Of a DNA stretch of 35,330 nt, positions 1-35,330 are shown piece after piece; positions within the stretch are counted from its first letter, which is position 1; every line of letters starts with the position of its first letter. The DNA lies in the NCBI GenBank assembly GCA_003225335.1, contig QHZE01000071.1, positions 1-35,330 on the forward strand. The letters run 5' to 3'. Origin of the DNA: Acidobacteriota bacterium. Its GTDB lineage: Bacteria > Acidobacteriota > UBA6911. The translations under genes were made by a program, and so were the position numbers. The notes below the pieces were generated by a model. That model was not told the origin of the DNA. It saw only the letters and a list, made by a program, of their open reading frames with translations, and did no database searches.

Positions 1-2
1 TC

Positions 3-245
3 ATAGACGAGGAGGCGGGCACCTTTACCTTCCTCACTTCTTTCATAGGCCTCCCGGAAAAGATCCAGACGGCAAAGGGGCCCGTCCTGCTCCGTGACGC
101 TGGCATCATCACCTTCGCGGACACCTTCGACTTGGAGACGGGCGAGTTCATCTCGTCCGAGATCACTGTCAACAAGGGACCGCACCCCGAGGCGGACAGC
201 GACTTCACGCTCTTCTGCGAGGTTATTTCGGGGGCGCTCACGTAG
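3..245 (+). CDS. 3' end of an unrecognised gene (partial)
   Basis: An open frame runs in from the left edge and stops with TAG at 243-245, giving 80 residues of a protein whose start lies outside the window. The fragment is acidic and regular (it contains TFADTFDLETGEF and ends EVISGALT), with codon use like a real high-GC gene. I see no catalytic motif, cysteine pattern or membrane segment, and the style suggests a beta-rich domain. I do not recognise the family. The frame is different from that of the pseudogene debris that follows. Confidence 0.5.
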   Translation: MDEEAGTFTFLTSFIGLPEKIQTAKGPVLLRDAGIITFADTFDLETGEFISSEITVNKGPHPEADSDFTLFCEVISGALT

Positions 246-499
246 CTCGGTCGCCGTACCCAGTCTGAGCTTCGCAGAGGGCCATTTGGTGGATGGCCCC
301 TCTTGCCTCTTGCGTCTCACGCCTTCTTCCTCTTCCGCGCGCGGCCGCCGCGAGATACTGCGACGGGGAACGGCGGCGTGCCCGACTACGGGAGGTAGAA
401 GTAGAGCGCGTAGAGACGCTCAACGGCGGGACTCGTCGTGTTCGCGGTCACGTCCTGGGGCACGTGCAGGAGTGCCTCGGAAGCGTGGTCGCGGGCTTC

Positions 500-863
500 C
501 CGCCGCAAGCCGATTTCATCAGCGCCCTGGGTGGCTTGTATGTCAGGAAGGGTGCAAGCGGGCAAATCCACACCATCGTGCATCGGGTGATTCCGCCCCG
601 GGCGGAGGCAACTTCCGCCAGGTCTTCCACGATGTGATGAATAACAACGGCCAGATCGCTTTCAACGGCGACCTCACGCCCGCGCCCGGCGCTAACGAGA
701 GCACCGGAGTGTTTGTGTACTCGGGCGGCAAGATCCGGCGGTCGCCCGGCCCGGCGACTCCATGCCCGGCGGCGGGAACTTGGTTAACGCAAGCATCGTC
801 GGCGGCAACGTCCACATCAACAACCGCGGCGACGTCGTCTTTAGCGGTGTGGTTGACACCGAT
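500..863 (+). pseudogene. Decayed DUF7453-like secreted repeat protein
   Basis: This is a remnant of the acidobacterial family built from repeats of the type PGGG, then NNxGxxxF, then GxFVYSGGK. The matching peptide changes frame twice. It reads in one frame to about 584 (DFISALGGLYVRK), in a second from 586 (GDSAPGGGNFRQVF, NNNGQIAFNGDL, GVFVYSGGKI), and in a third from 741 (VARPGDSMPGGGNLV, NNRGDVVFSGVVDTD). Each switch is explained by loss of one base, near 584-587 and near 739-740. No start codon or ribosome site belongs to it. The family match is from memory of the repeat pattern. The gene is dead unless the two shifts are sequencing errors. Confidence 0.5.
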
Positions 864-864
864 C

Positions 865-1047
865 GAGCAAGACACCTTCACCATTACCGATTCGAAGACC
901 GGCACAACTAAGACGGTAGCTTACGCCGATGTCAACCAAATCGAGGCTAAACATCTGCCGACCTGGGCCTATATTGCCATCGGAGCCGGAATCGGGTTTG
1001 GAATACTTGTCGCAGTCCTTGCCATCACCTTCCGGGGTGACTTCTAG
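865..1047 (+). pseudogene. C-terminal fragment of a small membrane-anchored protein
   Basis: From 865 the reading frame carries a peptide unrelated to the DUF7453-like debris: DTFTITDSKTGTTKTVAYAD, then a hydrophobic segment (AYIAIGAGIGFGILVAVLAI) and a short polar end FRGDF. This resembles the end of small acidobacterial proteins with an SH3/LSm-like beta domain (a 'DSKTG...VAYADV' strand pair) followed by one C-terminal transmembrane helix. Only about 60 residues remain, and the N-terminal half has been replaced by the upstream remnant, so the join near 864 looks like a deletion junction. It is unlikely to be expressed as a functional protein. Confidence 0.4.
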
Positions 1048-1116
1048 TTTGCCGGCCGCGGTCTCCGGCGGTTTCGGGCACCAATCAGCTCTCGTGTGAA
1101 TATCAACAAGCAAAAA

Positions 1117-1147
1117 GCGCCGCCCGGCAGGACCCGGGCGGCGTTTC
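1117..1147 (-). terminator. Rho-independent terminator (minus strand)
   Basis: Perfect 10-bp arms CGCCGCCCGG (1118-1127) and CCGGGCGGCG (1134-1143) enclose a 6-base loop. Read on the minus strand the stem is followed by CTTTTTG. It lies just past the stop of the minus-strand fragment at 1171. A shorter T run (TTTCT) on the plus side may let it also act on the fragment ending at 1047. Confidence 0.6.
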
Positions 1148-1170
1148 TCGCATGTGATGTGGACCGATTC

Positions 1171-1500
1171 CTACCAGCGGTACAGCGTCACCGAACCGCT
1201 GTTCGCCGTGTACAGGGTGGCGTAGCTGTAGGTCGAGCCACTGAGCAGGTCGCTGCTCCCAATCGTGATCGAGCCCGCGACCGCGGCATCGGCGGACGTG
1301 CCCACATAGCGCGAGTGGCCCCAGCCCCCGGGCGAAGAGAAGCTGTAGAGTTCTCTCCGTGCGAGGAATAGTTCCCGGTCGCATCGACAGAAGGTCTGCG
1401 TATTGCAGCTCACCGTCCCGCTGATCGTCGCCTCACCGGTCCGGGTGTTGAAGGTGGCGTATTTGTCGATCGTCACGCCGTCCCAAAATGCTCCGGGCAC
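1171..1500 (-). pseudogene. Secreted-type beta protein fragment
   Basis: A 109-residue open frame starts at GTG and is rich in Ser, Thr, Gly and Tyr. It contains ATISGTVSCNTQTFC and later YATLYTANSGSVTLYRW, a style typical of exported beta-sandwich proteins. There is no signal peptide, no Shine-Dalgarno before the GTG, and the frame is closed by a stop at 1522-1524. The middle (FCRCDRELFLARREL) looks out of register with the rest. I read it as the decayed 3' end of a longer exported protein. It is followed by a good terminator at 1117-1147, which supports a once-transcribed gene. Family not recognised. Confidence 0.35.
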
Positions 1501-1554
1501 CCGTAAGAGAGTGAGTGTTTCTTAATCTCTCATTTGAACATCTTGCAAGCTTCA

Positions 1555-1615
1555 GCCACAGAGGCACGGAGGCACAGAGATCGAGACTTTCTCAGTGTCT
1601 CCGTGCCTCTGTGGC
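1555..1615. repeat. Octamer-arm palindrome, CACAGAGG family, copy 1
   Basis: The left arm (1555-1579) and right arm (1591-1615) pair at 23 of 25 positions. The left arm reads as degenerate 8-bp units of the form xxCACxGA (GCCACAGA, GGCACGGA, GGCACAGA). The same family recurs at 23084-23137 and 24744-24799. It lies between the minus-strand fragment and the stop of the DeoR-type gene. Confidence 0.8.
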
Positions 1616-1658
1616 CAAAGACTGGATTTGAGAAGGGCAAAACCCCCGAGCCTGGAGC

Positions 1659-2447
1659 TCAGGCCCTCAGGACGCGGACGTTTTTCGCGGCGAAAGGCGC
1701 GATCGCTTCGTCCGTGGTCGCCTTGTCCGTGACGAGGATGTCAAAGTCATCCGGCCAGATGAGCAATGTGCCTACCGCGCCCACCTTGCGATGGTCGGCG
1801 ACGACGATCCGCTGGCGGGCCTGTCGAATCATGGCGCGGTGAATCGCGGCCTGATCGGGGTAGTTCGTCGTGAGCCCGTGCTCGGCATGAATTCCGTCTA
1901 CGCCGACAAAAACTTTGTCGACGAACATCTCGCCGGCGTTGCGTTGCGCCACATCTCCGACGAGGGCGAACCAGTCGCCGCTAAGAAAACCCCCCGTCAT
2001 GCAGACCTTGATTTCCGCCAGGTGGCTGAGCTCCATCGCGATATTGAGGGCATTGGTCAGGACGGTAATGGCTTTGCGATGGCGGATGCTGCGCGCCACC
2101 TGTGTCGTCGTGGTGCCCGCTCCTATGGCAATAATCTCGCCGTCGGAGATCAGGCCCGCCGCCATCAGCCCTATCCTGCGTTTCTCGGCCGCGCATTTTT
2201 GTTCCTGCTCGTGAAAGGAGGAAACATGGCGGAACGGCTCATACAGCATCGGGGCAACCAGAACTGCACCGCCGTGATTGCGCCGCAGAAGACCTTGTCG
2301 TTCCAACTCGCTCAAGTCGCGGCGAATGGTAGCCGCGGAGACTTGAAGATGCTTCGCCAGGCTCTCAACGGAGACCTCGCCATTGCGCAAGAGCTCCTGC
2401 AAGATCTGCTCCGAACGCCGCTCCGTGGTGATGTTCTCTCGGGGCAT
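1659..2447 (-). CDS. DeoR/GlpR-family transcriptional regulator
   Basis: This 262-residue protein has the standard DeoR layout and length. Residues 6-60 form the N-terminal winged helix-turn-helix, with the family signature in SVESLAKHLQVSAATIRRDL followed by the wing RRNHGGAV. Residues from about 75 to 235 form the DeoRC sugar-phosphate sensor domain, with GAGTTTTQVA and FVGVDGIHAEHGLTT. Members usually repress sugar or polyol catabolic genes and are released by a phosphorylated sugar. The start is supported by AGGAG 6 bases upstream. It diverges from the FG-GAP/ASPIC gene and no sugar-metabolism gene is adjacent, so its target cannot be named. It may repress itself and the divergent gene. 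Confidence 0.9.
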   Translation of the reverse strand: MPRENITTERRSEQILQELLRNGEVSVESLAKHLQVSAATIRRDLSELERQGLLRRNHGGAVLVAPMLYEPFRHVSSFHEQEQKCAAEKRRIGLMAAGLISDGEIIAIGAGTTTTQVARSIRHRKAITVLTNALNIAMELSHLAEIKVCMTGGFLSGDWFALVGDVAQRNAGEMFVDKVFVGVDGIHAEHGLTTNYPDQAAIHRAMIRQARQRIVVADHRKVGAVGTLLIWPDDFDILVTDKATTDEAIAPFAAKNVRVLRA

Positions 2448-2593
2448 TCCCCTCTCCTGGTGCCGACGCAGGTGCGAGGATCAAGGCAAGATCATACAGG
2501 ATCGGGTGCAATGCCGGGGATCCCTAAACGAAGCCACAGATGAACACAAAGAAAGCAACTTGGCGAGCCCTTAGGGTTCATAATGAAGTCGAA

Positions 2594-4423
2594 ATGATCG
2601 GAAGACCACGTCATGGATCTCGGCTGGCGATCTGTCTGTCTCTGATCTCTTGTCTGTACGCCATGGACCAGATCCCGCCTACGATCGCCAGGCCTCCAAA
2701 GTCGCCGCAGGCGGCGCCCGGCGTCTATTACACGGATATCACGGCCTCGGCCGGGATCGCCTTCCGGCACGTCTCCGGGACCCCGTTAAAAAACTACATC
2801 ATCGAAACTCCCGGCTCGGGCAGCGCTTTTCTCGATTACGACAATGACGGTTGGCTGGATATATATCTCGTCAACGGTTCGACATACCGGGCGCTCGAAG
2901 GGAAGGAGCCGTCTCCGAGGGCCGCGCTTTTTCGGAACAATCGCGACGGGACGTTTACCGATGTGACCGCCCGCGCCGGGGTTTCCAACGATCGGTGGGG
3001 TCAGGGAGTCTGCGCGGGGGACTACGACAATGACGGCTGGCCGGATATCTTTGTCACAAATTACGGGAAGAACCGGCTGTATCATAACAACGGCGATGGA
3101 ACCTTCACGGACCTGGCTGAAAAAGCGGGCCTCGCGCTCGACAGCTGGTCGACGGGATGCGCGTTCGGAGACTACGATGGGGATGGCGACCTGGACCTGT
3201 TCGCAGCCGGTTACGTGCGGTTCGACACGAAACACCTCCCGCCTCCGGCCCATCCGGAGGGCTCGGACAAAGTAACAGATGAAGTACCGGAGAGCAAGAC
3301 GGCTCCCACAGGCGTCGGAGCTTCCTATGCCGCGGGAGCCAGCCATTGTCAGTACCGCGGCAGGCGCGTCATGTGCGGTCCGCGGGGGCTCCCGGGGGCC
3401 GGGGACCATCTGTACCGCAACAATGGGGATGGAACTTTCACGGACGTGAGTGAAAGGGCAGGCGTCGCCGACGCCAGAGGGCTGTACGGTTTCGGTGCAG
3501 CCTGGTTCGACTTCGATGACGACGGCAGGCTCGATCTGCTCGTGACGAATGACTCCACACCTAACTACCTGTATCACAACAAAGGCGATGGCACCTTCGA
3601 CGACGTGAGTTACGCTTCCGGGACGGCTCTGAACGAGAGCGGGCGCGAGCAAGCCCATATGGGTGTGGCCGTCGGAGACTATGACAACGACGGCCGTGAC
3701 GACATCCACATCACGAATTTTGCCGACGACTCGAATGTGCTTTACCACAACGACGACGGCAGGAATTTTTCCGATGTGACCTTTCCGGCCGGCGTCGGGG
3801 AGATCAGCATCCCGTTTCTCGGATGGGGAACCAACTTTCTCGACTACGACAACGATGGTTGGCTGGATTTGTTCGTGGCTAACGGTCATGTGTACCCGGG
3901 AGTGGACTCTGCAAACTGGAACACTTCCTATAAGCAGCGGGCGCTGCTCTTTCGCAATGTGAAAACGCACTTCGTCGAGATCGGCTCCTCCGGAGGCGAT
4001 GGTCTCTGCACCCCCCGTTTGATGCGGGGGTCTGCCACTGGAGACTTCGACAACGATGGAGACGTGGACATTCTGCTGAATAACCTGGATGAGTCTCCCG
4101 CGCTGCTCCGCAACGACGGGGGAAATCGTGCGGGCCACTGGCTGACCATACGGCTGGTGGGAGATGTGAGGCAGAAATGCCCGCGCGATGCCATCGGCAC
4201 GGTTGTGTTTTGCACGGCTGGAGGCGTGCGCCGGCGCGCCGATGTTGCCAGCGGTCGAAGTCACATGTCTCAGTCGGATCTGCGCGTGCACTTCGGGCTC
4301 GGAGCCGCGGCCAAGGTCCAACGGCTCGAAGTGCGCTGGGCCAACGGCCGGGGCGCGGAATACAACGTCCCGGGCGTGGATCGAATCGTTGTGATCGATC
4401 AATCCAAAGGCATTGTCAAGTGA
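2594..4423 (+). CDS. CRTAC1-family FG-GAP/ASPIC-UnbV secreted protein
   Basis: I chose the ATG at 2594 (609 residues) because a hydrophobic signal segment (LAICLSLISCLYA) follows directly. The upstream ATG at 2540 lies in a dispersed-repeat fragment (CCACAGATGAACACAAAG). The mature protein carries seven VCBS/FG-GAP repeats with Ca2+-loop cores such as DYDNDGWLDIYLVNG, DYDNDGWPDIFVTN, DYDGDGDLDLFAAG, DFDDDGRLDLLVTND and DFDNDGDVDILLNN, predicting a seven-bladed calcium-binding propeller. The last ~90 residues (HWLTIRLVG, then FGLG and VRWANGR) are an ASPIC/UnbV domain. Such proteins are exported and common in Acidobacteriota; their substrates are generally unknown. No partner gene is adjacent. 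Confidence 0.9.
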   Translation: MIGRPRHGSRLAICLSLISCLYAMDQIPPTIARPPKSPQAAPGVYYTDITASAGIAFRHVSGTPLKNYIIETPGSGSAFLDYDNDGWLDIYLVNGSTYRALEGKEPSPRAALFRNNRDGTFTDVTARAGVSNDRWGQGVCAGDYDNDGWPDIFVTNYGKNRLYHNNGDGTFTDLAEKAGLALDSWSTGCAFGDYDGDGDLDLFAAGYVRFDTKHLPPPAHPEGSDKVTDEVPESKTAPTGVGASYAAGASHCQYRGRRVMCGPRGLPGAGDHLYRNNGDGTFTDVSERAGVADARGLYGFGAAWFDFDDDGRLDLLVTNDSTPNYLYHNKGDGTFDDVSYASGTALNESGREQAHMGVAVGDYDNDGRDDIHITNFADDSNVLYHNDDGRNFSDVTFPAGVGEISIPFLGWGTNFLDYDNDGWLDLFVANGHVYPGVDSANWNTSYKQRALLFRNVKTHFVEIGSSGGDGLCTPRLMRGSATGDFDNDGDVDILLNNLDESPALLRNDGGNRAGHWLTIRLVGDVRQKCPRDAIGTVVFCTAGGVRRRADVASGRSHMSQSDLRVHFGLGAAAKVQRLEVRWANGRGAEYNVPGVDRIVVIDQSKGIVK

Positions 4424-4440
4424 CGAGTGCAAAAAGGAAA

Positions 4441-4617
4441 CCACAGATGAACACAGATAAACACAGATCGGTGTTCATCTGTACTACTAACGCGAAAATC
4501 CTTCGCAACCAAGGCAAGGATTTTTCGGCCAAATGACCAATGACAAATAGAAGTCAGAGGTCCGGACAACGAACTGCCATTTGTCATTTTTCATTGGTCA
4601 TTTTTCATTTGTCATTT
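4441..4617. repeat. Composite heptamer palindrome, copy A
   Basis: The element has three modules in order. The first is a 10-bp-period segment from 4441 (CCACAGATGA, ACACAGATAA, ACACAGATCG). The second is a segment containing GAAAATCCTTCGC and AAGGATTTTTCGGCCAAATG. The third is a palindrome with left heptamers AATGACC and AATGACA, a spacer holding GTCCGGACAACGAACTGC, and right heptamers TTGTCAT, TTTTCAT, TGGTCAT, TTTTCAT, TTGTCAT. It fills the gap between two convergent genes. The same order recurs at 16130-16269 and partly at 11901-12059. Confidence 0.85.
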
Positions 4618-4619
4618 TC

Positions 4620-7600
4620 TTATCCTGTGCTTACCAGGCGCTGCTTGAGGGCAATTTCCGCTTCCTCAGGATGCTTGCCGGCAAGGAAATCAGGAAGCTG
4701 GAACCTCCTTTGCTCCCTGAGGACGGTCAAACTGAGCATTGCCCTGGGGCGAAGAGCGCTCAAAGAACCGTCAAGAACTCGCGCAGCCTCCAGAAGCACT
4801 GCGCCACCCAGGGAGCGTAATGCATCGGCTCCGTAAATTGAGGAGAGCTTTCGATGAAAGGTGTCAGTGATATCGGCCCCGAATGCAGCGAGCCGTTCGA
4901 TGGCCTCCAGTGGTTGGTTCGGCGAAGCCTCCAGGAACGCGGCAACGTCTTTTAGCACCGCGGCTGCCCCTTTTACGAGATCAGCTTCCACAAACAACAA
5001 TGACCCGAGTAGTTGCTCGCCAGGATCCTCGGTCAGTCCCATCCGCTGGAACTTGCCGGCCTGATCCGCCGTAAAAAACTGCGCCCGCTTTCTTTGCTCT
5101 TCCTTGTCACAAGCGAGCAGACGGTCGCGAGCGGCCGTCAGCGCGGAGCGTAGCCTGCCGGTCGATTTTTCGTTCATAACCATCTTTTCGCGCAGGTCCG
5201 GGGCGGGGAAATCCCAGTAAAAGTCGTCCTTTTCCGTTTCGTTGAGAATCAACCCGTCTCCGTCCAGGCGGGCGGAGCTGCAAGGCGGTATCGAGGCCCA
5301 AACCAGCAGCGCCGCGGCGGCCGCATCTTGTTGAAGCCTGTCCGGGTCCTGGAAGTAGGAAAAAGGGATCAGCGTCTTTAAAGCGGCCTGAAGGCTTTTT
5401 GAGATCTCCTTTGACAGCACCTCGCGCTGGGGCTCGTTTCTTGGAAGAAGCCATGCCGCCAGCGCCGAACCTGGCACCATCACTTCCATGGCAGTCAGCA
5501 CGTCGCCGAATTCATTGCGACCGTTACCAACCGCGTCCTCGACCGCACGATCGAGATCCAGGTACCATGTCTCCAGGCTGCCCGGGCGCTGGAACAGCTC
5601 CGGCATGTACTCGAAAATGAATGGCTGTGTCAGGTGTTTCAGGTCGGCAAGGCGCATGTTCTCCTTGGCGTGAACAAACTGGCAGGACACCGCCGTCGAA
5701 TCGCGCGAATGCACACGCACGCGGCCTTGCAGAGCAACTGTAAGACTCAGAGCTGCGGTGAGCTGGCTGCGGAGCCGATTCTTCACCCGGACAACGTCAC
5801 GGGCATCGATCTCGTAGACCAGAACGCGACTCCCGTCGCCGGCTGCGGTTACTTTGGCGAGACTCTTGTTGACGGATTCCTTTGTGAAATTGAACTTCGG
5901 CAGGGTTACCTGAACCACACCCTTGCGGTCGATTTGGTGCGTAAGAACGGCTTGATTCAAGCGGACTCCGTCTGTCTTCACCACCAACAGCCTGTCGAGG
6001 TTGCTTTCAACAACCACATCTCTGAACAGATCCCGCGCGCTTTGCCTGGAGAAATCAAAAACCACATCGACGAGAGCGTTCTTGATCGTGGTTTTCTGGT
6101 AGTTGTAGGCGAAGTCGAACTCGTATTTGCTGGCGATCGCCTCGCGCGCCTTGCTGTGGATCTCCTGCCGCAGTCTCAGCGCGTGGTTGATGGCTTCACG
6201 GACCTTGCCGAGGTTGTGGAAGCCCAGCTCTTCGTCCAGAAACATCGAAAGGCGGTTTACCAGGAAGGGATCGAGCTTTCTGAAAGAGGTTTCATTGGTG
6301 ACCTTTCTCAACTGGTCGAGACTGAGCCGGTCTTCCAGGAATTCCCGGAGGGCTTTCAAAATATTGCCTTCAAGTAACGCAAGAGTTGCCCGCGCTGCTT
6401 CACCCACGCGGCCGAGCTCGTCCGTCAGCGCGAGCAGGCCGCTGGCGGCCACAGCTGTCAACCACTGACCAATCGGCTCATCGTCGAATGCGGTGCCGGA
6501 GATCAGTTTGACCACCGCTTCGCGTCGTTGTTCCGCATCTTCAATTGTCAGAGCCTTCAGTCCGTCGCGGAAGACCTTGTTTGCCTGCTCGTTCATGCTG
6601 CCAAGCAAGGACCAGAGTTTGGAGGGCACCGAGCCTGGAAGCGAGTCCAACTGCTTCAATACCCCAAGAAGAGCGTTGCGCGCATCGCTGAAGGCTGTGG
6701 CAGGGTCAAAACCGGTTGTCGCGCGGAGCAGTTCCAGCCCTATTTCGCTCGGCAGTCCGGGAGCGAGATCGGAAAGATCCTGGCTGGGATCCGTCCACCT
6801 TTCGATGGCCTGCAGGTCTTTGATGATCTGGAGCCCGTGCACTCCAAATACGGCTTGGATGAGGGCATCGACTGAATCGGGTACGGGGCTGTCCATGTCC
6901 TGGACCGAGGCCGATAAGTTCAGCCCGAATGTGAACTCTTTCTTCGACAGCTTGAACATTCGAAGCCGGATTTCTTCGTTCTTGTCCGATTCGCGGCCGA
7001 CGAGGATGAGGTATCGGCCGCTGACGGAAAGGCCAAGGGCAACCTTGAGACCTGTCTCGATTTTGAGACCGAGGTCGCCCGTAAGCCCCACTCCATCGAC
7101 GCCTGGAGTCCTGACCTCGTGGACGTAATTGAAGTCATAGCCAAGCTCGGCGGCGAGCCTCACGGCGAGCGAGCCGTCGACCTCGGCCAGGACCCAGGTT
7201 CCTGGCCGGAGATCGGTCGCAGTTTCAACGTGGCGGGGCAGACGCCAGCTGCCGACTGTGCGCTCCACAACGTCCCGAGCGCCCTCACGTCGATCGAACC
7301 GGTGCAAGAGCGCGTATAGGAAGTCCCCCTTCGACTCGTCGTCTGGAAGCGCCAAATCGAGCTGTGGTGTCTCCGCGAGATTTAGCGCCCGGAGGGCATC
7401 CGCCGGGTCGTCGTAGATTCCGGCGCCGGCGCCCGCAGCGCCGGAAAAGCTGAAGCTGACGGCGGTTGAGCCCGTCAGTTGCTTGTCGGCTTTAAATTTG
7501 ACATTTCCGTCAAGCAAAACACGACCCAGTTCGATTCTGCCGTTCGACCGGATAGGGAACGGAGAGTTGGCCAGAATTGCCGATACCACATCGCTGTCGG

Positions 7601-7712
7601 TCGATGGGCTGAGTTCAACACTCGCTACGCTGCCGGTTGAGAGAATCTTGCCGTCCAGGTCAAATTTTTTTACTGAGCCAGGTGATGGCATTTTCGTCCG
7701 CGTAAACTCCAC
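4620..7712 (-). CDS. 1,030-residue protein of unknown function
   Basis: A long, well-behaved coding frame that I do not recognise. The GTG at 7712 gives 1,030 residues; an ATG at 7691 (MPSPGSVKKF) is an alternative, and neither has a clearly spaced Shine-Dalgarno. There is no signal peptide and no convincing transmembrane helix, so it is probably cytoplasmic or released by a non-Sec route. Residues 1-300 look beta-rich and glycine-rich (SFSFSGAAGAGAGIYDDP, GLTGDLGLKIETGLKVALGL, GRYLILVGRES). The remainder is mainly helical and charged (LLALTDELGRVGEAARATLA, EEQRKRAQFF). No nucleotide-binding, protease or metal motif stands out. It stands alone, convergent with the ASPIC gene, with related repeat elements on both sides (4441-4617 and 7720-7765). 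A large structural or scaffold role is only a guess. Confidence 0.8.
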   Translation of the reverse strand: MEFTRTKMPSPGSVKKFDLDGKILSTGSVASVELSPSTDSDVVSAILANSPFPIRSNGRIELGRVLLDGNVKFKADKQLTGSTAVSFSFSGAAGAGAGIYDDPADALRALNLAETPQLDLALPDDESKGDFLYALLHRFDRREGARDVVERTVGSWRLPRHVETATDLRPGTWVLAEVDGSLAVRLAAELGYDFNYVHEVRTPGVDGVGLTGDLGLKIETGLKVALGLSVSGRYLILVGRESDKNEEIRLRMFKLSKKEFTFGLNLSASVQDMDSPVPDSVDALIQAVFGVHGLQIIKDLQAIERWTDPSQDLSDLAPGLPSEIGLELLRATTGFDPATAFSDARNALLGVLKQLDSLPGSVPSKLWSLLGSMNEQANKVFRDGLKALTIEDAEQRREAVVKLISGTAFDDEPIGQWLTAVAASGLLALTDELGRVGEAARATLALLEGNILKALREFLEDRLSLDQLRKVTNETSFRKLDPFLVNRLSMFLDEELGFHNLGKVREAINHALRLRQEIHSKAREAIASKYEFDFAYNYQKTTIKNALVDVVFDFSRQSARDLFRDVVVESNLDRLLVVKTDGVRLNQAVLTHQIDRKGVVQVTLPKFNFTKESVNKSLAKVTAAGDGSRVLVYEIDARDVVRVKNRLRSQLTAALSLTVALQGRVRVHSRDSTAVSCQFVHAKENMRLADLKHLTQPFIFEYMPELFQRPGSLETWYLDLDRAVEDAVGNGRNEFGDVLTAMEVMVPGSALAAWLLPRNEPQREVLSKEISKSLQAALKTLIPFSYFQDPDRLQQDAAAAALLVWASIPPCSSARLDGDGLILNETEKDDFYWDFPAPDLREKMVMNEKSTGRLRSALTAARDRLLACDKEEQRKRAQFFTADQAGKFQRMGLTEDPGEQLLGSLLFVEADLVKGAAAVLKDVAAFLEASPNQPLEAIERLAAFGADITDTFHRKLSSIYGADALRSLGGAVLLEAARVLDGSLSALRPRAMLSLTVLREQRRFQLPDFLAGKHPEEAEIALKQRLVSTG

Positions 7713-7719
7713 AAAATCA

Positions 7720-7765
7720 GACCACCGATGAACACCGAGACACAGATCCCTACTTAAGCCTAAAA
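7720..7765. repeat. Partial composite element (decamer module plus AAAATCCTTCG)
   Basis: This short stretch contains CCACCGATGAACACCGAGAC, CACAGATC, a CTACTTAAGCC segment and AAAATCCTTCG. It follows the first two modules of the composite element at 4441-4617 in the same order and orientation, without the heptamer palindrome. It lies immediately upstream of the 1,030-residue gene. The rest of 7713-8227 holds one strong palindrome (7901-7979) and no credible gene. Confidence 0.55.
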
Positions 7766-7900
7766 TCCTTCGGAGTCTGGACCTGGAGACCAGGGTGCCC
7801 CGGGCAGAAGAGCTATTTGACCGATGGATTCAGCAGGATCGTAACATGAGAAAGAGCGTTATCGCTACAGCCCGGCCGTGAGAGAGTGTGAAAACGCTTC

Positions 7901-7979
7901 GTGATTCTTCGCGCCTTCGTGTCTTCGTGGTGGATTGTGGCAGGCTTCACCACGAAGGCGCGAAGACGCGAAGAATCAC
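7901..7979. repeat. Octamer-arm palindrome, CGCGAAGA family, copy 1
   Basis: Arms 7901-7932 and 7948-7979 pair at 29 of 32 positions around a 15-base loop. The right arm consists of degenerate 8-bp units (CACGAAGG, CGCGAAGA, CGCGAAGA). Transcribed, it would make a very stable hairpin. There is no T run, so it is not an ordinary terminator. Relatives lie at 12313-12403, 30174-30235, 33159-33235 and 35071-35140. Confidence 0.85.
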
Positions 7980-8227
7980 CCTGGAAGGATAGGATTGATG
8001 AGCAGGAAGGACTATGTTAACATCACGCGCATTTGGAGCCGGTCAACCACAGCGGAAGGCATTGTTTGGCGTGAGTTGCAGAGAAAGGATCCACGGTTAA
8101 CGTCTCCTCTTCTTTATCCGCGCCGATAGAGGCTGCGAATGTGCCCCAAGTCTCGAACTTGGGCTGAAGGCAAAGCACCTCGGAAATCCAACCGGACAAC
8201 AGCAAGCTCACTGATCGGGAGAATCCC

Positions 8228-10741
8228 ATGCGAAATTGTTTGAGAAACATTCGGCCGATCGTACTGCTCTTGCCATTGGCCAGTGGGATCGCGCTCAAGG
8301 GGCCATACTCAAGAGAGAACTTTCCGGGGCGTACCGATGCACCCATATCGATAAGTCGTGCGGACGCAGCCGCGTCCATAAAAGCGCTCGAAAAGGCGGA
8401 TCACGCCGTGCAAGTGCGAGTGATGGAGTCTTATGCCAGGCTGCCGCTGAGCTTTGAAGCCAACCGCGGGCAGATGGATTCGGATGTGAAATTTTTTTCG
8501 CGGGGCAACGGCTATTGCATTTTCATGACCCCGACAGAGGCAGTGCTGACCCTTGGCGGCGGCTCAAGCCCGCAGCCAAAAGGGCCGAAACTGCGCGAAA
8601 GTATTTTGGCTCTCGACCCATCCGTGGTGGCCGCCCGCCCGCGGCGAACCGCCGTCCTGCGCGTGAAGCTGGCCGGAGCCAACCCGAAGCCTCAGCTGAC
8701 AGGAGAAGATGAGCTGCCGGGAAAGGTCAACTACTTCATTGGAAACGACCCCAGGAAGTGGCGGACCAACATCGGCACCTATGCGAAGGTCAGATACCGT
8801 GAAGTGCATCCCGGTATCGACTTGGTCCACTACGGCAATCAGAGACAGCTGGAATACGATTTCGTCGTGGCGCCCGGCGCCGACCCCAAGGCCATACGGC
8901 TAGGTTTCGAGGGCGCCGAGAAGATGGAAATCGACGCTCGCGGCGACTTGCTGTTGCACACGCCGGAGGGTGATGTTCGCCAGCACAAGCCCCTAATCTA
9001 CCAGGAATCCGACGGCACAAGAACGGAAGTCTCCGGGGGGTATTCCCTGAGTCGCAGAAACCAGGTTTCATTCGAGGTGGGGAAATACGATCGAGGCAGG
9101 CCGCTTATCATCGACCCGACGCTGTCTTATTCAACCTATCTTGGCGGAAGCGGCAGCGACGTCGGCAATGCTATCGCAGTTGATTCGGCCCGAAACGCTT
9201 ATGTTACTGGAGCAACTGGCTCTACTGATTTCCCGATCGCAAGTCCCTTCCAGGCTGCTATTGGGGGTTCTTCTGATGCTTTCGTGACCAAGCTAAACGC
9301 TACCGGTTCAGCTCTCGTGTATTCGACCTATCTCGGCGGAAGCAGCGGCGACTACGGACTCGGTATCGCCGTAGATTCGGCCGGAAATGCTTATGTGGTG
9401 GGAGACACGGACTCTACTAATTTCCCCACCGCGAACCCCTTCCAGGCTGCTATTGGGGGTTCTTCTGATGTTTTCGTGACCAAGCTAAACGCTACCGGGT
9501 CAGGTCTCGTGTATTCGACCTATCTCGGCGGAAGCGGCGGCGACTACGGACTCGGTATCGCCGCAGATTCGGCCGGAAATGCTTATGTGGTGGGAGATAC
9601 GAACTCAACTAATTTCCCGACCGCAAGCCCCTTCCAGGCTGCTATTGGGGGTAGTTATGACGCTTTCGTGACCAAGCTGAACGCTACGGGCCTGGCGCTT
9701 GTATATTCGACCTATCTCGGTGGAAACATCAACGATGTCGCCGCCGGTATCGCCGTGGATTCGGCCGGAAACGCTTACGTGACGGGATATACGGCCTCGA
9801 CTAATTTCCCAACCGCAAGTCCCTTCCAGGCTGCTATCGGGGGTGCTTCTGATGCTTTCGTGACCAAGCTGAACGCTACGGGCTTGGTGCTCTTGTATTC
9901 AACCTATCTCGGGGGGAGCAGCGACGACGTCGCCGCTGGTATCGCCGTAGATTCGGCCGGAAACGCTTATGTCGCGGGATCTGCGGGATCGACTAATTTC
10001 CCAACCACAAGTTCCTTCCAGGCCGCCAGTGGGGGTGGTGTAAATGATGCTTTCGTGACCAAGCTGAACGCTACGGGCTCGGCGCTCGCGTATTCGACCT
10101 ATCTCGGCGGAAACAGCTACGACTCCGCCTACGGTATCGCCGTAGATTCAGCCGGAAACGCTTACGTGACCGGAACTACGCTCTCGACCAATTTCCCAAC
10201 CGCAAGTCCCATCCAGGCCACTCATGGTGGCGGTGAGAACGATGCTTTTGTAACCAAGCTGAACGCTACCGGCTCAGCGCTCGTGTATTCGACCTATCTC
10301 GGCGGAAACAGCTACGACTCCGCCCAGGGTATCGCCGTAGACTCGGCAGGAAACGCTTATGTGGCGGGGGATACGGAATCGACTAATTTCCTGACCGCAA
10401 GTCCCTTCCAGGCTGCTACCGGGGGTGGGTCACAAGATGCTTTCGTAACGAAGATCAGCATCACCCCGGTCCCGGCCATCACCGGCCTCAACCCGTCGCG
10501 CAGGATCTCCGGCGGCCGCGCATTCACTCTCACGGTCGTCGGGAGGGACTTCGTCAGTGGAGCGACGGTGCGGTGGAACGGGTCTGCCAGACCGACGATC
10601 TTCGTCACCGCCTCCCGGTTGTGGGCCGCAATTTCGGCGGCCGACATTGCGTCCCCGGGCGTGGCCAGCGTCACCGTTTTTAACCCTCCGCCCGAAGGCG
10701 GCACGTCGACCCGGGTCCCTTTCACTATAAACGGGAACTAA
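8228..10741 (+). CDS. SBBP-repeat beta-propeller surface protein
   Basis: This 837-residue exported protein has an N-terminal hydrophobic segment (IRPIVLLLPLASGIALKG). Residues about 70-300 match the DUF7948-type domain that precedes SBBP repeats in Acidobacteriota (LSFEANRGQ, GKVNYFIGNDPRKW, VHPGIDLVHYGNQRQLEYDF, PLIIDPTLSYSTYLGG). Residues about 303-753 are seven tandem SBBP repeats of 64-65 residues, each with TYLGG, GIAVDSAGNAYVxG, STNFPTASPFQA and DAFVTKLNATG. The last ~80 residues form an IPT/TIG-like beta sandwich ending PFTINGN. The ATG is preceded by GGGAG at good spacing. No sorting signal or membrane anchor is visible at the C-terminus. Function is probably extracellular or surface binding, but the substrate is unknown. 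Confidence 0.9.
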   Translation: MRNCLRNIRPIVLLLPLASGIALKGPYSRENFPGRTDAPISISRADAAASIKALEKADHAVQVRVMESYARLPLSFEANRGQMDSDVKFFSRGNGYCIFMTPTEAVLTLGGGSSPQPKGPKLRESILALDPSVVAARPRRTAVLRVKLAGANPKPQLTGEDELPGKVNYFIGNDPRKWRTNIGTYAKVRYREVHPGIDLVHYGNQRQLEYDFVVAPGADPKAIRLGFEGAEKMEIDARGDLLLHTPEGDVRQHKPLIYQESDGTRTEVSGGYSLSRRNQVSFEVGKYDRGRPLIIDPTLSYSTYLGGSGSDVGNAIAVDSARNAYVTGATGSTDFPIASPFQAAIGGSSDAFVTKLNATGSALVYSTYLGGSSGDYGLGIAVDSAGNAYVVGDTDSTNFPTANPFQAAIGGSSDVFVTKLNATGSGLVYSTYLGGSGGDYGLGIAADSAGNAYVVGDTNSTNFPTASPFQAAIGGSYDAFVTKLNATGLALVYSTYLGGNINDVAAGIAVDSAGNAYVTGYTASTNFPTASPFQAAIGGASDAFVTKLNATGLVLLYSTYLGGSSDDVAAGIAVDSAGNAYVAGSAGSTNFPTTSSFQAASGGGVNDAFVTKLNATGSALAYSTYLGGNSYDSAYGIAVDSAGNAYVTGTTLSTNFPTASPIQATHGGGENDAFVTKLNATGSALVYSTYLGGNSYDSAQGIAVDSAGNAYVAGDTESTNFLTASPFQAATGGGSQDAFVTKISITPVPAITGLNPSRRISGGRAFTLTVVGRDFVSGATVRWNGSARPTIFVTASRLWAAISAADIASPGVASVTVFNPPPEGGTSTRVPFTINGN
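9134..10484 (+). repeat. Seven tandem 192-195 bp intragenic repeats (SBBP)
   Basis: The ACC codon opening each TYLGG motif falls at 9134, 9326, 9518, 9710, 9902, 10097 and 10292. Units 1-5 are spaced by exactly 192 bp and units 5-7 by 195 bp; the extra codon lies at the variable AIGG / ASGGG / ATGGG loop. Long runs are identical between units at the DNA level, including synonymous sites, which indicates recent duplication or gene conversion inside the gene. Confidence 0.9.
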
Positions 10742-10814
10742 TCGAGTCCCGGCGATTACGAATCTCAACCCGTCATTAGCGCCGGCGCGGACGCGGACCA
10801 GACACATTCACCGG

Positions 10815-10860
10815 CAAGACACAAAGATTCGCCAGGTTCTTGGCGAATCTTTGTGTCTTG
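10815..10860. repeat. Perfect 20-bp inverted repeat downstream of the SBBP gene
   Basis: Arms 10815-10834 and 10841-10860 are perfectly complementary over 20 bp with a 6-base loop (GGTTCT). It lies about 75 bp after the SBBP stop. No T run follows, though the hairpin could still end or protect the transcript. The flanks (GTGTCTCGGTGGT) resemble the CACGAAGACAC palindromes elsewhere in the window. Confidence 0.85.
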
Positions 10861-10930
10861 GTGTCTCGGTGGTCGAAAAAATGTGCCTAAAGGCGGAGGC
10901 GTTCACGGGCGAGACGTCGCCTGTCCGTCC

Positions 10931-11013
10931 CGGCCATGACCCAGTTTAGATTCTCACTTCCCACGGGCGGGACGCCCGTGCCACGCTGATTTGTGCGCAC
11001 CAAGTGCACATAG
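10931..11013. repeat. Composite GGGACGCCCGTG element, copy 1 (partial)
   Basis: The segment contains CATGACCCAGTTTAGATTC, CACTTCCCACGGGCGGGACG, CCCGTGCCAC and then TTTGTGCGCACCAAGTG. It matches 17582-17710 in the same orientation, and 12121-12225 in the opposite one. The core CACGGGCGGGACGCCCGTG is itself near-palindromic. It lies between the SBBP gene and the stop of the Cys-rich-headed gene. Confidence 0.7.
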
Positions 11014-11037
11014 GTCTCGTTCAGCACGAAAAACCCG

Positions 11038-11832
11038 TCACGAAACAAGCGGGCTGATGTCGAACCCGGGTCGGGTGAACGACCTGGCGCAAGGAAAGGT
11101 CTGTTCCGTCTTGCGCCGGAGCTGCTCGAGGCCCAGAAGAATGGGGTGAATGCCGGCTGCCCTGTCCGGAAGAGTTTCGAGCATCGTTCCCCAGGCCATA
11201 ATCGAACGATCCATGCCGATCAAGGCGACCTTCACCGACCCATCGGCGTCGCGCTGCCAATCGTTCTCCGCTGACGCTTCCTCGTCATTGCCGGAGAGGC
11301 CGCGGACGAGCTTGACCATGATCTGATGTTGATACCACCGAATGATTTCGATCGCGTCCTGCGCATGCTCGTCCAGACCCGGCAGAATTGGATCGACACT
11401 TCGCCCGTCAGAGGCCATGTCCTCCGAAGCGGGAAATCCTCCGGCCGGAAATTGGCCGGAGAACCATCGATCCACTCTGTCCGCATAGAGGCGCGCTGTC
11501 TGAACAAGTTCATGATTCTTCGCCTTATTTCGCAGGGCCGCGGCGTCCGCGATGACCGCGTCTGTCTCCACTGCCTCGAGATCGATGCCTTTCTCGGCAG
11601 CGCACGTTTTGATCAGTTCCAGGGTTTGCTGAAAAATCTGTTGCAAATCCTCCCAGAACTCGGCGTTATGCAGATCGAGGCCGGCCGGATCGTCGCTCGC
11701 ATCTTCGAGTGTGGAGTACACGAGGCATGCGGAGGTCATCGTGCAACGCTCGCACCAGCGATCGCAGTAATTGTAAATGCCCGGGATGAAACGCGGGTCT
11801 TCAGCAAGATCAAGCAGCTTCTTTTTTTCCAA
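11038..11832 (-). CDS. Conserved-looking protein with N-terminal Cys cluster
   Basis: This 264-residue protein starts at TTG (11832-11830), chosen because a near-perfect AGGAGG sits 5 bases upstream and no ATG is available in the frame nearby. It has no signal peptide. Residues 22-36 carry the motif CDRWCERCTMTSAC inside the phrase IPGIYNYCDRWCERC, a C-x3-C-x2-C-x5-C arrangement suggesting a zinc or Fe-S site. The remainder is acidic and largely helical, with several Trp residues (IRWYQHQIMVKLVRGL). I have an impression that the NYCDRWCERC head recurs in hypothetical proteins of other phyla, but cannot verify this. Function unknown. It stands alone, bounded by repeat elements on both sides. 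Confidence 0.8.
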   Translation of the reverse strand: MEKKKLLDLAEDPRFIPGIYNYCDRWCERCTMTSACLVYSTLEDASDDPAGLDLHNAEFWEDLQQIFQQTLELIKTCAAEKGIDLEAVETDAVIADAAALRNKAKNHELVQTARLYADRVDRWFSGQFPAGGFPASEDMASDGRSVDPILPGLDEHAQDAIEIIRWYQHQIMVKLVRGLSGNDEEASAENDWQRDADGSVKVALIGMDRSIMAWGTMLETLPDRAAGIHPILLGLEQLRRKTEQTFPCARSFTRPGFDISPLVS

Positions 11833-11900
11833 AGGGACCTCCTCGGAAAAATGCTTCGATTGATAATTGATACCACACGTTTTCCGTGTCTTGCCATCCC

Positions 11901-12059
11901 TTCGTACTACTCACGTTAAAATTCTTCGCGGCCTGGCAAGGATTTTCCGTCAAATGACCAATGACAAATGACAAAGGAACAATGACAAATAGAAGTCAGA
12001 AGTCCGGACAACGAACTGCGATTTGTCATTTTTCATTGGTCATTTGTCATTTGTCATTA
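11901..12059. repeat. Composite heptamer palindrome, copy C
   Basis: After TTCGTACTACTCACG and the module with TTCTTCGCGG and CAAGGATTTTCCGTCAAATG come left heptamers in strict register (AATGACC, AATGACA, AATGACA, AAGGAAC, AATGACA). The same GTCCGGACAACGAACTGC spacer as copy A follows, then right heptamers TTGTCAT, TTTTCAT, TGGTCAT, TTGTCAT, TTGTCAT. The 10-bp module seen in copies A and B is missing. It lies upstream of the TTG-start gene. Confidence 0.85.
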
Positions 12060-12120
12060 TTTGCCAAATCTCTCTCCGCGTACTCCGCGTCTCTGTCTCG
12101 AAAATACAGAGTGGGCAGGA

Positions 12121-12225
12121 CTAGATCCACTTGATGGACACAAAGTTCACAAATCGGTCAAGTTTTGTCATGGCCGGGACGGCCATGCCACGAAGCCATC
12201 GTGGCACGGGCGTCCCGCCCGTGAA
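12121..12225. repeat. Composite GGGACGCCCGTG element, copy 2 (reverse orientation)
   Basis: It runs CTAGATCCACTTGATGG, AAAGTTCACAAATCGGTCAA, then TCATGGCCGGGACGGCCATG and GGCACGGGCGTCCCGCCCGTG-like sequence to about 12225. The reverse complement of 17662-17710 matches its left half closely (CAAAGTTCACAAATCGGTCA identical), so the two are inverted copies of one element. It sits between copy C of the heptamer element and the broken oxidoreductase. Confidence 0.8.
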
Positions 12226-12312
12226 TGACCGGGTGGTATGAGAAGGCTCGTTATGGAGCTGCACCATTTCATGTGCTTGGGTGTGCGCCGCACATGTAGG
12301 ACTGCGGTGATG

Positions 12313-12403
12313 GCTTTTTGGTTGCGGCTGCGCTGCTCTGTGATTCTTCGCGTCTTAGTAAAGGCTGCGCCCAATCCACCACGAAGACGCGAAAAACCGC
12401 GAA
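12313..12403. repeat. TTTTTGGTTGCGGCT motif plus CGCGAAGA palindrome, copy 2
   Basis: The sequence CTTTTTGGTTGCGGCTGCGC leads into a loose palindrome with arms GTGATTCTTCGCGTCTT and CCACCACGAAGACGCGAA. The same TTTTTGGTTGCGGCT string occurs at 16398-16413 and 30220-30234, the latter also beside a CACGAAGA arm. It ends only a few bases before the stop of the oxidoreductase gene. Confidence 0.65.
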
Positions 12404-12407
12404 CAGC

Positions 12408-14256
12408 TCACAGCGGGACGATGCGGGCGCGCTCGTCGTACAGCGCGCCGCCTTCCCCAAGGTCCGTGGTGCGGGCGCGCAGCAGGACGTTGACGCAGTG
12501 ACCCTTTTGCAGATGGCCTCCCTTGGGCAGGAGGACAACGTCGCGGCGTTGTTTGGGATCGTGCTGCAGGCGCACGGTCATGGAAGACACGCAGGACTCC
12601 AGACGGCAGAGTTCTCCGTCAGCGATTCCGTTGGCGGCGTCCGGGTGCACCGTGGCAGTGACGTACCCTTCCTGCGGGGCGGCCCATTGGGACGATTGCG
12701 CCTTCTCGGTGGACAGCGCCATGAGGCAGAGGGGATAAGCAGGCGGCGAATCTGCGGAGGGGGGCGCCTCTGTCATCAAGTTCACACGGCCGGTTGGCGT
12801 CGCAAACTTTCGGTCGGCAAAGAGTATCTTGGGAGATACTGGATTTTGTATCGGCCCTCTCTCCAGCGTCTCGAGCGTGATCCCGCGAGGCGCGAGTTTC
12901 TTTTCCATCATGAGCCGTTTCCAGCTTCTGGCGTCCCCGGCCATTACGTCGCCGAGGCCCACGCGCTCCGCAAGACCCTGGATGATTTCCAAGTCGCTCT
13001 TCACGCCTCCGGGCGGAGCGACGACGGGCTGCGCGACGCCGATCCAGTGATGGCCGTATGCTCCGAGGAGATCGTCGGCTTCCAGCAAGGTTGTGGTCGG
13101 CAACACGAGGTGCGCGAGCCGCGCCGTGTCCGTCATAAAGGAGTCCACCACCACCACGAAATCGCGAGATTCCAGCGCGCGCGCCGAGGTCTCTGATTCC
13201 GGCAGCATTGCAACCGGATTTCCTGCGGTGACCCAGACGGCGCGAATCGGGGGATCGCCCATGTGAAGAACTTCCGGTCCGAACAAGGGCTCGCAGACAG
13301 TGCGCGGCGCAACCTTCTTGCCATGAATGAACGAGGTGTCGAAAGCACCCCGGCGCTTGAAGTAGAACGAAACTCCGCCGCCCGGGATGCCGATGTTGCC
13401 CGAGACCGCACCGAGGGCGTCCAGAGCGCGCACAATCCCGCCGCCGTTCACACGCCTGCCCATGCCCCAACCCACGAGGATAGCCGCCGGCTTCCCCGGA
13501 CCCAGCCGGCGCGCCAGGTCGAGCGCGGCCTCAGGCGCGACGTCGGCCTCCCGGCACCACTCCGCTACGGAGCGGCGCCGCGCCAGGGACTCGAAGGCAT
13601 CGAGATGATCGCAGTCCAGGCCGTAGCTGAATGAATTCTTCGCACAGAATGGAAGTCTTGTGACAAACCGGGTCTATGAGTACGAGTTGCGCTCCCCGGG
13701 CCTTCGCGTCCCGCAGAACAGGCACCAGGTGCGGACTGGAAGTGAAGACGTTCTTTCCCCAGAGCAGAATGTTCCTCGAGTTCAACAGATCGAAGACGTC
13801 GTTGCTGTCCTCCTCGCCGAAGTCCGTTTCCTGCGCAGAGTCCCCCGCCCCGGAACAAATATCGCCCCGTTTGACGGTGACGGGCCCGAACTGCTCGAAG
13901 AAGTAATCCGAAAGATGTTTGAGAAGGCCGAGAGAGCCGCCGCTCCGGTAGTGAAAGATCGCCGCAGGTCCGGATTCCCGGCGGATCGAAGTGAGACGCT
14001 CGGCGGCGAGATCCAGCGCTTCCTCCCAGGAAACCGGTTTGAAACGGCCATTTGTTCGGAGGAGCGGCGCTGTCAGCCGGTTCCTGGAATACTGCGTGGA
14101 AAGAAAGAGGCTGGTGCGGTAACACAGGAAACCCCGCGTGACGGGATGGTCTTTGTCCCCCCGGATGCGCGTTACTTTGCCGTCCTCGACTGTCGCGACA
14201 ATCGAGCACGCGTCCGGACAGTCACGATTGCAAATCGTCTTGCGTAACTCTGTCAT
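12408..14256 (-). pseudogene. Molybdopterin-dependent oxidoreductase, frame broken
   Basis: A DMSO-reductase-superfamily protein. The N-terminal piece (14256 to about 13628) has a [4Fe-4S] ligand set C9-x3-C13-x3-C17-x27-C45 (CNRDCPDACSIV...GFLCY), then FKPVSWEEALDLAAERL and LLWGKNVFTSSPHLVPVLRD, the molybdopterin-binding core. The C-terminal piece continues in another frame (YGLDCDHLDAFESL, AAILVGWGMGRR, NIGIPGGGVSFYFKRRGAFD, VTAGNPVAMLPESE) and ends with the molydopterin-dinucleotide-binding domain to 12408. At the switch LRPG is followed immediately by sequence normally some 20-30 residues further on, so more than one base appears lost. As read, the first frame stops after 241 residues. 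No small subunit, membrane anchor or molybdenum-cofactor gene is adjacent. A perfect TATAAT lies 13 bases upstream of the ATG. Confidence 0.85.
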
Positions 14257-14266
14257 AATTTCCCGG

Positions 14267-14381
14267 AGATTATACCTCCAATTCAGACAGTGACCCTGAC
14301 CGCGGCACTGGTTAAATGGGACCCGACAAAAACCTTCGAGACGAGACCGCTACTGTCTGAATCCGAGCGTAGATTATACCT
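14267..14381. repeat. Small element with 11-bp terminal inverted repeats and flanking direct repeats
   Basis: ATTCAGACAGT (14281-14291) and its exact complement ACTGTCTGAAT (14352-14362) enclose 60 bp. The string AGATTATACCT occurs as a direct repeat on both sides (14267-14277 and 14371-14381). The pattern resembles a miniature inverted-repeat element, although the direct repeats are 3 and 8 bases away from the ends. A related half-copy, ATTCAGATAGTGACCCTG, starts at 19213. It occupies the whole gap between the oxidoreductase start and the response-regulator stop. Confidence 0.6.
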
Positions 14382-14868
14382 TTCCTGATTGTCCGTGCCT
14401 TCGAGTTGCGGTGTTGACAGACGTCATCATGGGAGGCGGCTCGTTTATCATCAGCCAGTACCGCCCCAATTGACCCGTTGCCTCCAGAAACTGATCGAAA
14501 TCCACGGGCTTGCGGACGTAACTGTTGGCGCCCAGATCGTAAGTTGCGATTTTGTCCTTCTCTTCGTTGGAGGACGTCAAAATCACCACCGGAGTGCGTT
14601 TTGTATAGGGATTTGAGCGGATTTCGCGCAGGACTTCCAAGCCGTTCAATTTTGGCAGTTTCAAATCCAGGAGGATCAAGGCAGGCGTTTCATCGATCTT
14701 GCGACCGGCATAAGCGCCTTTGCAGAAAAGATAGTCGAGAGCTTCCACGCCATTACGCGCCACGATAACCTTGTTGGCGATGCCATTCTTCTGAAAGGAC
14801 CGCAGGGTCAGTTCCCGATCGTCGTCGTTGTCTTCCACGAGCAGAACGACCTTTTCGCTCATTTCCAT
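14374..14868 (-). CDS. Rcp1-like single-domain response regulator
   Basis: The ATG at 14868 is chosen because AGGAGG lies 4 bases upstream; the frame is open to 14949 but that extension lies in a repeat. The 164 residues are one receiver domain. The acidic pair is in LLVEDNDDDRE, the phospho-acceptor Asp in LILLDLKLPKLNG, the Thr switch in VVILTSSNEEKD, and the conserved Lys in SYVRKPVDFDQF. The extended loop before the phosphorylation site (DYLFCKGAYAGRKIDETP) and the SYVRKPVDF ending are typical of the Rcp1/CheY-like group that pairs with bacteriophytochrome or hybrid kinases. There is no output domain. No histidine kinase is adjacent, so the partner is elsewhere. Confidence 0.92.
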   Translation of the reverse strand: MEMSEKVVLLVEDNDDDRELTLRSFQKNGIANKVIVARNGVEALDYLFCKGAYAGRKIDETPALILLDLKLPKLNGLEVLREIRSNPYTKRTPVVILTSSNEEKDKIATYDLGANSYVRKPVDFDQFLEATGQLGRYWLMINEPPPMMTSVNTATRRHGQSGKV

Positions 14869-14903
14869 GATCCCTCCTGTGGTTGTTTCCTCAGTCAGGG
14901 AAC

Positions 14904-14965
14904 GTAGGGGCGACCCGGCCAAGAATAGCAGGGACGCGCGGGCGGCCACGCGGGGCCGCCCCTAC
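14904..14965. repeat. GTAGGGGCG...CGCCCCTAC palindromic element, copy 1
   Basis: GTAGGGGCGACCC at the left and GGGGCCGCCCCTAC at the right form complementary ends around a GC-rich centre containing GGGCGGCCACGCGG. A second copy occurs at 19504-19587 with the same GTAGGGGCG end and GGGCGGCCACACAGGGCCG centre. It lies just upstream of the response regulator, on its transcript if the promoter is distal. Confidence 0.7.
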
Positions 14966-15088
14966 GAAACGTGGATTTTTCTCATACCTCTTCAGTTCCG
15001 GGAGAAGCTGAGGAAAGAACCGGCCGCCGTGGCTCTGTGCCCCTGTGCCGATGACGCTTTCTTGAACAGAGAAGCGTGATGGAGTGGC

Positions 15089-16039
15089 TCACGAGCCCTT
15101 CTTGCGCGAATCGAGAATTGGAATCAGCGTCACTCTGCGGAACCAGACCTTCTCATGGTCCCCCTGGATCATGACCGGTCCCGGCTCGAGCTCGTTCGTA
15201 TCGAGAGCGCCTCCGGTGATGCCTTCGATCACGGCGTTATCGTGCACCTTCGTGTCGTTCAGGAAAACCGTCACGCGGTTCCCCACGACCGTAGCTTCCA
15301 TGGACTGCCACTCTCCGGGTCGCTTGCTCACATTGACATCCGGCGCCTTCCGCGCATAGATGGCCATGTGTCCGTGACTCTCCGGCTCCTTGCCATAGTC
15401 GTCGAAGACCTGTAACTCATACCGGCCGCGGAGATAGATGCCGCTGTTGCTGCCTTTTTCCAGTTTGTACTCCGCCCGGATCTTGAAGTCCTGGAACTTC
15501 TCCTTGGAGACCAGGTTGTTGCCGTGCGGTTCATTTGTCATCACGCCGTCTTCGATGCGCCAGCCCATGGGTTTTCCCTTGTCCTGAACGGTCCACGCAT
15601 CGAGCGACTTGCCTTCGAACAGCTCGACCGGCTTGCCGAACTTGTGCGGCGCATTCGCGTTGTACTCTTCCCACCTGGGAGGACGAGCTCCGACGACACT
15701 TACGGTCTCGTTTTCTGATTTCACCGTGCCCGTCACCTTGCCGCCCATCGCTTTCAGTTGGACCTCCGGCGCGGGCCGTCCCGGGCGGGTAGGAAGGCTG
15801 AAGGAGAGCCGGTCTCCCTCGAGTTTGACGTTCTCGGCCGGCACCGGGCTGCCACCGCGGTTCAGAAACATCGCGCCGAGTTTTCCTCCGTCTTCTTTCA
15901 CCTCGAGCCAGTAAACATACCGGCTTTGGGGCGGCTGGCCGGCGATGTTCCATTTCCCGAGAAATGGATTGCGCTGTGCGAGCGCCATCGGACTCCATCC
16001 CAGGATCAGCAACACAACGATAGATTTTCCATTGCTCAT
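15089..16039 (-). CDS. DUF1080 (3-keto-disaccharide hydrolase-like) secreted protein
   Basis: The ATG at 16039 is preceded by GGAGGAGG with 5-6 base spacing and followed by a signal peptide (SIVVLLILGWSPMALAQ), giving 316 residues. The first ~120 mature residues form a small beta domain (NPFLGKWNIAGQPPQSRYVY). Residues about 135-310 are the DUF1080 jelly-roll: VELFEGKSLDAW, MGWRIEDGVMTNE, FQDFKIRAEYKLEKGSNSGI, YLRGRYELQVFDDYG, GPVMIQGDHEKVWFRRV. Some relatives cleave 3-keto-glycosides, and the family is abundant in polymer-degrading Acidobacteriota and Planctomycetota. Activity here is inferred from family only. Probably periplasmic or secreted; no glycoside oxidase sits next to it. Confidence 0.88.
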   Translation of the reverse strand: MSNGKSIVVLLILGWSPMALAQRNPFLGKWNIAGQPPQSRYVYWLEVKEDGGKLGAMFLNRGGSPVPAENVKLEGDRLSFSLPTRPGRPAPEVQLKAMGGKVTGTVKSENETVSVVGARPPRWEEYNANAPHKFGKPVELFEGKSLDAWTVQDKGKPMGWRIEDGVMTNEPHGNNLVSKEKFQDFKIRAEYKLEKGSNSGIYLRGRYELQVFDDYGKEPESHGHMAIYARKAPDVNVSKRPGEWQSMEATVVGNRVTVFLNDTKVHDNAVIEGITGGALDTNELEPGPVMIQGDHEKVWFRRVTLIPILDSRKKGS

Positions 16040-16129
16040 AGTGCCTCCTCCAGAATTGTTTTCGTAATAATACGGCTCTGGGAATGCTTGCCTTTTCAGG
16101 CATGGCCGCAACCAAAAGTATGAATGAAA

Positions 16130-16269
16130 CCACAGATGGGCACGGATCTGTACTGCTAAACTGAAAATCCTTCGCAAGCCGGCACGGATTTTTCGGCCAA
16201 ATGAAAAATGACAAACAGAAGTCAGAAGACAACGAACGGCGATTTGTCATTTTTCATTCGTCATTTGCC
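16130..16269. repeat. Composite heptamer palindrome, copy B
   Basis: It has the same module order as copy A: CCACAGATGG (decamer type), TCTGTACTGCTAAACTG, GAAAATCCTTCGC, CGGATTTTTCGGCCAAATG, heptamers AATGAAA and AATGACA, CAGAAGTCAGAAGACAACGA, then TTGTCAT, TTTTCAT, TCGTCAT. It lacks the GTCCG of the copy A and C spacer. It lies upstream of the DUF1080 gene. Confidence 0.8.
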
Positions 16270-16311
16270 AGATCTCGCTCTGCGGCCTCTGCGTCTTCTG
16301 TGGTGAGGTTC

Positions 16312-16365
16312 GGAGTTCAGGCTTCGGCCTGCTACGGGCGCACGGCAGCCTGAAGGCTGGGCTCC
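16312..16365. repeat. GGAGTTCAGGCTT palindrome and adjoining TTTTTGGTTGCGGCT motif
   Basis: GGAGTTCAGGCTTCGG and AGCCTGAAGGCTGGGCTCC form imperfect complementary arms around GGGCGCACGG. A half-copy (GGAGTTCAGGCTTTAGCC) is at 18800-18817. Just downstream, at 16398-16413, is the TTTTTGGTTGCGGCT string shared with 12313 and 30220. The stretch 16040-16510 contains only these elements and no credible gene. Confidence 0.6.
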
Positions 16366-16510
16366 AAACCTGGCACAAATGAGTTCGTGGGCTCTTGTTT
16401 TTTTGGTTGCGGCTTTGCTGCGCCGTGTTCATCTGGGGCTTTGTTTTGTGCCGTTTAATTGGTGAGAATTCGTCCGTCTTAGCGGTAGAGGCGGCGTACG
16501 CCGCGTTCTT

Positions 16511-17152
16511 CTACCTGGGCGGGCGAGGCGCATCGGGGAGGCGTTGTTGCTGCCGCTGTTGCTGCTGCGCCTCCATCACCGCTTTGTCGACCAGGTGCAT
16601 GTCAAACTGTATCGTCACCAGATCCTCGACGGGGTTCATCCGGGAGTTGTAGTTCATGCCAAAATCTCTGCGGTTCACCTGAAACTCCCCCTTGAAGCGC
16701 GCGTCGCCTTCGCGCAGGAAAACCAGCTTTACGGGCACCTGCACGGGCTTTGTGATGCCTCGTATGGTCAGGTCGCCCGTCAGGTTGAAATTCTTGTCAT
16801 CGACTCTCGATACCTTCGTGGAGACGAACTTGATTTGCGGGTGGTTGGCTGCGTCGAAGAAATCGGCGCTGCGCAGGTGGTTGTCGCGCCGCTCGACGCG
16901 CGTGTTCAGGCTTGCCGTCTCGATCGTCAGCGCGACGCTGGAATTTTCCAGGTTGTCGCGGTCGATTTGCAAGTCGGCGTCCCATTTCTCAAAATAGCCG
17001 TGCGCCGAGACGAAAAGGGCTTCTCCGATAAAGTTCAGCTGGCAATGCGCCCGATCCAGAACATAGGGTCTTTTCTCTGCGTGCGCCGGCGCCGGCAAGA
17101 AGACCTGTAACGTGGTGATCCAAAACGAAAAAACCAGGGCAATCTTTTTCAT
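16511..17152 (-). CDS. YceI-family periplasmic lipid-binding-like protein
   Basis: The ATG at 17152 has AGGAGAAAGG upstream and begins a signal peptide (MKKIALVFSFWITTL through APAHA), giving 213 residues. The mature part is a YceI lipocalin-like barrel: YVLDRAHCQLNFIGEALFVS, the SLNTRVERRDNHLRSADFFD segment, then HPQIKFVSTKV, LTGDLTIRGITKPV and DFGMNYNSR. Family members bind isoprenoid or fatty amide ligands in the periplasm; the ligand here is unknown. The C-terminus has an unusual Gln- and Pro-rich tail (QQQQRQQQRL then PRPPR) beyond the barrel. It is a single gene, not clearly in an operon. Confidence 0.9.
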   Translation of the reverse strand: MKKIALVFSFWITTLQVFLPAPAHAEKRPYVLDRAHCQLNFIGEALFVSAHGYFEKWDADLQIDRDNLENSSVALTIETASLNTRVERRDNHLRSADFFDAANHPQIKFVSTKVSRVDDKNFNLTGDLTIRGITKPVQVPVKLVFLREGDARFKGEFQVNRRDFGMNYNSRMNPVEDLVTIQFDMHLVDKAVMEAQQQQRQQQRLPDAPRPPR

Positions 17153-17581
17153 AAGCGGCCTTTCTCCTGTGTTGACACTGCTCGAAAATCCATCGCTGGC
17201 TGTCGGAGGATTCTCCTCAAACATCTTCTCTTTTTCACCGCAGTCTTTCATACGCCGCGGGCGCAGACGGAGACTGCGATGAATAATTGGGTTGCTGGAC
17301 GCCGCGGTAGGTATTACGACGAATTTCGAATAGTGTTTCGTCCCGGTGATGCTCAAGTAAATGAACTCAAGCGAGAGGATCGGTCCTGCGGGCGTTCTAT
17401 TTTGCGCGCTTCGCGTCTTCTGGTGAAATCTCGGCCCGGATTTTCACTGCCAAGGCGGGAAGTACGCGAAGAGAACGAGAGGCAAGTTCGGTTTGGTTGC
17501 AGGTATGTGGCGCCGGGTTAATCCGTCTCACCAAAAGCAATTAGAACTAACGGGCAGCCCAGTCATTGGCCAGCCGGACGG

Positions 17582-17710
17582 ATCTTCGTGGCATGGCCGT
17601 CTCAGCCATGACCAGGTTAGATCCCCACTTCCCACGGGCAGGACGCCCGTGCCACAATCTGATGCAAATTTGACCGATTTGTGAACTTTGAGCCCACCAA
17701 GTGAAGCTAG
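17582..17710. repeat. Composite GGGACGCCCGTG element, copy 3
   Basis: Reading rightwards it holds CTTCGTGGCATGGCCGTCTC, CATGACCAGGTTAGATCC, CACTTCCCACGGGCAGGACG, CCCGTGCCAC, then TTTGACCGATTTGTGAACTT, CCACCAAGTG and CTAG. It is the fullest copy, with its left half matching 10931-10985 and its right half matching the inverted copy at 12121-12160. Confidence 0.8.
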
Positions 17711-17830
17711 ACTTGAGAAGACCCAGCTGACTGGCCGGTTTCAAACAAGATCACTTCTTCCGGCGCCTTTGTGGTTGTGGTGAGAGCGGCCATGCCGGAA
17801 CTACGGATTGGATATGACCGCGGAGACTTT

Positions 17831-17865
17831 CAATCCGAAATCCGCAATCCGCAATCCGCAATCGA
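17831..17865. repeat. Heptamer tandem repeat AATCCGC
   Basis: Units AATCCGA, AATCCGC, AATCCGC, AATCCGC and AATCGAA follow one another with an exact 7-bp period. The period is the same as in the AATGACA elements but the unit differs. It is a simple direct repeat with no visible opposite arm. Confidence 0.75.
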
Positions 17866-17932
17866 AGGGTCCAGGGGGCTATTCATCTCCACAACCCTGT
17901 CTACCTGCCGCTTTGATATGCGCAGAACCGTT

Positions 17933-18133
17933 TTACGAATTTGTCCGATTCAATACTCTGGCCAGGCTGAGCAACTGCCGCGACCCGCACCCGGGGCAAA
18001 CCATGATGGTCTCCGAAATTGCGTCGCAGTCGACGCAAATGACCGCCTTGGAAAGCTGGATCATATCTCGATTGTATACACCTCGTACTTCAGGTGTGAA
18101 ATCAACGACCCTACTTCTGGTTTCCGTGAACAT
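17933..18133 (-). CDS. Small zinc-ribbon protein (66 residues)
   Basis: A 66-residue protein with GGAGG 8 bases upstream of its ATG. It carries two CxxC knuckles: C33-V-D-C36 and C46-P-G-C49 (VICVDCDAISETIMVCPGCG), a standard zinc-ribbon layout. It has no signal peptide or membrane segment, so it should be cytoplasmic. It follows the PilZ gene on the same strand after 65 bp, so the two are plausibly co-transcribed. Small ribbons of this kind can bind nucleic acid or act as protein adaptors; nothing in the sequence decides between these. Confidence 0.75.
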   Translation of the reverse strand: MFTETRSRVVDFTPEVRGVYNRDMIQLSKAVICVDCDAISETIMVCPGCGSRQLLSLARVLNRTNS

Positions 18134-18198
18134 GTTCTTTTCCTCCGTTAAAATAAGTTCTGTATTCTCAAAGCATCCACAAACCGCGCCCTTGTCCC

Positions 18199-18528
18199 TT
18201 AGAGAAGGCGGTAACGTTTGAAGTTAATGGCGACCCCGTAGGACCCGTCAAGTTGCGGCTCCGATCGCACTACCACACCGCTGGCTGCCACACCGGCCGG
18301 GGCCGTCTTGGAGCTGTGGCCGGAAGAAAGGCAGATAAATGTAAAGACCTCGGCATCGATCTCCAAATTGCGGGGCAAACGCACGTAAAGACCGCTGGCG
18401 CTCAAGTTGTCGAGGACGGCATCCTCTTCATAGTCTTTGCCGGCGGCGTCAACGCCGCGCACCTTCACGGTGAAGGAGGCATTTATCCTGGACTTGGCCC
18501 TGCACGACATCGTCGAGCTGATTTCCAT
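18199..18528 (-). CDS. PilZ-domain protein (c-di-GMP receptor)
   Basis: 109 residues forming a single PilZ domain. The c-di-GMP motif is present: RxxxR at residues 10-14 (RAKSR), and D/NxSxxG as DNLSASG near residue 41, followed by GLYVRLPRNLEIDAEVFTF. Binding of c-di-GMP is therefore expected from the family. GGGAG lies about 7 bases upstream of the ATG. There is no fused effector domain, so it probably acts by contacting a partner protein. It is the first gene of a likely two-gene unit with the zinc-ribbon protein. No flagellar, pilus or cyclase gene is close. Confidence 0.88.
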   Translation of the reverse strand: MEISSTMSCRAKSRINASFTVKVRGVDAAGKDYEEDAVLDNLSASGLYVRLPRNLEIDAEVFTFICLSSGHSSKTAPAGVAASGVVVRSEPQLDGSYGVAINFKRYRLL

Positions 18529-18990
18529 GTAATATCTCCCAAATCAAGGCCCAATTCTAGAGCTTGCGCTCGGTTCGCGCATCAGAGGGTGCGCTATTTC
18601 TGGATGGGCGTGTTGTGTGACTTGTTGTGAAGAACGGATAGGCGCTTGCGCCTATTCACGCTGGCACGATGGTGCTATAGGCGAGAGGCCGGACGCGCGC
18701 CACGGATGCGCTCAGCTCTTTCGGGAATGCCGCGGGCACGCTGAAGTCCGTGGGTCGGGTCCGACATAAATCCAAATGCGACAAAGGGATGAACGCAGCG
18801 GAGTTCAGGCTTTAGCCGGGGTGTGGCGCAGCGGAGGATTTTCAGCTTGGTGGTACGGATTACAGGGAAAACGGGCGAGCGGATGATCTCCACCCTCCTC
18901 GTATGGATATCAATCCCGCGAAATTTGCTTGCTCCTCCCGCGCCTTTACGGCAGGAACGCTTATAATCAAGCTCGTTCTCGTATGTTGCT
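18529..18990. other. 460-bp gap without a supported gene
   Basis: A perfect hairpin ATAGGCGC-TT-GCGCCTAT lies at 18638-18655. A half-copy of the GGAGTTCAGGCTT repeat is at 18800-18817. The segment around 18690-18800 (CGGACGCGCGCCACGG, GTGGGTCGGGTCCGAC) is GC-rich and shows no coding signature I trust. It may be worn-down mobile or repeat DNA. Confidence 0.5.
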
Positions 18991-19023
18991 GAATTGTTAG
19001 CGGACTGGCATGGACGTGGCGGA

Positions 19024-19200
19024 AGAACAGGCGGCGTGCCCGTGGTGTGGCACGGAGGCAGTTCGCTGGGCTTCCGCACGCACATCCTGCGCATCCCCGA
19101 GAATCGCTTTACCGTCGTCATCCTGACCAACCGCAACGAAGGGGATGTGGCCGCCCTGGCCCGCAAAGTCGCCGATTTTTATCTCTTTCGCGCTCACTAG
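19024..19200 (+). pseudogene. C-terminal fragment of a beta-lactamase-family serine hydrolase
   Basis: About 58 residues match the end of class-C beta-lactamase/DD-peptidase-like serine hydrolases: VVWHGGSSLGFRTHILRIPE, then NRFTVVILTNRNEGD, and a closing helix to FYLFRAH with TAG at 19198. The HGGSS motif corresponds to the family's third (KTG-like) active-site box. The nucleophile SxxK and YxN boxes are absent because everything upstream of about 19020 is unrelated. No start or ribosome site belongs to it. This is a truncated relic. Confidence 0.65.
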
Positions 19201-19205
19201 AGAGA

Positions 19206-19650
19206 GCCTGCGATTCAGATAGTGACCCTGTAGCCGCACGACGTCCTGGACGTGACAAACAATCGTAGCGTCCCGTGCTGCGGGATATGTGGGCCTGGAT
19301 AACTCCTTTTAACAGGACCCGCCGGCTGGAAGCCGACCCTACATTTTTTCTCTTGGCCGCGGAGAACGCGAGGAAAATCCTTGCCAGCTTGCAAACGATT
19401 TTCGGCTTAGTAGTACAGAGGGCAAGGAGATTTCACGGAGGCATCAGGGTTCTCCGTGCATCTCCGTGTACTCCTATGAAAATTCCAGGACCCCTTGCAA
19501 TCCGTAGGGGCGCCCCTGCGTGGGCGCCCGCAGCTCGGGCGGCCACACAGGGCCGCCGCCCCTACAATCGGGCAGGCACCCCTACGGCCATTTTCATTCG
19601 CAGTGGTGAGGCGCGGTATCATGGAAACTCCGTGGCGAATAAGTGACGAA
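19206..19650. other. Gene-free stretch of dispersed repeats
   Basis: It contains a half-copy of the 14281 element (ATTCAGATAGTGACCCTG at 19213), a GAGGAAAATCCTTGCC segment like the middle module of the composite element (about 19370-19405), degenerate CACGGAGATG-type units (about 19425-19475), and the second GTAGGGGCG palindrome (19504-19587). No coding frame is convincing. Confidence 0.6.
19504..19587. repeat. GTAGGGGCG...CCCCTAC palindromic element, copy 2
   Basis: It opens with GTAGGGGCGCCCCTGCG, has the centre GGGCGGCCACACAGGGCCG, and carries two right ends (GCCCCTAC at 19558-19565 and ACCCCTACGG at 19578-19587). The double right end suggests internal duplication. It lies upstream of the Rrf2 gene. 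Confidence 0.7.
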
Positions 19651-19659
19651 AAAAATCGA

Positions 19660-19689
19660 TTGACAGTCCCTTCGTGCCTCGTGTATTAA
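19660..19689 (+). promoter_or_regulatory. Sigma70-type promoter of the Rrf2 gene
   Basis: A consensus TTGACA (19660-19665) is followed after 18 bases by TATTAA (19684-19689), 25 bases before the Rrf2 ATG. The partly symmetric stretch TTAACTGCTAGTT overlaps the end of the -10 element and could hold an autoregulatory site, by analogy with other Rrf2 regulators. The operator is inferred. Confidence 0.6.
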
Positions 19690-19714
19690 CTGCTAGTTCT
19701 TCACTGGGAATTAA

Positions 19715-20164
19715 ATGAATATCTCCACGAAGAGCGAATACGGCTTGAGGGCGCTGATCCACCTGGCGAGCAACACCGGGCGCGAGGCGCTTCCCGCGCG
19801 GGAGATCGGCGAACGCTGGCACGTGCCGGTCAAGTACCTGGAGCAGATCCTCACGGCTCTCAAAGAAGCCGGAATCGTGGAGAGTCAGGTCGGCGCGAGC
19901 GGCGGCTACCGCCTGGCGCGGCCGGCTACATTGATCACCGCCGGCGAGGTCATCCGAGTCCTGGATGGAAGGCTCGCTCCCGTTGGATGCGTCAGCACGT
20001 ACGACTACGAACCGTGCGAGTTCGAGCCCGCCTGTGGCCTGAAGACGCTCTGGGCCAGGACGAGGGCCGCGATCATCGGAGTCCTCGACCAGACAACCAT
20101 CGCCGATCTCTGTATCCCCCCCAAACCGCAGAAGCTGGTGGTCTTGAAAACGGCCTCCAAGTAA
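19715..20164 (+). CDS. Rrf2-family regulator of the sulfate-uptake locus
   Basis: 149 residues. The N-terminus has the Rrf2 winged helix (MNISTKSEYGLRALIHLA, IGERWHVPVKYLEQILTALK, SQVGASGGYRLARP). The signal region has three cysteines (GCVSTYDYEPCEFEPACGL), positioned like the IscR/CysR-type cluster or thiol-sensing segment. It is the first gene of the locus, 132 bp before the sulfate-binding protein. By analogy with CymR/CysR proteins it probably represses sulfate or cysteine genes and responds to sulfur status, perhaps through an Fe-S cluster or the CysE/CysK complex. The Shine-Dalgarno is weak (GGGAA), while the promoter just upstream is good. Confidence 0.9.
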   Translation: MNISTKSEYGLRALIHLASNTGREALPAREIGERWHVPVKYLEQILTALKEAGIVESQVGASGGYRLARPATLITAGEVIRVLDGRLAPVGCVSTYDYEPCEFEPACGLKTLWARTRAAIIGVLDQTTIADLCIPPKPQKLVVLKTASK

Positions 20165-20296
20165 CAAAAACATCAACAACCGGAGGCGCGACAGGATAGC
20201 CGTGCTCTGAAATCCTAGAGAAACGATGGACATTGTCAGGCGACGGAGCCAGGCGACCGGGAAACACGAGCAAAACCGGAATGGAGAAACGACAGA

Positions 20297-21364
20297 ATGC
20301 AAAGAGCAATCGGATCTCAGAATACCCGAGGGAGGAGCAACGGAATCTTCGTGGCCATCCTGATTCTGCCGGCGCTTGTCGTCGCGTGCGGTGGAACGTC
20401 CGGGCCCGCTGGCGGGAAGGTCACGCTCGTCCTCGGCGGCTACACTACGCCGCGCGAGGCTTACGGCAAGGGCATCATTCCCGCGTTCCAGAAGCAGTGG
20501 AAAGAGAAGACAGGTCACGAGGTCGAGTTTCAGGAATCGTACCAGGGCAGCGGCGCGCAGTCCCGCGCGATCGTCGGTGGTTTTGAAGCGGACATTGCGG
20601 CGCTGTCCCTGGAGGGAGATATCGACAGGATCGCCGAAGAGGGCTTGATAACCCACGACTGGAAAGCGCAGCAGAATCGAGGCATCGTAAGCACGTCGGT
20701 TGTGGTCATCGCGGTCCGGCCCGGGAACCCGAAAGGCATCCGCGACTGGCCGGACCTGGCGAAGCCCGGGCTGAATGTCCTGACCCCGGATCCGAGAACG
20801 TCCGGAGGCGCTCAGTGGAACATCAACGCCATCTACGGCGCGGCCCTACGCGGCTTCGCGGGAACCCCCAAAGACGACCCTGCCGTGAGTAAACAGTTTT
20901 TGCGGAGCGTCTTCCGGAACGTCTCGATCATGGACAAGGGCGCCCGCGAATCGATCACCAACTACGAAAAGGGTGTCGGCGACGCCGCCATCACTTACGA
21001 AAACGAAGTCCTCGTCGGCCAGCAGGCCGGGCAGAAGTACGAATACGTGATCCCGCGCTCGACCATCCTGATCGAAAACCCCGCCGCGCTCGTGGACAAG
21101 TACGTCGACAAGCACGGGGTTCGCGAGGCCGCCCAGGCGTTCATCGACTTCCTCTCCAGCAAGGAGGCCCAGCGCGCCTATACACAATACGGCTTGCGGT
21201 CCGTCGATCCCGATATCGCGCAGGAAGTCCAGTCGAAATACCCGCAGGTCGAGGACCTCTGGAAGATCGACTACCTCGGCGGCTGGAAGCGCGTGACCAA
21301 GGAGGTTTACGGGCCGCAGGGGATCTTCACTCAGATTTACGAACAGCTGCAGGCATCGCGATGA
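20297..21364 (+). CDS. Sulfate/thiosulfate ABC transporter substrate-binding lipoprotein
   Basis: 355 residues with a lipoprotein signal: hydrophobic IFVAILILPALVVAC with the lipobox VVAC, so the mature protein is lipid-anchored rather than freely periplasmic as in E. coli Sbp. Family motifs are clear: LVLGGYTTPREAYGKGI, FQESYQGSGAQSRAIVGGFE, DIAALSLEGDIDRI, the LTPDPRTSGGAQWNINAIYG segment, and YENEVLVGQQAG. These match the Sbp/CysP sulfate-binding family. The stop overlaps the ATG of the next gene (ATGA), a sign of translational coupling to the permeases. Confidence 0.92.
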   Translation: MQRAIGSQNTRGRSNGIFVAILILPALVVACGGTSGPAGGKVTLVLGGYTTPREAYGKGIIPAFQKQWKEKTGHEVEFQESYQGSGAQSRAIVGGFEADIAALSLEGDIDRIAEEGLITHDWKAQQNRGIVSTSVVVIAVRPGNPKGIRDWPDLAKPGLNVLTPDPRTSGGAQWNINAIYGAALRGFAGTPKDDPAVSKQFLRSVFRNVSIMDKGARESITNYEKGVGDAAITYENEVLVGQQAGQKYEYVIPRSTILIENPAALVDKYVDKHGVREAAQAFIDFLSSKEAQRAYTQYGLRSVDPDIAQEVQSKYPQVEDLWKIDYLGGWKRVTKEVYGPQGIFTQIYEQLQASR

Positions 21365-22218
21365 GAACCGCTGAATCTGTGCTTGCCGCAGCGCATCCGG
21401 GTGCTCCACGCCCATGGGGCCGCTGGGGACTGCGGGCGACCGCCATCAGCTACCTCGCCTTGATCATCGTCCTGCCGCTGTCGGCCATCGTGGCAACAGG
21501 GTTCCGAGACGGCCTGAGAGCGTTCTGGAACGACATCACAAACCCGACGGCGTTCGCCGCGTTCCGGTTGACGCTCACGGTGGCCGTCCTGACGACCGTG
21601 ATCAACGCGGTGATGGGGACGCTGACGGCTTATGCGCTGGTGCGCTACAGCTTTCCCGGCCGCAGGCTGCTCAACGGGCTCATCGACATCCCCTTCGCCA
21701 TCCCGACTCTCGTCACGGGCGTCATGCTCGTGGTGCTCTACGGGCCGCAGGAGGCGCTCGGCGCGTGGCTCCAGGCGCGGGGAATCCAGGTTATTTTCGC
21801 TACGCCGGGAATCGTCCTGGCCTTGTTGCTGGTGACCTACCCCTTTGTGATCCGGGCCGTCCAGCCGGTGCTGCTCGAGATGCAAAAGGACCAGGAGGAA
21901 GCGGCCTACACCCTGGGAGCCTCGAAATGGGTCACGTTCTACCGGATCATCCTGCCCACGATCGCGCCCGGTATCATCACCGGGGTCCTGCTGACCTTCG
22001 CCCGGGCGCTCGGGGAGTTCGGCTCCATCGTCGTCGTGGCGGGCAACATTCCGGGTCGCACGTTGACCGCGCCGGTCCACGTTTTCGGGCAGATCGAATC
22101 CCAGAACCCGCGCGGCGCAAGCGCGCTGTCGATCCTGTTGCTCGCTCTGTCGTTCGGGTTGATGTTGGCCGTCGACTCGCTCGAACGCCTCCGGGGAGGC
22201 CACGATGCCGCACGCTGA
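21361..22218 (+). CDS. cysT: Sulfate ABC transporter permease CysT
   Basis: 285-residue inner-membrane permease with about six helices. It carries DIPFAIPTLVTGVMLVVLYG early in the BPD-transporter region and the coupling EAA loop EEAAYTLGASKWVTFYRIILP, which docks on the ATPase. The following ALGEFGSIVVVAGNIPGRT is characteristic of the CysT/CysU side of the heterodimer. Its ATG overlaps the stop of the binding-protein gene, and its end overlaps the next gene by 14 bases, so the three are one operon. Role: sulfate or thiosulfate passage across the inner membrane. Confidence 0.92.
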   Translation: MRTAESVLAAAHPGAPRPWGRWGLRATAISYLALIIVLPLSAIVATGFRDGLRAFWNDITNPTAFAAFRLTLTVAVLTTVINAVMGTLTAYALVRYSFPGRRLLNGLIDIPFAIPTLVTGVMLVVLYGPQEALGAWLQARGIQVIFATPGIVLALLLVTYPFVIRAVQPVLLEMQKDQEEAAYTLGASKWVTFYRIILPTIAPGIITGVLLTFARALGEFGSIVVVAGNIPGRTLTAPVHVFGQIESQNPRGASALSILLLALSFGLMLAVDSLERLRGGHDAAR

Positions 22219-23035
22219 AGCCAGGCAAGCCAAACCCCGCGGCCCGCTGGAGTGGCTCTTGATCGGCGTCGTGGTGTTCTACGCCGCCGTCCTGCTGGTG
22301 GGACCGCTCGCCGCCATATTCTGGGGCTCCCTCTCGCACGGCCTCGGCGTCTTCTGGCGCGCCATATCCGTCCCGAACGCACGCAGCGCGCTCTGGCTGA
22401 CTTTGCTGCTGGGCGCCAGCGCAACAGTGATCAATACGGTGTTCGGCGTCGTGGTCGCGTGGGTCCTGGTCCGCGATGAGTTCCGGGGCCGCAAGCTCGT
22501 CAACGGGCTGATCGACCTTCCCTTCGCGGTGTCGCCGGTCATCGCCGGCCTTATGCTCATCCTGCTGTTCGGGCGGAACGGCTGGCTCACACCGGTTGCG
22601 GAGGCGCTGGGTGTCAAACTGGTCTTTTCCCTGCCGGGCATGTTGCTGGCCACAACCTTTGTCTCGCTGCCGTTCGTCGTCCGCGAAGTGATGCCGGTGC
22701 TGACGTACGCGGGGACCCATCAGGAGGATGCCGCCTGCACGCTGGGAGCGAGCTCCTGGCAGACTTTCTGGCACGTGACGCTGCCCACCATTCGCTGGGG
22801 GCTGCTTTACGGCATCTCTCTCACGCTGGCGCGCGCGCTCGGCGAGTTCGGCGCGGTCCTTGTGGTGAGCGCCGGGGTGAGCGGGTTGACAGAGACGGCG
22901 ACGCTCTTCATCTACCGGTCGCTCGACGACCGCAACCAGGTCGCAGCTTATTCCATGGCGATGGTTCTTGCCCTCATCTCGTTCACCATCCTCCTGCTGA
23001 TGGAGCTCTTCAAGCGCAGGGCCGACGAGCAATGA
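22205..23035 (+). CDS. cysW: Sulfate ABC transporter permease CysW
   Basis: 276-residue partner permease. The pattern is the same as in CysT but with CysW-type residues: LIDLPFAVSPVIAGLMLILL, the EAA loop EDAACTLGASSWQTFWHVTL, and ALGEFGAVLVVSAGVSGLTE followed by TATLFIYRSLDDRNQVAAYS. The start lies inside the end of cysT with a 14-base overlap. About six transmembrane helices are visible. Together with CysT it should form the translocation channel. The gene is followed by a palindromic repeat (23084-23137) before the porin. Confidence 0.92.
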   Translation: MPHAEARQAKPRGPLEWLLIGVVVFYAAVLLVGPLAAIFWGSLSHGLGVFWRAISVPNARSALWLTLLLGASATVINTVFGVVVAWVLVRDEFRGRKLVNGLIDLPFAVSPVIAGLMLILLFGRNGWLTPVAEALGVKLVFSLPGMLLATTFVSLPFVVREVMPVLTYAGTHQEDAACTLGASSWQTFWHVTLPTIRWGLLYGISLTLARALGEFGAVLVVSAGVSGLTETATLFIYRSLDDRNQVAAYSMAMVLALISFTILLLMELFKRRADEQ

Positions 23036-23083
23036 CGCGCGGCGAAATCCAGCGACAGAAACCCAGTTCGTAATTGGATCTTT

Positions 23084-23137
23084 AGCCACAGAGGCACGGA
23101 GACACAGAGAAAATCTTGTCTCTGTGCCTCTGTGGCT
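23084..23137. repeat. Octamer-arm palindrome, CACAGAGG family, copy 2
   Basis: Arms 23084-23104 and 23117-23137 pair at 20 of 21 positions around a 12-base loop. The left arm and loop start read as 8-bp units GCCACAGA, GGCACGGA, GACACAGA. It lies between cysW and the porin gene and would be a stable hairpin in a shared transcript. No T run follows. Confidence 0.85.
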
Positions 23138-23179
23138 GAATCGAGGTTGTGCCTGTTCCGCCAAAGAAGGAGATAGAGA

Positions 23180-24694
23180 ATGAAGCGCGTCCTGTTTGTG
23201 ATCATGTTGGGAGTCTCGGCAACACTGGAGGATCCGATGCCCGGTTTCTCGCGAGCTTATCTGTCCGAAGATGATTCGCCGTCAACGGCTGCGCTGCAGG
23301 AGCAGTTGAAAGCCCTGGAGCAAAGAGTGCAGACTCTGGAAAAGCTTCTGAAATCTCAGTCCTGGAATGCCTGCGGACCGGCGACAGAAGCGGACAGGCC
23401 GTCCGTTCCTTCACCTGAGGCAGCGCGTCTCGAGGATCTCGACAAGAAGCCGGCAACCCCGGAGGGACGCCTGGTGCCGGAACAGAAAGATGCAGAGACA
23501 AAGAAGAAAGACAGCCCGATAGCCGGCGCGGGTGCGAACGGTTTTTCTCTTACATCCCCCGACGGCGACTTCAATCTGAAAGTGCGTGCGCATTTCCAGG
23601 CCGACGGCCGATTCTTTGCCGGCGATGCAGCCGACACTTCTGCGAGCACGTTCGCCACTCGCGTCGCGCGGCTTCTTTTCGAAGGCACGCTGGCGAGGTA
23701 TTTCGATTTCAGATTCATGCCGGATTTCGCCGGAGGCAGGCTCGTCCTCCAGGATGCCTATATGGACGTCCGTTTCCTTCCGCAGATAAGACTGCGCGCG
23801 GGAAAATTCAAGACTCCATTCGGCCTGGAACGGCTGCAGCAAGAGGTGAACCTTTCCCTTGTTGAGCGTGCTCTGCCGAACAATCTGGTCCCCAACCGCG
23901 ATCTCGGCATCCAAGTACACGGCGACTTGTTTGGCGGTGTCCTGAACTATATGGGGGGCGTTTTCAACGGCGTTCCCGATGGGGCGAGCGCGGACCAGGA
24001 CAATCAAGACAGCAAAGACTATGCCGGACGTATCTTTGCTCAACCCTTTTTGAAAACCGAAATCCACGCGCTGCGCGGTCTGGGCATTGGAATGGCCGCG
24101 ACCTCCGGGTCACACCATGGAACCTCTGCTGCCCCCAGTCTCCCTTCATACCTCACCACCGGACAATCAACATTCTTCAGTTACCGGTCGGACGGCACTA
24201 AAGACGGGACCGCGATTGCCGACGGCAGGCTCTCGCGCCTCTCGCCACAGGCCTACTATCATTGGGGTCCCTTTGGTCGCCTCGCGGAGCACGTGATTTC
24301 TTCGCAGGCGGTCCGGAAAGGGGACATCCGGGCGAGGCTTGATCAGAACGCTTCTCAGGTGGCGCTGACCTATGTGCTTAGCGGTGAGAATGCCTCGTAC
24401 AGTGGCGTCGTGCCGAAGAGATCACTGGATCCGCGTGCGCGCACCTGGGGCGCCTCCGAGGTCGCCGCGCGTTACAGCGAGCTGAACGTGGACAAGAACG
24501 CCTTCCCGCTATTCGCGAATTCAAGCGTCTCGGCCAGAAAAGCCCGCGCCTGGGCTGGAGGACTGAACTGGTACTTCAACAGGAACGTGAAATTTGTTGT
24601 AAACTACGAGCAGACCTTCTTCAAGGAAGGCGGGCTTGTCGGAAATCGCCAGACAGAGAAAGCGGTCATGACGCGCTTTCAGCTGGCGTATTGA
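23180..24694 (+). CDS. OprO/OprP-type phosphate-selective porin family protein
   Basis: 504 residues, with AAGGAG 7 bases before the ATG and an N-terminal export segment (VLFVIMLGVSATL). Residues about 36-57 form a short coiled coil (LQEQLKALEQRVQTLEKLLK), probably for trimerisation or peptidoglycan contact. The rest is a porin barrel of the OprO/P family: FNLKVRAHFQADGRFF, YFDFRFMPDFAGGRLVLQDA, LRAGKFKTPFGLERLQQE and NRDLGIQVHGDLFGG, ending in the aromatic terminal strand MTRFQLAY. In this locus it is likely to let sulfate or related anions cross the outer membrane. The family name refers to phosphate, and selectivity cannot be read from the sequence. A CACAGAGG-family palindrome stands on each side. 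Confidence 0.88.
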   Translation: MKRVLFVIMLGVSATLEDPMPGFSRAYLSEDDSPSTAALQEQLKALEQRVQTLEKLLKSQSWNACGPATEADRPSVPSPEAARLEDLDKKPATPEGRLVPEQKDAETKKKDSPIAGAGANGFSLTSPDGDFNLKVRAHFQADGRFFAGDAADTSASTFATRVARLLFEGTLARYFDFRFMPDFAGGRLVLQDAYMDVRFLPQIRLRAGKFKTPFGLERLQQEVNLSLVERALPNNLVPNRDLGIQVHGDLFGGVLNYMGGVFNGVPDGASADQDNQDSKDYAGRIFAQPFLKTEIHALRGLGIGMAATSGSHHGTSAAPSLPSYLTTGQSTFFSYRSDGTKDGTAIADGRLSRLSPQAYYHWGPFGRLAEHVISSQAVRKGDIRARLDQNASQVALTYVLSGENASYSGVVPKRSLDPRARTWGASEVAARYSELNVDKNAFPLFANSSVSARKARAWAGGLNWYFNRNVKFVVNYEQTFFKEGGLVGNRQTEKAVMTRFQLAY

Positions 24695-24743
24695 CCTGGC
24701 GCGGCACAGCCACGAAAGAAAATTTCTCAAATGGATAGCCGCA

Positions 24744-24799
24744 TAGCCACGGAGCCACAGTGACAAGATTTTCTCAGCGTCTCCGTGCCCCCGTGGCTA
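24744..24799. repeat. Octamer-arm palindrome, CACAGAGG family, copy 3 (diverged)
   Basis: TAGCCACGGAGCCACAG at the left and CTCCGTGCCCCCGTGGCTA at the right are imperfectly complementary. The loop GACAAGATTTTCTCAGCG resembles those of copies 1 and 2 (ACTTTCTCAG, AGAAAATCTTG). It lies between the porin and the ATPase gene. Confidence 0.7.
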
Positions 24800-24893
24800 A
24801 AACGAGGTTGCTACCAAAGGATTTCGACTTGGCAGGCTCACGTATTAACATGTTGGTCTGGTATGTTTCCAAGTAGCCTTCTGATGGCTTGGT

Positions 24894-26762
24894 ATGTCCA
24901 TCGCTCTGGAACAGATCGCCAAACATTTCGGCCGGCAGGTCATCGTAGACCGGGTGTCGCTCGAGGTGCGGGAGGGCGAGCTGTTTGTGCTCTTGGGGGC
25001 CAGCGGCAGCGGCAAGAGCACGATCCTGCGGATCACCGCCGGCCTCCTTGCGCCGGACCACGGACGCGTCCTGCTCCACGGCCGGGATGTGACGGGACTT
25101 CCGCCCCAGAAGCGCGACGTCGGCTTCGTCTTCCAGAACTACACCGTCTTCCGGCACATGACCGTGGCCGAGAACATCGAGTTCGGGCTCAAGATACGGC
25201 GCGTTCCCGCTGCCGAGCGGCGCCGCCGGCGCGATCAGCTTCTGGACCTGGTCGGCCTGGCAGGCCTTGGGAAACGATTCCCGGGACAGCTGTCGGGAGG
25301 CCAATTGCAGAGGGTCGCAATTGCCCGGGCCTTGGCCTACGAGCCCAAAGTGCTGCTGCTGGACGAGCCGTTCGGGGCCCTCGACGTAAAGATTCGCACC
25401 CAGCTGCGCCGCAGCCTTAAAGAGATCCAGCGGAAGCTCGGGGTGACGGCCATTCTCGTGACGCACGACCAGGAGGAAGCCTTCGAGCTGGCCGACCGCA
25501 TCGGAGTGCTCGAGCGCGGGAGGCTGCTGGAGGTGGGTACGGCCGAAACCCTCTATGCACAGCCGAGATCCCTTTCTGTGGCGACGTTCCTGGGCGGCGG
25601 CGCGGTACTGACGGGCCGGGCGGAGAAGGGCGCGGCCTGCTTTGGCGAAATCTGCCTGCCTCTTCCCGCGGGTGTTCCCCACTACGAAGGCGATCGTGTC
25701 CAGGTGTTGATCCGCCCGGAGCAAGTAGTCCTCAGCGAACAGCGAACCGAGGGTTCCATGCCCGCCATTGGTCGCGGGCTCATCACCGAGCAGTCCTTCA
25801 CAGGGGCCCTGCGACGCGTTCGCGTGCGGCTGGCGCATCTGGCGGCTACAAGGCAGATCGCGCCCCCGCTGCCGTTCGGTGAGGAAGGGCTGCTGCTGGA
25901 TGCCGTTCTTCCAGCCGACTCGGCGCCGCTCAGCCGTGAAGTGTGGGTCCACCTGCGTGGCTGGCACATCCTGACGCCCCCCGCGCCGCGACTGATGGTG
26001 CTCGAGACGGACTCCGGCTTGCATGCTCCTCTCCGGCTCGTGCGGCTGCTCGCCGACCGCCTCGGCGCGTCGGCCACTCTCGTCGCATTCGTAGAGACGA
26101 AGGAGGCGGCCGCTACGCTGCGCCGGACGCTCAAGAGCCGCCTGCGCGATGCGGGCCTGTCGGATGTCGAGGTGCGCTTCCAATACCATGATTCCGCCAT
26201 CCAGACGATCCGGCAGGCAGATCCGTCCCATGAGATGGTGATCCTGGCGCCGGGACCGAGGCGGCTCAAGGTCCCGGATCCGCGGACGCACGGGCTCGAC
26301 CCCCTGACCCTCAGAATCCTGGGAGAGTCGGAAGTCCCCGTGCTGCTCGTCAAAGGTGAAACGAAGTCGCTGTCTCGCGTCCTCATCTGCACGGCGGCCG
26401 GGGAACACGGAAAAACAGACGTACAGGTCGGAGGACGGCTGGCCCGGCGTCTCGGAGCCGCTGTGACTCTCCTCTATGTCGCCCGGAGGGCTGCAGAGGC
26501 GGGACCCGTAGCGCACGCGCATCTGGAACGGGCTGCTGCGACGCTGCGGTCGATCGATGTGGCGAGCGAGGTGCGTGTCCGCGAGTCGGACTCGCCGGCC
26601 GCGGGCATTCTCGCCGAGGCACGCGAGGGAAACCACGACCTCGTGGTCCTGGGGGTGCATGATCCGGGGTCGCGCTCCTTCTTCAAGATCCATGACGTGA
26701 CGTTGCAGGTGATAGCGGCCGCGGACCGCCCTCTGCTGATAGTCCCGTCGAGAGAAGCCTGA
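24894..26762 (+). CDS. CysA-type sulfate ABC ATPase fused to two UspA-like domains
   Basis: 622 residues against about 330-360 for ordinary CysA. Residues 1-235 are the ATPase: Walker A GASGSGKST (35-43), Q-loop Gln81, signature LSGGQ (133-137), Walker B VLLLDEP (153-159), and switch His191. Residues about 240-355 are a TOBE-like regulatory region. After a short Pro linker (HILTPPAPR) come two UspA-like domains, about 366-487 (LMVLETDSGLHAPLRLVRLL to VPVLLVKGE) and 493-618 (SRVLICTAAGEHGKTDVQVG to LIVPSR). In the second, the usual G-x2-G-x9-G-S/T nucleotide loop is degenerate (GVHDPGSRSFFKIHDVT), so nucleotide binding is doubtful. The start has no clear Shine-Dalgarno. It should energise CysT/CysW; the tail may regulate uptake. 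Confidence 0.88.
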   Translation: MSIALEQIAKHFGRQVIVDRVSLEVREGELFVLLGASGSGKSTILRITAGLLAPDHGRVLLHGRDVTGLPPQKRDVGFVFQNYTVFRHMTVAENIEFGLKIRRVPAAERRRRRDQLLDLVGLAGLGKRFPGQLSGGQLQRVAIARALAYEPKVLLLDEPFGALDVKIRTQLRRSLKEIQRKLGVTAILVTHDQEEAFELADRIGVLERGRLLEVGTAETLYAQPRSLSVATFLGGGAVLTGRAEKGAACFGEICLPLPAGVPHYEGDRVQVLIRPEQVVLSEQRTEGSMPAIGRGLITEQSFTGALRRVRVRLAHLAATRQIAPPLPFGEEGLLLDAVLPADSAPLSREVWVHLRGWHILTPPAPRLMVLETDSGLHAPLRLVRLLADRLGASATLVAFVETKEAAATLRRTLKSRLRDAGLSDVEVRFQYHDSAIQTIRQADPSHEMVILAPGPRRLKVPDPRTHGLDPLTLRILGESEVPVLLVKGETKSLSRVLICTAAGEHGKTDVQVGGRLARRLGAAVTLLYVARRAAEAGPVAHAHLERAAATLRSIDVASEVRVRESDSPAAGILAEAREGNHDLVVLGVHDPGSRSFFKIHDVTLQVIAAADRPLLIVPSREA

Positions 26763-26794
26763 CAAGACCGCGTAGTACCCTGAGACTGTCTTCG

Positions 26795-26905
26795 CCAATG
26801 ACAAATGACAAATGACAAATGGCCAATGAAGGATGAGGATTTGTAGATTCGTTCCTCGTGCGCAATTTGTCATTTTTCATTTGCCATTTGTCATTTGTCA
26901 TTGGC
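26795..26905. repeat. Heptamer palindrome, copy D (palindrome module only)
   Basis: Left heptamers (CCAATGA start, then AATGACA units and AATGGCC) and right heptamers (TTGTCAT, TTTTCAT, TTGCCAT, TTGTCAT, TTGTCAT, TGGCC) enclose an unrelated spacer with GAGGATTTGTAGATTCG. The decamer and AAAATCCTT modules are absent. It lies between two convergent genes, the ATPase and the TonB-dependent receptor. Confidence 0.85.
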
Positions 26906-26978
26906 CAACTCATTCTCTCCTTCTCAGTTACGGCGAATGTCTCCGTGGTTTCATTTCCGTGCACGGGCGGACTTCCAG

Positions 26979-29900
26979 TCAGAACAGGACCTTCAGGGCA
27001 AATTGGATCTGCCGCGCGGAGCCGCTGTCTCCGGGAGGAAAGCGCGTGCTCTCGATGATGCCGAAATTCTTAGCGCCCACGATCCTGCCGGGTTGCCCGA
27101 AGTTGGGGTGATTGAACAGGTCGAAGAACTCGGTGCGGAACTGCAGGCGCGCCGCTTCACTGATCTTTGTGGTCTTGATGACCGAGAAGTCCACGTTGTT
27201 GAACCCCGGGCCGGTCACGACGTTGCGTCCGATATTGCCGAAGACCGGAGGACCCGCGCACCCCGCCGCGCCGGGCGCGCAGAACGCCGACTTGTTGAAC
27301 CAGGCCGCCGGGTCCGGGTTCGAGAGGCGCCAGTCGCCGGCAACATTCGCGCGGCGGGTCGCCAGACCCGTCCGAGCAGCCCCCGAAACGATGATGTTGA
27401 CCGGATTGCCCGACTGCGACGTGACGATGCCCGACAGCGACCAGCCCTCGGTCAACCGGCTCCCCTTGAACGGCAAATCGTAGAGGAAGCTCAGATTGAA
27501 GTGGTGGCGCGCGTCGAAATCCGACGAGCCGCGTTCGTTGCGCCGGTTGAAGCTGTCCTGCGCCGTCACGCCCTGGGAGTTGAGCGAGTTGTAGTCGATC
27601 GAGTGCGACCAGGTGTAATTCGTGCTGAACTGCACCCCGCGGCTCAGCCGCTTTGTCGCGCTGACCCACAGCCCGTTGTAGCTGGAATTTCCGACGCTGT
27701 CGATCGTGTTGATGTTCGAGAAACCGGCGTATGGCCGCACGCCGTTGACGAACTGGTTCATGTTCCACGACATGCGGAGGTGCGTCCCCTTCGACCCGAA
27801 ATAGCCGATTTGCACGCCGAGGTCCTTCACGATTTCCCGCTGGAGATTGAGGTTCCAGGACTGCACGTAGTCGTTCCGGAAATCCCGGCTGATGTTGGCG
27901 GGGCTTGAGGTCGCAGCCGAACCCGCGCCTGCCAGCGGATCGCTCAGCGAGACGACGGTGTTTGACGTCGCGATTGCGGCCGATGGTATGCCGAACGGCG
28001 GATTCGAGGCCAGCGGCGAGACCGTATTCGTCACCGGCTGGTCGTAGAACAGGCCGTAGCCTCCGCGGATGGAGGTCTTGCCGTCCTTGAACGGATCCCA
28101 GGCAAATCCCACGCGAGGACCGAACTGTTTGTAGTTGTTCGGATAGACCTCGTCGAGGCCGTTGCCGAGCTGCAAGAGTTTCGCGCTCGACGGATCGAAG
28201 ACGACAAAACGGTTTGCGACTTCGGCCGGAGTCGTATTCAATTCCCAGCGCACGCCGAGCTCCAGCGTGAGGTTCGACGCGGCCTTGTAGTTGTCCTGCG
28301 CGAAGAACCCGATGCCCGCCGTCCTGACCCCGCTGAACACGCCGCCCTGTGTCATCGTGTAGGAATTGGCGCTCCCGATCTCGAACTTGTCAAAGCCCGT
28401 GAAAACCATGACACCGGTGTCCCGGCTGAAGTTGTTGTTGTGGAAGCGCCGCACCTCGCCGCCGAACTTGAGCGAATGCCGCCCGGCCAGCTTGCTCAGG
28501 GTGTCGGAGTACACGAAGACCGTGTCGGCGCGCCCCTGCGGGAAGCCGGAAGGCCCGCCGAAATTCACCGACCCCTGGATGTTGATCTGCGGCAGCCCCA
28601 GATCGGTGTTGACGCCGTTGTTGATGCCGAAGGCCGCCGGATTGAGCCTGGCGTTCGGGTCGAAGGTGATGAAGATCCGATTCAGGCCGAAGCGGAAATC
28701 GTTGACCACGGCCGGGCCGAACGTGTGGGTCTCGCCGAAGGTGAAGATCTGGCGCTGCGACTTGCGGGTGTCTCCGAAGCCGGGGATGTTGTTCCCCTGC
28801 AGGCTCGGCTCCTGGCGCAGGTCGTGTTGGTTGGCGTAATAGCCGTGCACAGTGTCGTTCGAGTTGAGGCGGTGCGAGATGTCCAGCGTCCACTGGTTGA
28901 TGTCCACAGGCGCCGTCCCCGAGCCGGCGAACCGACTGTCGGGCAGGTTCGCCTGCGGGATGAACTTCAGCAACTGCAGCGCCACGGGGTCGGTCACTGC
29001 CGCGCGCTCCGCCGCGGTTGGCACGATCGTGTTGAAAGGAACCTTCTGACGCTGACGCAGACCTTCATAGCTGAAGAAGAAGAACGAGCGGTCCTTGCCG
29101 TTCAGCCCGGGACCGAGCCAGATCGGCGCGCCGAGGGAGAAGCCAAACTGGTTGCGCTTGAAGGGAGGAATGGGCAGGCTGGGATTGTCAAAGAAGTTCT
29201 TCGCGTCCAGCTTCTCGTTCCGGAAAAACTCGAACGCTTCGCCGTGGAACTGGTTCGAGCCGGAGCGCGTCGCGATGTTGACGATGGCGCCGCTGTTGCG
29301 CCCGTATTCGGCGCTGAAAGTGGAATTGTCCGCCTTGAATTCCGAGACGGTGTTGATCGACGGCTGGAAGGTGATCTGATTCTGGACCATGTCGTTCAGG
29401 TTGACGCCGTTGATCATGAAGTTGACGGTGTCCTCGCGGTTTCCGGCCGTGTTGAAGGCGAAAGCGCCCTGACCGCGTAGGGGGGCCGTGAGGAATCCGT
29501 TCTGGGGCTGCACGACCGAACCCGGCAGGAGCAGTCCGAGATCGACGAAGTGGCGCCCATTGAGCGGGATCTCCTGGACGGTCCGCTGGTCGACGACCTG
29601 GCTGACCGCCATCGTTGCCGTCTGCACGACCGGGGCCGCGGCGTCGACCGTGAGCGTTTCGCTGATCTGACCCACTGTGAGCTGGATATTCTGCGCCGTT
29701 GTTTGAGCCACGGCGACCGGCAAGTTCTTGATTACCTGGGTCTGGAAGCCCGGCGCCTGGACTTCAAGCTGATAGGGGCCGGTGGGGAGGGCCACGATCT
29801 GGTAATCTCCGGATCCTCCGGAGATCGTGCTCCATTTCAGTCCCGTCGCCTGGTTGGTTGCCATGATCGAGGCGCCCGGGATGGCGCCGCCCGTGGTATC

Positions 29901-30020
29901 TGAGATCATGCCGGCGATCGCGCCGGTGGACTGGGCCATTAGAGCAGTGCCACCCAAACAAAGGAATGCCGCCGTCAGCGCGCGCAGGCACGCACGACGC
30001 GAAGGCATGAGAAGAGACAT
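26979..30020 (-). CDS. TonB-dependent receptor with carboxypeptidase-regulatory-like domain
   Basis: 1,013 residues, with GGAGGG immediately upstream of the ATG. A signal peptide (LTAAFLCLGGTALMAQ) is followed by a CarboxypepD_reg-like beta-sandwich, about residues 32-110 (GAIAGMISDTTGGAIPGASI, GDYQIVALPTGPYQLEVQAP). Next comes the plug, about 115-230 (VDQRTVQEIPLNGRHFVDLG, FMINGVNLNDM), then a large outer-membrane barrel ending in Phe (QFALKVLF). The arrangement is the Oar-like type expanded in Acidobacteriota, which usually import oligosaccharides or other large nutrients. Substrate cannot be told. It is convergent with the sulfate ATPase gene and not evidently linked to it. No SusD partner or TonB/ExbBD genes are present. 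Confidence 0.92.
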   Translation of the reverse strand: MSLLMPSRRACLRALTAAFLCLGGTALMAQSTGAIAGMISDTTGGAIPGASIMATNQATGLKWSTISGGSGDYQIVALPTGPYQLEVQAPGFQTQVIKNLPVAVAQTTAQNIQLTVGQISETLTVDAAAPVVQTATMAVSQVVDQRTVQEIPLNGRHFVDLGLLLPGSVVQPQNGFLTAPLRGQGAFAFNTAGNREDTVNFMINGVNLNDMVQNQITFQPSINTVSEFKADNSTFSAEYGRNSGAIVNIATRSGSNQFHGEAFEFFRNEKLDAKNFFDNPSLPIPPFKRNQFGFSLGAPIWLGPGLNGKDRSFFFFSYEGLRQRQKVPFNTIVPTAAERAAVTDPVALQLLKFIPQANLPDSRFAGSGTAPVDINQWTLDISHRLNSNDTVHGYYANQHDLRQEPSLQGNNIPGFGDTRKSQRQIFTFGETHTFGPAVVNDFRFGLNRIFITFDPNARLNPAAFGINNGVNTDLGLPQINIQGSVNFGGPSGFPQGRADTVFVYSDTLSKLAGRHSLKFGGEVRRFHNNNFSRDTGVMVFTGFDKFEIGSANSYTMTQGGVFSGVRTAGIGFFAQDNYKAASNLTLELGVRWELNTTPAEVANRFVVFDPSSAKLLQLGNGLDEVYPNNYKQFGPRVGFAWDPFKDGKTSIRGGYGLFYDQPVTNTVSPLASNPPFGIPSAAIATSNTVVSLSDPLAGAGSAATSSPANISRDFRNDYVQSWNLNLQREIVKDLGVQIGYFGSKGTHLRMSWNMNQFVNGVRPYAGFSNINTIDSVGNSSYNGLWVSATKRLSRGVQFSTNYTWSHSIDYNSLNSQGVTAQDSFNRRNERGSSDFDARHHFNLSFLYDLPFKGSRLTEGWSLSGIVTSQSGNPVNIIVSGAARTGLATRRANVAGDWRLSNPDPAAWFNKSAFCAPGAAGCAGPPVFGNIGRNVVTGPGFNNVDFSVIKTTKISEAARLQFRTEFFDLFNHPNFGQPGRIVGAKNFGIIESTRFPPGDSGSARQIQFALKVLF

Positions 30021-30173
30021 GCTCCCTCCTGTTCAGTATTGTCGGATGAAGCGGTCCTGAGCGGCGAAAGAAGTGATGCGCCACTCCACGGCGCCCGCGG
30101 TGATACCAGGGATGAACAACTCAAATCATAGACGACGAAAAGAGCCTTGCCAAATTCTTTATCGTCGAAAGGA

Positions 30174-30235
30174 TCAATCCACCACGAAGACACGAAGAAG
30201 ACGCAAAGAATCTGACCGGGTTTTTGGTTGCGGCT
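30174..30235. repeat. CACGAAGA arm plus TTTTTGGTTGCGGCT motif
   Basis: It contains TCAATCCACCACGAAGACAC, then GAAGAAGACGCAAAGAATC, then the GTTTTTGGTTGCGGCT string. These are 8-bp-period units (CCACGAAG, ACACGAAG), a single arm of the family at 7901. It lies just before the 3' end of the glycosylase gene. Confidence 0.6.
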
Positions 30236-30250
30236 GGGTACCAGGCGTGT

Positions 30251-30832
30251 TTATCGGGCGACTTGACGGTAGCGGAAGCAGTCTACGAGATGGTCGTTTA
30301 CCATTCCGGTGGTTTGCATATGAGCGTAGCAGATGGTCGGCCCGACAAAACGGAAGCCCCGCGACCGCAGGTCCCGGCTCATGGCCTCGGCTTCCGGCGT
30401 ATAGGCCGGAAGCTCGGACAGGATTTTCCAGGCGTTTTTCTTCGCCTTCCCGCCGACGAAGCGCCAGACATACGCGTCGAAGCTGCCGAACGCGCGCTGC
30501 ACTTCCAGAAACGCGCGCGCGTTCCCGACGGCGGCCTCGATCTTCTGCCGGTTGCGGATTATCCCGTCGTTCCGAAGCAGCTCGCGCACCTTCCGGGTAT
30601 CGTAGGACGCAACAATTTCCGGGTCGAAGTTCTCGAAGGCCGCGCGGTAGGCCTCGCGCTTCCTGAGCACGGTGAGCCAGCTCAGCCCCGCCTGAGCTCC
30701 CTCGAGAATGAGCATCTCGAACAGCTTCCGGTCGTCGTGCAGCGGGACGCCCCACTCGGTGTCGTGGTACTCAATGTACAGCGGATCCGTGCCGCACCAA
30801 CCGCACCGCTTCTTCGCTGAACTGTCGGACAT
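30251..30832 (-). CDS. tag: DNA-3-methyladenine glycosylase I
   Basis: 193 residues. This is the Tag-type base-excision enzyme that removes 3-methyladenine from alkylated DNA. The N-terminal RCGWCGTDPLYIEYHDTEWG holds the first zinc ligands (Cys10, His23), and the C-terminal MVNDHLVDCFRY supplies the His and Cys partners. LFEMLILEGAQAGLSWLTVL is the family's core with its conserved Glu, and FVGPTICYAHMQTTG is also diagnostic. The ATG at 30832 is chosen because homology begins there and GGTGAGG overlaps the end of the acetyltransferase gene, only 2 bases upstream. The two genes are thus a tight operon. Confidence 0.94.
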   Translation of the reverse strand: MSDSSAKKRCGWCGTDPLYIEYHDTEWGVPLHDDRKLFEMLILEGAQAGLSWLTVLRKREAYRAAFENFDPEIVASYDTRKVRELLRNDGIIRNRQKIEAAVGNARAFLEVQRAFGSFDAYVWRFVGGKAKKNAWKILSELPAYTPEAEAMSRDLRSRGFRFVGPTICYAHMQTTGMVNDHLVDCFRYRQVAR

Positions 30833-30834
30833 CC

Positions 30835-31329
30835 TCACCGCCTCCCCAGACGCTGGAGGGCCTCTCCTGTCAGGCGGTAAAAGGTCCATTCGTCCAGTGG
30901 CTCGGCGCCGAGGGACCGATAGAAATCTATGGCCGGCTGGTTCCAGTTCAAGACGAACCACTCGAGACGGCCGCAACCGCGCTCCACGGCAAGCTGCGCG
31001 AGGCGCGTGAGAAGCGCCTTGCCGATGCCGCGGCCGCGCAGCTCGGGTTTGACGAACAGATCTTCGAGATAGATTCCGGGACGGGCGAGAAAGGTCGAAT
31101 AGCTGTGGAAAAACAGCGCAAAGCCGGCGGGCTCCCCTTTGAATTCAGCAATCAGAGTTTCAGCATAGGCGTGTTTGCCGAACAAGGTGTCCCGCAGACG
31201 CGACTCGTCGGCGGCGACCTGGTCGCTCAGTTTCTCGTAATCTGCCAGCGCCTTGACAAACGCAAGGATCAAAGGGACATCATCGGCCGTGGCCAGGCGA
31301 ACGTGAATGTACTCGTTGTCGGCAGACAT
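30835..31329 (-). CDS. GNAT-family N-acetyltransferase (diamine acetyltransferase-like)
   Basis: 164 residues with the complete GNAT fold. The acetyl-CoA loop is LRGRGIGKAL preceded by GIYLEDLFVKPE, and the downstream WFVLNWNQPAIDFYRSLGAE is typical of the spermidine/spermine N1-acetyltransferase-like branch, as are the start VRLATADDVPLILAFVKALA and the FLARPGIYLEDLFV region. The substrate may be a polyamine or an amino-acid analogue; this is from family resemblance only. It is the first gene of a two-gene unit with tag, whose ATG follows after 2 bases. Confidence 0.9.
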   Translation of the reverse strand: MSADNEYIHVRLATADDVPLILAFVKALADYEKLSDQVAADESRLRDTLFGKHAYAETLIAEFKGEPAGFALFFHSYSTFLARPGIYLEDLFVKPELRGRGIGKALLTRLAQLAVERGCGRLEWFVLNWNQPAIDFYRSLGAEPLDEWTFYRLTGEALQRLGRR

Positions 31330-31389
31330 GCGTGTATTCTCTCACATTTCAATAACGGATTTAGCTAAAGGGCGCTCACTCGCGATGTC

Positions 31390-32436
31390 TTACTTGCCGA
31401 TGCCGTATACGAGGACTCTGAATGTGCCGGGAACGATCTTGGGACGGGGGCGGGGCGCTCCCGGCACGGTGGGCAGGGCGGGTTCGTATTCGGCGGCCGC
31501 CAGGTAAAGGTTGTGAGTCTTGGGGTCTAGGGCCATGGTTCGGGCGCCCCGCATTGTCGTAAGAGTCTGCACGACAGCCAGCTTTTCGGGAGTCTCTTCG
31601 CGAGCGATGGTAACCGTACCATCGCCGTTAGAACTAAAGGCCAGCCCGGTGGAGGGGTCGAATGCGTTGGCATCCACGCCTTGGCCTATCGGGACCGTCG
31701 AAACGACTCGGCCGTTTTCGCTGTCCATCATTACCATGAGTTTGTTCTCGCAGCCGACGAAGAGCCTGTGATTCTTGAAATCGATGGCCATACCCGAAGC
31801 GCTTTCGCCGGGCGCAATCGGCCACGTCACGGCTATCTTGTGCGTCTCTGTATCAATCACGACGACAGAGTTCTTGTCTTCAATGTTTGCGTAGACACGC
31901 TTGACCCTGGTGTCGACGACGGCGAATTCCGGCTTGCCGGGCAGGGGAACGGTGTCCACGAGTTTACCAGACTTTGCCTCGAACACCGTTGCCGATTGCC
32001 CGCGCCCGTTGAACGTATAGACCTCCTGCCGGCCGGGATCGTACAGGATTGCATCCGGGTTCTCGCCGGTGTTGACTTTCGAAAGCGTTTTGAGCGTCTG
32101 GAGATCGATGATGCTCGCTTTGGATTCCTGACCGTTGCTCGTGAAGCCGCGATTCAACTCCGGCGCGAGCGCTATTCCATGGACTCCGGGAGTATCGCTT
32201 ATTTCGCCGGCCACCGCCGCGTTGTCCAGATCGATGACGACGACTTTGTTGGCGTGGCTGACGTACAGCCTGCGCGCAGCCGCATCGATCGAGAGATAGT
32301 CCCAGCCTCCTTCTCCGCCAATCCGAATTTCTTTGAGAAATCGATAAGACCCTTCGGACCTGGCGAAATGAACGAGGCCCGCGGGCGCGAGAGTGAACAA
32401 CGCCAAGGAAATGCAAAAGCGCCTTGCGTTTGCCAT
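31390..32436 (-). CDS. YncE-like secreted beta-propeller protein
   Basis: AGGAG 7 bases upstream and a signal peptide (FCISLALFTLAPAGLVHFA) support the ATG at 32436, giving 348 residues; the frame stays open further upstream without coding character. Repeated blades follow the YncE/cytochrome-d1-like pattern: GWDYLSIDAAARRLYVSHAN, KVVVIDLDNAAVAGEI, ASIIDLQTLKTLSKVNTGEN, VVVIDTETHKIAVTWPI and NKLMVMMDSENGRVVSTVPI. It ends with a Pro/Arg-rich segment (PTVPGAPRPRPK). Proteins of this kind are periplasmic; ligands are mostly unknown. The next gene upstream on the strand is the small secreted protein at 32660, but the 220-bp gap argues against a tight operon. Confidence 0.88.
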   Translation of the reverse strand: MANARRFCISLALFTLAPAGLVHFARSEGSYRFLKEIRIGGEGGWDYLSIDAAARRLYVSHANKVVVIDLDNAAVAGEISDTPGVHGIALAPELNRGFTSNGQESKASIIDLQTLKTLSKVNTGENPDAILYDPGRQEVYTFNGRGQSATVFEAKSGKLVDTVPLPGKPEFAVVDTRVKRVYANIEDKNSVVVIDTETHKIAVTWPIAPGESASGMAIDFKNHRLFVGCENKLMVMMDSENGRVVSTVPIGQGVDANAFDPSTGLAFSSNGDGTVTIAREETPEKLAVVQTLTTMRGARTMALDPKTHNLYLAAAEYEPALPTVPGAPRPRPKIVPGTFRVLVYGIGK

Positions 32437-32659
32437 GGTTAGTCTCCTAAAGGAAGGCAGCAGCGCGCGCGGTTCTATGGCCGCTGCTGCGACGTCTGCT
32501 GGACGCACAAAAAAATCGCACCCGCATTGAGGATCCGTCGGAATCGCGAGCAAGTCGCCGTCGTGTAAGAAAATGCCGTCGGGCGAATTCATCGCGCACG
32601 GCTGGCCGGCGCCCAGATCTCTCCCCACGCGCACGGCGTTCCGTCCAGGATGAAGCTTC

Positions 32660-33046
32660 TTACTTCTTGGTGATCTTGAAATCGCCCTTGCGGTTATCGT
32701 GATTCCAACTGCCGGTCATGGTGTCTTTGTCGACTTTGCCGTCGATGACGTAATGGATGTCGTTTCCTCTGCGCCCTTTTGCATCGCACTCCATGTGCAG
32801 TGCACCGGTCTTCCGGTCGAACGTGCATTTTTGCAGCGCAACCGCGTTCGGGCCGGGGTTCACGGTTCCAGTCAGAGTCTTGCCGTCCCATTTCAGTTCA
32901 ACCGTGACCGGATTCCGGTCCGCCGCGCTTGGTCCCCAATCGCCCGTCCACGTGCCGCTCAGTGGATCCGCGCCCTTCTGCTGCGCCGCCCCAGACACGA
33001 CGACCGCGAAACACACAAAAACCAGACAAACAGTTGTCGCTCGCAT
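32660..33046 (-). CDS. Small secreted beta-barrel-like protein
   Basis: The ATG at 33046 has GGGGAGGG about 4 bases upstream and begins a signal peptide (MRATTVCLVFVCFAVVVSGA), giving 128 residues. The mature domain starts with DPLSGTWTGDWGPSAADRNP and runs through VTVELKWDGKTLTGTVNPGP, FDRKTGALHMECDAKG and DTMTGSWNHDNRKGDFKITK. The alternating 'GTW...V.L.WDG..LTGTV' pattern is a lipocalin-like small barrel seen repeatedly in Acidobacteriota exported proteins. Function not known. It diverges from the DUF4139-like gene across a 310-bp gap containing a palindromic repeat. Confidence 0.8.
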   Translation of the reverse strand: MRATTVCLVFVCFAVVVSGAAQQKGADPLSGTWTGDWGPSAADRNPVTVELKWDGKTLTGTVNPGPNAVALQKCTFDRKTGALHMECDAKGRRGNDIHYVIDGKVDKDTMTGSWNHDNRKGDFKITKK

Positions 33047-33158
33047 ACGCCCTCCCCTTGTTGGATTCAGATTGAAACGCATCTATTGTGCTCAGGCGCC
33101 GCGCAGCCGCAAGCAAAAAATTCTCACCTCAGGGCCCCTGGGGCCGTAATTAATTAAG

Positions 33159-33235
33159 TTCTTCGCCTTTTTCTAGCGTCTTCGCGGTGAGAGTCCGGCC
33201 CGGAATTCACCGCGAAGCCCGAAGAACGCGAAGAA
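33159..33235. repeat. CGCGAAGA-family palindrome, copy in divergent gap
   Basis: Left arm TTCTTCGCC...GTCTTCGCGGTGA (33159-33190) and right arm TCACCGCGAAGC...ACGCGAAGAA (33217-33235) are complementary with some mismatches, around AGTCCGGCCCGGAAT. It is related to 35071-35140, whose loop also carries TTCTGGCCCAG. It is placed between two divergent start codons. Confidence 0.75.
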
Positions 33236-33359
33236 TTTTCGCTAAGAAAATCCTTTTCAGCTGGCGAAGAATTACAGGTGCGCTTCCCGCAGGCACAGCG
33301 AGGGGCATAATGATGCCGATCAACGGATTACTGACTTCCAAGAAGAAGGAGAGCGCTCG

Positions 33360-35039
33360 ATGAGAATGAAGAGGATCGTTGTTCTGGCCGGCACCCTGGT
33401 GTCGATGGGTGCGTCTTGGAACTGGGCTGACGACGAGGCGGTCGCGCCACTCAAGACGAAGCTCATTGCGGTCTCGCTGTTCAAGAACGGACTGGGTTTC
33501 ATGGCGCGCGAAAGCGAACTGCCGAAAGGCGACGTGAAGCTTCTCGTCGAAGGTCTGCCTGCGCCGGTCCACGGGACGTTCTGGGTGTACTCTCGCGACG
33601 ATGGCGCCACAGTCGAGGACTTGGTGGCATTTGAGAAAGAGTCCGCTCAGTCAATGGAAGCGGTGAGCGTGGCGGAGTTGCTCGAGGCGAATGCCGGCGA
33701 GACGCTCGAGCTCCGAATCAGCGACAGAGAGACGATCCGGGGCAAGATCATCGCGGTTCCGGCAAGCCGGCCGGCCGAGCCGGCTTCCGTACCGCCGGGC
33801 AGGTCTCCGTATCCTTTCAACGTCGAATCCAACGTCGAACCGGGTGAGACCGCGTCTCTGATTTTGCTGCAGACCGGCAACGGAATGATCGCGTTGAACA
33901 AGAATTCGATTTCCCAGGTCTCCCGCCCGGGCGGCGAATTGAAAACCAGCGTCGTGCGCAAGAAGCGCGGTGTGGCACTGCGGTTGCGGGCAACGAATCC
34001 GGGCGGGAAGGGACGGCTGGTCGTCCAGTACCTTGCCAAGGGAATCACCTGGGCGCCGAGTTGCGCCATCGACATCACGGACGCAAAAAAGGCGCGGATC
34101 ACGGCCAAGGCTGAGATTGTCAACGAGATCGAAGACCTCGACAACGTGGCGGTGAATTTCATCACCGGGTTTCCAAATCTGCAGTTTGCCGATGTGACCG
34201 ATCCCATGGCACTGCGGGAAGATCTCGCAGCCTTCCTTAACAACCTGCTGAACCCTCCGCAACCCGGGCAGAATCGAGGCCGCCGCGGCGTGGTCTCGCA
34301 GAACGTCGTCGCGACTTTTGGCGCTGCCGGCGGGGAGGAGATATTCCCGGTCTTCCCCGCCGCTCCGCCCGAAGGCCAGACGCGCGAGGAGTTGTTCTTC
34401 TACGAGCAGAGAGGCGTTTCGCTCAAGAAGCGCGAGCGGGGCTATTACCCGCTGTATACGATGGAGGTGCCTTACGACCACGCGTACGAATGGAAAATCG
34501 GCGATACGCTCGACGAACAGGAGCGTTATCGCGCCGTCGACCAGCGGGAGCCCGAGAAAGCCGAGGAAGTCTGGCACAGCGTGCGGCTGACGAACACAGG
34601 CAAGGTGCCCTGGACGACTGCGCCCGCGATGACGATGCAGGGCGGCCAGGTGCTTGGGCAGGATCTGATTTACTACACCAGCCCCGGCGGCAAGGCGACC
34701 GTTAAGATCACCCAGGCCGCGGACATCAAGGCCGAGCGGGCGGAGTTCGAAGTCGAGCGGAGGCGCAATGCCGCGACATTCTACGGCAACAGCTACGATC
34801 TCGTGACCATTCGAGGCCAATTGAAAATCGCCAACTTCAAGAACAAAGACCTCACACTCGCAATCACCAAGGACCTGTCCGGCGAAGTGGTCAAGACGTC
34901 GCCCGAAGCCAAGGTGGACCAGGTCGTGAAAGGTTTGAGGAAGGTAAACCCGCACTCGCTGCTCTATTGGGAAATACCGATCAAGGCCCGGGAGAAGGGC
35001 GAAGTCGAATACACCTACAAGGTGTACGTGCGCGACTGA
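33360..35039 (+). CDS. Secreted DUF4139-like protein
   Basis: 559 residues, with AAGGAG about 7 bases before the ATG and a signal peptide (RIVVLAGTLVSMGASWNWA). The first ~200 residues are beta-rich (VSLFKNGLGFMARESELPKG, GTFWVYSRDDGATVEDLVAF, LELRISDRETIRGKIIAVPA). The centre and C-terminus (LVVQYLAKGITWAPSCAIDI, VNEIEDLDNVAVNFITGFPN, WHSVRLTNTGKVPWTTAPAM, LKIANFKNKDLTLAITKDL, ending EVEYTYKVYVRD) resemble the DUF4139 domain of mucoidy-inhibitor-like proteins. The gene stands alone. The molecular role of this family is not established. Confidence 0.82.
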   Translation: MRMKRIVVLAGTLVSMGASWNWADDEAVAPLKTKLIAVSLFKNGLGFMARESELPKGDVKLLVEGLPAPVHGTFWVYSRDDGATVEDLVAFEKESAQSMEAVSVAELLEANAGETLELRISDRETIRGKIIAVPASRPAEPASVPPGRSPYPFNVESNVEPGETASLILLQTGNGMIALNKNSISQVSRPGGELKTSVVRKKRGVALRLRATNPGGKGRLVVQYLAKGITWAPSCAIDITDAKKARITAKAEIVNEIEDLDNVAVNFITGFPNLQFADVTDPMALREDLAAFLNNLLNPPQPGQNRGRRGVVSQNVVATFGAAGGEEIFPVFPAAPPEGQTREELFFYEQRGVSLKKRERGYYPLYTMEVPYDHAYEWKIGDTLDEQERYRAVDQREPEKAEEVWHSVRLTNTGKVPWTTAPAMTMQGGQVLGQDLIYYTSPGGKATVKITQAADIKAERAEFEVERRRNAATFYGNSYDLVTIRGQLKIANFKNKDLTLAITKDLSGEVVKTSPEAKVDQVVKGLRKVNPHSLLYWEIPIKAREKGEVEYTYKVYVRD

Positions 35040-35070
35040 CAGGCCCGCATGCTGGAATTCTTCGCCACCC

Positions 35071-35140
35071 CTTTGCGCACTTCGCGTCTTCGCGGTTAAT
35101 TCTGGCCCAGTTTCACCGCGAAGGCGCGAAGTGCGCAAAG
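35071..35140. repeat. CGCGAAGA-family palindrome, last copy
   Basis: Arms 35071-35096 and 35115-35140 pair at 25 of 26 positions around an 18-base loop (TAATTCTGGCCCAGTTTC). The right arm has 8-bp units CGCGAAGG and CGCGAAGT. GAATTC stands outside both arms, extending the symmetry. It lies between the DUF4139-like gene and the DUF433 gene. Confidence 0.85.
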
Positions 35141-35176
35141 GAATTCTCAGGCCTATGCTAAAATACGACCCCGTTT

Positions 35177-35330
35177 ATGAACTACCAACACATCATCACG
35201 ATCGAACCCGGCAAGCGTGGCGGGCGGCCGTGCATTCGCCGGATGCGGATAGCCGTCGCTGACGTGCTCGGGTGGCTGGCCGCCGGCATGTCGCATCAGG
35301 AAATCCTCAGCGATTATCCCGAGCTGACGG
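35177..35330 (+). CDS. DUF433 antitoxin-like protein (partial, runs off the end)
   Basis: The 51 visible residues begin MNYQHIITIEPGKRGGRPCI and continue RRMRIAVADVLGWLAAG, MSHQEILSDYPELT. This is the DUF433 pattern (ITIxPGxRxGxPCIRxxRIxVxDVLxWLAxGMSxxEILxDYPxL), a short DNA-binding domain of VapB45-type antitoxins. Such genes are usually followed directly by a DUF5615 PIN-like toxin; that part is beyond the window. TATGCTAAAAT about 20 bases upstream could be its -10 region. The right edge cuts the gene. Confidence 0.88.
   Translation, partial: MNYQHIITIEPGKRGGRPCIRRMRIAVADVLGWLAAGMSHQEILSDYPELT

Follow-up and report, generated by a model that had tools for sequence, protein, structure and literature searches.

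The question raised by this locus is what a protein of about 1,000 residues, with no match above cut-off in the libraries searched, might do for an acidobacterial cell. The window, by which we mean the whole stretch of 35,330 nucleotides analysed, contains an open frame of 1030 codons on the minus strand, at positions 4620-7712. The frame begins with a GTG at 7712, has its stop codon at 4620-4622 and specifies 1030 aa. An in-frame ATG at 7691, which corresponds to residue 8, appears to be the likelier start, since methionine occupies that column in all five proteins of alignment A5. A first-pass annotation, made from the DNA letters, had described the gene as cleanly coding. Consistent with this, it is a single open frame, and long homologues with 29-34% identity support its coding. 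We conclude that the frame is a real gene. Its base composition is ordinary, with a GC content of 0.58, and a GC3 of 0.68, that fall inside, or close to, the range spanned by 11 other frames in the window.

The same annotation could place the protein in no recognisable family, and this holds for every library searched. No Pfam or NCBIfam match exceeded the curated cut-offs, and there was no match in PHROGs, PADLOC (at E 0.01) or PDB sequences. Similarly, no match to a housekeeping family arose. Among other sub-threshold matches, DnaN, the DNA polymerase III beta clamp, was matched below cut-off (E 0.0053 in Pfam and 0.0023 in NCBIfam). We rejected this relationship, because the scores were 17.5 bits for PF02767, against a cut-off of 27, and 16.9 for TIGR00663, against 137.65. 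Furthermore, the Pfam DnaN match was shown by just one of nine family members. An origin in phages or plasmids was also rejected, because the window protein had no match in viral contigs, plasmids or phages, and homologue L041 had none in plasmids. As had been proposed from the letters alone, we saw no signal peptide in the window protein, on inspection by eye, and no membrane helix. Note that the highest Kyte-Doolittle mean over 19 residues, 1.63, is at residue 738. We do not read this peak as a membrane helix, and no segment scores clearly as one.

The gene is bordered by repeated DNA, and the first-pass annotation had suggested that it is carried as a cassette between repeat copies. On one side, a full copy of a composite, interspersed, intergenic repeat lies outside the gene at 4441-4617, and is real. 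On the other, the partial copy placed at 7720-7765 aligns with 4441-4617 over only 30 nt (83% identity, E 0.002). What can be delimited here is a short copy of the first part of the repeat, at 7714-7742. Copies on both sides of the gene speak for a mobile cassette, but the neighbouring gene at 2540-4423 is equally flanked, since the 29-nt opening motif of the repeat also occurs at its start (2526-2554). The composite repeat recurs in the window around 11904, 16128, 19374 and 26800. In the 7.5-Mb genome it gave 81 alignments at about 40 distinct places, among the 40 of 566 candidates that were scored. Many copies are listed on both strands because they are palindromic. When both repeats were compared by blastn with 30 homologue loci, none of the 30 had a match at E 0.01; these homologues are not flanked in this way. 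Since copies are found across the genome, and in none of the homologue loci, the repeats are a property of the genome rather than of the gene. We conclude that those around the gene are ordinary, genome-wide and incidental. Together with the unremarkable base composition of the gene, this makes a repeat-borne cassette extremely improbable, and we rejected it: the repeats are neither gene-specific nor conserved around homologues. The interspersed TGACAAATGAC-type repeats of this genome should not be taken as cassette borders. Synteny was also considered. By eye, no neighbour of the gene in the window directly adjoins any homologue.

By sequence comparison, the window protein belongs to an undescribed family of Acidobacteriota. 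A search with the single protein found 4 of 60 relatives. A family profile matched in 13 of 396 genomes across the phylum, in 70 of 399 genomes from the class of G105, and in 8 of 162 from the class of G084; some of the matches counted are divergent or partial, and the samples share genomes. A contig scan with two short motifs confirmed 4 of 33 stretches, all acidobacterial, one of which was the contig of the query. The relatives named were Acidobacteria, Bryobacterales, Bryobacteraceae and Thermoanaerobaculia. We inspected the neighbourhoods of 31 loci of type A: the window, G001, G018, G031, G084, G105, G295, G408, G415, G437, G455, G480, G531, G546, G578, G580, G599, G605, G643, G676, G688, G697, G701, G713, G739, G742, G745 (the same as L039), L040, L041, G837 and G856. 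The copies in G001, G437, G455, G605, G701 and G856 are partial or broken, and several loci reach contig borders. Fragments at contig ends in G755, and the divergent groups B (about 960-1090 aa) and C (about 810-940 aa), are outside this count.

Family members are conserved at particular residues. In an alignment of 36 proteins, Asp549 is present in all 36, Gly290 in 35, His592 in 34, and both Arg240 and Gln775 in 32. Asp549 and His592 are the best conserved polar residues; the codons for residues 549-592 are at 5937-6068 on the minus strand. dN/dS was between 0.111 and 0.151 in four pairs of close relatives, three pairs coming from one genus and the fourth from a second genus. The window copy lacks about 34 residues, in the N-terminal beta region, that are kept by the other A-type members reaching that part of the protein.

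We also examined predicted structure. A full-length AF2 model, built from 5 sequences, had a mean pLDDT of 47.9 and a pTM of 0.32. With low confidence, it places strands at 172-201 and at 211-240, each about 30 residues long. A model of the N-terminal domain of L041 (mean pLDDT 49.7, pTM 0.52) has strands at 190-220, 223-253 and 263-282. Among the positions printed, beta periodicity averaged over the family is highest at about 185-270. On the basis of the low-confidence model and this periodicity, we delimit a putative amphipathic beta-meander at residues 173-272 (6897-7196, minus strand). The amphipathic pattern is modest, since the periodicity of the two strands was reached by 96 and 86 of 5000 shuffles, and it would equally suit a soluble beta-sheet protein. 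The low-confidence model also has a second beta-rich stretch, at about 528-680, in which Asp549 and His592 lie. Hence, the layout first proposed is right about a beta-rich first third, but only partly right about a helical remainder. We name no fold because the predictions, with mean pLDDT values of 48 and 50, are too poor. Foldseek searches with these models gave no match at E <= 0.001, including to known pore formers. In VIA comparisons, the same low-confidence models reached Z scores of 6.1 (AlgE, rmsd 6.8 over 128 residues) and 5.5 (rmsd 4.5 over 83). The AlgE and OmpF barrels, streptavidin and the helices of gasdermin B, among others, were left unused, as resemblances at the level of common arrangements. 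Matches between the family profile and PDB sequences, to a bile-acid receptor and others, had a best E of 0.14 and were attributed to chance.

The genes beside homologues were more informative. In 5 of 25 homologue-bearing genomes searched, a Pfam-confirmed patatin (PF01734) directly adjoins the gene. It is upstream in G031, G105, G408 and G415, and downstream in G001. The search was independent of our inspection of neighbourhoods. Across the 25 genomes (153 Mb) there were 88 patatin matches, with split domains counted apart, and a match adjoins the gene at the same five loci. By chance, 0.086 loci should have a patatin within 3 kb, compared with the 5 observed (Poisson P 4e-8, or 2e-6 if G408 and G415, from one genus, are counted once). 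We conclude that the statistical link between patatins and the family is strong. At a further locus, G084, the neighbour is a 511-residue protein that is patatin-like by eye and has no Pfam match. The window protein is itself no patatin; the window genome has three patatin matches, none on the contig of the window. Separately, three relatives of the G415 patatin occur in plasmids; we made no use of them.

A second neighbour is a membrane protein. In G031, G105, G408 and G415, proteins of one family, 353-422 aa in length, are encoded directly downstream of the homologue. Each of the four has three hydrophobic segments, and those from G031 and G105 are 36% identical (E 1e-70). Of these proteins, three were scanned against Pfam, giving no family above cut-off, and two queries had no relatives in plasmids. 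In G031 and G105, the membrane protein gene is followed, after 12 bp and 9 bp respectively, by one for an Amidase_2 protein. The same succession of membrane protein and Amidase_2, with no homologue, is found in G578 (C30), G501 and G625. Other wall hydrolases adjoin the gene elsewhere. In G856, the homologue is followed after 23 bp by the gene for an M15_3 peptidase (PHROG endolysin, E 1.7e-34). In G084, the gene upstream is for a peptidase that is VanY-like, with a score under the Pfam cut-off. The G031 and G105 amidases match PHROG lysis families (best E 1.4e-19 and 9e-18), below a top match to a PHROG family of unknown function. None of the four hydrolases has a membrane segment or an evident signal peptide. 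Overall, an endolysin-type hydrolase is in the cluster at 3 of 31 loci (G031, G105 and G856), and none was recognised beside the window gene.

These hydrolases bear on one alternative, in which the protein assists the phospholipase, as a lipid-binding or lipid-transfer partner or as a chaperone, in the upkeep of the cell's own membrane, and is no weapon. Clustering with patatin and the long amphipathic meander would both fit. However, the endolysin-like hydrolases are then left unexplained, and most copies have no patatin neighbour. We regard this reading as rather doubtful.

The membrane protein is also linked to the family statistically. Counting weak matches, it was found in 87 of 399 genomes. 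Of these, 13 belong to the 22 genomes that have an A-type homologue, and 74 to the 377 that lack one (p 1e-4, uncorrected for kinship). With the three genomes used to build the profile removed, the comparison was 10 of 19 against 74 of 377 (p 0.002, again uncorrected for kinship). For strong matches alone it was 4 of 19 against 8 of 377 (p 0.0015, kinship uncorrected), or p 2.8e-6 with the three genomes included; note that the threshold for strong matches was chosen after the list had been seen, and that one genus supplies two of the four strong genomes left. We conclude that the link is moderate. The window genome had no match in a search with a two-sequence profile, for which an empty answer has little weight.

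Most copies of the gene, that of the window included, stand alone. At 24 of 31 loci, neither a patatin nor a wall hydrolase was recognised beside the gene, or at 25 if the sub-threshold G084 is excluded. The figure of 24 treats G084 as having one of the two, and includes L040, with its type VI genes next door. Genes beside the homologue were identified by eye, just a selection of them also being scanned, and the contig runs out at several loci. The scarcity of partners is what would be expected if this were a cytoplasmic protein of unrelated function, and the patatin and hydrolase clusters were local accidents. Yet patatins adjoin the gene far more often than chance predicts, and the link to the membrane protein persists, more weakly, when the clustered genomes are removed. 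Hence, we consider accidents an unlikely explanation.

What must be explained is a conserved family whose genes are clustered with others in a minority of genomes, together with its links to patatin and to the membrane protein. The reading that we tentatively favour, at well under an even chance, is that this is a soluble protein of around 1,000 residues that acts on a cell envelope together with envelope-degrading enzymes. The protein would be made with no evident export signal. Its partners would be the patatin-like phospholipase, the membrane protein with three hydrophobic segments, and the peptidoglycan hydrolase of phage endolysin type. Since the gene is clustered in some relatives with membrane- and wall-breaking enzymes, the protein may help to disrupt a cell envelope. 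The simplest common denominator of the recurring partners, attack on lipid and on peptidoglycan, would be a lytic module directed at the envelope. Such a module might lyse the cell that makes it or attack a neighbour. The protein itself would contact, or insert into, a membrane through the long amphipathic beta-meander; we prefer this guess because of the amphipathic character of that region. In the window, where the gene stands alone, any partner would act in trans. Likewise, other orphan copies would act alone, or with partners encoded elsewhere. These orphan copies are the main weakness of the envelope-directed reading, and the link between the family and envelope lysis is testable but unproven.

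How do these clusters compare with known systems? As in phage holin-endolysin cassettes, some loci have a membrane protein and signal-less amidase, or an M15 hydrolase, beside or after the homologue. Many phage endolysins, and many injected effectors, have no export signals, and we liken the hydrolases to both for this reason. Unlike phage lysis cassettes, the homologue loci add a phospholipase and a 1,000-residue protein, their membrane protein (353-422 aa) has no PHROG match in the two examples scanned, and no phage structural genes were recognised, bar one contractile injection cluster. Our most specific proposal is a new acidobacterial module for lysis or envelope attack. In this, the beta-meander would insert into membranes, while the phospholipase and signal-less hydrolase dismantle membrane and wall, either for self-lysis, such as release of contractile particles, or against neighbours. 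We consider this version distinctly unlikely as it stands. Few soil bacteria are commoner than Acidobacteriota and, to our knowledge, their means of killing, lysis and competition are poorly understood. A family of large, conserved proteins, linked in some genomes to phospholipases and endolysin-like hydrolases, and unmatched in the libraries searched, offers a concrete entry point.

Contractile injection and type VI effectors include phospholipases, amidases and pore formers, so the enzyme activities found here are similar. One locus adjoins each kind of machine. In G105, the cluster of patatin, homologue, membrane protein and amidase lies upstream of a contractile injection system, at a distance of about 2 kb (Pvc16_N, 9.9e-28; sheath, 1.5e-17; tube, 1.3e-29; further cluster genes by eye). 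In L040, the homologue adjoins a type VI cluster (VipA, IcmF, DotU and two VasE). The protein could then be cargo, an effector or a loading partner of an extracellular contractile injection (eCIS) or type VI machine, used against other cells, and the window genome does encode a TssK. However, this TssK is on another contig, and the genome has no tail-sheath match. Furthermore, each kind of machine was linked at just 1 of 31 loci. Because the clusters have 20-25 genes, single neighbours of this sort are unsurprising in about 30 loci, an estimate rather than a computed value, and we count neither as significant. Unlike known effectors, the family has no effector marker domain, in a scan of 9 members, and most copies are beside no machine. 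Looking for secretion or phage-tail genes near homologues, as first suggested, was thus useful, but the evidence that it yielded is weak. We consider delivery by an injection machine doubtful. In the library of papers searched, none joined contractile injection systems, Acidobacteriota and patatin, and none joined patatin-like proteins, N-acetylmuramoyl-L-alanine amidase and contractile injection.

The patatins raise one more alternative, that the protein belongs to an anti-phage or conflict system in which the phospholipase is the killing enzyme. Their matches to PADLOC phospholipase-effector models are weak (E 3.5e-5 to 1.4e-7), and at one locus (G018) a TIR-WD40 protein is encoded about 5 kb from the homologue. 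Against this, we recognised no further defence protein by eye, and neither the window protein nor the two membrane proteins scanned had a PADLOC match at E 0.01. A role in defence is improbable.

Two further observations concern the family. About 7 kb from the broken homologue copy in G437 is a gene for a VCBS/ASPIC-like protein. The C-terminal region of the window protein, residues 741-995 (4728-5492 on the minus strand, profile positions 755-998), is also matched by free-standing proteins of other Acidobacteriota, most of them about 300-390 aa long. We examined four loci that encode such proteins, and in two of these the gene adjoins those for a Fur-like regulator and an FHA/phosphatase protein, as named by eye.

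The membrane protein found beside some of the homologues, the A-type relatives of the 1030-codon gene, is of one family. Members were found at L015:12428-13489, in the patatin, homologue, membrane protein and amidase cluster of genome G031, and at loci L118-L128. A Pfam search with this family gave nothing above the cut-off. Of 399 genomes from a single class, 87 carry it when weak matches are counted. In several loci, the membrane protein is followed by an endolysin-like amidase; at others, its neighbour is a different protein of ~300 amino acids.

Further proteins lie near the homologues. Upstream of patatin in G031, a 1124-residue protein (L015:2293-5667) had no match in a Pfam search at E 0.01. 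A TIR-WD40 protein (L014:1210-4350) is ~5 kb from the homologue of genome G018. A Tle1-like phospholipase (L036:17398-18588; PF09994, E 3.5e-40) and a divergent member of the family are ~6 kb apart. A contractile injection cluster was noted, in an Acidobacteriota genome, at L031:11455-19000 and, by eye, L129. It is a short distance downstream of the patatin-homologue-membrane-amidase cluster.

Stand-alone proteins of ~310 residues match the family C-terminal region at L093:4314-5240 (-) and L094:4382-5326 (+). Each adjoins a Fur-like regulator and an FHA/phosphatase protein, both named by eye.

In the window, the gene at 2540-4423 (+) is convergent to the 1030-codon gene and, like it, is flanked by the repeat motif at either end. 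Its product, 627 residues long, contains repeated motifs of the DYDNDGW type and was assigned by eye to the VCBS/ASPIC type. The gene at 8228-10741 (+) encodes a putative SBBP-repeat protein of 837 residues and has 192-195-nt direct repeats, at least seven in number. Intergenic repeats of the palindromic TGACAAATGACAAAT type are located at 26782-26917, 11953-12058 and 4530-4616, and number in the tens across the genome.
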